Positions 1 to 64,000 of a DNA stretch of 64,000 bases are shown in pieces. The translations under genes and the position numbers were made by a program. Position 1 is the stretch's first letter. Each line of letters begins with the position of its first letter. The DNA is from Meghimatium bilineatum. Lineage: Eukaryota > Mollusca > Gastropoda > Stylommatophora > Philomycidae. The stretch spans positions 7,378,140 through 7,442,139 of the forward strand of contig CM067298.1 in NCBI GenBank assembly GCA_034231615.1. Direction: 5' to 3'. The notes under the pieces are model-generated. The model was not told where the DNA came from. It did no database searches and saw only the letters and a list, made by a program, of their open reading frames with translations.

Positions 1-484
1 GTCACATACTGTCAGATTTAGTCATGTAATGATAGGTTTAGTCACATAATGGCAGATTTAGTCATGTAATGATAGGTTTAGTCACATAATGGCAGATTTA
101 GTAACGTAATGATAGGTTTAGTCACATAATGGCAGATTTAGTCACATAATGATAGGTTTAGTCACTTAATGGCAGATTTAGTCACGTAATGATAGTTTTA
201 GTCACATAATGGTAGGTTTAGTCACATAATGGTAGGTTTAGTCATATAATGGTAGGTTTAGTCACATAATGGTAGGTTTAGTCATATAATGGTAGGTTTA
301 GTCATATAATGGTAGGTTTAGTCACATAATGGTAGGTTTAGTCACCTAATGGTAGGTTTTGTCATATAATGGTAGGTTTAGTCATATAATGGTTGGTTTA
401 GTCACATAATGGTAGGTTTAGTCACATAATGGTAGGTTTTAGTAACATATTGGTAGGTTGTAGTCACATAATGGTAGAATTTAG
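1..484. repeat. 20-bp minisatellite, first block
   Basis: About 24 tandem copies of a 20-bp unit close to GTCACATAATGGTAGGTTTA. The first 180 bp alternate two variants (GATAGG and GGCAGA types), giving a 40-bp higher-order unit. The rest is a simpler GGTAGG type. The array runs to the left edge of the window, is cut by a LINE fragment near 485 and resumes near 881. Confidence 0.95.
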
Positions 485-872
485 TCTATCTATCTATCTA
501 TCTATACGCTGTGTCCCTTGTTTGCCTTGCAGCGTCAGGGGTGGAAGAGTTCTCTGGAGATGGCCTTCTTGTGCGCTGTTTGTAAGCTTGTTCCTGTGGC
601 TTCTTTGATTTCTGTGATCCATCTTTTACATGGTCTGCCTCTGGCTATATAACCATTATGTCTATGTGTCATGGCCATTTGTGGCATGCTATATGTCGGT
701 AGTCTGGAAGCGTATGAAAACCACTTGATCTGTTGTCTTTTGATGTGTTCCAATACTGGTATTGTTTTGGTTATCTGTCTGATGTTATCGTTTCTAATTC
801 TATCTCTTAATGACACTCCGAGTATTTTTCGTAGACATGTCATTTCTGCTGTCACTATTTTTCTTTAGTTTA
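485..872 (-). mobile_element. RTE-type LINE 3' fragment inserted in the minisatellite
   Basis: Antisense C-terminal part of a LINE ORF2 downstream of the RT core. The reading frame 855-535 shows the RTE-style tail: LGVSLRDRIRN, then ILEHIKRQQIKWF, then RGRPCKRWITEIKEATG. The expected family forms are IKWFGHVSRLP and RGRPRKRW. The 3' end on the minus strand carries a GATA microsatellite (seen as TCTATC repeats at 485-505), a usual LINE tail. The same minisatellite flanks it on both sides, so it entered a pre-existing array. Possible imperfect 8-bp TSDs lie at 477-484 and 873-880 (7 of 8 match). Not a host gene; endonuclease and RT core are absent. A second copy of this 3' end lies near 33.7 kb. 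Confidence 0.75.
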
Positions 873-880
873 GATTTTAG

Positions 881-1290
881 TCACATAGTGGTAAGTGTTG
901 TCTTATATTGGTAGGTTTAGTCACATAGTTGAAGGTTTAGTCACATAATGATAGGTTTAGTCACATAATGTTAGATTTATTCACATAATGTTATGTTTAG
1001 TAACATAATTGTAGGTTTAGCCACATACTGGTAGCTTCAGTCACATAATGGTAGTATTAGTCACACACTAGTAGGTATAGTCACATAATGGTAGGTTTAG
1101 TCAGATACTGGTAGCTTTAGTCACATAATGGTAGGTATAGTCACATCGTGTTCTGTTGAGTTACATGGTGGTAGGTTTATTCACGTCCATTTAAGTTATT
1201 CACATGGTGGTCGGCCTAGTCATGTAGTGGTAGGCTTAGCTACGACGTGAGATGCGTAGTCACATCGTGGTACATGTAATTTAATCGTTG
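881..1290. repeat. 20-bp minisatellite, second diverged block
   Basis: Continuation of the array at 1-484 beyond the LINE fragment. Units such as TTTAGTCACATAATGGTAGG persist but are more diverged and vary in length. Unit identity decays progressively towards 1290. Confidence 0.85.
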
Positions 1291-1626
1291 TCGGTATATA
1301 TGCAAACTTATGAGATATCTATCTTTTCTTCTATTTCTGCTATTGAGTCAACAGATAGCACGCGTAGAAAATCATCACTAGATCATGTATACACAAGTTT
1401 TAATAGCAACTTCAACACACCCCATAAACGGATCACCAATCTTCAGCTGAGGTGTCAGGAAAGCAGTCTTAGAGAATTGAGCACAGGCCGCCCATGACAC
1501 GTAGAACTGTCTACTAGGGATGTGACAAGAGAATACAATAAGAACTCAAATAAAAAATACCCAAAAAGTCAAATAGTGAGAAATGAAACATATGTCTGAT
1601 AGCTAATATATTTAATTGGAGGAAAC
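1291..1626. other. Unassigned stretch
   Basis: No recognisable element. A 69-codon open frame (1288-1497, plus) has no familiar motif and begins inside the decayed array. Considered chance. Confidence 0.5.
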
Positions 1627-2032
1627 GGAGAGAGTGAGTGAGAGAGAGAGAAAGAGAGAAATGGAGAGAGCAAGAGAATGAAATAGAGATAAATAGAGTG
1701 ATAAAGAGAGAAAAATCGATATGAAATAAGATAGAGAGAAAGAAAGAGAAAGAGGTAGGAAGTGAAACAAGTGGTAGAGTAACAGAAAGAGAGATTAGGA
1801 AAGAGAGAGAGAGAGCGATAGAAAGAGCTAGAAAAAAATAGAAAAAAAAGACAGACATGAAGAAAAGTATAGTAATAAAACGAGATAGAATGGAACAGAA
1901 AAATATAGATAAAGAGTCATAGAGAAATAGAGACCGAGAGAAAGAGAGGGACAGAGAGATAGAGACAGATAGAGACAGAGCGCGGAACAGAGAGAAAGAG
2001 AGAGAGACAGGAAGGAGAGAGAGATAATAAAC
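1627..2032. repeat. GA-rich polypurine tract
   Basis: About 400 bp of nearly pure purine on the plus strand, built from degenerate GAGA and GAAA runs with sparse pyrimidines. The complementary strand gives a 186-codon low-complexity Leu/Ser/Phe frame that is not a gene. Long mirror-like polypurine tracts can form triplex (H-DNA) structures; that is general knowledge, not shown here. Confidence 0.85.
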
Positions 2033-2535
2033 ATAGTAAATTGAATATTCAGAAACAAGCACTGTTTGCTTCATTGAAAAATTCCTTGTTTTGACCTTTC
2101 AGCTGATGTTCCAGAAAGTGGAGCTCGAAATCTACAGTATTGATCGATTGTTTGTGAGAGCTCGTCTGTGCCCGCCAGACGGAGACAGTTATTGACGAAA
2201 TGATCCACTCTAGCTCCCCTTTAACACCCGGGCAAGTGATGATAACGTGCAAATGTCAGCTTTATTTAACCGGCACCTGGCACTACAAAATCATCCGTAG
2301 AATATGTCAAATAATAACATTGTAACAAATCGCATCGTTATGTTTTTATTTAGACCGCTTCTTAACATTATAATAAAGTTTTCATGGTTGGTATTCAAGA
2401 ATATCGATCCATGTGACATCGTATTTCCATGGCCCTCACCCCTGTAAGAGTAATTGATGCTTACGGCGTACCATTATTTTCATGGTCCACTGACTGTTAA
2501 TAAATTAATATATGGCAACACTGAAGAAATCATGA
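2033..2535. other. Unassigned stretch
   Basis: Mixed-composition DNA with no recognised gene, repeat or RNA. Confidence 0.5.
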
Positions 2536-2740
2536 GATCAGGAAGACGGAACACACTGTAACAACAGGCAAGTTGAAGAGCAAGAGAGGTAGGGGAAGAC
2601 CAAGAGAAAAGATGCTGACAACATAGATTTGTGGCATGGGAGAACATCGGTATGGGAAATGATTGACATCACACGAAATAGATGGCAGTGAAAAGATTGA
2701 GCAGCGCTACACGGCATGGACCATACAAAGAACACTGACG
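2536..2740 (+). mobile_element. LINE ORF2 C-terminal scrap (RTE-like)
   Basis: Plus-strand translation gives TVTTGKLKSKRGRGRPREKM and, after a frame change, DLWHGRTSVWEMIDITRNRW. This is the basic GKxxGKRGRGRPRxKMLD block followed by the W-rich tail seen at the C-terminus of many invertebrate LINE ORF2 proteins. It is short, out of frame and lacks catalytic motifs. Exact family uncertain. Confidence 0.55.
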
Positions 2741-2814
2741 CCTGAATTGAAAGTAAATTGGGAAATAAAAGCACACGATGTATTCGATTGTTAAACGCTG
2801 CAGGGTTTAACATG

Positions 2815-3090
2815 AGGTACTCGCATACGCGAACATGAGGTAATCTCGTATGAGAATATGAGGTAATCTCGTATGAGAATATGAGGTAATCTCGTATGAG
2901 AAAATTAGGAAATATCGTATGAGAAAATGAGGTAATCTCGTATGAGAACATGAGGTACTCACGTATGAGAACATGAGGAAATATCGTATGAGAAAATGAG
3001 GAAATCTCGTATGAGAACATGAGGAAATATCGTATGAGAAAATGAGGTACTCACGTATGAGAATATGAGGTACTCACATATGAGAACATA
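2815..3090. repeat. 21-23-bp minisatellite
   Basis: About 12 copies of a unit around ATGAGGTAATCTCGTATGAG with alternating AATCTCG, AATATCG and ACTCACG variants. Translation of the minus strand gives the repeated FSYEI pattern, a by-product of the array. Confidence 0.9.
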
Positions 3091-3119
3091 TGTTATTGTA
3101 CTGTTGTGTTCGTTCTCAA

Positions 3120-3500
3120 ACTCCCACTGGATCTATCTTATCATATAAGGGCTGATGTTATACAAGATTTTTAGCAGAATTCAAGAAAGGTGCAGCAGCT
3201 GCAGAGAATCTCAGACTGCGCAACAAAAACTCAATAGAAAAAAAGGTAGGAGCTACTCAATCTCCCACAGACTCCTCACACAAATGCTCAGAGTGTGGTA
3301 GACAATTCCAAGCTCCATATGACTCACTAGTCTCAAGCAGGCACACTGCAGACAACATCATCTTCATCAGCATCCCAGTGAAGCTGTATAGTCGTCGTCG
3401 ATTACAACGGACGAATACTACTCCAGCAGAGAATGGAAATGTGTTGTGTCGCCGTTTTATTTTTGCGTCAATGGTTGGTATTTCCGATTTCAGCATGGTA
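3120..3500 (+). mobile_element. Possible LINE C-terminal zinc-finger remnant
   Basis: The frame from about 3258 reads HKCSECGRQFQAPYDSLVSS, a C-x2-C zinc-finger half with a degenerate second half. Similar fingers of the form CxxCGRxFxAxxxLxSHxR close the ORF2 of some invertebrate LINEs, usually just after an Arg/Gln-rich helix like the one encoded here near 3180-3240. No RT motif remains. It could also be an unrelated short finger exon, although no splice sites stand out. Confidence 0.3.
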
Positions 3501-3640
3501 CTATTAAAATAACACATTTTAAAAACGTCGAAGGTAATCCGGATAGATGGACAAATGGAGCAGTGGTTGGGGTTAATCTGCTTATATGCTTCCTAGGTTG
3601 TGGTTCAACCACGGTGTTCATTACCTTTGATAATTCTATA

Positions 3641-3775
3641 ACCAGACTGTGTGGCGGAGTAGTGCATAGTTGAGAGGTTAGTCTCATATTCGTAAGGTCC
3701 AGGGTTCGACTGCCAGAAATGCATTGTTTTTTTTCTGTCGGAGGGAAAATTAAAAAGATGACCCTGTACAAGACG
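3641..3775 (+). mobile_element. tRNA-derived SINE, family B
   Basis: tRNA-like head with a box A candidate TGGCGGAGTAGT at 3652-3663 and a box B candidate GGGTTCGACTG at 3702-3712, the spacing expected of an internal pol III promoter. It is followed by a T-rich stretch and the body motif TTTCTGTCGGAGGGAAAATT. The same body occurs in reverse at 8878-9005, showing that this is a dispersed family, not a tRNA gene. Confidence 0.6.
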
Positions 3776-5378
3776 TGGCGATATCAAGATTATCCAGAAT
3801 TTATTACACGGCTATACGTACCACATCCATACACCTCCCGGTTCATTATGTGATTCAGTGGCCATTCACGTGACCACAATCCAACTTTTATTATGCGTAA
3901 CTTTAAAGTTTTCGTGACTTGCAGATTAAAAAGACGCAACATTTGCTGCTAATGAATCAATATGTACGCAACACACCGAGAGCGTCCTCTCAACATAATC
4001 CCCGTCCCCTCACCCAAGATTAATCCAGGGGGGATGGACGATCTCATTGCATTGCGTACAGCAAGATGAAGATTTATTCGTCTTTAGCGAAAGTTCATGT
4101 CGTTAAATAATATAATTTTATAATTATATTATAAACCTACCATTATGCGACCAAATTTCTCTCGGAAATGCAATTCTAATTTCCTGTAATTCTACTAATG
4201 TATACGTCATCACCTCTTGCGTACATGACGTTGCTTAGCAGCTAGATATACACATGCCTGCATTTCATCCCTCGCAATCTCAAAATAGACTCTTTGGATG
4301 ACAAAAATAACAGGACATAATTTGCCATCAGACGACGAGTGGATGGAGACAATTGTATAGTGCAAAGATATTTATTACACAAGCAATTTTTAATCAACTG
4401 TCTTCTGTAAAACTGCAAAACATAGAACCTATTTAATATCTATTCTGAATTTGTAATGATAAATGGTTTTCAAATTTGATTTGTTCCGTTAAAATGCGGC
4501 CACCGAATTCCGCAATGAACCCAACTCTTTAATGCAAACAAGTCACATTAACTTTTTTTTAAAAATGATGAAATTGGACTATCTTCTGCGATTGAATAAA
4601 ATTGGACTATCTTTGGCCGAGAGACATCGTCGTGTGCGAATAAAGCCCTTAGTGGCAACAATTCTAAATGATTTGATGCATCTATAATCAAGACTGAGTT
4701 TTAAACTAACTGCCGCGGTTGATATAAGCGCTCTTCATCATGAGAGGTGCATTTTTATTTACTGGATTTCAGGGGTTGCGGTAAGAGAAGGTGGGTGTGC
4801 AGTATTAATCCAAATAGGTAAAGTATTTTCTTAAATATGTGCAAGAACACATCTGGTACTATTTCTGCGATCTTCCCGTCCACCATTGTTAGGGCTGATG
4901 TTATCTTAACACTAAAGGGAATTAAATCTTTAAAACATTTGACACAAAGCCGTCTATCATTTTAAAAGGATGCTAAACACCCATTTTGTATTTACACAGA
5001 TATCCATCACCCCTAGAAATGGTAAAGTCCATGTTGACCAGGAACTTTCGTCGATAGAACCAACCATATGTCAAGTCAGTGAAAGGATGCGTCTACTTTA
5101 GTTGCCATCTTTCTGATGTGTTACGATGGTGAATCAAATTACATCTTTAAACGTGATGAAAATTAGAATAAATATGACATTGTTTTGTAACCTGTCAATA
5201 TCGTTACAAATGTCATGGGTGTACTATTAGTGCAGACGTGGTATACACAAACAGATGACGTCGTATTGGCGTCTGAAGATGGTCGCTCACGATTGCCGTG
5301 CCTGAATAAAAGAATATTGTTCTATTATCTGTTTTATTATCATGGTATTTTGGCTTGTGTAGATTCCTGTTTCTTCTG

Positions 5379-5380
<2 letters not shown>
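3776..5380. other. Unassigned AT-rich stretch
   Basis: No recognised gene or mobile element over about 1.6 kb. A short local duplication of AAATTGGACTATCTT-type sequence occurs near 4570-4615. This is among the longer low-repeat stretches of the window and could include host intronic or regulatory sequence. Confidence 0.4.
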
Positions 5381-5428
<48 letters not shown>

Positions 5429-5475
5429 GTTCCTTATAGACGTGTTCCTTAGTGTATACAATAATAATAATAATC
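5381..5475. repeat. TA/TG microsatellite and AAT microsatellite
   Basis: A (TA)n run at about 5381-5394 passes into (TG)n and TATG repeats to 5430. An (AAT)n run lies at about 5460-5475, followed by a 10-base G run near 5505-5514. Confidence 0.9.
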
Positions 5476-5514
5476 ATACGACCCAACAACGTCCTAGTCG
5501 TAAGGGGGGGGGGG

Positions 5515-5645
5515 GTCATACATAAGAAATCAGCTGAAAGCAACTAAAATGACACACCGGGCCTTGGGACGATAACTGATGCTCCTCTACGCTTAACAGC
5601 AAGTGTGGCTGTGATCAACCATCATTCACATGTGAACATACAATA
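5515..5645 (+). mobile_element. Possible LINE 3' scrap
   Basis: The plus-strand translation ending APLRLTASVAVINHHS resembles the minus-strand translation PPLRLRQV...STIIH at about 13600-13510. The two loci therefore share a short dispersed sequence that, at 13.5 kb, adjoins a GRPRKRW-type LINE tail. The similarity is short and degenerate. Confidence 0.3.
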
Positions 5646-5795
5646 ATAATCTACTCGTAGTATCTCTCCGTGTATTTTTTTTCCGAGCGTCTGTTCCTCT
5701 ATGATTTTATTGATTATCATAGATTTAAAAAAAAAAATGTTTATATCTAGTCTATATTCTTTACTTGATTTATCGGCTTGATTTGTTAGTCATTG

Positions 5796-5806
5796 TAGTT
5801 GATGTA
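5796..5806. repeat. Target-site duplication, left (RTE at 5.8 kb)
   Basis: TAGTTGATGTA, repeated exactly at 6665-6675. The match extends to 13 bp if two bases shared with the tail are counted. Confidence 0.8.
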
Positions 5807-6664
5807 GAAGAAATATTGAGTCATAGAAGAAATACCAGGACTAAAGATCAATGGGAAAATAATAAACAACATTAGATATGCAGATGACACTGTTCTTTTA
5901 GCAGAAAGTGAACATGAACTACAAAGATTAATAGATCAAGTCAATAAATCAAGTAATGAATATGGACTGGATATAAACATTCAAAAAACAAAAACCATGA
6001 TAATCAGCAAAAACACAGAAGAACAGGAGGTAAACATAAACATACAGGGAGAGAAACTACAACAAGTAAAACAGTATCAATATCTTGGACACATAGTCAC
6101 AAATGATGGCAGATGTGAAACAGAAGTTAAAAGGAGAATAGGAATGGCTAAAAGTACCTTCAATGACATGAGGAAATTATTAATATCTAAACAAATTACA
6201 AACAAGTTAAAAATGAGAATTATAAAATGCTACATCTATTCCATATTAATGTATGGCTCAGAAACATGGACGCTAAATAAACAATTAGAAGACAAAATTG
6301 ATGCCTTTGAGATGTGGGTATGTAGAAGAATAGGGAGAACATCATGGAAAGAGAAGAAAACAAATAAAGAGGTGCTAAAAACACATAATATGAAGAAAGA
6401 ACTACTAAGAGAAATAAAGATCAGGCAAATAAAATACTTTGGACACATTAAAAGACATGACACCCTATTGAAGACCTTACTTGAGGGTAAAGTCAAAGGG
6501 AAGCGAGCAAGAGGTAGGCAGAGATACAAGTGGGAGAGTAACATTACACGATGGACAGGTTACAGTCTAGCAGAGTGCACCACCAAGACAAGAGACAGGA
6601 GATGTTGGAGATACGTTGCAGCCAACCTTAGTTGCGGAGACGGCACTTGATGATGATGATGATG
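5807..6664 (+). mobile_element. RTE-type LINE, 5'-truncated, with TSDs
   Basis: An open frame from 5820 to 6650 (about 276 codons) covers the end of the RT palm and the C-terminal region. It shows INGKIINNIRYADDTVLL with the catalytic YADD, then YQYLGHIVTNDGR, YGSETWTL, RRIGRTSWKEK, IKYFGHIKRHD, GKRARGRQRYKW and a final GDGT before the stop. The 3' end is a (TGA)n tail, typical of RTE elements. TSDs of 11-13 bp (TAGTTGATGTA) lie at 5796-5806 and 6665-6675, fixing both ends. The copy is 858 bp, so the endonuclease and most of the RT were lost at insertion. The frame has no internal stop, suggesting a fairly recent insertion. A second, older copy of the same family hosts the nested LINEs at 13.7-19.4 kb. 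Confidence 0.88.
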
Positions 6665-6675
6665 TAGTTGATGTA
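6665..6675. repeat. Target-site duplication, right (RTE at 5.8 kb)
   Basis: Second exact copy of TAGTTGATGTA, directly after the (TGA)n tail. Confidence 0.8.
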
Positions 6676-7054
6676 CACTTTCTGTTATGAGAACTGTGTT
6701 CTCTTCGTATTGCATGTTGTTTATTTTGTTCTCACTGAATTTTAGGCCTGTTTAAACTAGGTGAAGAACATTCGTTATTTAAAGTAACAGCTGCTTTGTG
6801 AGTTGTGAGGTGATGGGGTCGTGGGGATGTTTGGGATCGCATGTTTAGTCTTACTGTCATTATGTGATCCTTGATTGTCTTGTATCCTAAAAGTGTTCCG
6901 GCGCTATCTTTTGAGAATAATATACCGATTCCGCTGAGTCCACTATTCATTTGGCCTGAATATATAAACATTCCACTAGTTGTGTATGTGTGTGTGTATA
7001 TATACGATTCTAAATTGTAGTGTATGTGTGTGTATATATATACGATTCTAAATT
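6676..7054. other. Unassigned, ending in a duplicated microsatellite block
   Basis: Nothing recognised to about 6970. At 6976-7058 a block of about 40 bp with a TGTG/TATA core followed by TACGATTCTAAATTGTA is duplicated in tandem. Confidence 0.5.
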
Positions 7055-8112
7055 GTACTGGTTGTCCACCAAAACTACTGTACTTGGTTATGTCTTTCAT
7101 GAAGACATACGAACAAATGTATCATTCGAAGGCAATATGTCTGATAGCTTTTCAGTAAAGACTGGAGTAAGGCAGGGGTACTTTCTAGCCCTCACTGTCT
7201 TCGGAAGCTTCTTCGCAGCGCTTTTGAAACATGCTCTTTCAGATTCAGCAGGTGACGCCATCCGCACCCGTTACGATGGATCACTTTTTAACTTAACGCG
7301 TCTCAGAGCGAAGACGAAAACATCATAAATACTCATCAGAGAACTTCCCTTTGCTGCTGATGATGCTGCACTCGTGGCACACAGTGAGTCCACTATGCAG
7401 TCCAAAAATTGACAACATTTGCAAAGACGTGCGAGCTGTTCTCTATGGCAATAAGCATCACTAAAACTGTTGCAATGTGTCATGGATATACCGTACAAAC
7501 AAACATCACCTTAAACAACTCCCATATAAAGCATCTCGACAGCTTTTGTTACCTAGGATTCACAATTACATCAACCTTTTCCCTGGAAAATGAATAAAAT
7601 GTAAGTATAAGTAATACGGCTACCATTTTTGGCGGAGTGTCAAAGGGAGTTTGGAAAACCATAAGCTACAATTGAAACACATTTACAGTTCTATGAACCA
7701 TGCTTCTCTACGATTCTAAAACATGGACAACCTACACCAAACATAGGAGGAGACTTAATATCTTTCATCTAAGATGTCTCGGCAATATCTTAGACATCAA
7801 ATGACAAGACACAATCACAAACATGGAAGTGTTACACTCAGCTACCTTCTGCCATGGAAACACTCAATATAAACAGACAGATTGCGTTGGCTGGGTCACG
7901 TTCGCAGAATGCCAAACTGCCTCATCCCAAAACAAGTAATTCGGGGAATTACTGAAGGTATCGAGCACCGCGCCAGATCACTGCTGAGTTATAAAGACAT
8001 CTACAGATCATCAATGAAAGACATCCTCAGAGAGTCCGGAAACTGGGAAAACACGGTCGAAACTCGGGATGTCTGGAGGCAGAACTTGCGTGCGAGAGCA
8101 GCAGTGTTCTGA
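7055..8112 (+). mobile_element. Decayed non-LTR reverse transcriptase
   Basis: Scattered frames give consecutive RT segments: SFEGNMSDSFSVKTGVRQG (7120s), an ALLKHAL block, LLFADDA-like sequence near 7345-7370 (the catalytic FADD region, here PLLLMMLHS in frame and FAADDAALVAHS in the neighbouring frame), SFCYLGFTITSTFSLENE (7540s), LRWLGHVRRMPN (7880s) and a closing DVWRQNLRARA. This is the order of a RNase H-less LINE ORF2 from RT motif 4 to the C-terminus. Several frameshifts and stops separate the pieces, so the copy is old. Related to RTE-like LINEs, but not the family at 5.8 kb. Confidence 0.75.
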
Positions 8113-8141
8113 CATAATATGTTTAAAAATATGGAAAAAAA

Positions 8142-8290
8142 TTAGAAAGAAGCAAACACAAATCTTCTGTTGCTGTGATATGATCTCTTGAAATCTTCTG
8201 TTGCTGTGATATGATCTCTTGAAATCTTCTGTTGCTGTGATATGATCACTTGAAATCTTCTGTTGTTGTGATATGATCGCTGGAAAAGTC
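8142..8290. repeat. 31-bp minisatellite
   Basis: Four to five tandem copies of a 31-bp unit with core CTTCTGTTGCTGTGATATGA and short spacing TCTCTTGAAAT. Confidence 0.9.
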
Positions 8291-8360
8291 ACATTCCTGC
8301 AAAAACATTCAATGGATTGCTTCTTGTTATTGCTAAATGACCGTCGGAAAGACGAAAACG

Positions 8361-8363
<3 letters not shown>

Positions 8364-8398
<35 letters not shown>
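8364..8398. repeat. (TA)n microsatellite
   Basis: About 16 uninterrupted TA units. Confidence 0.95.
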
Positions 8399-8875
8399 CA
8401 AGACATATACATAATAAGTATATATGTTAAGTCAAATGTATCATTAAAATATCATTATTGCGCATAAAACAATCCCTGGATTACATGAGGACACGAACTT
8501 AAGAAAGGTGGTTTTATCTCTCGTATTATATATTGTTTGCCACCGTCTCATCAAAGATATACTTATTGTGTTTGCATTCTGGGTAATATTGACCGGGAAA
8601 GGGACATAATTTGTGCATAATATTTCTATTCTGGAGCTGGTTAGAATTACCTGACATGGATATGCACTTCTTGCCCTTCTGTAAGGGTGTCCATTTACTG
8701 CAGAAACGTTTGCCTGTTCATGCTATTTCTGGTACATGGCTTGTCGTCTAGTCTAGCTACATTTACTGTCTGTCTGTCAAACTGTCAATACTGCATTTTT
8801 TTCCCCGTTAGAAAGTTGTAGGGAGGTTTCGAGTGACCTGTTTGACAAAGACCGCATGTTCTTTTCACATTATGT
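8399..8875. other. Unassigned stretch
   Basis: No recognised gene or element. Confidence 0.45.
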
Positions 8876-9005
8876 TCACTACGGGGTTTTTATTTTTAAA
8901 ATTTAATCTCCGACAGAGAAAAATTAGACCTTACCGGAGATCGTACCCTGGGCATTACTGGTGTGGAGCCAAAGCTGTGGCATATCTGCCATGTACAGCT
9001 CTAAA
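8876..9005 (-). mobile_element. tRNA-derived SINE, family B, antisense
   Basis: On the minus strand the order is tRNA-like head with box B candidate AGGGTACGATCTCC, then a T-rich stretch, CTCTGTCGGAG and an A/T-rich end. This matches the SINE at 3641-3775. The box B is mutated, as expected of an old copy. Confidence 0.5.
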
Positions 9006-9007
9006 AG

Positions 9008-9250
9008 CTGAAATCTACAATTAGCTGAATGTTCACAGGTGAAATCTACAATTAGCTGAATGTTCACATCTGAAATCTACAATTAGCTGAATGATCACAG
9101 CTGAAATCTACAATTAGCTGAATGTTCACAGCTGAAATCTACAATTAGCTGAATGTTCACAGCTGAAATCTACAATTAGCTGAATGTTCACAGCTGAAAT
9201 CTACAATTAGCTGAATGTTCACAGCTGAAATCTAAAATTAGCTACCATCA
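9008..9250. repeat. 31-bp minisatellite
   Basis: About eight copies of a 31-bp unit containing CTGAAATCTACAATTAGCTG followed by AATGTTCACAG. Its first unit overlaps the end of the SINE at 8876-9005, so the array may have grown out of the SINE flank. Confidence 0.92.
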
Positions 9251-9390
9251 AATCTACAAACTATCTCACCACGCTATATGCCAATAAATCTACAAACTAT
9301 CTCACCACGCTATATGCCAATAAATCTATAAACTATCTCACCACGCAATATGCCAATAAATCTAGAAACTATCTCACCACGCTATATACC
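9248..9390. repeat. 36-bp minisatellite
   Basis: Four copies of a 36-bp unit with AAATCTACAAACTATCTCAC then CACGCTATATGCCAAT, directly abutting the preceding 31-bp array. Both units share AAATCTACAA. Confidence 0.9.
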
Positions 9391-9569
9391 TTTGATTAAG
9401 TTCCTAGTACTGTAAGTCCTCATCTGGTTTGCTAAGGATAGAGACACTCTCATACTCCCATCTCCCGTTCATTTATCTACGGTCTTGACTGCTGGCAAAA
9501 TCAAACAGGTTCTGTTTCTGTTAGAAAATATCAAAGTGGATTATGTATGGTAATAATCTGCATATCTCG

Positions 9570-10600
9570 CTTGTTACACACACACACTCCTCACTCTGTT
9601 CCATGTATGAACATTTCCTTAGTTGAAGCTGGTCTGTTACATCCACTCCTCACTCTGTTCCATGTATGAACATTTCCTTAACTGAATCTTGTCTATTACA
9701 GACACTCCACACTCTGTTCCATGTATGAACATTTCCTTAACTGAATCTTGTCTATTACAGACACTCCTCACTCTGTTCCATGTATGAATATTTCCTTAAC
9801 TGAATCTTGTCTATTACAGACACTCCACACTCTGTTCCATGTATGAACATTTCCTTAACTGAATCTTGTCTATTACAGACACTCCACACTCTGTTCCATG
9901 TACGAACATTTCCTTAACTGAATCTTGTCTATTACAGACACTCCACACTCTGTTCCATGTACGAACATTTCCTTAACTGAATCTTGTCTATTACAGACAC
10001 TCCACACTCTGTTCCATGTAGGAACATTTCCTTAACTGAATCTTGTCTATTACAGACACTCCACACTCTGTTCCATGTACGAACATTTCCTTAACTGAAT
10101 CTTGTCTATTACAGACACTCCACACTCTGTTCCATGTACGAACATTTCCTTAACTGAATCTTGTCTATTACAGACACTCCTCACTCTGTTCCATGTATGA
10201 ACATTTTCTTAACTGAATCTTGTCTATTACAGACACTCCACACTCTGTTCCATGTACGAACATTTCCTTAACTGAATCTTGTCTATTACAGACACTCCAC
10301 ACTCTGTTCCATGTATGAACATTTCCTTAACTGAATCTTGTCTATTACAGACACTCCACACTCTGTTCCATGTACGAACATTTCCTTAACTGAATCTTGT
10401 CTGTTACACACACTCCTCACTCTGTTCCATGTATGAACATTGCTGAATCTTGTCTGTTACACACACTCCTCACTCTGTTCCATGTATGAACATTGCTGAA
10501 TCTTGTCTGTTACACACACTCCTCACTCTGTTCCATGTATGAACATTGCTGAATCTTGTCTGTTACAGACACTCCACACTCTGTTCCATGTATGAATATT
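9570..10600. repeat. 59-bp minisatellite
   Basis: About 17-18 copies of a 59-bp unit containing CACTCTGTTCCATGTATGAA, CATTTCCTTAACTGAATCTT and GTCTATTACAGACACTCCA. Variants differ by TAT/TAC/TAG at one site and by CTCCTC versus CTCCAC. The last three or four units have a shared internal deletion (GAACATTGCTGAATC), so the right end forms a subfamily. Confidence 0.96.
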
Positions 10601-10619
10601 TATACTAACATCATCAGGT

Positions 10620-11365
10620 AACACATCCTGAACAGGATGTAGCAGTCATCACAGACTTTCGAAACTTCTGTCGACCTTGATCCAGTCTTCCTGCTTCTTG
10701 CTGACATGTTCAAGTGGTCTGTGATGCCTTGCATCAATATTCTTCTTGATCTGCTTCTTGTTCAACCTCCTGGCATAATTCCCTCCATTATGGTCGTCTC
10801 TAGGCTGTCATGACCTTTGATATGGCCACAATATTGTAGTTGTCTGGAAATAACTACGCTGTTTATTCAGTTTTCTTTTACATTCATTTCTCTCAGGTTG
10901 ACTATATTTGTGATATTTTTTGTTCCATGGTATTCTAAGAATTTTTCTGTAACATTTTGTTTCAAATGTTGCTTTTTTTATTTGTTAGTGATTGTCCGGG
11001 ACTCACATCCATATATTGGTACTGGAAATATGGAAGTCCTTATTAAGGTTTGTTTTGTTTTTTTACAGCAGCTCAGCCATAGGTTTTTCATTGATATGAC
11101 CTTCTTTTACGCGATAGCCAACCTCCTTCTGACCTCTTGATATCAATCATCGTTACTGTTGGTAAGAGAACCAAGTTAATCAAAACTGTTGACTCTTTCT
11201 AATTCTCTGTTGTTGATCCTGATTGAGAACTTGCTAGTGGTTATGTTATTTGTCATAATCTTGGTCTTGTTTACATTTAGAAATAGGTTCTGTTTTTCAC
11301 TATGTTCTTTAATGGAGTTTATGAGGTGTTCGATACCTGCTTGATTGATCCTATCTACTGTATAG
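10620..11365 (-). mobile_element. RTE-like LINE RT/C-terminal fragment, antisense
   Basis: Minus-strand translation gives LINSIKEHSEKQNLFLNVNK, KTKIMTNN, RVNSFD-LGSLTNSNDD, EVRRRLAIA-KKV, IYGCESRTI, LQYCGHIKGHDSLETTIMEG and IMPGG-TRSRSRR. These are the palm-to-thumb and C-terminal blocks of an RTE-type ORF2 (family forms NSFEYLGSLI, EVRRRLAIARKKV, YGCETWTI). Scattered stops and frame changes mark an old copy. The catalytic YADD lies upstream of the preserved part and is absent. Confidence 0.75.
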
Positions 11366-11376
11366 AAGACCTGTTC

Positions 11377-11556
11377 GCTAAATTAAGTTGGACCCCTTCG
11401 TCATGTGTTATGGTTATGGTTTGACTTTCAATTGGTTACTATTTATATACTTGGAATCGCATGTCAAAATTAGCCAAGGCGATTCCAAAAATTTAAATAG
11501 TAACCAACTGAAAATCAAACAATAATCAAAACGAATAGAGTTCAACTTGATTTAGC
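11377..11556. repeat. Imperfect inverted repeat, foldback/MITE-like
   Basis: Left arm begins GCTAAATTAAGTTGGA (11377) and runs to about 11460. The right arm ends CAACTTGATTTAGC (11556) and starts GCGATTCC at 11479. Best-matched segments are TTGGTTACTATTTA and GGAATCGC with their complements. The arms are about 80 bp with several mismatches and a small loop. There is no coding capacity. No convincing TSD was found, so a non-autonomous DNA transposon is possible but unproven. Confidence 0.6.
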
Positions 11557-11769
11557 CACCATGTCTTCTTTTGTCATCGACAGTCTTGGCTTAACTGTGT
11601 TCCAATAATGTTGTATCATTAGTACATCATAGTTCTGGTATCTCGTGACCCTCTCCGTGGTTGAATGCATGAAGTAATTTCTGTTGGTTATTTCATTCGT
11701 ACTATGATCAATTTAAATATTTCTCTCCATCTATGTATTCTATTTTCTCTGCTTTTGTTGTAAGGTGTG

Positions 11770-12060
11770 GCAGGGTTGAATGACAATCGGTTTTTAGACT
11801 ATGTCACGTTATGTCTCTTGATATGCAGTAATATTGTGACGTCTCAGAACATTGATCAATCCTTCAATTCATCTTCATCTTAGTCTTCCTCTGCCTTTTG
11901 TTGTTTCCATTCTCGCGTTGTATTCTCTTACTGCTGTCCAGTATGGGCTCATTAAGTGGCCGAACTATTTCAGTTTCTGTCTTTCAATATATTTAACTAA
12001 TAGCGCTATTCCAGCAGCTCTTGTAAGCTTTTCATTCCTCACATGATCTTTTCATGTTAT
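11770..12060 (-). mobile_element. LINE ORF2 C-terminal fragment, antisense
   Basis: Minus-strand translation: RNEKLTRAAGIALLVKYIER, QKLK-FGHLM, VREYNARMETTKGRGRLR, then IEGLINVLRRHNI. This is the usual KYIERQKLKWFGHLxRM ... KGRGRPRKRW C-terminal pattern of RNase H-less LINEs. Internal stops show decay. It lies 0.4 kb from the fragment at 10.6-11.4 kb on the same strand, with the inverted repeat between them; the two may or may not come from one insertion. Confidence 0.65.
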
Positions 12061-12195
12061 GTTTTATTCTGTTATTAGACATCTCATTTCACACACAGTG
12101 AGATATCTGTATGTGTGGGTATTTAGCTAGTGTCCATGTCTAACATTGATATGATAATTGATGGTATGAATATTAAATTCATGATGTTCCTTTAG

Positions 12196-13195
12196 ATTTA
12201 TATCTGGGTAGTTGTGTGTTAATTTCTCTCCATCAAGATAGTTGTGTGTTAATTTCTCTCCATCAAGATAGTTGTGTGTTAATTTATTTCTCTCCATCAA
12301 GATAGTTGTGTGTTAATTTCTCTCCATCAAGATAGTTGTGTGTTAATTTCTCTCCATCAAGATAGTTATGTGTTAATTTATTTCTCTCATCAAGATAGTT
12401 GTGTGTTAATTTATTTCTCTCCATCAAGATAGTTGTGTGTTAATTTCTCTCCATCAAGATAGTTGTGTGTTAATTTATCTCCATCTAGATAGTTGTGTGT
12501 TAATTTCTCTCCATCAAGATAGTTGTGTGTTAATTTCTCTCCATCAAGATAGTTGTGTGTTAATTTCTCTCCATCAAGATAGTTGTGTGTTAATTTCTCT
12601 CCATCAAGATAGTTGTGTGTTAATTTATTTCTCTCATCAAGATAGTTGTGTGTTAATTTATTTCTCTCCATCACGATAGTTGTGTGTTAATTTCTCTCCA
12701 TCAAGATAGTTGTGTGTTAATTTCTCTCCATCTAGATAGTTGTGTGTTAATTTCTCTCCATCAAGATAGTTGTGTGTTAATTTCTCTCCATCTAGATAGT
12801 TGTGTGTTAATTTATTTCTCTCCATCAAGATAGTTGTGTGTTAATTTCTCTCCATCAAGATAGTTGTGTGTTAATTTATTTCTCTCCATCAAGATAGTTG
12901 TGTGTTAATTTCTCTCCATCAAGATAGTTGTGTGTTAATTTCTCTCCATCAAGATAGTTGTGTGTTAATTTCTCTCCATCTAGATAGTTGTGTGTTAATT
13001 TATTTCTCTCCATCAAGATAGTTGTGTGTTAATTTCTCTCCATCAAGATAGTTGTGTGTTAATTTATTTCTCTCCATCAAGATAGTTGTGTGTTAATTTC
13101 TCTCCATCAAGATAGTTGTGTGTTAATTTCTCTCCATCTAGATAGTTGTGTGTGAATTTCTCTCCATCGGGATAGTCGTGTATTTATTTCTCTCC
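12196..13195. repeat. 30-bp minisatellite
   Basis: About 32 copies of a 30-bp unit built from GATAGTTGTGTGTTAATTTC and TCTCCATCAA. Some units carry an extra TATT (34 bp) and some CATCTAG variants. The open frames through it on both strands (about 80 codons) repeat the peptide LTHNYLDGEK and are array by-products. Confidence 0.97.
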
Positions 13196-13480
13196 ATGGT
13201 AATTTGGAAATACCAAATTTTACAAATTACTGATACTCTCCAAATAATAGAACATACGAGTATGTATACACAAAGTAAGATCAATAGTCCAGCACAGATC
13301 AATCTATTTAGATCGCTTGTGCTAAATGTACTTTTATACGCATGTGAAAGTTGGACTGAAAGAACTAAAACAAGATAGCTACAGAAGTCGGTGAAGCACA
13401 ATTCGGTTTTAAGATGAACAAAGGAACGAAAGAAGCTATACTTAGTGTCCGAGGGATATCTAGACTTAGTCATAGATAAA
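13196..13480 (+). mobile_element. LINE RT thumb fragment
   Basis: Plus-strand frame to 13378 reads KINSPAQINLFRSLVLNVLL then YACESWTERTK. This matches the KTKxRLFRSLVLSVLLYGCETWxx segment just after the RT core of RTE-like LINEs. Downstream frames are disrupted. Confidence 0.55.
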
Positions 13481-13504
13481 TATATTGTCTATTGTCTATC
13501 CCCA

Positions 13505-13735
13505 GGTGAATGATTGTTGATCGCATTCACACTTGCCGTAAACGTAGGGGTGGTATCTTAAGATGTCGTTTCAAGGCCAGATGTGTCGCCGAGGTTGCAT
13601 TTAGTCCATGTTTGTTCAAGGTTATCTTAATGTTTTCTATTCACCGTTTTCTTGGTCTACCTTTGGCTTCACGCCCAGATATTCTTGTATTATATTCTCT
13701 TATTGGTATTTGGTTTGGCGTCATAAAAATATATA
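13505..13735 (-). mobile_element. LINE 3' fragment, antisense
   Basis: Minus-strand reading contains a decayed GRPRKRW-type block (AAGCCAAAGGTAGACCAAGA at about 13651-13670), then LNKHGLNATSATHLALKRHL and PPLRLRQV. This is a LINE C-terminal tail. The 3'-most part resembles 5515-5645. Confidence 0.45.
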
Positions 13736-13862
13736 GACGTCCAAAAAGTATCTATATATGCTTCATAGACTACAGCAAGACTTTTGACAGATTCCAACAT
13801 GAAAAATTAATCAAATGTCTTCAAGAAATGAGCATAGATGGAAAAGACATCAGAACTGGGAA
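13736..13862 (+). mobile_element. RTE LINE copy 2, segment 1 (RT core)
   Basis: Translation gives SIYICFIDYSKTFDRFQHEK and LIKCLQEMSIDGKDIR, the RT motif A block (FIDYxKAFDxV) in which the catalytic Asp is retained and Ala and Val are changed. It is interrupted at about 13863 by an antisense LINE fragment. The same element continues at about 14403-14640 and 18697-19402. Confidence 0.75.
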
Positions 13863-14402
13863 CTTCGTCTTCTTCTTCTGCGATCAGTTTCCTATGCTCA
13901 TAAGTCTATACAGGGTGGGCCGCCTCCATGAATTCAGTCGTCAGCAGGAGGTCCTTACGGTTGCCCCGCAGCTTCACTTTCAGATGTGTCTCGTGGGGCC
14001 ATATTTTGGTTCTCACGGTATCAAAGAGTGGGCATGTCTGCAGAATATGTTCTGGAGTCTGGGGACCCTTTTGACATGGGCATTGGTCAGTTTGGGCAGC
14101 ATTAATTTTGTGGACATGTGCTTGTAGTCTTCAGTGTCCTGTGCGGAGTCTAAAAATTGTGGTTTGTTGTGATCTGTTTAGCTTTAGAATAAGGTCCTGT
14201 GGAAAGTTACTGCCTGTTCTCTGACTCCATGTATGTTTGTATTTTCCTTTGATGAGGGTTTTTGCTTCAGTCAGTGATATTCTGTGCTGGAATTGTTCCT
14301 TCTTTGCACCTGCTTTTGCCAGTCTGTCAGCTCCTTCATTTCCTGCTATTCCACAGTGTGCAGGGATCCACTGCAGCACAACTTTATTGTTGGCAGATAG
14401 TT
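13863..14402 (-). mobile_element. I-like LINE 3' fragment (RNase H), second family
   Basis: Antisense. The frame 14379-14131 gives LQWIPAHCGIAGNEGADRLA (RNase H fourth motif with His and Asp), KTLIKGKYKHTW and TIFRLRTGH. Beyond a stop it continues with a cysteine-rich tail (QCPCQKGPQTPEHILQTCP) and LLTTEFMEAAHPV. The minus-strand 3' end has GAAGAAGAAG. It differs clearly from the family inserted at 14641, so two different I-type LINEs hit one RTE copy. The 5' truncation point is near 14402. No clear TSD was found. Confidence 0.75.
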
Positions 14403-14640
14403 GATTTAGAAGTTATACAGCTACTCACCATACATAGAAATAAGAAGAGAGGTATGACAATGATGCATTTAATCACCAAGTCTATTTAATATCTACACAG
14501 AGAATATTTGTTTAAATATAGAAGAAATGCCAGAACTCAAGATCAATGGGAAAATAATAAACAACCTTAGATATGCAGATGACACTGTTCTTTTGGCAGA
14601 AAGTGAACATGAACTACAAAGACTAATAGATCAAGTCAAT
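14403..14640 (+). mobile_element. RTE LINE copy 2, segment 2 (YADD)
   Basis: Decayed YIEIRREV-Q-CI-SPSLFNIYTE followed by an open stretch MPELKINGKIINNLRYADD. The YADD catalytic motif and LLAESEHELQRLIDQVN match the copy at 5.8 kb nearly residue for residue. It ends at 14640, where a 4-kb antisense LINE is inserted; the last 12 bp (14629-14640) form the TSD. Confidence 0.85.
14629..14640. repeat. Target-site duplication, left (4-kb LINE)
   Basis: GATCAAGTCAAT, repeated exactly at 18685-18696. Confidence 0.95.
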
Positions 14641-14673
14641 TTCTTCTTCTTCTTTCGTTCACTTGAAAGATGT

Positions 14674-17600
14674 CTATATCTGCAATTCTGTCTCCTTAAT
14701 AAAACTCACTGTCTTTTGTAGTTCATACAGTGTCCCATAGAGCTTTGATTCCAGTGTTGTTTCCTCTGGCCAATATGTCTGCCTCAGAGTTTCATGCTCA
14801 GAACACTCTTGAAGTGTATGTTTGGCCCTCTGTACTGCCTGTCCACATGTACACATGGCCGTGTTGCCAATCTTGAACTTTGTATACATGTGACTGCGGA
14901 GTCGGTTGTGTCCTGTTCTGAGACGTAGAATTATAACTTGTTCTGATCTGTTCATAATGTGATAGTCATCTTGTGTTGGTGTTTGTGGCTTTCTTATTGA
15001 CTTGATCATCTGTTTTTTCTGATGGTAGGTGATTGGTATATCTGGTTGATCTTCGGCAGCACCTTCCTTAGCCAGTTGGTCTGCTTTTTCATTTCCTGGT
15101 ATTCCACAGTGAGAGGGTATCCACTGCATGGTTACCCTATACTGGTAAGACAATTCGCTAAGTAGTTTTTTCAAGTCTGTTAGTTTTCCAGACTGGAGAG
15201 CTTGAAGCACTGACCTTGCATCTGTCAGGAATACCACAGGCTGTAGGTCAGAGTTGGAGTTCAGCAGTTTTTTAGCTGCCACAGTAATTGCCTGGATTTC
15301 TGCATCATAATTATTGCAGAATTTTCCTGTCGGTGTTCTGATTGTATCTCTAGGCTTGTGTGGATATTCTATATATACACCTGCACCTCCATTCCTCACA
15401 GCATTCTGTGCTGACCCATCTGTGTATACTCTGACCCATATATCTTGTGGATATTCCTCGTCCAGGAAACTGAGGGTGACTGTCCTCCGCTGCACACTGT
15501 TCTGTTCGTCCTCGCTTAGTATTCCTTTCACATGGGTCTGAATGTATATTGGCATTCCATGCCTTTCACTCCATGGGGTTTGTTCTGGTACAGACCTTAA
15601 GGGGCTGTCAACTTCAGGTAGGTCTGTAAGTTGTCTACGGAGTCGTTTAGCTTGATGGATAAAGCTGCTTCTTTTCAGTCGCCCCATTGCTAGGTTTTGG
15701 AATCTTTCCTTCATTGGATGACTTGGCATACACTGAAACTTTTCCGCTTGAATTAGTACTTTTGTGTCTCTGCGTTCGCCAAGTGTTTGCATTCTTCCCA
15801 TTTTCTGCATCTCTGCTATGGGTGTTGATTTCATTGCTCCCAACATTATTCTAAGTGCCTGGTTTTGCACTTTATCTAGATCTTGTAATGTGGTGTTTGA
15901 TGCAGGACACCACGCAGCTGAACCATATTCCAGGTGTGGTCTTATGCCTTGCTGTGTGAGTATATTCCCACTGGCTCCCCATGAGGTTCCACTTAGTTTT
16001 CTCAGGATAGCTAACTTCCTCCTGGCTTTTGTTGTTGCTTTGTTTATGTGCTGCTTCCATGTCAGCTTATCATCAAAAGTAACTCCGAGGTATGTTGGTT
16101 GTTTGTCTTCTTTCAAGAGCTCTCCGTCTATCTTGATATGACCGGCTTTTTGTTTTGGTGAGAGGGTAAAGAGTGTAGTGCTGCACTTATCTGTGTTAAT
16201 GCTGACACACAATCTATTTGCCCATAAGGTTAGGGCATCGATAGCTCTTTGTATTTGTTTAGTGGCCACTGTCGCATGTTCTTCCGTGCACCAGATCACC
16301 AGGTCGTCAGCATACATTGCCACTTTGATCCCGTGTGGTAGTTAAGCAACTAGGTCATTTATGTAAACCAAGAAAAGTGTGGGTGACAGGACTCCTCCCT
16401 GGGGGACTCCATGACGCAGTAGGACTTTCTTGCTTTTGCGACCATCTAATTGTACCCTGGCTCTTCTATTATGCAGGTATGCTTTTACCCATTTGTACAT
16501 TCTTGAGCTAACCCTGCAATTTCGCAATTTCTTTAGGAGCCCTTCTTTCCAGACCTTATCAAATGCTTTCCTAAGGTCTATCCATGCTGCTAGTACGAGT
16601 TTCTTATCTTGGAAGGCATCCTCAATCTCTTGGGAGAGGTAGGTTGCCTGATCTTCAGTAGAGTAGCACTGTCTGAAACCTGCTTGCTGTGATACCAGAA
16701 GGTTTTCACTTTCAAGGTACCACTGCATCCTAAGATTGATAATGCGTTCCATTGTTTTGCATAGACAGCTTGTGAGGCTGATGGGCCTGTAGTTGGAGAC
16801 TGTGTTGCCATCTTTTCCTGATTTGAGGAGAGGTATCATTATTGCTTCTCTCCATGCCTGTGGTACATTACCTGTGGACCAGCTTGTGTTAAAGATTTGC
16901 AGCAGCTTTGCTCTTGCTGCAATTCCCAGGTTTCTAATCATTTCATTGGACACTCCATCAGCTCCAGGGGACTTTTTCATTTTCAATTTGGATATTGCAT
17001 GCTCCAGTTCTCTCATTGTTATTGGTGCCTCAATGACTTCAGGTATAGGTTCGTCTTGTCCAATGTTTTGCTGGTTCGCTCGAACCTCCTGTTGTTTGTC
17101 TGGGCTGACTTTGACGTTATTGTCTTCTGCAAAGGAATCTGCAAAGTAATCAGCTGCATGTTTACCTGTTAAAATGTTTGTATCTTTATAAAGGGTGATC
17201 CTGGTATTTCTCCCTGTACCTTCATCATTTAGTTGTTTTACAAGTTTCCATAATTTCCTAGTATCTCTTTCTAGGTTCAGCGACTCTGTTTTTTCTTTCC
17301 AGCTGTTCCGTCTGGCTTGTAACTTGGCTCTTTGAAATTTAGCCTTTGTTTGCTGATATTTGTTGTGATGTTCTTGGCTAGGTCTGTTCTCAGCCTGCTT
17401 TCTAGATGTTTCCATCTCATTTTGCAGCTTTTCCAGTTCATCATTCCAGTAGGGTTTGTAGTTTTTGCGTGCCCCCCTGGGTATGGTTTTACTAGCAGCA
17501 TGTAGTATACATCTATTAAATTCACTCACTGCTCTATTGATGTCTTTGTCCAAGTTCATGTCCTTAGCTAGAACACTGGTTAAATGCTGGTACATTTTCC

Positions 17601-18570
17601 AGTCTGCCCTCTTATAGTTCCACCTAGTGAGCGTGCTGCTGTCCTTGGTATATTCATTGTGAATTTCCAGAAATACTGGTCTGTGGTCACTACCCCCAAG
17701 CTGCTTTCCAACGACACGTGTGATGTTCCATTCCAGGCCTGGTGAGTAGAATGCCAGGTCTGGTGTAGAGGTGGTGTGCCATGCTCTCGAGTAGAAGGTT
17801 GGTGAGTCAGCTGGCTGGTTAATAAGAATGAGATTATTTTCATCCTGCCAGCTCTCAAGTTCCTCACCTCTCTTGTCGATATGATCGTAGCCCCAGCTCT
17901 GAGAGTGGCTGTTGAAGTCACCACACACCATAAGCCTTTCTTTATCTGGAATTGTGTCTAGTGCCAATGGTTTATCATTTGGGCAGTAGTAGTTCAGGAG
18001 ATGGAATTCTGCACTGTCTGTTTTTAGGTGGAGCATCTGGTATTCTGCCCCGCCCATGTATACTTCCAGCTGACATGCGCTGATATTGTTTTTAACTAGT
18101 GTCAGAATTCCACCCTTTCGCCTGTCTTTTCGGTCAGATCGGTAGCACTGGTAGCCTCTGATTTTGAAGGCTATGTCGCTGCTGAGGTGTGTTTCTTGGA
18201 TACAGCAAATATTAACTTGTTCTTCACTGAGGACATTTTCAAGTTCCAGTTTTTTGCTGTATCCATCTCTTTTACTGTTGACACCCTCAGCATTCCAGTG
18301 CATTATTTTTATTGGTCGTTTGTTTGTTTGGCCAGTAGCTCTATTCCCTTGCCTCCTGGCTCCTCGGGGCAATTGAGAAGGACTTCCAGTAACTGAGGTT
18401 GGGCCCTTTCGAGGTATAGGGCCCGGCACCGTCCCTGCCTGAACGTCCGCCACAGGGCAGGCACCATAACATTTATTAGATGCAGACATGTTTCCATTGT
18501 GTTTTATGCGTGGCAACCTGATTATCTGTGCGCCTTTTGGCTGGTTGCCTCCGTCTTCAGCACTCTGCAT
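14674..18570 (-). pseudogene. LINE ORF2: endonuclease, RT, RNase H; one in-frame stop
   Basis: A 1298-codon frame from ATG at 18570. Residues about 88-305 form an APE-type endonuclease: MHWNAEGV (Asn93), IQETHL (Glu126), CGDFNSH (Asp218, Asn220) and GGSDHRPV (Asp295, His296) keep the catalytic set. The RT follows from about residue 530: KSPGADGVSNEM, YRPISLTS, DLRKAFDKVW, VPQGGVLSPTLFLVYINDL, then MYADDLVIW with the catalytic Asp pair. RNase H follows with VYTDGSA, DAEIQAI, FLTDARSVLQAL and IPSHCGIPGNEKADQLAKEG, all four acidic residues plus His. The C-terminus has a CCHC-like CTCGQ...HTLQEC knuckle. One TAA stop (16344-16342) falls between INDLVA and LPHGIKVAMYADD; the frame is otherwise continuous, so as it stands the copy cannot make a whole ORF2 protein without readthrough. 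Confidence 0.93.
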
Positions 18571-18682
18571 GCTTGGGCCGGACTATGGTCCTGCTCGAGT
18601 GGGAGTGCCCGACCAGTCTTAGTTTCCAGCCTCTGATGGCTGAACTAAGCCCCATCACCACTTCAAGGTTCTGGCCTCGATG
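18557..18682 (-). pseudogene. 3' end of LINE ORF1, overlapping ORF2
   Basis: A 41-codon open stretch from the truncated 5' end to TGA at 18559-18557. It contains VVMGLSSAIRGWKLRL and RTIVRPKHAEC. The stop lies 14 bp inside ORF2, whose ATG is at 18570, the short ORF1/ORF2 overlap common in I-type LINEs. The other two frames have early stops. No zinc knuckle remains because the element is truncated. Its identity as ORF1 rests on position, not on a recognised domain. Confidence 0.5.
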
Positions 18683-18684
18683 GG

Positions 18685-18696
18685 GATCAAGTCAAT
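18685..18696. repeat. Target-site duplication, right (4-kb LINE)
   Basis: Exact second copy of GATCAAGTCAAT. The RTE sequence resumes immediately with AAATCAAGTAATGAA, matching the uninterrupted copy at 5946-5960. Confidence 0.95.
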
Positions 18697-19402
18697 AAAT
18701 CAAGTAATGAATATGGACTGGATATAAATATATTTAAAAAATCTTGATAATCAGCAAAGACACAGAATAACAAAAGCTAAACATAAACATACATGGAGAG
18801 AAACTACAACAAGTAAAACATTATCAATATCTTGAACACATAATCACAAATGATGGCAGATGTGAAACAGAAGTTGAAAGGAGAATAGGAATGGCTAAAT
18901 GTTTCTTCAATGACATGAGGAAAATAGTAACATCTAAACAAATTACAAACAAGTTTAAAATTATGTATATAATTTATAGCTATATTAATGTATGGCTCAG
19001 AAACATGGACACTAAACAAACAATTAGAAGACATAATTGATGCCTTTGAGATGTGGGTATATAGAAGAATAGGGAGAACATCATGGAAGGGGAATAAAAT
19101 AAATAAAGAGGTGCTAAAAATACTTAACATGAAGTAAGAATTACTAAGAGAAATAAAAATCAGGCAAATAAAATATTTTGGACACATTAAAAAACATGAC
19201 ACCTTATTGAAGACCTTACTTGAGGGTAAAGTCAAAGGAAAGCCTGCAGGAGATAGGCAGAGATACAAGTGGGAAAGTAACATCACACGATGGACAGGTT
19301 ACAGTCTAGCAGAGTGCACCACTAAAAAAAGAGACAGGGGATGTTGGAGATCTGTTGAGTCAACCTTCGTTATGGAGACGGCACTTTATGATGATGATGG
19401 TT
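18697..19402 (+). mobile_element. RTE LINE copy 2, segment 3 (C-terminal half and tail)
   Basis: Continuation after the nested LINE. Sequence parallels 5946-6660: SSNEYGLDINI, LMYGSETWTLNKQLED, DAFEMWVYRRIGRTSWK, IKIRQIKYFGHIKKHD, TLLEGKVKGKPAGDRQRYKW, TRWTGYSLAECTT, ending at a TGATGATGATGG tail (about 19388-19402). Many stops and small frame changes occur relative to the 5.8-kb copy, so this copy is clearly older. Confidence 0.88.
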
Positions 19403-19625
19403 GGACACTCAATGCAGACATAGACAAAAAAGCATTCAGTCTCTTGAAGACAATTGCTAAAGACGTTTGTTAAGAATTATCTGTATGGAACAAACGACAA
19501 TTATATTCGTCTGGCAGTAAATAAAATTTAAAAAATTCTGGTTATCAGGATCCACGTTTGACAGTGGTGAAACGGCATAAACGTGTTTTGTTTGACCACG
19601 AGAAACAGTCGAGAGTAGAATGAGA
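19403..19625 (+). mobile_element. LINE thumb fragment, separate family
   Basis: Directly after the RTE tail: WTLNADIDKKAFSLLKT, then in other frames NDNYIRLAV and QDPRLTVVKRHKRV. This matches the WTLxxDxxxRIQAFExK ... EPLLxVVKRRKLxWFGH region of a LINE family also seen antisense at 38.8-39.3 kb. Since it abuts the RTE end, the RTE copy may have inserted into this older fragment. Confidence 0.5.
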
Positions 19626-19639
19626 ATAGTGGGTTTAAG

Positions 19640-20329
19640 GAAAAACCTGCATTGATAACATCACGAAATAGTTTAGTGTAATTTGTATTCAATTCCCCGA
19701 ATGGCTCCTAATCTGTTCTAGCAAATGAAACTTCAGTAGTTGAAGACCACCAACTTAGAAAACATCATAGACAGCCGAATACTACGCATGCACGTAACAG
19801 CAAATGTAAGAGTACTGCAACACTTTACCTGTTTGTAGTTTTGCTTTGCAACTCATGACCGTTAAATTGATTTTGAACACTGTTTCCCAAGAGACTGGCC
19901 AGATCGATTGAGGGCATACCTGTTATGTTAGCAGAAGTTATAAACAATTCGTTCCTACCGTGTTATCGCATTGCCTCTGTTGTGGTGTCATTTATTTAAT
20001 AGTTATTGTGTGAACTCATTTTATTGATGTGTTTCCGACAGCTGATAAAAGGTCTCTGTTGATTGTCCAAGCAGCAAATAGTAGTTCACGTCACTGTGTA
20101 AACGTTCAAGAGAAATCTGTATGTAACAGTCCGGATACTACTCAAGCAATTATACATGATACATATAAATATACATTCGTTGCAGCAAAGCAATCAAATA
20201 CTGGGCCAATTAACTCCTTTATTGCAACACAAACTGCTACCAATGTCAATAAAAACATTTTATCCGAAGTATCTTCATTCCAACCCTGTGCTACCAATGT
20301 CAAACATGGTTTTTAACAACAAAACATAA
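19640..20329. other. Unassigned stretch with one short open frame
   Basis: No element recognised. A 95-codon frame (20029-20316, plus) is rich in Ser, Asn and Thr (QAANSSSRHCVNVQ, SFIATQTATNVNKN) without known motifs. An acceptor-like TTTCCGACAG lies just inside it. Could be a host exon remnant or chance. Confidence 0.35.
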
Positions 20330-20690
20330 GAGACAGCTGGTTACAACAGAGATGAGATGTCTGAGAAAAGCCACAGGAGTGACCATTAGTGAGAATTAGA
20401 AACGAGGTCATAAGAGAAAGAGTGGGTATCATATTAATTCTAAAATACATACAGAACCTAACAGATACAATGGTTCGGTCATCTGGAAAGAATGCCGTGT
20501 TGCTCATTAGTTTATAAAGCATATATGAAGAGCGGAGAAGCAGGAAGAAGAGCCAAGGGTAGACCTAGAGTACGCTGGATCGACAACATCAACGAGCCAT
20601 TACATGAACACCAAAAAACATTATCCGAAGCTGCCAAAAAAAGCTAGAACAAGAACACAGTATCTCTCTCGACACCCATAAAAGGTAAAA
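20330..20690 (+). mobile_element. LINE ORF2 C-terminal fragment
   Basis: Decayed frames read TEMRCLRKATGVTIS, then RRARGRPRVRWIDNIN in parts (AGAGCCAAGGGTAGACCTAG at 20552-20571), EPLHEHQKTLSEAAKK and ARTRTQYLSRHP. This is the EMxxLRxxxGVT ... GRPRxRWIDNI C-terminal signature of RNase H-less LINEs. Several frameshifts. Confidence 0.6.
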
Positions 20691-20882
20691 GAGGAAGGAA
20701 ATAAGAAGAAGACGTGGCAGACCGTATGTGAATCAGGTCCGCTAAGATAGTACCTACTCGCCTCGCAACTTGAGTGAATACGTTTGCCGCATTTGACCAT
20801 ACCGCATCCTTATAAAGATGTTGGGATGTGTTAATTTGTTTGGATTTTAGATAAATGTTATACAGGTGTACTGTGTAATGCA

Positions 20883-21350
20883 CAGACTCTAGTGTAGATG
20901 TATGTTCTCGTGTGCAGATTTGTGTTCTCTAATGTAGATAGTTGTTCTCTTGTGTAGATTTGTGTCTTCTAGTGTAGATGTATGTTCTATTTTGTAGATA
21001 TAAGTTCTCATGTGTAGATTTGTGTTCTCTAGTGTAGATGTATGTTCTATTTTGTAGATATAAGTTCTCCTGTGTAGATTTGTGTTCTCTAGTGTAGATG
21101 CATGTTCTATTATGTAGATATAAGTTCTCCTGTGTAGATTTGTGTTCTCTAGTGTAGATGCATGTTCTATTATGTAGATATAAGTTCTCCTGTGTAGATT
21201 TGTGTTCTCTAGTGTAGATGTATGTTCTATTATGTAGATATAAGTTCTCCTGTGTAGATTTGTGTTCTCTAGTGTAGATGTATGTTCTATTATGTAGATA
21301 TATGTTATCTTGTGTAGATGCATGTCTTTTAGTACAGATGTGTGTTCTCC
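20883..21350. repeat. Higher-order minisatellite (60-bp unit of three subunits)
   Basis: Units of about 60 bp consist of three related 20-bp pieces: TGTAGATTTGTGTTCTCTAG, TGTAGATGTATGTTCTATTA and TGTAGATATAAGTTCTCC. About seven copies, with the most homogeneous part at 21000-21300. Confidence 0.93.
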
Positions 21351-21855
21351 TATGCTACGATATATATATATATTCTCTTGTGTATACATATATTCTCTAT
21401 TGTAGATGTTTATCTTAAATATAATATGTTCTTTAGTGCAGATAAGTGTACTTCTACGTAGATATAAGCTCTCTTGTGTAGATTTTTGTTCTCTACTGTA
21501 ATTGCTTGATATGAAATGTAGATATATATTCTCTAGTGTAGTTGTATATTCTATTATCTAAAATATATGTACTCTAATGTAGATATATGTACTCTAATGT
21601 AGATATATGTACTCTAATGTAGATATATGTACTCTAATGTAGATATATGTACTCTAATGTAGATATATGTACTCTAATGTAGATATATGTACTCTAATGT
21701 AGATATATGTACTCTAATGTAGATATATGTACTCTAATGTAGATATAAGTACTCTAATGTAGATATATGTACTCTAATGTAGATATATGTACTCTAATGT
21801 AGATATATGTACTTTAATGTAGATATAAGTACTCTAATGTAGATATATGATCTTT
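21351..21855. repeat. 20-bp minisatellite related to the previous array
   Basis: After a degenerate bridge (21351-21555), about 15 nearly identical copies of TGTAGATATATGTACTCTAA (21555-21845). The shared TGTAGATATA core shows common origin with the 60-bp array. Confidence 0.95.
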
Positions 21856-22640
21856 TGTTATGTTCTTTAGTGAAGAAGTGTGTTCTCTTTTGTAGATATT
21901 TGTGGTTTTATGTTCTGTAGTGCAAATATATGTTATCTGGTGTAGATAAATATTTTTCGCTTTTGCAATCAATATCATTCTTGTGCAGTGCTACAGTAGC
22001 CCACGTGTATCATTCTTTACCAACTTCAAAGGAATATGGTGAGTTGATAATACATTTCTTCAAAAAGAACGAGCCTCGAGAGGAAAAAGTACTAAATTAG
22101 TACACAGGAAATATTTAAAGAGAGTGGCAATAACACCCAAACTGGAGCAAAAATTACCAAATTGGAAAATACTGGTGTATAGTTATAGAGATTTGAGTGA
22201 ACTGGTAGAATTTTACTTTCTATTTTAGAATGTCGATCTCCTAAGTATTCTGTTGTTGACACCATTGTTTCCAAAATTTCTGCTTCTTACGTTCCATGTG
22301 AACGTTCGACTGTTCGCTGTATTTCTCACTAAACTATGAAAGCACTGATTTATTATCTAGGAGATAATAAATACTTTACAATTACATTGGATGTGTTCAA
22401 TCAATCAAGTGCAATTCCGTATGTCATGAATGTGTTCAATCAATCAAGTGCAATGACGAATGGTGTAGGTCTTTTATTCATATGTTCATAATTTCTCGTT
22501 CCCTCCCCTCTCTTCCGGAAGGCCACGAAGATTTGAAGTGGGGTCAGGTATGATACAATAAGAATTGGGCGTCCACAAACCAATCCACGGGATTACATGA
22601 ATATGTGATCAAAAATATATTTAGACATGTCAGCGTGTTG
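21856..22640. other. Unassigned stretch with a short direct repeat
   Basis: A 25-30-bp duplication (TGTTCAATCAATCAAGTGCA at about 22393 and 22431) is the only structure seen. No gene recognised. Confidence 0.4.
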
Positions 22641-23443
22641 CACAAGACATATTATGGGTCAGAGTATACACAGATGGGTAAGCACATAATGCAGTGAGGA
22701 ATGAAGGTGCAGGTGTATATATAGAATATCCACACAAGTCTAGAGATACAATCAGAACACCAACAGGAAAATTCTGCAATAATTATGATGCAGATATCCA
22801 GGCAATTAGGATGGCAGCAGAAAATCTGCTTAACGCCAACCCTGGCCCACAAAAGTGGTATTCCTGACAGATGCTATGTCAGTGATTCAAGCTCTCCAGT
22901 CTGGAAAACCAATATACTTAACAAAAACAACTTAATGAGCTGTCTTACCAGTATATGGTAACTATACAGTGGATACCCTCTCACTGTGGAACACTAGGAA
23001 ATGACAAAGCAGACCAACTGGTTAAGGAAAGTACCGCCGAAGACCATCCAGATATACCAATCACCTACCATCAGAAAAAGCAGATGGTAAAGTCAATAAG
23101 AAAGCCACAAACACCAACACAAGATGACTATCACATTATGAACAGATCAGAGCAAGTTATAATTCTACGTCTCAGAACAGGACACAACCGACTTTGACTC
23201 CGCAGTCAAATGTACACACATTTCAAGATTGGCAACACGGCCATGTGTACATGTGGACAGGCAGCACAAAGCACTTGAAGATTGTTCTGAGTATGAAACG
23301 CTGAGGCCGACATATTGGTCAGAGAAAACAACACTGGAATTAAATCTCTATGGGCCACTGTGTGAACTACAAAAGACAGTGAATTTTATTCAGAAGACAG
23401 AAAACAGATAAAGACATATTTCAAGTGAACGAAAGAAGGAGAA
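22641..23443 (+). mobile_element. I/Nimb-type LINE, 5'-truncated copy (RNase H to 3' end)
   Basis: Same family as the 4-kb LINE at 14641-18684, on the opposite strand. It starts inside ORF2 at the RNase H domain (VRVYTDG, RNEGAGVYIEYPHK, TPTGKFCNNYDADIQAI) and runs through IQWIPSHCGTLGNDKADQL, QTPTQDDYHIMNRSEQVI, RLRTGHNRL and the knuckle to the shared 3' end TTCAAGTGAACGAAAGAAG. Stops, small indels and substitutions split it into several frames, so it is older than the 14.6-kb copy. No clear TSD seen. Confidence 0.9.
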
Positions 23444-23529
23444 TATGCGCTATAGCTTCATTTCGTTCTAGACCATACGGTCGCAAAAAGATAGCTGGCA
23501 ACACAACTCGACATTGCTAGCGTATGCTG

Positions 23530-23710
23530 TTCAGGCTTTAGCCATCAATCCAGCATTTTTGGCTGTAGTGATTGTCTAGGCAATATAAATGCGTTCAGTA
23601 GTTTGCTATTGCTTTCTAAATGGTCCGGGTGTACAGTTACATGTGACGTGATTCGATCCCGGTACTTTGGCTATCAAAATCGCGATCTGTACCACAACCA
23701 AAATTAATTT
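23530..23710 (-). mobile_element. tRNA-derived SINE, family A, antisense
   Basis: Read on the minus strand: a decayed tRNA-like head with box B candidate GGGATCGAATC, then AAAGCAATAGCAAACTAC, a GCCTAGACAATCACTACAGC block and ATGCTGGATTGATGGCTA. The order and spacing match the SINEs at 40175 and 42318. Confidence 0.65.
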
Positions 23711-25104
23711 CGGTCTAAGTTTGAAAAGGACATATCTCGACAAATAGACGCTTTAGACGTTCTTTCCACTGCAAACGACTACAAGAACACGCAATCCGTA
23801 ATCATCCGCTGATTAAATGTAAAGGTTCACACGGAACCGCGTCCTTTGCAGGTGTAAATAGTCGGCCGCTCAAGAACACTTGTTTACGAATCGATTCTGA
23901 AGCACCTTTTGCATATTTCCCGTTGCGGATGTAACGCTGTGTTCTTGTAGTCACTTCAAGTAGACGGAAGCTCTTAGTCACTTCAAATTCCTTTTATTTT
24001 TACAAATGTTATGTTGTGCTCCTAATCCTGAACAAGGTTGATATATTCTTATAATCCTGAACAAGGTTGCTATATTAATATAACCTGAACAAGGTTGCTT
24101 TTGATACAGCACTTCCGATTTCGTATTGCTTTTCTCCTTTCGATCATCTTTCGAATTATTTTTATTTCTAAGGAATACATCCAAATGAAATTTGTCTTCA
24201 CTTTCGGCGATGCCTGCTCAATTTTGAAAATCGTCATTTATTAATTGTTCCAAAACATTATCTATTTGCCAAATGACACCGATTATCTTTTTGCAGAAAT
24301 GTCCCAATTATCGATGCAGTCCGGCTCCATAATTACTACAGACACATCTAATCAGCGCTAATAAGGATTACAGATCGATAATATATATATTAATATACAT
24401 GTAAATGTATACATCTTAATAATAATGTCTATTACAATATTAATTGATCTATATAGTTGTAATTTATCATTGATAAATGGATGTGGATGTATCCACTGAA
24501 ACAAGATCTCATCAAGACGTAGATAATTAATGTTTGTAATTATGAAGATCTAAGGAACGCTAATGTAGAAAAGACTTATAAATTGGAATAAAGATAGAGG
24601 AAGCATGAACGTACGTGCAGACACATAGCCACACATATAATTTGTTTACATATAGCCACACATATAATTTGTTTATAAATCGTCAGAACATGTTATAAAA
24701 TAATTTTCTCGAAAACTGATAACTAAGTTGTAGTGAATTTTGTGATGTTTGTAATATTAGAAATAGACATTGCTTGAATAAAGTTTGTTTACGTCAGAAA
24801 TATTGGCTACGTTGAAACAATGCGGATATAAGGAATTTGTGGTTAGAAGTGATTATTAAACTTACATTGAAGCCGTACAGTCATATTGGCTGTGTGGTCA
24901 AGAGTAGGGAACATTGAAGCAATGGTGACGTAAGGAATGTGTGGACAAAAGTGGAGAGAATGTAAACCATACAGATATAAGAAATGTGTTTAAATGTAGC
25001 CAATCTTCATAGAGCAAAATCGCTGAATTTTGTCAAAATATTGAATGTTTTGATTCTTGATTAGGAACAAGCGTCACAGCACTAGGGGCATCCCATATAT
25101 GCTC
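23711..25104. other. Unassigned AT-rich stretch
   Basis: No gene or element recognised. A short triplicated motif with CCTGAACAAGGTTG occurs at about 24028-24093. A 17-bp repeat (ACATATAATTTGTTTA) is duplicated near 24631-24675. Confidence 0.4.
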
Positions 25105-25985
25105 TGCTTACCGTTCTTTCAGCCATCTAAAAGTATATACGCCCATTGTCCTAGTCAGTTGATGATTACGCGTTCTTCTGATCTTTCCGGAGAGGAAGCA
25201 CTTTCTCCCATCGCCTCTAGTCACTCCCATGTATACCATTCTCTGAACATGTACATTGTCTCGTTCGACCTCCTCCTTGTCTTCTCGTAGGGTATTCATG
25301 ACTGCTCTAGTCAATTCCATGTTGTCTCTTCTTATCTCGGTGCCGTTCACCAAGGCTTTACCAGACAACACATCGGCTCTTTCGTTTCCCCTGACCCCAG
25401 CATGACCTGGACAGTAAATGCATGTAATGCCCTGCGCATTTTTGAGAAGAGTGACCCATTCAGTTCTGATCATACACTTTTCTATCTTGCGCAGCATACT
25501 TTGAGAATCCGATAGAATCACTGAGTATTTTGGTGGTTACGTCGCCAGCCAAATGAGAGCTGTCGTCACCGCTTCTATTTCTATTCTCATACTCGATGTT
25601 GTAGTTCGGGTACGCAGCTGACGTCTCAGCTAATTTCGTGCCATTTTGGTAGGCCACGAAACCCCAACCACACCTGATTATTACTTGCGTTACTGAGCCG
25701 TCTGTGTAAATTATTGTATCGTGTGGCTTTGAGAGTTCTTAGATCATTTCCTCTGCTCTGTTGGCAGCCCAGTCACGGCACTCTCTTCCCATCTGTATCA
25801 CCACTGTTGTCAATAACTTTCTCTCTTTGGCAAATGTCACCCATTCACAGCCTCTTCCCACTTCCTCCAGCTCACAAACTCTGAGTAGGGTATCTTCTGC
25901 TTCTGCCATCCAGGACCTTCTTCTTTTGATTCGCTTTCCTTATGTGTTGTCTAGAGATTGGTGTAAAAGGTGATCATCATTGGCG
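25105..25985 (-). mobile_element. RNase H-bearing LINE fragment, third family
   Basis: Minus-strand order: AEDTLLRVCELEEV, WAANRAEEMI, DTIIYTDGSVTQ (RNase H motif 1), GWGFVAYQNG, NIEYENRN, ILSDSQSMLRKIEK (motif 3), then IYCPGHAGVRGNERADVLSG (motif 4) and the tail NTLREDKEEVERDN and NHQLTRTMGVYTFRW. The D...D...H/D set is visible across two or three frames. Related fragments lie at 36.15 kb and, more distantly, 47 and 50.7 kb. RT is absent through 5' truncation; the decayed frame shows moderate age. Confidence 0.75.
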
Positions 25986-26129
25986 ACCCTGAAGTATTCT
26001 TTAACCTGTGATATTTTATATCTTGATTTGATGCTCGGTGATTGAATGTCTGGCTACATAATCATGGCACATACTTTCTTACATACACCTATAACCCGAT
26101 ATATAAACGTATATGCCGATATATACATC

Positions 26130-26565
26130 GTGAGAGCTGGAAAAGATCTTTATCTTCAGAAAAGAAACTATTGAGTTTCGAAAACAAATGCCGTCGAAGG
26201 ATAACCTACACCCACTGGAGCGAATTCGAATCGAACGAAAAAATCAGAGAAGAGACACATCAAAACTACATCACAGATATTATTAGAAAACGCCGTTGAT
26301 CCTACATCGGACATGTCCTACGCTCAGACAATAACAGAATACACCACCAATCTCTTGCATGGATACCACCAGGCAGAAGAGTCAGGGGTAGACCAAAGGA
26401 AACGCTCAGAAGAACATACTTTAGAGAAATTAAAACAAACAGTATTCATACTATTCATTAACTGCAGAGAATAGATTTGAATAGGCAAAATTGGAGAGAT
26501 ATGACCTCTGCCATATGTGCTTACTTCAGCGCCAAAGGATGATGCATGAATAGATATATATATAT
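26130..26565 (+). mobile_element. RTE-type LINE C-terminal fragment
   Basis: Frame 26042-26299 contains KRSLSSEKKLLSFENKCRRR then THWSEFESNEKIREETHQ and IIRKRR. After a stop and frame change come YIGHVLRSDNNRIHHQSL, PPGRRVRGRPKETLRR and LNRQNWRDMTSAICAYF. This is the RRWxWIGHVLRxxxNRIPxQxLxWxPxGRRxRGRPxxTWRR signature of RTE-like ORF2 C-termini. A TA-rich tail follows (26555-26570). Confidence 0.75.
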
Positions 26566-26570
26566 ATTTT

Positions 26571-26910
26571 GTAGTTGATTGTTCCCTGTTCCATGGCCGT
26601 TAAATTTAGGAAACTACAACGACAAAGAAGGAATATAAACACAGCTAATCAGTATACAAAGAAGGGGATCAAGGTTGAAGACGTCATGAAGATGTAGATT
26701 GAGAGAAGTATTTCGATAATCCCATGAGGCGAGTGATGACTAATGAGGGTGTTGTGTGAAGGAGGAATGCAGAACAAGATTGCATTGGTAAGGTGTGAGC
26801 ATGGAGTAGAACTTGGTGTGTTTCTATTTTGCGTTTAATGTTCTTTGTGTCATGTGATAGCTTGAAAACATTGCGCTCATTTAGCTGATGTATTTGATTG
26901 TGTATGATTA
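26571..26910. other. Unassigned stretch
   Basis: No recognised feature. Confidence 0.4.
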
Positions 26911-26919
26911 TGACCCTGT

Positions 26920-27315
26920 ATTATCAGGGCTGTGTGTTATCAGGGTCGTGTGTTATCAGGGCCATGTGTTATCTGGGCCCTGTGTTATCAGGTCCGTGTG
27001 CTATCAGATCCGTGTGTTATCAGGGCCGTATGTTATCATGTCCGTGTGTTACCAGGGCCGTGTGTTATCAGTGATGTCTGTTATAGGGTCCTGTGTTATC
27101 GGGGCCGTGTGTTACCAGGTTCGTGTGATATCAGTGTTATCTGTTATCGGGTCCTGTGTTATCGGAGCCATGTATTACCAGGGCCGTGTGTTATCAGGGC
27201 CCTGTGTTATCAGGTCAGTGTGTTATCAGGGCCGTGTGTTATCAGGACATGTGTTATGAGGTCCATGTGTTTTCAAGTCCGTTTTATATCAGGTCCTTGC
27301 CTTATCAAGGATCTA
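26920..27315. repeat. 15-bp minisatellite
   Basis: About 25 copies of a 15-bp unit GTGTTATCAGGGCCG with many substitutions. Because 15 is divisible by three, it gives long repetitive frames (CVIRAVCYQG style) in several phases; these are not genes. Confidence 0.93.
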
Positions 27316-27850
27316 TTCTCATTGCCTGTTCTTGTACATGCACATTAGTAAGTACTTTAATATGTATTTTTTTTTAAACTGTTATTTTGCTCTCTTGCTC
27401 TCTAACACTATTTAGCCCCCCCCCTCCCGATCACGTCTTTACCATACAACTCCTACCCCTGAAGTCTCTCACAATTATGTATTTTGACTTTTGTTTTGTT
27501 GATCTATTATTGTGTGCTTTGAGGGGGAGGGTGTGGGGCTGGGGGTATTAGTATTGATTTTCTTGATTTGTTTTTAATTCTCGCATTGTCTAGCAGTGTC
27601 TGAATTCATTCCACGATCCTTCAATCTTATTTGACTGCAACCTAATCAGCATACATTTTGAAGCGGACAGAAATATTGTAGTCGATTCTCTGCAACATAG
27701 GGATAGATAATTTGAATGCAAGAACGTGATCTGAGCTTGTTGACTAGAAATATATCTTCTCCTTGAGCTTTACACCCATGCTATTTTATCAAAGAATCCG
27801 TGTATAGGCCTATTTGGTATGTCTATCTTGACACCTCATCATTGTATACT
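27316..27850. other. Unassigned stretch with C-rich and G-rich runs
   Basis: A C run at about 27416-27425 and a GGGGGAGGG...GGGG cluster near 27522-27546, the latter a possible G-quadruplex motif. No gene recognised. Confidence 0.4.
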
Positions 27851-27854
27851 TGAT

Positions 27855-28300
27855 TCCCTTTATCATGTCTATTTGTTTCTCCCACACATTTTATACTTCT
27901 TCCTTTATCATGTCTGTTTGTTTCTCTCACACATTTTATACTTGACTCTCTTCATCATGTCTGTTTGTTTCTCCCACACATTTTATACTTGACTCTCTTT
28001 ATCATGTCTGTTTGTTTCTCCCACACATTTTATACTTGACTCTTTTTATCATGTCTGTTTGTTTCTCCCACACTTTTTATAATTCTATCGCCCTTTATCA
28101 TGTCTGTTTGTTTCTCCCACACTTTTTATAATTCTATCGCCCTTTATCATGTCTGTTTGTTTCTCCCACACTTTTTATAATTCTATCGCCCTTTATCATG
28201 TCTGTTTCTCCCACACATTTTATACTTGACTCTCTTTATCATGTCTGTTTGTTTCTCCCACACATTTTATACTTCTATCGCCCTTTATCATGTCTGTCTA
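27855..28300. repeat. 45-48-bp minisatellite
   Basis: About nine copies of a unit with TTTATCATGTCTGTTTGTTT, CTCCCACACATTTTATAC and either TTGACTCTC or TTCTATCGCCC. Two unit types occur, with runs of each type, indicating local homogenisation. Confidence 0.93.
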
Positions 28301-28429
28301 GTCATGATCACCCACATCCGACTTCTTAATTCTCACATATCACCTCTTGCCACTTCCCACTCTGTAATTATTCCACCTGTTCTGTCATTTTTCCATGAAA
28401 ATTCAGCATTCCCATTTCTCACTGACATT

Positions 28430-28850
28430 ATTCAATCAAAATAATTCATTCCAACATCCTACATTGTCATTATTCCATTAAACTACTACATTCTAACATC
28501 CCACTTTGTCATTATTCCATCAAGCTACTACATTCTAACGTGACACTTTGTCATTATTCCATCAAACTACTACATTCTAACGTCACACATTGTCATTATT
28601 CCATCAAACTACTACTATTAAATATCCCACTCTGACATTATACCATCACACTGCTTCATTATAACGTACACCTTTGTGATTATTCCATCAAACTTCCGTC
28701 TAACATCCCACTCTGTCATTACTCAATAATATTACTTCATTCTAACATTTCAGTATTCTATCAAGCTACTACATTCTAACATCCCACTTTGTCATTATTC
28801 CATGAAGCTACTACATTCTAACGTCCCACTTTGTCATTATTCCATCAATC
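28430..28850. repeat. 42-44-bp minisatellite
   Basis: About nine diverged copies of a unit with CATTCTAACATCCCACTTTG, TCATTATTCCATCAAACTAC. It is pyrimidine-rich and grades into unrepeated pyrimidine-rich DNA at 28850. Confidence 0.88.
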
Positions 28851-29274
28851 TACTTCTCGTCCCCTTCACAAAATATTCTATATTTCACATTTGTCGTTGC
28901 CGTCTAATGATTTCTTCAACCAAATTTCTCTTTCCCGAAACTAATATTTTTGTCTGCATCCTACACGTATGTTATGTTTGTGTTTCCCTGTTTTCAAATA
29001 TTTCCCTCCAACTCCATCGTTTCACCTCCCCATTGTCCTTACACATTCTTAATCTCTCTTCCACTGTGTTTAGTACCGACTCTCAGTGTCTCCTTTACTA
29101 CGAGTATGATATGTACCCACTCTGTCCCTTCTGCACTGAGTTTCTTACCATAATATATCATTCTTCCAAACATCTTGGCCTTTTTTTTCTCGTCCCACTT
29201 GATTTTAATTTTCCATTAACAAGACTTTACATTTTCCACCGCAACGCCCCCCCCCATAATACCAGTATGTCTCC
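28851..29274. other. Pyrimidine-rich unassigned stretch
   Basis: Strand-asymmetric C/T-rich DNA between two arrays. The 454-codon frame that starts here (28802-30166) is kept open by pyrimidine bias and the next array, and is not supported as a gene. Confidence 0.5.
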
Positions 29275-29905
29275 ACTTCTGTATGTTTTTTCTTCCACCA
29301 TTGTATTATTTCTTCCACCGGTGTTTTATTTCTTTTGCTCATGTGTTGTTTCTTCCACACGTGTGTTGTTTCTCCCTCCAGTGTGTTGTTTCTTCCACCC
29401 GCGGGCCATTAGTTCCACCCGAGTGTTGTTTCGTCTCCGGTGTGTTGCTTTGTGCACCCGCTTGTATTTTCTTCCACCCGTGTATTCTTCATTCCACCCG
29501 CGTGTTGTTTTGTTTCCTCACCAGTTTATTTCTTTTTGCACCGCGTGGTGTTTCTTCCACCCGTGTGTTGCTTTTTGCACCCGTGTGTGGCTTTTTGCAC
29601 CCATGTGTTGTTTCTTCCACACGAGTGTGTTTTTCTTTAACTCGGGTGTGTTTTTTGTCCACCCTTGTGTTGTTTCTTCCATCCGTGTGTTGTTTCTTTC
29701 ATCCGTGTGTTGTTTCTTCCATCCGTGTTGTTTCTTCCCCCGTGTGTTGTTTCTTCCATCCGTGTGTTGTTTCTTCCATCCGTGTGTTGTTTCTTCCCCC
29801 GTGTGTTGTTTCTTCCATCCGTGTGTTGATTCTTCCATCCGTGTTGTTTCTTCCATCCGTGTATTGTTTCTTCCATCCGTGTTGTTTCTTCCATCCGCGC
29901 ATTTC
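29275..29905. repeat. 20-bp minisatellite, block A
   Basis: About 30 copies of TGTGTTGTTTCTTCCATCCG with CCACCCG variants. The same unit forms block B at 30880-31530. Repeats at the right side (29660-29900) are the most homogeneous. Confidence 0.94.
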
Positions 29906-30445
29906 TTTCTCACAATTTTATTCTTCACTTTCACTTGCTCTTTTGACCACTCAATTTTTTGTTTCTTTCATGGATATGATTTTTCCTTTCCCCATTCCGA
30001 GTTTTCCTTTTCTCCATCTGATTTTCTATTTGCCCCAATCCGAGTTTTCTTTTCACCTTCTGGTTTTCTATTAGCCCCATCTGACTTTTTCTTTGTCTCA
30101 TTTGATTTATTCTATAAAACTAGTCCTTCTCCCACTCCATTTGCTAATTCTGCCACCCCATTATAGTTTTCTCTCGACCAAATTGATCATTCTCCCACTT
30201 TAGTCTGTGCTGACCCCTACAAGTGTCATTGTTTTTAACCAATTAATCAGTCTCTCTGCCCGTTTCTCCGTTCCAAACCCCTCCAGACTTAAGTTTCCTT
30301 ACACATTTTGGAATTGTTATTGAAAGCGCAAGTCTCACGAAAGTTCCATGAGAATTTTAATAATGCACAACTGTACTTACTTTTGGCAATGATGGAATTG
30401 AGTGAAATTTAGTTATCTACAACACGGCCATATTTTAGTTAAACG
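29906..30445. other. Pyrimidine-rich unassigned stretch
   Basis: Degenerate short repeats of TTTTC and CCATCTGATTTTC type to about 30170, then no structure. No gene recognised. Confidence 0.4.
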
Positions 30446-30830
30446 TTTATCTTGTACAGAAGGATCTTGTACATGCACTTTGTCAGGTGTTTGTCGTATG
30501 TTTATACTGTAGAGAAGTATGTTGTATATTCATTTCGAGGGGTATTTGTTGTCTACTTGATTTTTTATCATAGGGAAATTTCTTGTATGTTCATCTCGTG
30601 GGGTAGTATTGTTATATGTTCAACTCGTGGAGTAGTATTGTTATATGTTCAACTCGTGGGGTACTAATGTTATATGTTCAATTCGTGGGGTAGTATTGTT
30701 ATATGTTCAACTCGTGGGGTACTAATGTTATATGTTCAACTCGTGGGGTACTAATGTTATATGTTCAACTTGTGGTCGTAGTATTGTTATATGTTCAACT
30801 CGTGGTCGTAGTATTGTTATATGGGTGACG
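30446..30830. repeat. 27-28-bp minisatellite
   Basis: About eight good copies (30585-30825) of a unit with TGTTATATGTTCAACTCGTG then GGGTAGTAT or GGGTACTAA, with diverged units upstream from 30450. Confidence 0.9.
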
Positions 30831-30879
30831 TTTTCCAGGGTTATCTTCTTGATGCCTGATTAAAAACAAGCATCATACT

Positions 30880-31530
30880 GTTTCTTCCATTCGTCTGTTC
30901 TTTCTTCCACCCGTGTGTTCTTTCTTGCACCCGTGTGTTGTTGTTTCTTCCATCCGTGTGTTGCTCCCACTCGTGTGTTTTTCTTCCATCCGTATGTTGT
31001 TTCTCAACCCGTGTGTTGTTTCTCAACCCGTGTGTTGTTTCTCCCATCCGTGTGTTCTTTCAGCCTACCGTGCGTTCTTGCTTCGATCCGTGTGTTGTTT
31101 CTCAAACCATGTGTTGTTTCTTCCATCCGTGTTTTTTTCATCAGTGTTTTATTTCTACCATCGGGGTGTTTTTTTTTCATCCGTGTGTTCTTTCTTCCAC
31201 TTGTGTGTTGTATCTTCCAATCGTGTGTTGTTTCATAATCCGTGTGTTGTTTTTTCCATCCGTGTGATTTTTTTAAAACAGTGTTTTATTTCGTCCATCC
31301 GGGTGTTTTTTCTTCCATCGTAGTGATTATCCTTCCACCCGTGTGTTGTTTCTTTGACCCGTGTTTTGTTTCTTCAATCCATGTGTTCTTCTTTCCACCC
31401 GTGTGTATTTTCTTCGACACGTGTGTTGTTTCTTCAATCCTTGTGTTGTTCTTTCCACCCGTGTCTTTTTTCTTCCGACCGTGATTTATTTCTTCCAGTG
31501 TGTTGGTTCTTCCATTCATGTGTTTCTTCT
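30880..31530. repeat. 20-bp minisatellite, block B
   Basis: About 30 copies of the same unit as block A at 29.3-29.9 kb (TGTGTTGTTTCTTCCATCCG), more diverged, with CTCAACCCG and TTCTTTC variants. An unrelated 27-bp array lies between the two blocks. Confidence 0.92.
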
Positions 31531-31599
31531 TACATTCGTCAAACTTGTTATTAAACTATTTAACTTCCCATGTCATTTCTATCATCACATGCGGCAGCC

Positions 31600-32232
31600 T
31601 ATGGAATGTTTTTGAAACCCTTATGTAAATTGTCTTTTCTCCACAACTCATTTCATATAGTAAAATGGATTTAGAACCTGTAGGGTAACATTTAATTAGG
31701 CCATTGCAGGATAAAATGTATTTAGGTCTTGTAGGGTAAAATTGATTTATGGTTGGTAATGTAAATATTAATTCCGGGTCTGTATGATAAAAATTATTTC
31801 AGGTCTGTTGGAAAAAAATTATTAAGGTCTGTAGGGCAAAATTGATTTAGAACTTCTAGGGCAATAATGATATATAGCCAGTAGGGTAAAATTGATTTAG
31901 TTCCTCTAGGGTAATATTGATTTAGAGTGTATAGGGTAAAATTGATTTATAGCCAGTAGTGTAAAATTGATTTAGGACCTCTACGGTAATATTGATTTAT
32001 AGCAGTAGGGTAAAATTGATTTAGGGCCTCTAGGGTAATATTTATTTATAGCTGTAGGGTAAATTTGAGTTATAGCCAGTAGGGAAAAATTTATTTAGGG
32101 CCCCTAGGGTAATATTGATTTAGAGCCTGTAGGGTAAAATTGATTTAGGGCCTGTAGGCTAAAAATGATTTAGGGCATGAAGGGTAAAATTGATTTCGGT
32201 CTTGTACGGTAAAATTGTAGGTAAAATTGATT
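31600..32232. repeat. Degenerate 20-bp minisatellite
   Basis: Units around AGGGTAAAATTGATTTAGGG with GCCTGTAG, CCTCTAG and AGCCAGTAG linkers. Unit length varies from 19 to 31 bp. Confidence 0.88.
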
Positions 32233-33682
32233 CATGCAGGTTCTCATGAGTTTCTCATATTCAGGTCTCGGCCTTACTTGTAACATCACATTTCATTCTG
32301 TCCAGCTGGTTTCGATGTTACTTGTACCATCACATTTCATTCTGTCAAGTTTGTTTCGATCACATTCAATTCAAAATTTCAGCAAATCACAATCTAGATT
32401 ATGCTGGAGTGTGTACAAAAGCACTGCAGCTAATCACGATCGGCTTTAGTATAAAGACCAACCAACCAACCAACAAACTAACTACCTAAATAACTAACTA
32501 ACAATGAAAACCAAAGGTGGTGCCAAGTGGCATAGGTTGAAAACTGCTGCGATAAATTCCTCATGCAGACGATGAGTAGTCAAGACACGTAAAATATGCC
32601 ACGGCTTCTCAAAATATGTCTCTGAGACACTCTTGATAGACGATACATGTCTTCTGAAACTATTATCATGCGCAGTCTTCCTATACTCTATCAGTCTAGT
32701 TATTATTTCTGTTGTGCCAAAATCTCACATAATATAACATAGTTATCGGTTGATATAAACCATCCCATAAGACCTAGCGGGAAATGTTAATAAATGAAGT
32801 TCTTCTGGGAACTATTTATTTGCTGACTGGATGTGGTAATCACGTGTGGGTGTGGTAGTCCACATAATGTGATAATAAAAAATTACATGAAATACTAGAT
32901 AAGTGGCTTGATCTGTTCACCAAGGAGAATCCATAATGGAAATACTTCGTATTCCTTGAACACAATCACAACTATTGCATATTCCCCCAATTGGACATGA
33001 TAGTTGCATGTCATCGATCAAATTCTTATCTACAAATGGCTCCACTGTCTTGCCGTAATGTATTCAGAACTAGCTATAAAAGTAGAGATTTTATCCGCGT
33101 ACCGGTACAAATTGATTACAAGGTATCAGCGTCTCAATGGAGGTACAGAGTTGAAGTATAAGTTTCTACATTCTCTGACCGCTCCCAATACTAGGTCACT
33201 TTGTAAGTGCTCTTAATCTCCTATTGCAACTTTCTTTCTCTGGTACCACAGCAATGGTCATATTAATTTCCCGTAGAATATAGACCAAAGATGTTGCAAT
33301 ATATTTGGGAATAGTTAAAAGTGAAATAATCAGAAGAGACAAATAAAAGAATGGACAAACAAAATCAAGCACTGGACATTTGTTTCCTCACTGGTACGCG
33401 TTACTGAAGATAGAAATCGCTGGAGGATTGCTGTGTGTTGATGCATCTAATGTGGTACCCAACAACATTGATATGTCACGTGTTTACAGATTGATAGTCC
33501 AGAATATTGCGCTTTGTCACTACTTATTTGCATAAATCGCCTGATACTTCATATTTCGGCTGCACAACCAGTTCTGTTTATTATATTATCTATTAGGACA
33601 TGTTCGGTCTTTTCGGTCGTAACAATTATACGCAAAACTGTCAGTTAATGTATGTAACATTACTTCCACCGCAAGGTAATCT
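32233..33682. other. Unassigned stretch with a CCAA microsatellite
   Basis: A tandem pair with TTGTAACATCACATTTCATT at 32278 and 32315. A (CCAA)n run at 32458-32478 could be the tail of an unrecognised retroelement. No host gene recognised over 1.4 kb. Confidence 0.35.
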
Positions 33683-33860
33683 ATCTATCTATTCGTTAAA
33701 CCCTTTGCTGCCTTTCAACGTCAGGGGTAGAAGAGTTTCCTGGAGATGGACCTCGCGTATGCTGAGTATATTGTGGAATGTGTCGCCTGTTTTATTTCGA
33801 TAGTCCATCGTTTTCGTGGCCGGTGTCTAGATCTGCCTTTACTGTATCTGTGTAGCATAG
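33683..33860 (-). mobile_element. LINE 3'-end fragment, same family as 485-872
   Basis: TCTATCTATCTATTC followed by CGTCAGGGGTAGAAGAGTTT and CTGGAGATGG, matching the 3' end at 485-565 (GATA tail on the minus strand, then the ORF2 end). The coding part is decayed beyond reading after about 100 bp. Confidence 0.6.
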
Positions 33861-34032
33861 CTTACTGTGGTATGATGTCTGATGGTAGTTTGTTGATGTT
33901 TGCAAACCATTTTATGCGTTATGTAATATTACTAATAGCCATCTTCAGAAAACTCCATTTTACTACGAGCCGTTGTGTTCTCACTGACGGTTTGTTAATC
34001 CTGTCTCAGTGTTGTATCAGAAAATTCACATG

Positions 34033-34893
34033 GCTACACCGCAATCTCTAACTAACACATACAGGAAGAAAACAGGCTACACCGCTATCTCTAACTAACA
34101 CATACAGGAAGAAAACAGGCTACACCGCAATCTCTAACTAACACATACAGGAAGAAAACAGGCTACACCACAATCTCTAACTAACACATACAGGAAGAAA
34201 ACAGGCTACACCGCTATCTCTAACTAACACATACAGGAAGAAAGCAGGCTACACCGCAATCTCTAACTAACACATACAGGAAGAAAACAGGCTACACCGC
34301 AATCTCTAACTAACACATACAGGAAGAAAACAGGCTACACCGCAATCTCTAACTAACACATACATGAAGAAAGCAGGCTACACCGCAATCTCTAACTAAC
34401 ACATACAGGAAGAAAACAGGCTACACCGCAATTTAAACTAACACATACAGGAAGAAAGCAGGCTATACCGCAATCTCTAACTAACACATACAGGAAAAAA
34501 GCAGGATACACCGCAATATCTAACTAACACATACAGGAAGAAAGCAGGCTACACGGCAATCTCTAACTAACACATACAGGAAGAAAACAGGCTACAACGC
34601 AATCTCTAACTAACACATACAGGAAGAAAGCAGGCTACACGGCAATCTCTAACTAACACATACAGGAAAAAAGCAGGATACACCGCAATATCTAACTAAC
34701 ACATACAGGAAGAAAGCAGGCTACACGGCAATCTCTAACTAACACATACAGGAAGAAAACAGGCTACAACGCAATCTCTAACTAACACATACAGGAAGAA
34801 AGCAGGCTACACGGCAATCTCTAACTAACACATACAGGAAGAAAGCCGGCTACACCGCAATCTCTAACTAACACATACAGGAAGAAAGCACAT
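34033..34893. repeat. 43-bp minisatellite
   Basis: About 20 copies of a 43-bp unit with TACACCGCAATCTCTAACTA, ACACATACAGGAAGAAA and CAGGC. A 129-bp block of three variant units (CGGCAAT, CAACGCAAT, GGATACACC types) is itself repeated at 34480-34840, a higher-order structure. Confidence 0.96.
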
Positions 34894-35767
34894 ATTCCAT
34901 GCGAATAGTCCTGACATATAACAATCTAAGTATAGAATTACAGCAGGGTCGATTTGTGCGTGCCAGAATTACCTAACAATTATCTCAATGTCGCTGCCTG
35001 CTGTACAATCTGACAATGTCCTGTCTGTGAATTACTACAGTCTGTTTCCACAGTTTATCGTCTCTGTGTGGATATGGTGCCAGATATTGTTCATACACCG
35101 TATACTTGATGTTTTATACCTAATTTTCTGACTAGGAAACGTGACTTTTAGTCCATAGTCTACTACTATGTTGTATATTTGTACTAACATGTGTGCAGTT
35201 GGCCAAGTGCTAACCGGCTTGCGGTTGTCCACATATAATAGATTTCAGACGCCAGGTGTTTAACAGAAGTAATACGTGTCATCTATAAGATACATTTTTG
35301 GCGGGTGATTTTAGAGTTGGGCAATCTTTGTTTGGATCGTCGGTTCAGATTTAGTTTGTTTCCGATGGTATGAGGTCACATCGCGGACCGTATACTTTCT
35401 CTACGGTCTAGTGTATAAAGTTATTGATCGTTTATCGGGTCCAAGCATAGCTTGGATTAGAACAATATGAATCAAATCAGATCTGTTCTAGTGATGGATT
35501 AATGACTTTCTGAACCGAAAGCAGTTAACTCCTGACATTTCCATAGGAGTACCACCTTTTTCAGAAGTATACAAAGGTATGTGTGCTGGTAGTTTCGGTT
35601 TACCATGTGTTTCTCTATATTTATGGTTGTTGTTTGTCTAATATTTCCTTCTGATGAAGGCTTTTAAATCAAAACTTTGTATTTCTGTATGTTTCGTTGT
35701 TAGTCTGTCGTGAATGTAATTGTTAAAACTGCAACCAATTTGTGTTTATATCCACACAGTTTTTGTA
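34894..35767. other. Unassigned stretch
   Basis: A minus-strand frame (35232-35035) includes IYNIVVDYGLKVTFPSQKI, faintly RT-like but not assignable. A hammerhead-like motif is listed separately at 35651. Confidence 0.35.
35651..35679 (+). ncRNA. Hammerhead-like motif (decayed)
   Basis: CTGATGA at 35651-35657 is the hammerhead box 1 consensus. It is followed by a hairpin-like AAGGCTTTTAAATC and AAAAC, where box 2 GAAA is changed. The order CTGATGA, GGCTTTT...C, GAAAC, GTTG is the pattern found in Penelope-like retroelements. With box 2 altered it should not cleave. Confidence 0.3.
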
Positions 35768-36115
35768 GCTTGTCCACTTATATCCTCTAGTCCGTCCACT
35801 TATATCCTCTAGTCCGTCCACTTATTTCCTCTAGTCCGTCCACTTATATCCTCTAGTCCGTCCACTTATTTCCTCTAGTCCGTCCACTTATATCCTCTAG
35901 TCCGTCCACTTATATCCTCTAGTCCGTCCACTTATATCCTCTAGTCCGTCCACTTATATCCTCTAGTCCGTCCACTTATATCCTCTAGTCCGTCCACTTA
36001 TTTCCTATGGTCCATCCACTTATATCCTATAGTCCGTCCACTTATATCATCTAGTCCGTCCACTTATATCCTCTAGTCCGTCAACTTATATCCTCTAGTC
36101 CGTCCATTTACGGTC
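35768..36115. repeat. 22-bp minisatellite
   Basis: About 16 copies of CCGTCCACTTATATCCTCTA plus GT, with occasional ATTTCC variants. Very homogeneous. Confidence 0.96.
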
Positions 36116-36149
36116 GGTAGTACGTGATCTTATACCATGTAGCCTGTCT

Positions 36150-36520
36150 ACTTATAATCCAGCATGACTTGGAAAGTAGATCCATGTAATAATTTGGGCG
36201 GTCTCAAAGAGCGACCTACTTATTTCCTATCATGCCCTTTCCCATCTTTCGCAGAACTATCTGTGATAATGTTCGATTTAGTATTGTATTGGTGGTTGAA
36301 TCATCAGTCATGTGAGAACCGGTGTAGCTTGATATTTCTGTGTGATATTAGTGAACCTCACCGCCACTTTCTTGCCCTTTATATAGGCTACGAACCCCCT
36401 CGTAGACAACATCGCCACTTTCGTGCCATTTAGATAGGATACGAACCAACATCAGCATGTGTGTGTTTCTCTTATTAACTGAGTCAAATATCACTATCTC
36501 GACAGAGCTCAGCAGGTTAT
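36150..36520 (-). mobile_element. RNase H LINE fragment, same family as 25.1 kb
   Basis: CCAGCATGACTTGGAAAGTA aligns with 25.4 kb (CCAGCATGACCTGGACAGTA), the reverse complement of the RNase H motif 4 region (PGHAG). The match continues through the motif 3 region and the GTTCGTAGCC (family FVAY) region at about 36380. A local duplication of CGCCACTTTCTTGCC-type sequence occurs at 36360-36430. Heavily decayed. Confidence 0.55.
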
Positions 36521-36574
36521 CACCTTTCTCATCAGAACAGGACACATTATTCTAAACTAGCACTTAAATTGACT

Positions 36575-36920
36575 AAAACTGGTTCCATCACCTCTGTGTC
36601 CACGTGGGACTAGTTCCATCACCTCTGTGTCCATGTGAGTCTGGCTCCATCACCTCTGTGTCCACGTGAGTCTGGTTCCATCACCTCTGTGTCCACGTGA
36701 GTCTGGTTCCATCACCTCTGTGTCCACGTGAGACTGGCTCCATCACCTCTGTGTCCACGTGAGTCTGGTTCCATCACCTCTGTGTCCACGTGAGTCTGGT
36801 TCCATCACCTCTGTGTCCACGTGAGTCTGTTTCCATCACCTCTGTGTTCACGTGAGTCTGGTTCCATTACCTCTGTGTCCACGTGAGTCTGTTTCCATTA
36901 CCTCTGTGTCCACGTGGACA
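36575..36920. repeat. 31-bp minisatellite
   Basis: About 11 copies of a 31-bp unit with CTGGTTCCATCACCTCTGTG and TCCACGTGAGT. Confidence 0.96.
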
Positions 36921-37011
36921 GGCAGGCAGCTAAGACCACGGAACATATACACAACACTAAATTACACTAAACCTGTTGAAGGAGGAGTATTGGCCCCACA
37001 GAGACAGCCAT

Positions 37012-37110
37012 CTTTCGAATGTTGTATTGAGGCGATGAGGGGCTTTCGAATGTTGTATTGAGGCGATGAGGGGCTTTCGAATGTTGTATTGAAGCGATGA
37101 GGGGCTTTCG
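37012..37110. repeat. 31-bp tandem triplication
   Basis: Three copies of a 31-bp unit with TTTCGAATGTTGTATTGAGG and CGATGAGGGGC. Confidence 0.95.
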
Positions 37111-37230
37111 AATACAGCGGGAACTATCAAGAAAATCAAACTCGATGGGCATATATGAGGTCATTTTTATAAATACTGTGTGAATCGGTATAAATAATGA
37201 CATATATGAAGTTACTACATGTTCTAACCT

Positions 37231-37743
37231 TTGCATTTCCAGCCAGTATGGCTGGTCCACAACACGAGATTACCAGCCCGCATGGTTGGTCCAAGACACA
37301 AGATTTTTATTTCCTCACTACGTTTAGAGCAACGCTCAGACTATCCGACAGTTCCTGCAGATATAAAACTGCCTTGTTCGACGTGTATTAATATTTTGTT
37401 ATATGTGTATTCATATTGCCTTTTCTTTGGAGTTAACAAAGAAATCAGAGAGAAGGAACATGTTCCATGGGTAACTCATGGTTCTATACTATATCTCAGA
37501 CCAGGCACAGTGCTATGGAGGTACAAGATTGTCATGGATCGTTTTGCGTGTAGGGGAAAAGTCAGGAATGGTAAAATGACCATTGGATACTTGAAAACAG
37601 TTATTTATAGGGCTGCACGTCAAAGAGGACACACAACATCACACGATGCTTCAAGGGGGACATGTGATTCCTTGTATACTACTGAATACTCTGTGGCTGA
37701 GAATTGTCTTGTGAGTCACATTCGTAATCGCCGAAGATCGTAG
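37231..37743 (+). CDS. Unrecognised 170-codon open frame
   Basis: No family recognised. From about residue 68 (GVNKEIREKEHVPW) to the end the protein is compositionally complex, with SILYLRPGTVLWRYKIV, GKMTIGYLKTVIYRAA and a basic C-terminus NRRRS; there are no transmembrane or repeat features. The first 60 residues look like random sequence and include a tandem near-duplication (AGTATGGCTGGTCCA / GCATGGTTGGTCCA). The start is therefore uncertain. It ends a few bases before a LINE fragment on the same strand. It could be a chance frame, a transposon-derived gene or a host exon. Confidence 0.25.
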   Translation: MHFQPVWLVHNTRLPARMVGPRHKIFISSLRLEQRSDYPTVPADIKLPCSTCINILLYVYSYCLFFGVNKEIREKEHVPWVTHGSILYLRPGTVLWRYKIVMDRFACRGKVRNGKMTIGYLKTVIYRAARQRGHTTSHDASRGTCDSLYTTEYSVAENCLVSHIRNRRRS

Positions 37744-37744
37744 A

Positions 37745-38340
37745 TCATATGTCGTTTAGAATAATAATACAATATACAGAAGCAAACATCAAAGTTGCAG
37801 GAAACTGCATGGCAGAAATAAGGAAGAGATTGGCAATGGCATATTGTAAAATAGCATGGTCAAAAAACATATGGAAAAACAACAAAATACAAACGAAACT
37901 GTTAAAGCTACGAACGTTTTTTATTTGCGGTTGCAGAATACGGCTGTGAAAAATGGACCCTAAGTAAAACAACAGCAAAGAAGATCAATACATTTGAGAT
38001 GAAATGCTATAGAAAGATACTTAGAATAACATGGAAGGAAATAAAGAGAAACTCAAATATTATAAACACATTGAAGATTCCAGAGCATTGGTTACTAAAC
38101 ACAATAACAAAAAGAAAACTACACCTGTTTGGTTATATAAAGAGACACAATTGTTTAGAAAGACAAATAATGGAGGACATAGCACATGGGAGGAAGAGAA
38201 AGGGTAATCTAAGAAGACGATGGAATGAGGACATTAAGGTTAACATGAATACGTCGTTAGAAATTCAAGCCGCATGGTCCAAGACAGAGAATGGTTCAGG
38301 GAGTTCATTGGAGAGACAACGTTCTGGAGAAATACGTAAA
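37745..38340 (+). mobile_element. RTE-like LINE RT thumb and C-terminus
   Basis: Two adjoining frames give AEIRKRLAMAYCKIAWSK, FEMKCYRKILRITWKEIKRN, NTLKIPEHWLLNTITKRK, LHLFGYIKRHNCLERQIMED and HGRKRKGNLRRRWNEDIK. This is the EIxxRLAMAxxK ... YRKILRITWKE ... FGHxKRHNxLERxIMEG ... GRPRRRWxEDI series of a RTE-type LINE. One frame change lies near 37940, and the second half (37999-38364) is open for 121 codons. The YADD is not present. Confidence 0.8.
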
Positions 38341-38714
38341 TTAATTTACAAAATTGTATCTTAATTTCTTATTACCGCATTCATTTCTCGGAGGCAGAGT
38401 GGGAATATTTGAATAGTAACTGTAGAGAAAAGGTTGGTCACAGAGGAACCGGAAGGCAAGTGAATGGGAATGAAAAAGTAGAATTGACTTTCGCGAGATT
38501 TGGGGGGGGGGTGGTCTATAGGAGAGAATGAAGGGTGTTATAAGGAAAATTGAGAACATATGCCTGAGGGTGGAGATGATGTCATCCTGGATGTACAAGT
38601 TTCGACAGATAAAAATTCAACTTTACCTGTGTTACTGGAAGAAATATGAGAGTGATCTTATAGTAGATAACGACAGCTGATTGAAGAAGAAAAAACTGGA
38701 CTGGACATAAAATA
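38341..38714. other. Unassigned stretch with G run
   Basis: A nine-base G run near 38502-38510. No recognised gene. Confidence 0.4.
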
Positions 38715-38748
38715 ATAATACAAATTAATAATAATAATAATAATAATA

Positions 38749-38787
<39 letters not shown>

Positions 38788-38795
38788 GTAATAAT
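38715..38795. repeat. (AAT)n microsatellite
   Basis: About 25 AAT units with two AGT interruptions. It borders the 3' end of the antisense LINE that follows and may be its tail. Confidence 0.95.
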
Positions 38796-38799
38796 AACC

Positions 38800-39285
38800 A
38801 AAATACGTCAGAGTCGTAGGGGATCCATACTGGTTACATCAGCACAAAATACCGGATAAACAGCTCTGTCCTCAACCAATCACAGAAGTGTAGCAAATCA
38901 CGCCCAGAACATTCATTGATGTTATCAATTCACAATTGTCTCTACCCACTCTCCTCCTTCTACCCTCCATTGTTCCTTGCAAAATAATTTGAGAGAGGGA
39001 GAAAGTTGAGTGTTTGGTTATATTCCAATGAAATTTGCGCCGTGTCACAACTGCCAAAAGTGGTTCTTGATAACCTGCAAGTTTGTTTATTTGCTGCAGG
39101 ATAACTATATTTATCTTGTGTTTGATATTTCTAATTCATAACAAACATCTGTAGAACTTGTTTTCCAAAGTGTGAATCCTACTTGTTGTATCTTCATTGG
39201 GTGTCCAACATTCACACGCGTATACAAGTATGTTTAGCACAAATGATCTAATCTAGTGATGTTTAGCACAGATGATCTAATATAG
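38800..39285 (-). mobile_element. LINE C-terminal fragment, antisense
   Basis: Minus-strand order: LVYACECWTPNEDTTSRIHT, LENKFYRCLL, YQEPLLAVVTRRKFHW, FSLSQIILQGTMEGRRRRVG. This is the family CETWTxxxDxxxRIHTLENKxYRRLL ... GYQEPLLAVVKRRKFHWFGHVTKH ... GTMEGRRRRGR. Same family as the scrap at 19403. Several stops. Confidence 0.7.
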
Positions 39286-39329
39286 TGATGTTTACTCTAA
39301 TACTGATATTACTTCTTCTTATCATATTC

Positions 39330-40110
39330 TACCTTGCCATGGCGGCTATCATGTCCATTGTTAGCTTAATCTCATTTCCCGAGTTTCCATCATCACATAT
39401 TTTTCATTTAGTTCCTTATTTGCCAAGTTTGGCACGTAGGGTGTATGTCATAGTTCTCCATGCCTGTCGGTCAGTTGCCAAGGATTACAGGTCTTGTGCA
39501 TTTGTGCCTGTTGATTTTAATTCATTCATAAATGTTCTTCTGATCGTTGTTTTTGGTCTTCCCTATTTTCTTTTACTGTCTGGTGTCCATATGAAGACTT
39601 GTAGTGGAATTCTGTCTTCCTTCATTCTAAGTATATGACCGATGTATGCCCAGCGACGTTCAAATATTTGGGACAAGAGATATTTCAAGGTAGTAACAAC
39701 TTCAAGCTTGTAACCGTTTATCCGTGTTTAATTCATGAGTTCTTGCTTGCTTTCACTAATCATCAATATATTGCTTTTATCAGTACTCATTTCCATTTCA
39801 TTTTTCTATCGTGTTCCAACTTTGAAGTGAGCACCTGCAGTTCAGAATCGGAACCAGCCAGAAGATCAATATCATTGACATAGCTTAAGTTATACAGTGA
39901 TCTACTGCCAATAGTTATTGATGTCTAGTGTTCGTGTAATGCCGCCTGCATTATATATTCAAGATACAATGTTAAAATGTACTGTAGAAATTAAACATCC
40001 CTGACACACTCCTATATCCGTCTTGAAAGATTCACCAATGTTATTATTTATGAAAATAGCGCTGGTTGCATCTTTATACGGCGCTTCAATAACGTTTATG
40101 ACATTTGTAA
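39330..40110 (-). mobile_element. RTE-type LINE RT and C-terminus, antisense
   Basis: From 40110 downwards: YKDATSAIFINNNIGESFKT, DIGVCQGCLISTVHFNI (RT motif B, family GVRQGCLLSPxLFNI), then LYNLSYVNDIDLLAGSDSE, where the catalytic YxDD reads YVND, TSKLEHDRKMK, RRWAYIGHILRMKEDRI, DSKRKYGRPKTTIRRTF and DRQAWRTMTYTLRAK. Order and spacing are those of an RTE-type ORF2 from motif B to the end. The changed catalytic Asp, stops and a missing segment show it is dead. Confidence 0.8.
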
Positions 40111-40174
40111 CATACGCCACAACAGAAATGTCATCTGATAAAGTAAATGTGGAGATAGATGACAGACTACTCCA

Positions 40175-40345
40175 GCTATGTGGTAGGGTGGTACATAGTA
40201 CGTCTGTAACGGTCAAGGTGCCGCGTTCCAGTCCAGTCACAACAAATTAAGCATTCGAAAATCAATGGCACACTATTGAAAATATCTGTAATACCTAGAA
40301 AAGCACTACATCCAACAAATTATGGGTGCATCCTGAATAGAAGAT
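40175..40345 (+). mobile_element. tRNA-derived SINE, family A
   Basis: tRNA-like head with TGGTAGGGTGGT (40181-40192) as box A and GCGTTCCAGTCC (40223-40234) as box B, then AAAATCAATGGCACACTA, CCTAGAAAAGCACTACATCC and a short end. Body shared with 42318-42520 and, reversed, 23530-23710. Confidence 0.68.
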
Positions 40346-40364
40346 TATTCACTTTTAGCTTAAC

Positions 40365-40850
40365 GTAAAACACGCATGTACACTCCCTACTTACAGGGAA
40401 CATAAGACACGCATGTACACTCCCTACTTACAGGGAACATAAGACACGCATGTACACTCCCTACTTGCTGGGAAGATAAGACACGCATGTACACTCCCTA
40501 CTTGCTGGGAAGATAAGACACGCATGTACACTCCCTACTTACAGGGAACATAAGACACGCATGTACACTCCCTACTTACAGGGAACATAAGACACGCATA
40601 TACATTCCCTACTTGCTGGAACATAAGACACGCATGTACACGCCCTACTTGCTGGAACATAAGAAGCGCAAGTACACTCCCTACTTGCAGGGAACATAAG
40701 ACACGCATGTACACTCCTTACTTGCAGGGAACATAAGACACGCATGTACACTCCCTACTTGCAGGGAACAGAAGACACGCATGTACACTCCCTACTTGCA
40801 GGGAACATAAGACACGCATGTACACTCCCTACTTGCTGGGAACATTAATT
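40365..40850. repeat. 37-bp minisatellite
   Basis: About 13 copies of a 37-bp unit with ACACGCATGTACACTCCCTA, CTTACAGGGAACATAAG. Variants have CTTGCTGGGAAG or CTTGCAGGGAAC. Confidence 0.96.
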
Positions 40851-40889
40851 CTCTCTCAACGTTAGCATATTGCCATCGTTAACATTCAT

Positions 40890-41255
40890 CATACAGTTTC
40901 TTTAAACTCCTCTATTGTTTGTTAAAACATATAGTTTCTTCAAACTCCTATATTGTTTGTTAAAATATATAGTTTCTCCAAACGTTTATGCACGTTTCTA
41001 AACCATATAGTTTTTCTAATGTGTTCTAAAACATACAGTTTCTTTGCTGTCTGCTAAATAATATAGTTTCTCTTGTGTCTTCTAAAATATATAGTTCCTC
41101 TGGTGTGTACTAAATTATATTGTTTATCTGGTGTCTGCTAAAATATACAGTTTCTCTGGTGTCAGCTAATACATATAGTTTCTCCAGCTGATTTCAGTTT
41201 TCTAAAGTATATAATTTCTCTAGTGTCTGCTAAAGCGTACATTTTCTATAAACTA
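40890..41255. repeat. Degenerate 28-36-bp repeat
   Basis: About ten diverged copies containing ATATAGTTTCTCTGGTGTCT and TGCTAAAAC. Confidence 0.8.
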
Positions 41256-41540
41256 TCTTTATAACGCACATACTTAAGGCACATTTCCTTATAATGTTTA
41301 TACATAAGACACATATCCTTAGAACGTACAGGCGTATTGCAAATATCGTTATAACGTACATACTTAATATAAATATCCTTATAACGTACAAACTTAATGT
41401 AAATATTCTTATAACGTACAGACTTAAGACAGATATCCAAATATCGTGTCTTCTGTTATAACGTACATACTTAAGACACAGATTCGTATAACGTACAGAC
41501 TTAATGCAAATTTCCTTTTAACGTACAAACTTAAGACAAC
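41256..41540. repeat. 28-30-bp minisatellite
   Basis: About nine copies of a unit with CTTATAACGTACATACTTAA and GACACATATC, directly following the previous degenerate array. Confidence 0.87.
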
Positions 41541-41914
41541 TTCATGCAATTGAAAGCAGACAGCAGACACCACTAGGGCGTAATGCTATATTTAACCATG
41601 CAAAATTCCTAAAGTATCCTTAAAATCTATTGATCCGGTATCGATTTCTTTCTTAAATGAAGAATACGCCCACCACATTTGACTACATTTTGCCCACATG
41701 AAGCTGGTATTCGTTTTCGTTTGTTTGAGTGGGTGTGCGACCTTTGAGTGGGTGGGTTGTTTTAACAGAGAAACTGTGACATGTAGTGTTTCCTGATCTG
41801 ATTGCTTATTATAGAAGAATTGATGGAATAGGATGATTTGTATGTTTGATGTTTTCTCTTGTACAATTGGAAATACGTGTTGTAGGCAGGTGATGATGTG
41901 TAGAAATGATGTCT
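41541..41914. other. Unassigned stretch
   Basis: No recognised feature apart from a GAGTGGGTG direct repeat at about 41730. Confidence 0.4.
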
Positions 41915-42270
41915 ATTGATGAAATGTGATATGTATGTGGGTGGAGTGTGATGGTGGTATATGATATGTATGTGGGTGGAGTGTGATGGTGGTATATGAT
42001 ATGTATGTGGGTGGAGTGTGATGGTGGTATATGATATGTTTATGGATGGAGTGTGATGGTGGTATATGATATGTTTGTGGATGGAGTGTGATGGTGGTAT
42101 ATGATATGTTTGTGGATGGAGTGTGATGGTGGTATATGATAAGTTTGTGGATGGAATGTGATGTTATATGTATGTAGATGGAGTGTGTTGGTTTTATGTG
42201 ATATGTGCTAGGATGGAGTGTGATTGTAATATGTATGTGAATGGAGTATGTTGCTGATATGTCAGATGCA
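41915..42270. repeat. 35-bp minisatellite
   Basis: About seven good copies of a unit with GATATGTATGTGGGTGGAGT and GTGATGGTGGTATAT, then diverged copies to 42270. Confidence 0.94.
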
Positions 42271-42317
42271 CGCAGATGGAGTGTGTTGTATGCATGTATA
42301 ATATATACGTTCATATA

Positions 42318-42522
42318 TAATCCGGCTCTGTGGCGAAGTGGTATAGAGTGCTTCTGTGACCACTAAGGTACCGAGTTCGATCCCCGCCACAGGCAGCTGT
42401 GCATCTCGACCGTTCAGAAAGCAATGGCAAACTACCAAATGTATTTATAGTGCCTAGAAAATCACTACAGCCAAGAAATTCTGGGTTGATAGCTACGTCC
42501 TGAAAATGATATGCTAGCAATT
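42318..42522 (+). mobile_element. tRNA-derived SINE, family A (best copy)
   Basis: Head CTCTGTGGCGAAGTGGTATA with box A TGGCGAAGTGGT (42331-42342) and box B GAGTTCGATCC (42373-42383), a good pol III promoter pair. The head closes GCCACAG, then the body has AAAGCAATGGCAAACTACC, GTGCCTAGAAAATCACTACA and AGAAATTCTGGGTTGATAGC. Body wording and order match the two other family A copies, so it is a SINE rather than a tRNA gene. The LINE partner is not identified. Confidence 0.75.
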
Positions 42523-42984
42523 TTTACCAATATATGCTTTGATGAAGTAGAATGTATGTATGTACATAATATATGCATCGATGTACTGTGTTGATTATAT
42601 GAGTGAGTAATATATATATTTGTTGAGTGGGTTATTTGTATGTGTGTAATATATACATTGATGTACTGTTTGAATTATGTGTGTGTTGTATATACGTTAC
42701 TCGAGTATTGATTATATGTGCGTAATATATACGTGTTTATGGATTGTATTATATTTGTGAATTATATGCATTGCTAGAGTTTGTTGATTGCCTATTGTAA
42801 TATTTACGTTTATGATTGTGTTGATTATGTTACTTAAGTTTTGTGTATGCATATTTTTTGTTGAGCATGTTGGATCATCGGGTGTGTGGTTTATGTGTTT
42901 CTCTGTATTCCTTGTTTTGTCTTGCAGCAAGTCATTAAACAAATAAAAGTAACTAGTATATTTTATGTGTGAACCGTCTGAGAT
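42523..42984. other. Low-complexity AT-rich stretch
   Basis: Loose repetition of GTAATATATACGT and TGTTGATTATATG, too degenerate to define a unit. Confidence 0.5.
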
Positions 42985-43795
42985 CACAATTACAAACTTG
43001 TGATATCACACATACAAACTTGTGAGATCACACATACAAACTTGTGAGATCACACATACAAACTTGTGAGATCACACATACAAACTTGTGAGATCACACA
43101 TACAAACTTGTGAGATCACACATACAAACTTGTGAGATCACACATACAAACTTATGACGTCACAAATCCAAACTTGTGAGGTAAACATCCACACTTGTGA
43201 GATCACACATACAAACTTGTGAGATCACACATTCAAACTTGTGAGGTCACAAATTCAAACTTGTGAGGTCACAAATTCAAACTTTTGAGGTCAAACATCC
43301 AAACTTGTGAGATCACACATCCAAAATTGTGAGGTCAAACATTCAAACTTGTGAGATCACACATCCAAACTTGTGAGGCCAAACATCCAAACTTGTGAGA
43401 TCACACATCCAAACTTGTGAGGCCAAACATCCAAACTTGTGAGGCCAAATATCCAAACTTGTGAGATCAAATACCAAAACTTGTGAGGTCAAACATCCAA
43501 ACTTGTGAGGTCAAACATCCAAACTTGTGAGATCAAATACCGAAACTAGTGAGATCAAACATCCAAACATTTGAGGTCAAACATCCAAACTTGTGAGATC
43601 ACACATCCAAAATTGTGAGGTCAAACATTCAAACTTGTGAGATCACACATCCAAACTTGTGAGATCACACATCCAAAATTGTGAGGTCAAACATTCAAAC
43701 TTGTGAGATCACACATCCAAACTTGTGAGGCCAAATATCCAAACTTGTGAGATCAAATACCCAAACTTGTGAGATCAAACATCCAAACTTGTTTT
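42985..43795. repeat. 22-bp minisatellite
   Basis: About 36 copies of AACTTGTGAGATCACACATC plus CA/AA, with GAGGTCAAACATCC and GAGGCCAAATATCC variants that recur in ordered groups. Confidence 0.96.
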
Positions 43796-43879
43796 CAGAT
43801 TTTGTTTTCAAGCAGCGTAATCGTTGAACAGTGCTTCCCGATTTTTAGGGTCGATAGAGTAATCTTTTATTGAACGTTA

Positions 43880-44275
43880 CAGATATCTTGTACCCGAGCA
43901 ATGGTTTACCAACAATGGTTTTGTGCTTTAGAAAGAGCACTAAATAAATGCCCTTGTTTAACAAATGCATATCTACTGAGGATGACTTAGAGATCTATAT
44001 ACAGTGAGTCACTGGCTGTTAAGGGTGTCTGTAAGAGATTTTTCCTGGCAGTTGAATGGTAAGAGCAGTCAATAAGGAGGTGTTCCACTGCTTCGTTAGG
44101 TTGAGAGTAGTGCATACAAAGGGGTTTGTGAGTGGATATGCTACTGTTATTTAATAAATAGCTATTAACTCTTTTATGACAATGTTCTAAGTAAGAGGAT
44201 CATGGCTCTGATCAATAATATAATTTGCTCAACATATCTGCTTGATAGATTGGTATATCTGTTCACATTGTTATG
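43880..44275 (-). mobile_element. I/R1-like LINE C-terminal fragment, antisense
   Basis: Minus-strand frame from about 44147 to 43998: SSISTHKPLCMHYSQPNEAV then EHLLIDCSYHSTARKNLL, ending ASDSLYIDL. The CxxC...H...C arrangement with HLLIDC is the zinc knuckle near the C-terminus of RNase H-bearing LINE ORF2 proteins. Upstream RNase H is not recognisable. The family differs from those at 14.6, 25 and 47 kb. Confidence 0.6.
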
Positions 44276-45236
44276 GTTCGGATGGGGACGTTATTATTCT
44301 TTTAAAGATTAGTTTGAGTCATAGTGTCGCTGAAGACCATTAAATTGTAAATACACCGAACAAAGCAAGCATACACCAAGGGACAGCAAAGCAAAATCAA
44401 AGATATATATGATAATATATCCATCCTAAATGTTGCAGGGAATTCTATGCCAGAATTTGACGTTTTAGTCATCTTACGACATAGATGTCACCCTCCCTCT
44501 CATTGCCATTAAGCCGTCCGGTTTTTTGTTCAAGAACTCATAGTTACACAGTCTACTGTTGGCGAAAGTCAAATTCCAACGCATAAGTTTTCCTATCTCA
44601 AAGACATGGTTGTGTTCAGCGGGGTTTATGGATGCATGTTATGTCCCCGAAAGAAGGCATGCCACTGCTGCAATATACCAAGATCATCATGTCCTTCCAG
44701 GAGTGCAGCATATGCGGCTGGGTCAACTAGTTCATCATTGTTCTGTAACATCTGTCGACACATCTACAGTAATGATGCACCTAGCATTTTCTTATACCTA
44801 GGTGTCTGTAACAAAAGTTACAATATCTGCAGTAATGATACACCTTGCATGAAACATTGTCACATTTAGTGACAATGATAATTGTCACATGTAGTGACAA
44901 TGATACTTATACAGATGACGTGTTGTCACATGTATTAACAATGTCATTTATACAGGTGAGGGTTCTCAGCCCATCCGCTAACTTTTCTTATTCGCCTCGT
45001 GAGACATGGAAAGAAGACAGTGGTCATATTCTTTGCAACGTGAACTAAAAGTCGAAGCCCTGATTGCTACACCGACAATACAAAGAGATAGAACTGGTTG
45101 CTCGTAACAGAAATAAAGGTTCCCCGAGACTACGATTTCTAACTCCTCCGATATACGTATATGTATATTCAGTCGTGTGAACGTCAATTAATTAAAAGTT
45201 CCCAATTCATTTGTCGCTTTTTGCTCTGAACGTGTT
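44276..45236. other. Unassigned stretch
   Basis: Short overlapping frames at 44559-44870 include CMLCPRKKACHCCNIP, cysteine-rich but in a frame with no supporting splice sites or family. A degenerate 30-bp repeat with GTCACATGTAGTGACAATGA occurs at 44860-44955. Confidence 0.35.
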
Positions 45237-45266
45237 CTTGATAAAGGCGTTTTAGTCGAAACGTTG
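45237..45266 (+). ncRNA. Hammerhead/Penelope-like terminal motif
   Basis: CTTGATAAAGGCGTTTTAGT followed by CGAAACGTTG. It has the box 1-like (C)TTGATAA, a short stem GGC...GTC, box 2 GAAA and ACGTTG. The G of CTGATGA is A here, so cleavage is unlikely, but the order is that of Penelope-like element terminal repeats. Confidence 0.4.
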
Positions 45267-46004
45267 ATTTATATGTGTTATGTGTGTTTCCAAATAATTA
45301 ACAAAACTTAATTATCCAGTGTAACTTTCGTCCAAACGTTTGATGGCTACGCGATATCACAAATTGTTTGCATATGTGTTTTGCTGCGGCATGTCAACTC
45401 CCTAAAAATTACAAGGAAATCGGGACATTAAAAAAAAAGAACACAAGTTCTATAAAGAATGTCCCAGAATACACATATCTTTATATTTGTTGACTGTATT
45501 AATTCACTCAATGAATTTATTTACACATTCAGAATTGTTTGTTTAATTAGAATTATAAATAATCCAGTCTGTGACTGAAATATCACAAGATTAATATGTC
45601 TTTTGTGTGACCAATCGATATGGGGATTTCATTTGGGAGGCCAATCACATTACCGGTAGCTCTTGAAATGTTGCTCATTGCAAAAATTCTGACAGGCTCC
45701 TTAGTAAACAGATTTTGTTACCAGAATAGTGCAATCGATTTAGAGTATCGATTTGTCAAGTTCAGGTAGGAACACGATGTGGAAATAGAGATGTGGTTAG
45801 TGTGTAGGGGAATTAAGAAGGAAGGACAAATGAAAAAAGTATGGTATTTAAGCAGTAGTGAGGCAGAAGAGTGTTGTAGAGTGCCGGATATAAACATCAT
45901 CCCTAGAATATCCTGTAAAGATGGGCTGCTATGGTTTGCTGTCTCTCGGGTCTTGGCTAGGGAATGATTGATTTCTTGGTTCACATTTTCAAAGAAGATC
46001 CACG
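45267..46004. other. Unassigned stretch
   Basis: No recognised gene. Two overlapping opposite-strand frames at 45718-45984 of under 90 codons are not supported. May include decayed sequence of the element carrying the preceding motif. Confidence 0.4.
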
Positions 46005-46016
46005 TTAATAGACGTG
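46005..46016. repeat. Target-site duplication, left (palindromic element)
   Basis: TTAATAGACGTG, repeated exactly at 46799-46810. Confidence 0.85.
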
Positions 46017-46353
46017 TAGTAATGCAAAATGATGTAAAAAGGTTACTAAAACACTTACCTAGCCTATTAATAAAAATATATTTTTAAGAAAAAAACCAAA
46101 AAACATACAATAAAACTAAACAGGACAATTCTCAACGTATCGGCTCAAATTGAACCTTTTTCAAGAGACAAACAACAGAAAACGACAAAATAAAAAAATA
46201 AATAGATGTCTATATTTCATCAAGCCCTCGTCTCCATAATAGCGCAGGGATGGCAACGCATCTAGTCAAAGTGAAAATGCGTGCATTCATTATAAACAAA
46301 CCGAAAGTGGGAAATTAGAGACACTATAGATGAGTGCAAGAATAATAAAAGAA
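46017..46353 (+). repeat. Left arm of 337-bp inverted repeat
   Basis: Begins TAGTAATGCAAAATGATG and ends AATAATAAAAGAA. It pairs with 46394-46730; mismatches lie at the bases opposite 46623 (G/A) and 46449 (A/G). Confidence 0.97.
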
Positions 46354-46393
46354 AAAGATAAAGATAAGAAAAATACCCCTTTTGTCACTCATA

Positions 46394-46730
46394 TTCTTTT
46401 ATTATTCTTGCACTCATCTATAGTGTCTCTAATTTCCCACTTTCGGTCTGTTTATAATGAATGCACGCATTTTCACTTTGACTAGATGCGTTGCCATCCC
46501 TGCGCTATTATGGAGACGAGGGCTTGATGAAATATAGACATCTATTTATTTTTTTATTTTGTCGTTTTCTGTTGTTTGTCTCTTGAAAAAGGTTCAATTT
46601 GAGCCGATACGTTGAGAATTGTTCTGTTTAGTTTTATTGTATGTTTTTTGGTTTTTTTCTTAAAAATATATTTTTATTAATAGGCTAGGTAAGTGTTTTA
46701 GTAACCTTTTTACATCATTTTGCATTACTA
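46394..46730 (-). repeat. Right arm of 337-bp inverted repeat
   Basis: Reverse complement of 46017-46353 at about 99.4 percent identity by direct comparison. Confidence 0.97.
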
Positions 46731-46798
46731 TTTGTTCATTAGGTTACTGCGGCACCATCCACTTTGTCGGACACCCTCTGGCCATTTGGTTATTTATA

Positions 46799-46810
46799 TT
46801 AATAGACGTG
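46799..46810. repeat. Target-site duplication, right (palindromic element)
   Basis: Exact second copy of TTAATAGACGTG. Confidence 0.85.
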
Positions 46811-46967
46811 TCTTATTGGCACTGTAACCGCTGGTATGATCTTCTATCTAATGGAGTCTATATGTGGTATGCCTGACACTACTGGTAAAGAATAAAATCT
46901 GGTCTACTGAACAGCAAAACCGTAGAAGAGGCACATCTTAGTTCAGTTTCCTTCTTGAGAAGATGAC

Positions 46968-46978
46968 TAGTAGCTTGT
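46968..46978. repeat. Target-site duplication, left (47-kb LINE)
   Basis: TAGTAGCTTGT, repeated exactly at 47621-47631. Confidence 0.75.
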
Positions 46979-46988
46979 TAGTTAGACC

Positions 46989-47019
<31 letters not shown>

Positions 47020-47620
47020 CGTCGGATCAGCATCACTGCAAACTGGACACGTCCATAGTTGCTCTGATCTCTCCTTGAGTGTATCCGCCATCACACTTCT
47101 GCTGACAGTACCGGTCCTATGCTGGTTGACCATCATTCTTCTGCGCCCTCCAAAGTGTTCACCTCTAGCAACACCGCATTTCAATCCCTGATCTTTAATC
47201 CTAGCCATTGAAAAGGAATCATCATCCACATTATTATCAATCTCGCGTGTTATATCTCTTAAGGAATTCAAAACGTCAGCGCAATCCATTGCCCCATCGC
47301 CTTGTGCCACAATCGCGCATGATACCAGTTCATCCGCTCTTTCATTGCCTCGAACACCCACATGTCCCGGCACGAAAATAAATGTAACAACTTTCAGGCT
47401 CGCCTTTCTCAAGGCGTCAATCCACTGTTCGCGAACGAGACCAACTTGTGCCTTCTTAATCATATTCATAGAGTCACTCAAGATGCAGACCTGCGTTACC
47501 TTCGGTGTGCGTAGCCACTAAAATGCCCTGGTCACCGCCATAGTCTCCATGGTCATACTACTCGTAGTGACCGCAAAGGCAGTAGTATTAATGTAGTATT
47601 AATATATAGTAGTATTAATT
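46979..47620 (-). mobile_element. RNase H LINE, 5'-truncated, with TSDs
   Basis: Frame 47481-47011 reads MSDSMNMIKKAQ (RNase H motif 3 region), FIFVPGHVGVRGNERADELV (motif 4, His and Asp), then a C-terminal domain with GGRRRMMVNQHRTGTVSRS, LKERSEQLWTCPVCSDADPT. The last part is a CxxC-containing tail shared with 50726-50934. The 3' end is a (TAAC)n tail, seen as TTAG repeats at 46979-47020. TSDs TAGTAGCTTGT at 46968-46978 and 47621-47631 mark the limits. The 156-codon frame without stops indicates a fairly recent insertion. The family resembles, but is distinct from, the one at 25.1 kb. Confidence 0.85.
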
Positions 47621-47631
47621 AGTAGCTTGTC
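47621..47631. repeat. Target-site duplication, right (47-kb LINE)
   Basis: Exact second copy of TAGTAGCTTGT. Confidence 0.75.
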
Positions 47632-47714
47632 GTATTGCGCTACAATTGTAAAAGTCGTCGTCTTCAGCAATTACGAGGAATCTGAGCACTACTTGTGCCA
47701 CCTTCAGTTGCTGT

Positions 47715-47905
47715 GTGTGTGTGTGCTATCCTTTGTTCTGTGCAATCCTTTGTTGCAGTGTGTGCAATCCTTTGTTGCAGTGTGTGCAATCCTGTGTTGC
47801 AGTGTGTGCAATCCTTTGTTGCAGTGTGTGTAATCCTTTGTTGCAGTGTGTGCAATCCTTTGGTGCAGTGTTTGCAATCCTTTGTTGCAGTGTGTGCAAT
47901 TGCAA
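47715..47905. repeat. 22-bp minisatellite, first unit type
   Basis: About eight copies of GTGTGCAATCCTTTGTTGCA plus GT. It changes gradually into the next array; both share a TCCTYTGTTG core, so they are one lineage. Confidence 0.95.
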
Positions 47906-49775
47906 TCCTCAGTTATTATATATCATCCTATGTTTGTGTTTGTCATCTTCTGTTGTTGTGCGATCCTTTGTTGTATGGCATCCTGTATTGCTGTTATTCT
48001 TGTTGTTGCTGTGCGATCCTATGTTGGTGTTTACTAGTCTCTGTTGCTGTTGTGACATCCTCTATTTTTGTGTCATCTTCTGTTATTGTTGTGCCATCAT
48101 CTGTGTTATGTTTTCCTCTGTTGTTGTAAGTCATCCTTTGTTGTAAGTCATCCTCTGTTGTTGTAGTTGTATGTCATCATCTGTTGCTGTTGTAAGTTAT
48201 CATCTGTTGCTGTTGTAAGTTATCCTCTGTTCCTGTTTAAGTCATCCTCTGTTCCTGTTTAAGTCATCCTCTATTCCTGTTGTAAGTCATCCTCTGTTGT
48301 CGTAAGTCATCCTCTATTGTTTTAAGTCACGCTCTGTAGTTGTAAGTCATCCTCTGTTGTTGTTTGTCATCCTCTATTCCTGTTGTAAGTCATCCTGTGT
48401 TGTTGTACGTCATCCGGTGTTGTTGTTGTAAGTCAACCTATGTTGCTGTTTAAGTCATCCTCTGTTGCTATTGCAAGTCATCATCTGTTGCTGTTGTAAA
48501 CCATCCTCTGTTGCTGTTTAAGTCATCATATGTTGCTGTTGTAAGTCATCTTCTGTTGCTGTTGTAAGTAATCCTCTGTTGCTGTTTAAGTCATCCTGTG
48601 TTGCTGTTCAAATCATTCTCTGTTATTGTTGTAAGTCATCCTCTGTTGTTTTTTAAATCATCATCTGTTGCTTTTTATGTCATCCTCTATTGATGTTTAT
48701 GTCATCCTCTGTTGCTGTTTATGTCATCATCTGTTGCTGTTTATGTCATCATATGTTGTTGTTTATGTCATCATCTGTTGCTGTTTAAGTCATCCTCTGT
48801 TGCTGTTCAAGTCATCCTCTGTTGCTTTTTAAGTCATCATCTGTTGCTATTTATGTCATCCTCTGTTGCTGTTTATGTCATCATCTGTTGCTATTTTTGT
48901 CATCATCTGTTGCTGTTTAAGTCATCCTCTGTTGATTTTAAGTCATCATCTGTTGCTGTTTATGTCATCCTTTGTTGCTGTTTATGTCATCATATGTTGC
49001 TGTTTATGTCATCATCAGCTGCTGTTTATGACATCATCTGTTGCTGTTTATGTCATCATCTGTTGCTGTTTATGTCATCGTCTGTTGCTGTTTATGTCAT
49101 CCTCTGTTGATGTTTATTTCATAATATGTTGCTGTTTATGTCATCCTCTGTTGCTGTTTATGTCATCCTCTGTTGCTGTTTATGTCATACTGTGTTGCTG
49201 TTTATGTCATCCTCTGTTGCTTTTTATGTCATTCTCTGTAGCTGTTTATATCATCATCTGTTGCTGTTTATGTCATCATCATTTGCTGTTTATGTCATCC
49301 TCTGTTGCTTTCTATGTCATCATCTGTTGTTGTTTATGTCATCCTCTGTTGCTGTTTATGTCATCATCTGTTGCTGTTCATGTCATCCTATGTTGTTTTT
49401 TATGTCATATGTTGCTGTTTATGTCACTATCTGTTGCTGTTTATGTCATCATCTGTTGCTGTTTATGTCATCCTCTGTTGCTGTTCTTGTAATTCTCTGT
49501 TGCTGTTCATGTCATCCTCTGTTGCTGTTTATGTCATCCTCTGTTGCTGTTTATGTCATCATCTGTTGTTGTTTATGACATCCTCTATTGCTGTTTATGT
49601 CATCCTCTGTTGCTGTTTATGTCATCCTCTGTTGCTGTTTACTTTATCCTCTGTTGCTATTTATGTCATCCTCTGTTGCTGTTTATGTCATCATCTGTTG
49701 CTGTTTATGTCATTCTCTGTTGCTGTTTATGTCATCCTATGTTGCTGTTTATGTCATCCTCTGTATTTTGTTGTG
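47906..49775. repeat. 20-22-bp minisatellite, 1.9-kb array
   Basis: About 85 copies of CTGTTGCTGTTTATGTCATC plus CT or AT. The left part (47906-48700) has mixed TTGTAAGTCATCC units; the right part (48700-49760) is homogeneous. Three staggered frames of 130-390 codons run through it and repeat CCCLCHPLLLFMSSSVAVYV-like peptides; these are by-products. Confidence 0.97.
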
Positions 49776-49802
49776 CTATGCTCTGCTGCTACATATTATC
49801 CA

Positions 49803-50232
49803 AATGTTTGTCTGTCTATCTGTCTGTCTGTCGATCAGTCTGTCTGTCGATCTGTCTGTCTTTCTGTCTGTATATCTATATGTCTGTCTGTATGCATGTC
49901 TGTCTGTATGTCTGTCTGTATGTATATATGTCTATATGTCTGTCTATCTGTCTGCATGTATATCTGTATGTATATATGTCTGTATATCTGTCTGTCTGTA
50001 TATCTGTCTATCTGTCTATCTATCTGTCTGCCTGTCTATCTGTCTGTCTATCTGTCTTTCTGTCTATCTGTCTGTCTTTCTATCTGTCTGTCTGTCTGTC
50101 TGCCTGTATGTATATATGTCTGTATATCTGTCTGTTTATCTGTCTGTCTGTCTGCTTTTCCGTCTGCCTATCTGTCTGTCTGTCTATATATTTGTCTACC
50201 CTTCCATATTTGTCTACCCTTCCATATATATA
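49803..50232. repeat. (CTGT)n-type compound microsatellite
   Basis: About 400 bp of CTGT, CTAT, ATGT and ATAT tetramers, ending in (TA)n at 50225-50238. It directly follows the 1.9-kb array. Confidence 0.97.
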
Positions 50233-50238
50233 TATATA

Positions 50239-50425
50239 TATGTTCCTTCATCGACGACAATGGCGCATATTGCAGAAACCAGAGCTCACCAGTTGGAGCA
50301 ATGTCATGCTACTGGTGTAATTCTTGCTTGTTGTTGGGACCCACAGTCTCTTTGATGGTTGTTCTACGAACTCTCTTTGTCTTCAACTTTATCTTTTGCT
50401 TGTTGGTACCACATCAAATTCTTGT
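50239..50425 (-). mobile_element. RTE-like LINE 3' scrap, antisense
   Basis: Minus-strand reading: WYQQAKDKVEDKESS, then RRTTIKETVGPNNKQELHQ and ELWFLQYAPLSSMKEH. It parallels the plus-strand tail at 55.12-55.40 kb (FVEQQSK...NNKQELHTAASDRSNW). The TA/CTGT microsatellite next to its 3' end may have grown from its tail. Confidence 0.5.
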
Positions 50426-50716
50426 TGTAGCAGTATGTTTATATTCAATCTACGTACTTGTTTGACATAAGTTTAATAATTTATTCTTATTGTTGTGGAA
50501 AAATATTGCTGTTTGATGTTTTCTCTTACTTTCTTGTTTATTCGTCCCGAACTAACCTGGGCTTCCCACAAGTGAGAACTCGAGGGAATATGCCTGGGTA
50601 GAAGGAGATGTCATCTCAGAATCAGCTGTTTAAAGAAGTAGAAAGTCGATATTATCAACATGATAGAAACCAAACAATTATTGAAGTCGATATTATCAGC
50701 ACGATTGATACCAAAA
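50426..50716. other. Unassigned stretch
   Basis: Contains a direct repeat of AAGTCGATATTATCA at 50643 and 50685, close to the following LINE. No gene recognised. Confidence 0.45.
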
Positions 50717-50725
50717 AATCAATGA

Positions 50726-50934
50726 CATTTGTTAAGGGAGCTTAGTTTGAAATGTGGTTTCTCTAGAAAGGAGCGGTTTTGTGGGCGAGAAAGAATGATA
50801 GTCAATCAACGGCGTACTGGGACCGTCAATCGACGTGTAATGGCGGCTATACTCAAGGAGACATCTGAGCACATATGGACTTGTCCAGAGTGCAGTGACC
50901 ATGATCCAACGAGTAACCAATTAACTAACTAACT
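50726..50934 (+). mobile_element. RNase H LINE family, 209-bp 3' stub with TSDs
   Basis: Reads LRELSLKCGFSRKERFCGRE then RMIVNQRRTGTVNRRVM, LKETSEHIWTCPECSDHDPT and an AACT-repeat tail, matching the C-terminus of the copy at 46979-47620. TSDs AATCAATGA lie at 50717-50725 and 50935-50943. Strong 5' truncation leaves about 65 codons with no internal stop. Confidence 0.8.
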
Positions 50935-50944
50935 AATCAATGAA

Positions 50945-51378
50945 GTGGAGTTTTTTGCGGAAGTAGTAGTGGCTGGATTACCAGTACCACGACTTCTACT
51001 ATTTTTTTATTTAACCAAATTGTACTAACATCCATGGTTGCAAGCCTACCACACCATAAGATTTGCATTTTACTAAACCTAGAATCAATCAATGACAATC
51101 AAATCAAGATTTCAGATCGGAATCAGCAGGGTTAAGAAACAACAGATCGATATAGCGATACTAAATATAATGACGATACACGATGGGAAGAAGGAGGGTA
51201 CTGGTTCTATTTCTGATGGAGAACATTTTTTTAAATATAAAAAATACTAAGATGCGTGGCGAAAAGCACTCTGCGCTCAACGTGGCGTCTGACGTTCGAA
51301 GACGATTTTTAGATGAACATATCGGGAACAAGACGACACGGGACTTCATGATCAATTCTAGTCAGCCGTAGTTACAAC
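50945..51378. other. Unassigned stretch with a short open frame
   Basis: A 62-codon plus frame (51183-51371: KMRGEKHSALNVASDVRRRF, LDEHIGNKTTRDFM) has complex composition but no known family and no splice evidence. Chance is the default reading. Confidence 0.35.
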
Positions 51379-51390
51379 ACACACATCACA

Positions 51391-51462
<72 letters not shown>
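51379..51462. repeat. (CA)n and (GA)n microsatellite
   Basis: (CA)n to about 51416, then about 20 GA units to 51460. Confidence 0.97.
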
Positions 51463-51465
<3 letters not shown>

Positions 51466-51859
51466 TATTCATGTGTTACGTCGTCATTTTATGTTTTATG
51501 GTGCTAATACTCTCTTTAATGTAACTGACGAGATATTGAACAAAATCGATCAGTTTATGAACTAATGAAAACGATAACTGCATACAAATATAGCTCATGA
51601 GTTCATTGATAATTCTGTTAAGATGAAAGTTAAAATGTTATTCAATACATTAGTTTAAAAATGCGTTCAATACTGAAGTTAATAATATAGATAATAAGTT
51701 TGTTAATAGTAAGTTATACGATACGAGGGTTTAAATGTTATTATTAAAATTTAGTTAATAATTTTTTTATAAGTTAGTTAATAGCTTAGTTTATAATTTA
51801 GTTGATGGGTTAGTTTTTTAATTAGTTAATTAAAAAACTTTAGTAACTTTAGGAATTAC
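51463..51859. other. AT-rich stretch with loose TTAGTTAATA repetition
   Basis: Loose repeats of AAGTTAGTTAATAG type from about 51690. No gene recognised. Confidence 0.5.
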
Positions 51860-52195
51860 GTTTATGGTGAACAGAAGAAGAGATAAAACTTTAGTTATTA
51901 CGTTCAAGGTGAACAGAGATAAAACTGCAGATATAACGTTCAAGGTGAACAGAGATATAAATTCAGATATAACGTTCAAGGTGAACAGAGATATAAATTC
52001 AGATATAACGTTCAAGGTGAACAGAGATATAAATTCAGATATAACGTTCAAGGTGAACAGAGATATAAATTCAGATATAACGTTCAAGGTGATCAGAAGA
52101 AGAGATAAAACTTCAGATATAACGTTCAAGGTGATGGGAAGAAGAGATAAAACTTCAGATATAACGTTCAAGGTGATCAGAAGAAAAAGGTGATA
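51860..52195. repeat. 36-bp minisatellite
   Basis: About nine copies of a 30-39-bp unit with CAGATATAACGTTCAAGGTG and AACAGAGATATAAATT. The outer units carry AGAAGAAGAGATAAAACTT instead. Both strands stay open because the commonest unit is a multiple of three. Confidence 0.95.
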
Positions 52196-53135
52196 CGTTA
52201 GTTAATAAATTAGTTAATGTGGAATGTTAGTTAATAAGCTACTTAATTACGTTAGGTAATAAGTTAGTTAATGTGTTAGACATAATTTATTTCACAAGTC
52301 CATAGGCTACTTCATAAGCTAGTGCATAGATTATTTCAGAAGTTACTACATAAGTTAGTTAACAACTTTATAAGTTACTTCGTAGTTAGTTCAGAGGTTA
52401 GTGCATACGTTATTACATAAGAAATTCAAAATAAAAAGTTAGTTTATAAATTACCTAATACGTTAATTTATAGGTTACTTTATTAATTGGTTTGCATGCT
52501 AGTTCACGCGTTAATTCATACCTTACTCCATAACGTAAATTCACATTTTAGTTCATATGTGAGTTTAAAAGCTAGTTCATAAGTTAGAAAATACTTCAAT
52601 TCACAAGTGTGTTCATAAGTTAGAAAATACTTCAATTCACAAGTGAGTTCATAAGTTAGAAAATACTTCAATTCACAAGTGTGTTCATAAGTTAGAAAAT
52701 ACTTCAATTCACAAGTGTGTTCATAAGTTAGAAAATACTTCAATTCACAAGTGTGTTCATAAGTTAGAAAATACTTCAATTCACAAGTGTGTTCATAAGT
52801 TAGAAAATACTTCAATTCACAAGTGTGTTCATAAGTTAGAAAATACTTCAATTCACAAGTGTGTTCATAAGTTAGAAAATACTTCAATTCACAAGTGTGT
52901 TCATAAGCTAGTTCATAGGTTCGTTCACAAACTAGTTGATACTTTAGTTTACAAGTTACTTTGTAAGTTATTTCAAATGATATTTCATGATTTAGTCCAT
53001 AAGTTCTTTCAAAAGTTAGTTCAGAAGTTTGTTCCGAAGTTAAGTCACATGTTAATTTACAATGTAGTTTATACGGTAGTTCCAAAGTTAATTCAGACGT
53101 TAATTCAGACGTTAATGTATACGTTAGTTAATACG
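52196..53135. repeat. Degenerate TTAGTTMATAA repeat with a homogeneous 36-bp core
   Basis: The whole region is built of 10-13-bp steps around GTTAGTTCATAA. In the middle (52570-52910) about nine near-identical 36-bp copies with GTTAGAAAATACTTCAATTC and ACAAGTGTGTTCATAA occur. The 189-codon minus frame (repeated YEHTCELKYFLT) is an array by-product. Confidence 0.93.
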
Positions 53136-53144
53136 TTGGTTTGA

Positions 53145-53450
53145 GAATGCAACTATCTTCATCTTCTTCTGCGTTTGTTCTCAAACTCCTGTAGATTATC
53201 AGCATGTAGTCCGGAGAACGGAATGCCCTGTGTCATGGTTTACAGCATTGCTGCGATATATGCGCCTTTCGGCCTGACACAACCGACTTCAGCTTGGCTT
53301 TGGGTCACTGACCCAATATGGGATGAAACAGCCAACTCCATCCCATAACCTCCTTAGTCGCCTTTTACGACATGCGGAAAGGTAAAAAGTGTTTCTATTC
53401 TTTGCTCCCCTTTGGGGCCCCGGCAACACACGGGCGAACAACTATCTTAG
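53145..53450 (-). mobile_element. Possible retroelement 5'-end fragment, antisense
   Basis: Less AT-rich than its surroundings. On the minus strand it contains CATGTCGTAAAAGGCGACTA (53355-53374) just after CCCCAAAGGGGAGCAAAG. A TCGTAAAAGGCGACT string is common near the 5' end of invertebrate LINEs. No coding frame could be assigned, so this is a weak call. Confidence 0.3.
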
Positions 53451-53812
53451 AGTTTGAATGGAATTTTTTTTCAGTTCCACAAATGTCCTACACATTGGTC
53501 CGTCCATCTTGAATATTTCTGAATAGCTGCTGCATTTCTCCTCGTTTCACAAGATGCTGCAGGTTTTGTTGTTCCTGCATAGCTCTCCATTTAGCTGTAT
53601 TCTGTGAAGTTCCTTGATTCAAATGATTTATAGATTTATTGAATATCCCATGATTTATAGCAAAGGTTTTCAGTGAGATCTTATACGAGTCATTTTATCG
53701 CTTCTTTCGACACACTGTCAAATTATAGTGTGTCATGTGACGTATTCCTTCCAGAACGTTGTCTTCTGGCGTAGAAGCGTTTCCTGCCTATTGACTAGAT
53801 CCTCAGTCCTAA
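53451..53812. other. Unassigned stretch
   Basis: Minus-strand frames contain QNTAKWRAMQEQQNLQH and KRGEMQQLFRNIQDGR, helical in character but not matched to any family. Confidence 0.35.
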
Positions 53813-54060
53813 ATCTCATGCTCTCTAAATCTCATGTTCTCTAAATCTCATGTTCTCTAAATCTCATGTTCTCTAAATCTCATGTTCTCTAAATCTCATG
53901 TTCTCTAAATCTCATGTTCTCTAAATCTCATGTTCTCTAAATCTCATGTTCTCTAAATCTCATGTTCTCTAAATCTCATGTTCTCTAAATCTCATGTTCT
54001 TTAAATCTCATATTCTCTAAATCTCATGTTCTCTAAATCTCATGTTCTCTAAATCTCGTT
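53813..54060. repeat. 16-bp minisatellite
   Basis: About 15 almost perfect copies of TCTCTAAATCTCATGT. Confidence 0.98.
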
Positions 54061-54764
54061 GCTAGTTTATTTACTTGACTAACATTTAACTCATATACCT
54101 ATTTTTTTCATTTTGCTTTCTGTCTTCTGTTACCCAAGAACCCCCCCCCCCCCCCCCACCAAATTTTTCCAGTTACGGATTGTTTCCCGAATCTGAAGCG
54201 TTATCTCTGATGTTCACAGATTCTAATAACCGTCGAGGAAAGTATGCCATGTAAAGCTATATATGTAAAAATCTTTGTTGGAGATTTTCGTATCTTTCTC
54301 CGAAAATTTTTGAATACGCATAGGGTGGGAAGGGAACATGAGGGTGGGAAGGGGGGGGGTTAGTAATTTGTCCCTCGAAATTATTAATATGCACTATTTT
54401 ACTCAGCGATGTAACGGATGGGGGGGGGGGGGTTTCAGCCCTTGAGCAACCCCCCCACAGCCCCTAATATACGGCCTAGATCTCAAATAGTCTTCAGCGT
54501 TAATTTTCAAACTATTCATTGTCTTGTCTTCAGCGTTAATTTTCAAACTATTCATTGTCTTGCAGCAGAACATTGTTCCTACAAGATTTCTAGTAAGATG
54601 TAGTCCATATGTAGTCATACGCCATGCCACCATTTTCTTTTCGTCAATTAACCGACATAACCGTCTTCGGCGGTGATACCAAATCATAATCGGCTGAGAT
54701 TTTATATTTCTTTGAATATCTTCTCCTTTTTGCAATGATGAGATTAATAATTCAGCAAGAAGAA
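54061..54764. other. Unassigned stretch with long C and G runs and a tandem duplication
   Basis: Plus-strand C run of about 17 at 54139-54157, G runs near 54349-54358 and 54420-54432, and a C run near 54450. A 45-bp tandem duplication with TCTTCAGCGTTAATTTTCAA covers about 54489-54562. Homopolymer lengths may be unreliable. Confidence 0.55.
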
Positions 54765-55035
54765 ATTTGCAAATGGAATAAAGACAAGAAGGAATATGTA
54801 AATGGAGTCAAGGCAAGAAAGAATATGTAAATGGAATCAAGACAAGAATGAATATGTAAATGGAATCAAGGCAAGAAAGAATATGTAAATGGAATCAAGA
54901 CAAGAAGGAATATGTAAATGGAATCAAGGCAAGAAAGAATATGTAAATGGAATCAAGACAAGAAGGAATATGTAAATGGAATCAAGACAAGAAGGAATAT
55001 GTAAATGGAATCAATGCAAGAAAGAATATGTAAGT
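54765..55035. repeat. 28-bp minisatellite
   Basis: About nine copies of AATGGAATCAAGACAAGAAG plus GAATATGT, alternating GACAAGAAGG and GGCAAGAAAG types, a 56-bp two-unit period. Confidence 0.96.
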
Positions 55036-55119
55036 GATCTCAAATAAAACGTTATGGCTACAGTTAAATTATCATGTTCTAGTGAGTTCTGGAAGAGATT
55101 ATTAAGGTCATTAAGGAGG

Positions 55120-55405
55120 TTGGATGTTCATAGTCAGTAGTCCTGCATATTCTTTCGAAGAATGAATAAAAACAGACTGCTACTGCTAGCGTTAAAATGG
55201 GTACCAGATGACGAAACAAAAAGAGGGGAAGACCAAGAGAGACACTTCGTAGAACAACAATCAAAGTGTATACGACTGAATCTCAACAACAAGCAAGAAT
55301 TACACACAGCAGCATCAGATCGCTCGAATTGGAGAGCTCAGTTTCTGCCCTATGCAACGTGTTCGCCTCTGAAGCAACATAAATAGATAGCTAGATAGAT
55401 GGATG
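55120..55405 (+). mobile_element. RTE-like LINE 3' fragment
   Basis: Frame 55162-55386: MNKNRLLLLALKWVPDDETK, RGEDQERHFVEQQ, NNKQELHTAASDRSNWRAQF. It corresponds to the NRxPxxALxWxPxGxRxRGRPRExxRRT ... TAxDRxxWRxLVxALC end of RTE-like ORF2. It runs into a GATA/GATG tail (55380-55445). Related to the scrap at 50.24-50.43 kb. Confidence 0.65.
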
Positions 55406-55569
55406 ACTGGATGGATGAATGGATCGATGGATGGATAGATAGACAGTAGTATTATGTTGTAGATGGTACGCATCAGTATTCTGGTATTACAGTTTTCGTT
55501 AGAAGATTTTGAAATATTTCGCACCAAGTTAACACTTTGTATTGTTCTTCTGTCTACATACAATGTGTT
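55406..55569. other. GATA/GATG tail and flank
   Basis: GATAGATGGATG tetramer repeats to 55445, then unassigned DNA. Confidence 0.6.
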
Positions 55570-55640
55570 GACTTCTAATTATATAAAATGTGATAACTTC
55601 TGACTATATAAAATGTGATAACTTCTGACTATATAAAGGT
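55565..55640. repeat. 25-bp tandem repeat, three copies
   Basis: Three copies of a 25-bp unit with ACTTCTGACTATATAAAATG. It lies immediately upstream of the polypyrimidine tract of the micro-exon. Confidence 0.9.
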
Positions 55641-55670
55641 TTAACACAATTTTTATGTTTTCTCTCTCAG

Positions 55671-55718
55671 GATGTCTGGTATCTGACGTCTGCGAGCAGG
55701 GAGAAATATGCACAAATG
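55671..55718 (+). CDS. Candidate host micro-exon, cysteine-rich
   Basis: A 48-nt segment preceded by TTTATGTTTTCTCTCTCAG (polypyrimidine plus AG) and followed by GTAAGT, a near-consensus donor. Read with two leading and one trailing base (phase 1 at both ends) it encodes CLVSDVCEQGEICTN flanked by split Gly codons. Spacing C-x5-C-x6-C and symmetric 1-1 phase are typical of shuffled extracellular cysteine-rich modules (EGF-like, EB-like). No stop interrupts this frame, whereas the neighbouring introns have many. No sister exon is recognised elsewhere in the window, so the gene is unknown and other exons must lie outside or be very short. Confidence 0.5.
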
Positions 55719-56100
55719 GTAAGTACTATATTTTGGTATTAGTATCTACAAGACAGCCTGTTTCCTATCTCGATGAACGTGTAACACACGAGCGGAAGAA
55801 GATCTACAAATGGTGATTTAAATATAATTGTTTGGGTGTAAGTGATGTACATCCTACTTGACCATGATCGGGACGTGGTTATGAAAATAGTGGTACTGCA
55901 TACTACCAGTTTCAAGGTAATATCTTAACATGACGCATCATTGATGGAGAATATACATTGACGGAGCTGCAACGTTGCGTTCATCAATTTCAAGTATTAA
56001 TTTTTGGTCAGCTTAATAATAGATCTTCATTTTCAATTATAATATATATATTATTCATCTTCAGTGGTTGACCATGCGACAAGGATATATATATATATAT
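55719..56100. other. Unassigned, probable intron if the micro-exon is real
   Basis: No recognised element; AT-rich with a TA microsatellite near 56082-56103. Confidence 0.4.
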
Positions 56101-56103
56101 ATA

Positions 56104-56245
56104 CCATTTATCTTTTGTTTAGGAGGTTGTGGAGTTGTGGACATCGGTGGCCAAATAGTTAAATTATTCATCTTATGTTTACGATATTGGATATTGCGCG
56201 GGGTTGGGGAATTCGAACTGCGACTGAATAGTTTTGTTTACAACC
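56104..56245 (+). mobile_element. tRNA-head SINE-like fragment, family C
   Basis: Two partial heads: GGAGGTTGTGGAGTTGTGGA then CATCGGTGGCCAAATAGTTA (box A-like GGTGGCCAAATAGTTA), TTCATCTTATGTTTACGATA, and a box B-like GGGGAATTCGAACTGCG. It is the same sequence as 57280-57475. Confidence 0.45.
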
Positions 56246-56700
56246 TTATATATATATATATTTATATATTTCAATGGTGTAACGAAAAAATATTCCTGAC
56301 GTCAACTTTCTTTTAAAAAATACTCCTCTGTCTTGTCAACAATTGTTTAAGCCCCCCCCCCCCCCCCCACAATAATTATTTGTACATACAGCCCCTAAGA
56401 GGTATTCGTATTATAGGTGAAAGTGAAAGTCGAAAATGAGATAACAATTTCAGCAGAATTTCTCAGACAGAAAGGGACAGTAAACAAAGATGTACTGTTA
56501 ATCATGACAAACAGCTTAAATTTTGTTTTTATGGATGACATCCTTGTGATCATCATCATGTGACTGAGAACGAAAGAAGAAGAGGAAGAATGCGTTACAA
56601 AGTTCTCACGTTTTAATAATCAGTGCTTATAACAATAACGTTTGTGGCCGTCCATCGCCGGCGATGATGGTCTAGGTTTTAGATTTGTGTTCTTGCATTT
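56246..56700. other. Unassigned stretch with C run
   Basis: A C run of about 17 at 56352-56368 (interrupted once) and a TA microsatellite near 56250. No gene recognised. Confidence 0.45.
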
Positions 56701-56885
56701 CTACTGGGTGTGTACGTGTGTGTGTTTATGTGTGTGTGTGTGGCCGTCCATCGCACGCAAGGATGCCGACAGTTTTCGATTTGTGTTGTTGCATGTCTAC
56801 GGGCTGTGTGTGTGTGTGTGTGGGGTGTGTGGGTGTGTGTGGGTGTGTGTGTGTGTGTGGGTGTGTGTGGGTGTGTGTGTGTGAG
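56640..56885. repeat. Duplicated 110-bp block ending in (TG)n
   Basis: GTGGCCGTCCATCGC occurs at 56644 and 56740, each followed by a related block (TTTTAGATTTGTGTT / TTTTCGATTTGTGTT) and a TG-rich run. The final run 56803-56881 is GGGTGTGTGT-rich. Confidence 0.85.
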
Positions 56886-57178
56886 ACCTTTTATGGTGTT
56901 TTGTGACTGGATATGCTGTCTGGTGACTGGGTATGCTGTGTGGTGACTGGTTATGATGTGTGGTGACTGGGTATGCTGTGTGGTGACTGGATATGCTGTG
57001 TGGTGACTGGATATGCTGTGTGGTGACTGGATATGCTGTGTGGTGACTGGATATGCTGTGTGGTGACTGGATATGCTGTGTGGTGACTGGGTATGCTGTG
57101 AGGTGACTGTGTATAATGTGTGGTGACTGGGTATGATGTGTGGTGACTGGATATGCTGTCTGGTGACTGGGTATGACA
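56886..57178. repeat. 20-bp minisatellite
   Basis: About 14 copies of GGTGACTGGATATGCTGTGT with GGGTATG variants. Confidence 0.97.
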
Positions 57179-57274
57179 GCTTACAGTGTCACTATTGTTT
57201 GCTTCCCTTTCAAGCCTGAAAACAAACGAGTGTATAGCTTGTTAAACATTTTATGAGGAGGTGTTTGGTGGGAG

Positions 57275-57640
57275 GGAGGACATCGATGGTCAAATAGTTA
57301 CACCATTTACCTAATTATTACGAGGTTGTCGACATTAGTGGTCAAATAGCTGAACCATTTATCTTATGTTTACGAGGTTGTGGAGTTGTGGACATCGGTG
57401 GTCATATAGTTAAATTATTTATCTTATGTTTACAAGGTTGTGGGTTTAAATTCGCACTGTAACTGTATATTTTTGAATTCAGTTTAATGCTTGACCCATG
57501 AGCTACCCATGGGCAAGGGTGTATCCCATGAGTTACTTAGTTTTACGTGCTCTAAGAGATACTATCAGAAACAGAATGATAATATGATGAAAGGCTCGAA
57601 ATACCTAGGTCGAAATCCGAGTACATTACAGTCAATCCAT
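57275..57640 (+). mobile_element. SINE-like element, family C, with tandem tRNA-like heads
   Basis: Three tandem copies, each about 55-65 bp, of a head with GACATCGGTGGTCAAATAGT, TTATCTTATGTTTACGAGG, at about 57279, 57332 and 57387. Only the last copy is completed by a box B-like GGGTTTAAATTCGC (57446-57459) and a body with ATGCTTGACCCATGAGCTAC. Repeated 5' heads are an unusual layout. The body is not recognised elsewhere in the window. Confidence 0.45.
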
Positions 57641-58200
57641 TGGATCATGACACCCCTTGTGGTATAATCTAAGAAATGACAATTATCCCCTTGCTCTAAA
57701 ATCGTTTTTATCTACCCTTTCTTTCTGTCCTATTTGCTTCCTTACTTTACATTTCATTTATTTATCAACGTTTCCTCGGCCGTCTTATTCTAATGAAATT
57801 GTTGCTACAGATTATCATATCAATATTATTTTTCTACATCTTTTTATGATCTCTCGTTATCCTTATTCCATACATACTTCGATCTATCCAATTAACTTGA
57901 TCCTTCCTTCAGTTTCCATAGCAACCCCGTGTGTATGAGATTAGTCCTGATTTATCTCCCATAGAACGCGTTCAATATCTCTCCGATACTCGAGGAAGTA
58001 TTCACTATGCGATTACTGGCAGAAACCCAACGTTATCTAAAAAATAATTCGAATTATTCTTTGTCCGATGTTGGTGTCAGTCGGTTCACGTCGGCGATAT
58101 CAGTTCATAGTACAGTAATAGATTTGGTAATACAGATGCTGAACTCTGACAGACAAAAAAACATAAATGATCTTTCAGTGTTTAACTGTTCAGCTAAAAA
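57641..58200. other. Unassigned stretch
   Basis: A 93-codon plus frame (57657-57938) is hydrophobic and pyrimidine-driven. A 68-codon frame (58007-58213: LSDVGVSRFTSAISVHSTVI) has no known family. Neither is supported as a gene. Confidence 0.35.
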
Positions 58201-58380
58201 AAGCGAATTATAAACTTCTATATCTGCTATGTCCAAGGTACCGATAAAAGTTCCTGTCGGGTAACATCCCTAAATAGGAAATGCGTGGATGGGGTAACAC
58301 TAGGCAAATATTAAAACAGACAGAAAACTAGGTATAATTGTTACCAACATAATTCAGTGACACAACCTAACAAGAAGACA

Positions 58381-58421
58381 CAGTGACAAACGACGTTTCG
58401 ACTTAAAATCCTTTATCAGGA
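58381..58421 (-). ncRNA. Hammerhead/Penelope-like motif, antisense
   Basis: On the minus strand: TCCTGATAAAGGATTTTAAG, then TCGAAACGTCGTTTGTCACTG (reported in two pieces). Box 1 reads CTGATAA, stem II GGATTTTAAGTC, box 2 GAAA, then ACGTC with a possible cleavage site after GTC. Box 1 G is A, so activity is doubtful. Flanking 58290-58540 may belong to the same old element. Confidence 0.4.
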
Positions 58422-58559
58422 CAATCAAAAGACCACAGAAAGAAATTGTCTATAAGAAAAGGGTACAAGAAAACACGGGAATTCAACGGCCCTATCGATA
58501 AATGAAAATCAAGAGTTAATATATAATCTCGTATACTAAGCTACCACGCCAGAAATGCA

Positions 58560-59065
58560 GATTTGATAGATTGCGCAACCACGACAGAAGAAGCAGATTT
58601 TGAATATTTATAATCTGTCTTCATGTGAAATATTCTTTCCAGAACGTTATTCTTTCCCCTTCTACCAGCAGCCATACCTTCCATTGTTAATTTTTCCATT
58701 CTTTTAAGCCTTGTTTATGCATACAAAATCTCAGCTTTTTAAAAATAAGAATGTGGTTTTACGAGCTACATATCTTCAAGCTTAATATTATTATCACCTA
58801 TCAATTTGTTGTTGTTTTTTTCTCTGCTTTTGGTATTCTGAAAATCCTTCTGTGATCATTTCATTTCGAATGCAGCAGTTTTCTCAGTCAATTATTTATT
58901 ATCAATGTTTTACAACTATAAGTTGCTAATGGAAATATGCTTGCTCTAATCAGATGTAATATATCTTTACAGCTGGTGCTCTGGAATATATTTTTTATTT
59001 GTGCAACTTTGGAAGTCGCTATTGCAATTCTTCTCTGTACTTCTTCAGAGCACTCCACGAGAACG
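58560..59065 (-). mobile_element. RTE-like LINE thumb and C-terminus, antisense
   Basis: Minus-strand segments: EEVQRRIAIATSKVAQIKN (about 59050-58990), IRASIFPLATYSCK, FRIPKAEKKT, LKRMEKLTMEGMAAGRRGK. The EVxRRIAIAxSKxxQ and xxLERxIMEGxxxGRR pattern matches the LINE at 10.6-11.4 and 37.7-38.3 kb. Heavily decayed. Confidence 0.6.
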
Positions 59066-59372
59066 GTTTATATTTGCACGAAAAATTAGAACATAACGTC
59101 TTATTCTAGTTTGTGGTTATCAAGTATGACTTTTTATCAGGTTATTACAATATCTGTTTTCATGATTTGTGTTGTCTATGGGCTATCTATTACCGCCCAC
59201 ATTCAACCTACAAGCTTATAGCGAATGTTATTTGTGATTTGGCATTACGAAATCAATCTTCAGTTCCATGAGACGAAGTCCGTTTGCAGAAATAAATGTG
59301 AAGAACTTGACTGTAATCTGAATTAGAAGAGGATAATCCTGATTTAGCGTTTCTTGTTTGGGAATTAAATCT
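59066..59372. other. Unassigned stretch
   Basis: No recognised feature. Confidence 0.4.
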
Positions 59373-59582
59373 GTCTAAATATGTCTGAATAAACAACACG
59401 TTGATGCATATTGTGTCTGAATCAACAACACGTTGATACATATTGTGTCTGAATCAACAACACGTTGATACATATTGTGTCTGAATCAACAACACGTTGA
59501 TACATATTGTGTCTGAATCAACAACACGTTGATACATATTGTGTCTGAATCAACCACACGTTGATACATATTGTGTATGTCA
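59373..59582. repeat. 32-bp minisatellite with internal palindrome
   Basis: About six copies of a unit with TGTCTGAATCAACAACACGT and TGATACATATTG. Each unit holds the short inverted pair TCAACAACACGTTGA. Confidence 0.95.
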
Positions 59583-59812
59583 TTAGATATGTAACTATAT
59601 CTCACAATGTCTAGTCTCTTCTTACGGCAAGGGATGGAACTGACCACCCCACCTTATAATTGCTGAGGCTTAGTATTTGAGTTATAAACATCCCCGATGG
59701 CAGGTTGCTGCCATGGGCCCTGCCTTTACCTGTGTTTCAGTCTCTTCTGGCTGTATTAGGACGTATTAATAGGAGTTTAATCTAGGTGTAAGTATGTTGA
59801 TAATCTGTAATA
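59583..59812. other. Unassigned, locally GC-richer
   Basis: Contains GATGGCAGGTTGCTGCCATG, a short hairpin at about 59696-59716. No gene recognised. Confidence 0.4.
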
Positions 59813-60030
59813 GTCACTCACTGCATGGTGTCCTGGATTCAAGTCATCTGTCGATTCATGGTGCTGAGTTCGTCATCAGTCGCTCTCTGGTGGAATGGGT
59901 GTAATCAGTGGTTTCATGGTGTCCTGGGTTCAAGTCATCTGTCGATTCATGGTGCTGAGTTCGTCATCAGTCGCTCTCTGGTGGAATGGGTGTAATCAGT
60001 GGTTTCATTGTGTCCTGGGTTCAAGTCATC
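59813..60030. repeat. 89-bp tandem repeat, about 2.4 copies
   Basis: Units with TGGTGTCCTGGGTTCAAGTC, ATCTGTCGATTCATGGTGCT and GGTGGAATGGGTGTAATCAG. The first copy is slightly diverged. Confidence 0.93.
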
Positions 60031-61204
60031 AGCGGTGTTTCCAGAAAGAATAATAAAACTGCGAAGTAAGTCTGCAATTGAAAGGTTGGAAATTAAAGTA
60101 TATTAGCAGTTCATATATATGAACAAAATATTATATTAAAAACTTCTAAAGGTTGAAGAAATGTCAATAAAAACACTAAAAATAGCTAACATCTAGTTTG
60201 ATAAATATGGCAAATACATGTTTTGACAACAAAGCCTGTGTAAAGCATAAGATAAACGCAATAACTAAAAATATAATTGATCAATACTGCATTTAAAGAA
60301 AGTATGCAGATATATATGTTACCAACGGAAAATATTTGAAATGAAAGTAAAATATAATAATTTAAATGCTACTTTACTTCCAGCTGATTCGTCTATGGTG
60401 ACATAGATACATACCTTTTTTAATGTAGTATTGTTTAATTATGTCTCCAGTTTTGAGAAATCGGATGTCCGGTGAGTGGTAAATGAACCACGACACAGCA
60501 CATCTCCATTCTTTGAGATACATTCTGCTGTAGGACTATTGTCCTGCTACAAGAGAGATTCAGTGAGAGTTTGAAAACAAACTCTAAAACAAAGACTCAG
60601 AAACGATAGAGAGACCCAGAGTTAAACGATAATATTCCTATCTTCCTGCAGAGATATGAACAATACAATTGCTGCTTATAACTAGAGATAAATGTGTCTG
60701 GGATTCTGCACCATGATGGATTGTTATTAACGTCCAAGCTTTGATTTATATTTATTCGCGTGGTCAGTTGTCTTAGACGTGCTGTTTTTGTGGTAGTTGA
60801 AGGACAGACACAGTACCGATACGATGATGATGATGATTATAGAACTCCAAGGGAGTGAGAGCAATCATGTTCTTTAAATCCTTTCACCGACAAGCCAATA
60901 AATCAGGCACGTAAACGGATCTGTCTGCCGGTAAGCCACTAAAACACTCATTTAAAATGACTTCACATGCTTTACAACAACACTGTCGTAAAGTGTTTAG
61001 AAAAAGCTATAAAAACAATGCCATTGTCTACTTAAAAAACCCGCAGGAAATAAAGGGTTATCTTCAGGTCGTGAAGATCGACTTGGAGATTGACTCTCAG
61101 CTTCATTTTGTTATTTCTCGACATTATTCTTTGATGATGAAGGTTTTTATGATCTTTTTTCACGTGTTTTTTCCGGGCCAGAAAAGGGAGTAAAAAATAA
61201 CAAT
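60031..61204. other. Unassigned stretch
   Basis: The longest quiet stretch near the right end. A 78-codon plus frame (60957-61193) is complex (HALQQHCRKVFRKSYK, HFVISRHYSLMM) without known family. A GATGATGATGATGAT microsatellite lies at 60821-60836. Confidence 0.4.
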
Positions 61205-61355
61205 TGTTATATGTCATGCATGGATCATGGTACATCAATGGATTGTGCATGGATCATGGCACATCGTGGATCGTGCATGGATTATGGTACATCAATGGAT
61301 TGTGCATGGATCATGGCACATCAGTGGATCGTGCATGGATTATGGTACATCAATG
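61205..61355. repeat. 30-bp minisatellite
   Basis: About five copies of a unit with CATGGATCATGGCACATCAA and TGGATTGTG. Confidence 0.92.
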
Positions 61356-61840
61356 GATCGACCTGACATAGTTAATGCTCTAAAGGACATCGTCCTCTCA
61401 GAATAATTTCAAGAGGTGTGAATCATGGTCGGTCTCAAGATTAGTGTAAGGATCAGTACAACTTGCAAAATAGAAACATATTAGATTTACACAGAAACTG
61501 TTGCATCAGCATCGAACGTGAACTGCCGACAGCTACACTCTGATGGGTATATTCATACAGGGATTGGAGCACCCATGGATGTCAAATGTGCGCTTTTAAT
61601 AATCTGCAGTCATAACCCGTAACAATGGTCTGTTGGTTGCTGATCCAGCGGTCTATAGCCCATGACGCTTAATAGAAACTTAACTCATAATTATCAGCCA
61701 TCCACGTCGCAAGAGACTACTAACCATGATTGAGACAGTGTTGGCTGAACCACCACATAGAGGGTAAAAGAGTCTTTTAAGACATGCTGGAATCGGATGT
61801 GTCAGGTCGATAGTCGCGAATATCACAGTCAAGCTCATCT
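61356..61840. other. Unassigned stretch
   Basis: No recognised gene or element. Confidence 0.4.
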
Positions 61841-61844
61841 GAAC

Positions 61845-64000
61845 CTACAATGTATAGTAATAATCGCATGAGATCATCTGAGCCTACAATGTATAGTAAT
61901 CCTCACATGAGTACATCTGAGACTACAATGTATAGTTATCCTCACATGAGTACATCTGAGCCTACAATGTAGAGTAATCCTCACATGAGTACATCTGAAC
62001 CTACAATGTAAAGTAATCCTCACATGAGCACATCTGAACCTACAATGTAGAGAAGCACATCTGAACATACAATGTATAGTAATCCTCACATGAGCACATC
62101 TGAACCTACAATGTAGACTAATCCTCAGATAAGCACAACTGAACCTACAATGTATAGTAATCCTCACATGAGTACATCTGAACCTACACTGTAAAGTAAT
62201 CCTCACATGAGCACATCTGAACCTACAATGTAGAGAAGCACATCTGAACATACAATGTATAGTAATCCTCACATGAGCACATCTGAACCTACATTGTATA
62301 GTAATCCTCAGATAAGCACAACTGAACCAACAATGTATAGTAATCCTCAGATGAGCACAACTGAACCTACAATGTATAATAATCCTCAGATGATCACAAC
62401 TGAACCTACAATGTATAGTAATCCTCACATGAGTACATCTGAACCTACATTGTATAATAATCCTCAGTACATCTGAACCTACAATGTATAGTAATCCTCA
62501 CATGAGTACATCTGAACCTACATTGTATAATAATCCTCAGTACATCTGAACCTACAATGTATAGTAATCCTCACATGAGTACATCTGAACATACAATGTA
62601 GAGTAATCCTCACATGAGTACATCTGAAACCTACAATGTAGAGTAATCCTCACATGAGTATATCTGAGAACCTACAATGTAGAGTAATCCTCACATACGC
62701 ACATCTGAGAACCTACAATGTAGAGTAATCCTCACATGAGTACATCTGAACCTACAATGTAGAGTAATCCTCACATGAGTACATCTGAACCTACAATGTA
62801 GAGTAATCCTCACATGAGTACATCTGAACCTACAATGTAGAGTAATCCTCACATGAGTACATCTGAGAACCTACAATGTAGAGTAATCCTCACATGAGTA
62901 CATCTGAGAACCTACAATGTAGAGTAATCCTCACATGAGCACATCTGAGAACCTACAATGTAGAGTAATCCTCACATGAGTATATCTGAGAACCTACAAT
63001 GTAGAGTAATCCTCACATGAGTACATCTGAGAACCTACAATGTAGAGTAATCCTCACATGAGCACATCTGAGAACCTACAATGTAGAGTAATCCTCACAT
63101 GAGTATATCTGAGAACCTACAATGTAGAGTAATCCTCACATGAGTATATCTGAACCTACAATGTAGAGTAATCCTCACATGAGTACATCTGAGAACCTAC
63201 AATGTAGAGTAATCCTCACATGAGTATATCTGAGAACCTACAATGTAGAGTAATCCTCACATGAGTACATCTGAGAACCTACAATGTAGAGTAATCCTCA
63301 CATGAGCACATCTGAGAACCTACAATGTAGAGTAATCCTCACATGAGCACATCTGAGAACCTACAATGTAGAGTAATCCTCACATGAGCACATCTGAGAA
63401 CCTACAATGTAGAGTAATCCTCACATGAGTATATCTGAGAACCTACAATGTAGAGTAATCCTTACATGAGCACATCTGAGAACCTACAATGTATAGTAAT
63501 CCTCACATGAGTACATCTGAACCTACACTGTAAAGTAATCCTCACATGAGCACATCTGAACCTACAATGTAGAGAAGCACATCTGAACATACAATGTATA
63601 GTAATCCTCACATGAGCACATCTGAACCTACATTGTATAGTAATCCTCAGATAAGCACAACTGAACCAACAATGTATAGTAATCCTCAGATGAGCACAAC
63701 TGAACCTACAATGTATAATAATCCTCAGATGATCACAACTGAACCTACAATGTATAGTAATCCTCACATGAGTACATCTGAACCTACATTGTATAATAAT
63801 CCTCAGTACATCTGAACCTACAATGTATAGTAATCCTCACATGAGTACATCTGAACCTACATTGTATAATAATCCTCAGTACATCTGAACCTACAATGTA
63901 TAGTAATCCTCACATGAGTACATCTGAACATACAATGTAGAGTAATCCTCACATGAGTACATCTGAAACCTACAATGTAGAGTAATCCTCACATGAGTAT
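61845..64000. repeat. 38-40-bp minisatellite, runs off the right edge
   Basis: About 55 copies of a unit with CCTCACATGAGTACATCTGA and ACCTACAATGTAGAGTAAT. Variants include CTGAGAACC (longer), AGATAAGCACAACTG and shortened CTCAGTACATC units. The variant order at 62141-62661 recurs exactly at 63480-64000. Frames through it repeat HMSTSEPTLYSNPQ and are by-products. Confidence 0.97.
62141..62661. repeat. 521-bp block duplicated at offset 1339
   Basis: Identical to 63480-64000 in my line-by-line comparison, including rare unit variants. The identity starts at base 62141 and was still continuing at the window end. Confidence 0.9.

Follow-up and report, generated by a model that had tools for sequence, protein, structure and literature searches.

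A palindromic insertion in the window

The stretch of DNA analysed here, referred to as the window, comprises 64,000 nt of Meghimatium bilineatum contig CM067298.1 (positions 7,378,140 to 7,442,139, forward strand; GCA_034231615.1), within a host genome of 1.61 Gb in 32 contigs. The longest inverted repeat given by a repeat search of the window is a palindrome with arms at 46017-46353 and 46394-46730, which are reverse complements with two mismatches in 337 bp (left-arm coordinates 46124 and 46299). The arms are separated by 40 bp (46354-46393), a 68-bp tail (46731-46798) is present on one side only, and TTAATAGACGTG is found exactly at both 46005-46016 and 46799-46810, with the following base identical too. 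These features had been described as a near-perfect palindrome in a first-pass annotation, and all were confirmed. Of 43,890 window positions outside tandem arrays, six have a 12-mer that is repeated 714 to 864 bases further along, two of the six being this site, and the predicted DNA fold of the insertion has an energy of -396.9 kcal/mol compared to -71.8 +/- 6.2 kcal/mol for 20 shuffles. The palindrome and its flanking repeat are not due to chance.

Comparison with other copies in the genome, which we assign below to a family of Penelope-like elements (PLEs), changed how the parts are read. The 40 bp between the arms had been taken for a loop. While the length is correct, 37 of these bases prolong the left arm, in agreement with other copies, and only ATA is extra at the junction. 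At both mismatches it is the right arm that has changed: there, the left arm is identical to all 41 comparable arms of other copies. The features are as follows, with start sites A and B being the putative reverse-transcription (RT) start sites discussed below.

46005-46016, plus strand: left target-site duplication (TSD), TTAATAGACGTG; exact match to 46799-46810, with the chance estimate given above
46017-46390, minus strand: untailed arm, PLE 3´ untranslated region end as far as start site B (374 bp); the inner 37 bp were formerly read as loop
46391-46393, no strand: arm junction, three extra bases (ATA), from comparison with other copies
46394-46730, plus strand: tailed arm, 337 bp, the same PLE sequence inverted (head-to-head); holds both arm differences
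46731-46798, plus strand: 68-bp one-sided tail, the sequence between putative RT start sites B and A; a tandem copy continues from it towards the next ORF frame
46799-46810, plus strand: right TSD, TTAATAGACGTG; exact match to 46005-46016

The insertion is made up of two 5´-truncated copies of one PLE 3´ end, placed head-to-head inside a 12-bp TSD. Its arms reach back only 374 and 337 bp from start site B, so the insertion is truncated and lacks coding sequence; it is most likely dead, with no host function. No second convincing arm copy was found elsewhere in the 64-kb window, the insertion DNA gave no match to phages and plasmids, and a 29-mer from one arm gave none to viral contigs. An Rfam match to the plant miRNA MIR1888 (46.2 bits, cut-off 72) was dismissed as expected of a long AT-rich hairpin, and a single match to a solved structure (E=0.22) was regarded as meaningless.

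The surroundings are rich in other repeats. Tandem arrays (minisatellites) detected by Tandem Repeats Finder fill ~19.4 kb of the window. A GTTA-repeat stretch lies 166 bp from the PLE insertion and flanks an RNase H fragment of another LINE (46977-47517), which has an inverted relative at 50747-50936. A nearly whole LINE with endonuclease, RT and RNase H in two adjoining open frames occupies 14674-18582 on the minus strand, with an inverted relative of ~90% identity at 22653-23443, and a small MITE-like inverted repeat (54-nt arms, 85% complementary, 18-nt loop) is located at 11407-11532.

The arms belong to a dispersed Penelope-like family

A search of the host genome with one arm, which the first-pass annotation had suggested together with a Penelope origin, gave at least 41 matches at no fewer than 33 loci (40 of 1188 candidates scored), and all 41 matches listed cover the full 337 bp at 99-100% identity. 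These 33 loci, including the window, make up sample 1, which is biased to near-identical, young copies; the remaining 32 loci were extracted and read. Within the stretches read, two arms are present at 22 of the 33 loci and one arm at 11, single-arm status being judged in ~8 kb so that a second arm could lie farther away. An older extra arm in L034 (95% over 453 bp) was excluded from these counts. Sample 2 consists of 15 two-armed insertions picked by ORF pairs, of which 14 are distinct, as L070/L071 duplicate L042/L043 and were entered once in the total of 60 insertions considered below. Genome-wide, the outer arm end, as an exact 16-mer, has 1112 matches compared to 2 for a reversed control, and a longer pattern reaching into the tail has 532 compared to 0, both counts including tandem boundaries as well as insertion ends. 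A third sample, on contig C1, consists of the 100 matches listed first out of the 1112. Tails were detected by alignment in samples 1 and 2 and by an exact 33-mer on C1.

Several relatives are longer than the window copy, which is 3´ untranslated sequence only, and encode RT and GIY-YIG in one ORF. The ORF of L011 (403 aa) has a YIDD motif and a GIY-YIG-like C-terminus, with YIDD and YIG spotted by eye. A 952-aa frame in L041 matches RVT_1 at 438-607 (E=0.0024) and GIY-YIG at 856-893 (E=0.0017), both Pfam scores being under the curated cut-offs. A protein search of the genome gave at least 103 ORF copies (103 of 23,731 candidates scored). Neighbours less than 12 kb apart among the 103 listed are head-to-head in 15 cases, on the same strand in 10 and tail-to-tail in none, and the 10 same-strand neighbours are spaced by 4386-4408 bp, corresponding to 4.4-kb tandem units. 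One tandem junction was read, in L041.

The traits of PLEs, as given in the portions of PMC11167929, PMC3846280 and PMC8969392 drawn on here, are RT followed by GIY-YIG in a single ORF, tandem copies, TSDs, 5´ truncation, inverted copies and a short one-sided tail. The family described here has pseudo-LTR tandems, variable TSDs, 5´ truncation and one-tailed inverted copies, and its membership in PLEs is well supported. The Penelope origin was thus borne out by dispersed copies with common outer ends, by TSDs that differ between copies and by the linkage of some copies to an RT/GIY-YIG ORF.

The Penelope guess is correct, though the basis given for it, hammerhead-type ends, was not supported. 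A hairpin and GATACGTTG are indeed present once per arm, GGTTCAATTTGAGCC and GATACGTTG each having one occurrence in each window arm. CTGANGA is the core motif of the hammerhead, and it is absent from both strands of the window insertion; Rfam, searched up to E=5, detected no hammerhead in window 45000-48000 or in the 5.2-kb L041 tandem stretch; a divergent motif could have escaped both searches. The hammerhead motif is known from other PLEs, and the portions of PMC11167929, PMC3846280 and PMC8969392 used here do not treat it as defining.

The one-tail rule in two-armed insertions

Across the three samples, 57 of 60 distinct head-to-head insertions have the 68-bp tail at exactly one end, three have no exact tail and none has two. 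In sample 1 the tail is on one side only in all 22 two-armed insertions, and sample 2 gave a single tail in 15 of 15 (14 distinct); in two of these, the alignment at the untailed end stops 9-15 nt before site B is reached. The 100 end matches on C1 resolve into 28 head-to-head pairs, 34 single ends and three tandem groups, with no tail-to-tail pair. One exact tail was detected in 25 of the 28 pairs, none in three, for which the exact 33-mer does not distinguish a mutated from an absent tail, and both in none, a distribution that departs from independent ends (P=1e-5).

The pattern holds over a wide range of lengths. The smallest insertion read, L072, is 142 bp and consists of the tail, two 35-bp arms and four extra bases, with a TSD of 13-16 bp whose edge is ambiguous against the tail; L073 is 383 bp, with a single tail and a 13-bp TSD. 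A further insertion, L027, is laid out differently: an untailed arm of 1073 bp is joined to no more than the final 14 nt of the tail, with the TSD coming next (the tail-end match was made by eye). We also noted a locus on C1 (G000, 79820317-79834300) at which PLE tandem arrays lie head-to-head, with two end motifs one way and three the other, and a tail at one outer end only. In a limited search of titles and abstract openings on PLE tails, inversions, self-priming and dual priming, the one-tail rule was not stated.

The tail lies between two putative start sites

In the tandem copy of L041, the arm end passes directly into the 68 bp, and the next ORF frame follows 69 nt further. Given this continuity of arm, tail and ORF, the tail is the stretch between two possible ends rather than extra sequence. 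The two points carry like motifs, ACTA/TTTGTTCATTAG at B and TATA/TTTGTCTTTCAG at A (the slash marks the end), with the shared pattern TA/TTTGT, and sites A and B look like two reverse-transcription start sites. For a PLE studied in vitro, the tail matches the stretch separating two observed RT start sites, and the purified enzyme cleaves and extends both target strands (PMC11167929). Here, the 3´ end of the target primer finishes in A in 13 of 21 cases at B ends and 14 of 21 at A ends, a count that omits L018; such ends would be able to base-pair with the run of U in the RNA. Reading the 68-bp tail for ORFs gave nothing, and its predicted fold is not significant (z +0.80). Start site B is near the loop of a predicted hairpin (L041 1920-2110), which is not significant compared to shuffles (z -1.34).

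Target sites, inner ends and arm sequences

Exact TSDs of 8-16 bp flank all 22 two-armed insertions of sample 1, some adjoining a few extra bases. In sample 2, a script found TSDs of 6-12 bp in 12 of 15 and none of 6 bp or more in the other three. Among the 11 single-arm insertions, which include one rearranged locus (L032), seven have a matching 7-19 bp repeat at or near the inner end and four do not. L012 lies inside a 42-bp tandem array whose insertion-free units hold the TSD sequence once or altered; these units act as a built-in empty site and indicate that the doubling goes with the insertion.

The two arms of a palindrome are often unequal. In 12 of the 22 palindromes read whole the untailed arm exceeds the tailed one in length, in five of these by 80 bp or less; where the excess is above 80 bp, the untailed arm is longer in seven and the tailed arm in three. 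The inner ends lie no more than 25 bp apart in 9 of the 22, compared to a mean of 1.4 in shuffles, and 0 of 100,000 shuffles reach nine; in the remaining 13 they differ by 37 to 1904 bp. L031 and L036, which have rearranged inner parts, entered this test by their outer arm lengths and are outside the set of 20 junctions listed. Those 20 show either overlaps (1-8 bp) or inserts (2-29 bp), some of them locally templated, which is the kind of trace expected of end joining or fold-back synthesis. The pair of inner ends is unique to each of the 22 palindromes, so that the palindrome looks to have been made at insertion rather than copied as a palindrome.

Of 141 diagnostic comparisons at 10 single-base sites (one 6-bp deletion was left out), 139 show the same base in both arms of an insertion, the two discordant ones being in L012 and L030, compared to 26% discordance for re-paired arms; 0 of 10,000 shuffles were as low as observed. 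Of the private variants, 23 are common to both arms of an insertion and 55 are restricted to one arm. The likeness of the window arms was at first ascribed to a recent origin or to gene conversion; conversion is possible, but it is unnecessary as an explanation.

A double-ended insertion model and its alternatives

We propose, as the reading that we consider probable, that the palindromes arise by double-ended PLE insertion, in which each cut strand would prime cDNA at its own start site and the cDNAs would then be joined. The element's endonuclease would make a staggered cut in the target, and each target 3´ end would prime its own cDNA. One cDNA would start at site A, keeping the tail, and the other at site B, 68 nt upstream. 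Both would extend a variable distance towards the 5´ end of the RNA before their inner ends are joined. Separate priming by each target end, on RNA and at its own site, would readily account for the longer untailed arms and the layout of L027.

An alternative that starts from a single cDNA is self-priming (snapback), whereby the target-primed cDNA folds at its 3´ end and copies itself into the second arm; it has been proposed for Penelope, on an antisense template, in the part of PMC3846280 consulted. The close inner ends in 9 of 22 palindromes, the source variants common to both arms and the short overlaps or locally templated inserts at junctions are all in keeping with such a fold-back. The tail is where it fails: an untailed first cDNA would be unable to serve as template for a tail, and a copied arm should never exceed its template, yet in 12 of 22 palindromes the longer arm is the untailed one; a tailed first cDNA should give two tails, which none of the 60 insertions was seen to have. 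The layout of L027 contradicts it as well. Self-priming by itself does not explain the single tail, and we regard it as an unlikely account of the palindromes, but because close inner ends are expected of it, a mixture of both routes is possible. Somewhat less likely again is a symmetric insertion whose arms later underwent gene conversion with each other, along with central deletions, which would give arm likeness and unequal lengths. Long palindromes are unstable, and the inner ends lie more than 80 bp apart in 10 of 22, with the longer arm on either side; the 23 insertion-private variants found in both arms also fit. This history leaves the one-tail rule unexplained, however, and the 55 private variants of single arms persist despite it.

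The remaining alternatives would have the palindrome exist before, or apart from, the insertion event. Transcription of a palindromic source and its insertion elsewhere as a finished foldback unit would account for many dispersed palindromes with common outer ends, and the first-pass annotation had favoured a self-moving foldback element. This is very improbable, given that no two of the 22 palindromes share a pair of inner ends and that single-arm and tandem copies coexist with them. MITEs and foldback DNA transposons have long inverted repeats at both very ends, little coding sequence and a TSD of fixed length. The family resembles them in its long, near-perfect inverted repeats and its scarcity of coding sequence, whereas its TSDs vary in length (8-16 bp), its one-sided tail means that the inverted repeats are not at both very ends, and its relatives include longer copies with an RT/EN ORF inside, 4.4-kb tandems and 5´-truncated single-arm copies; a DNA transposon of this kind hardly merits consideration. 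A mariner-like MITE with a TA TSD, suggested by the arms ending in TA, was dropped, as the TSDs of the relatives are 8-16 bp and lie outside the tail. Chimeric long reads can produce palindromes, but TSDs, junctions and lengths that differ across many loci make an assembly artefact just as far-fetched.

A further step would extend double-ended insertion to a single template: both cDNAs might, though we are less sure of this, copy the same RNA molecule, with two enzymes on one template. One shared RNA would account for the single use of each start site, for the source variants common to both arms and for the tendency of inner ends to coincide. We infer this step from two starts to one RNA. The concordant arms would also fit two RNAs of one source locus, or gene conversion, and the shared source and coupled ends could possibly stem from two starts with later copying from one arm into the other through the junction. 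In its full form, which we put forward tentatively as slightly less likely to be right than wrong, one RNA would be copied twice by two enzymes in one complex, a convoy with dedicated starts 68 nt apart, often giving a one-tailed head-to-head palindrome in which the tail is the signature of the start pair.

Comparison with known Penelope-like elements and implications

The closest parallels are among PLEs. As in the Adineta vaga Penelope families (Pen2a_Av and others), to the extent that they are covered in the part of PMC3846280 drawn on, there are inverted terminal copies (mostly head-to-head in A. vaga), a tail at one inverted pLTR, TSDs (9 and 10 bp in two A. vaga examples), partial tandems and palindromic junctions. 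The A. vaga tail is 31 bp and optional, whereas here it is 68 bp, lies upstream of the ORF frame and is present once in 57 of 60 two-armed insertions; in further contrast to that account, many insertions here are palindromes only, without an ORF (PMC3846280). Poseidon PAc of Anolis carolinensis likewise has RT and a C-terminal GIY-YIG in one ORF, tandem repeats and a tail equivalent to the interval between two RT start sites, which are putative here. It differs in a tail of 30-40 bp, a main RT start inside the ORF and the presence of a hammerhead, none having been found here (PMC11167929).

The window copy is ordinary in content, and the family is a rich record of PLE palindrome formation. Inverted PLE copies and the tail were known before as oddities, and it is the one-tail rule that is the interesting part. 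With 1112 end matches in one family, a figure that includes tandem boundaries, palindrome formation becomes a counting question. One tail per two-armed insertion, two starts with like motifs, arms from a single source and coupled inner ends are constraints for any model. If true, convoy copying would set PLE integration apart as a mode of its own, different from that of LINEs, in which the first strand is followed by the second.
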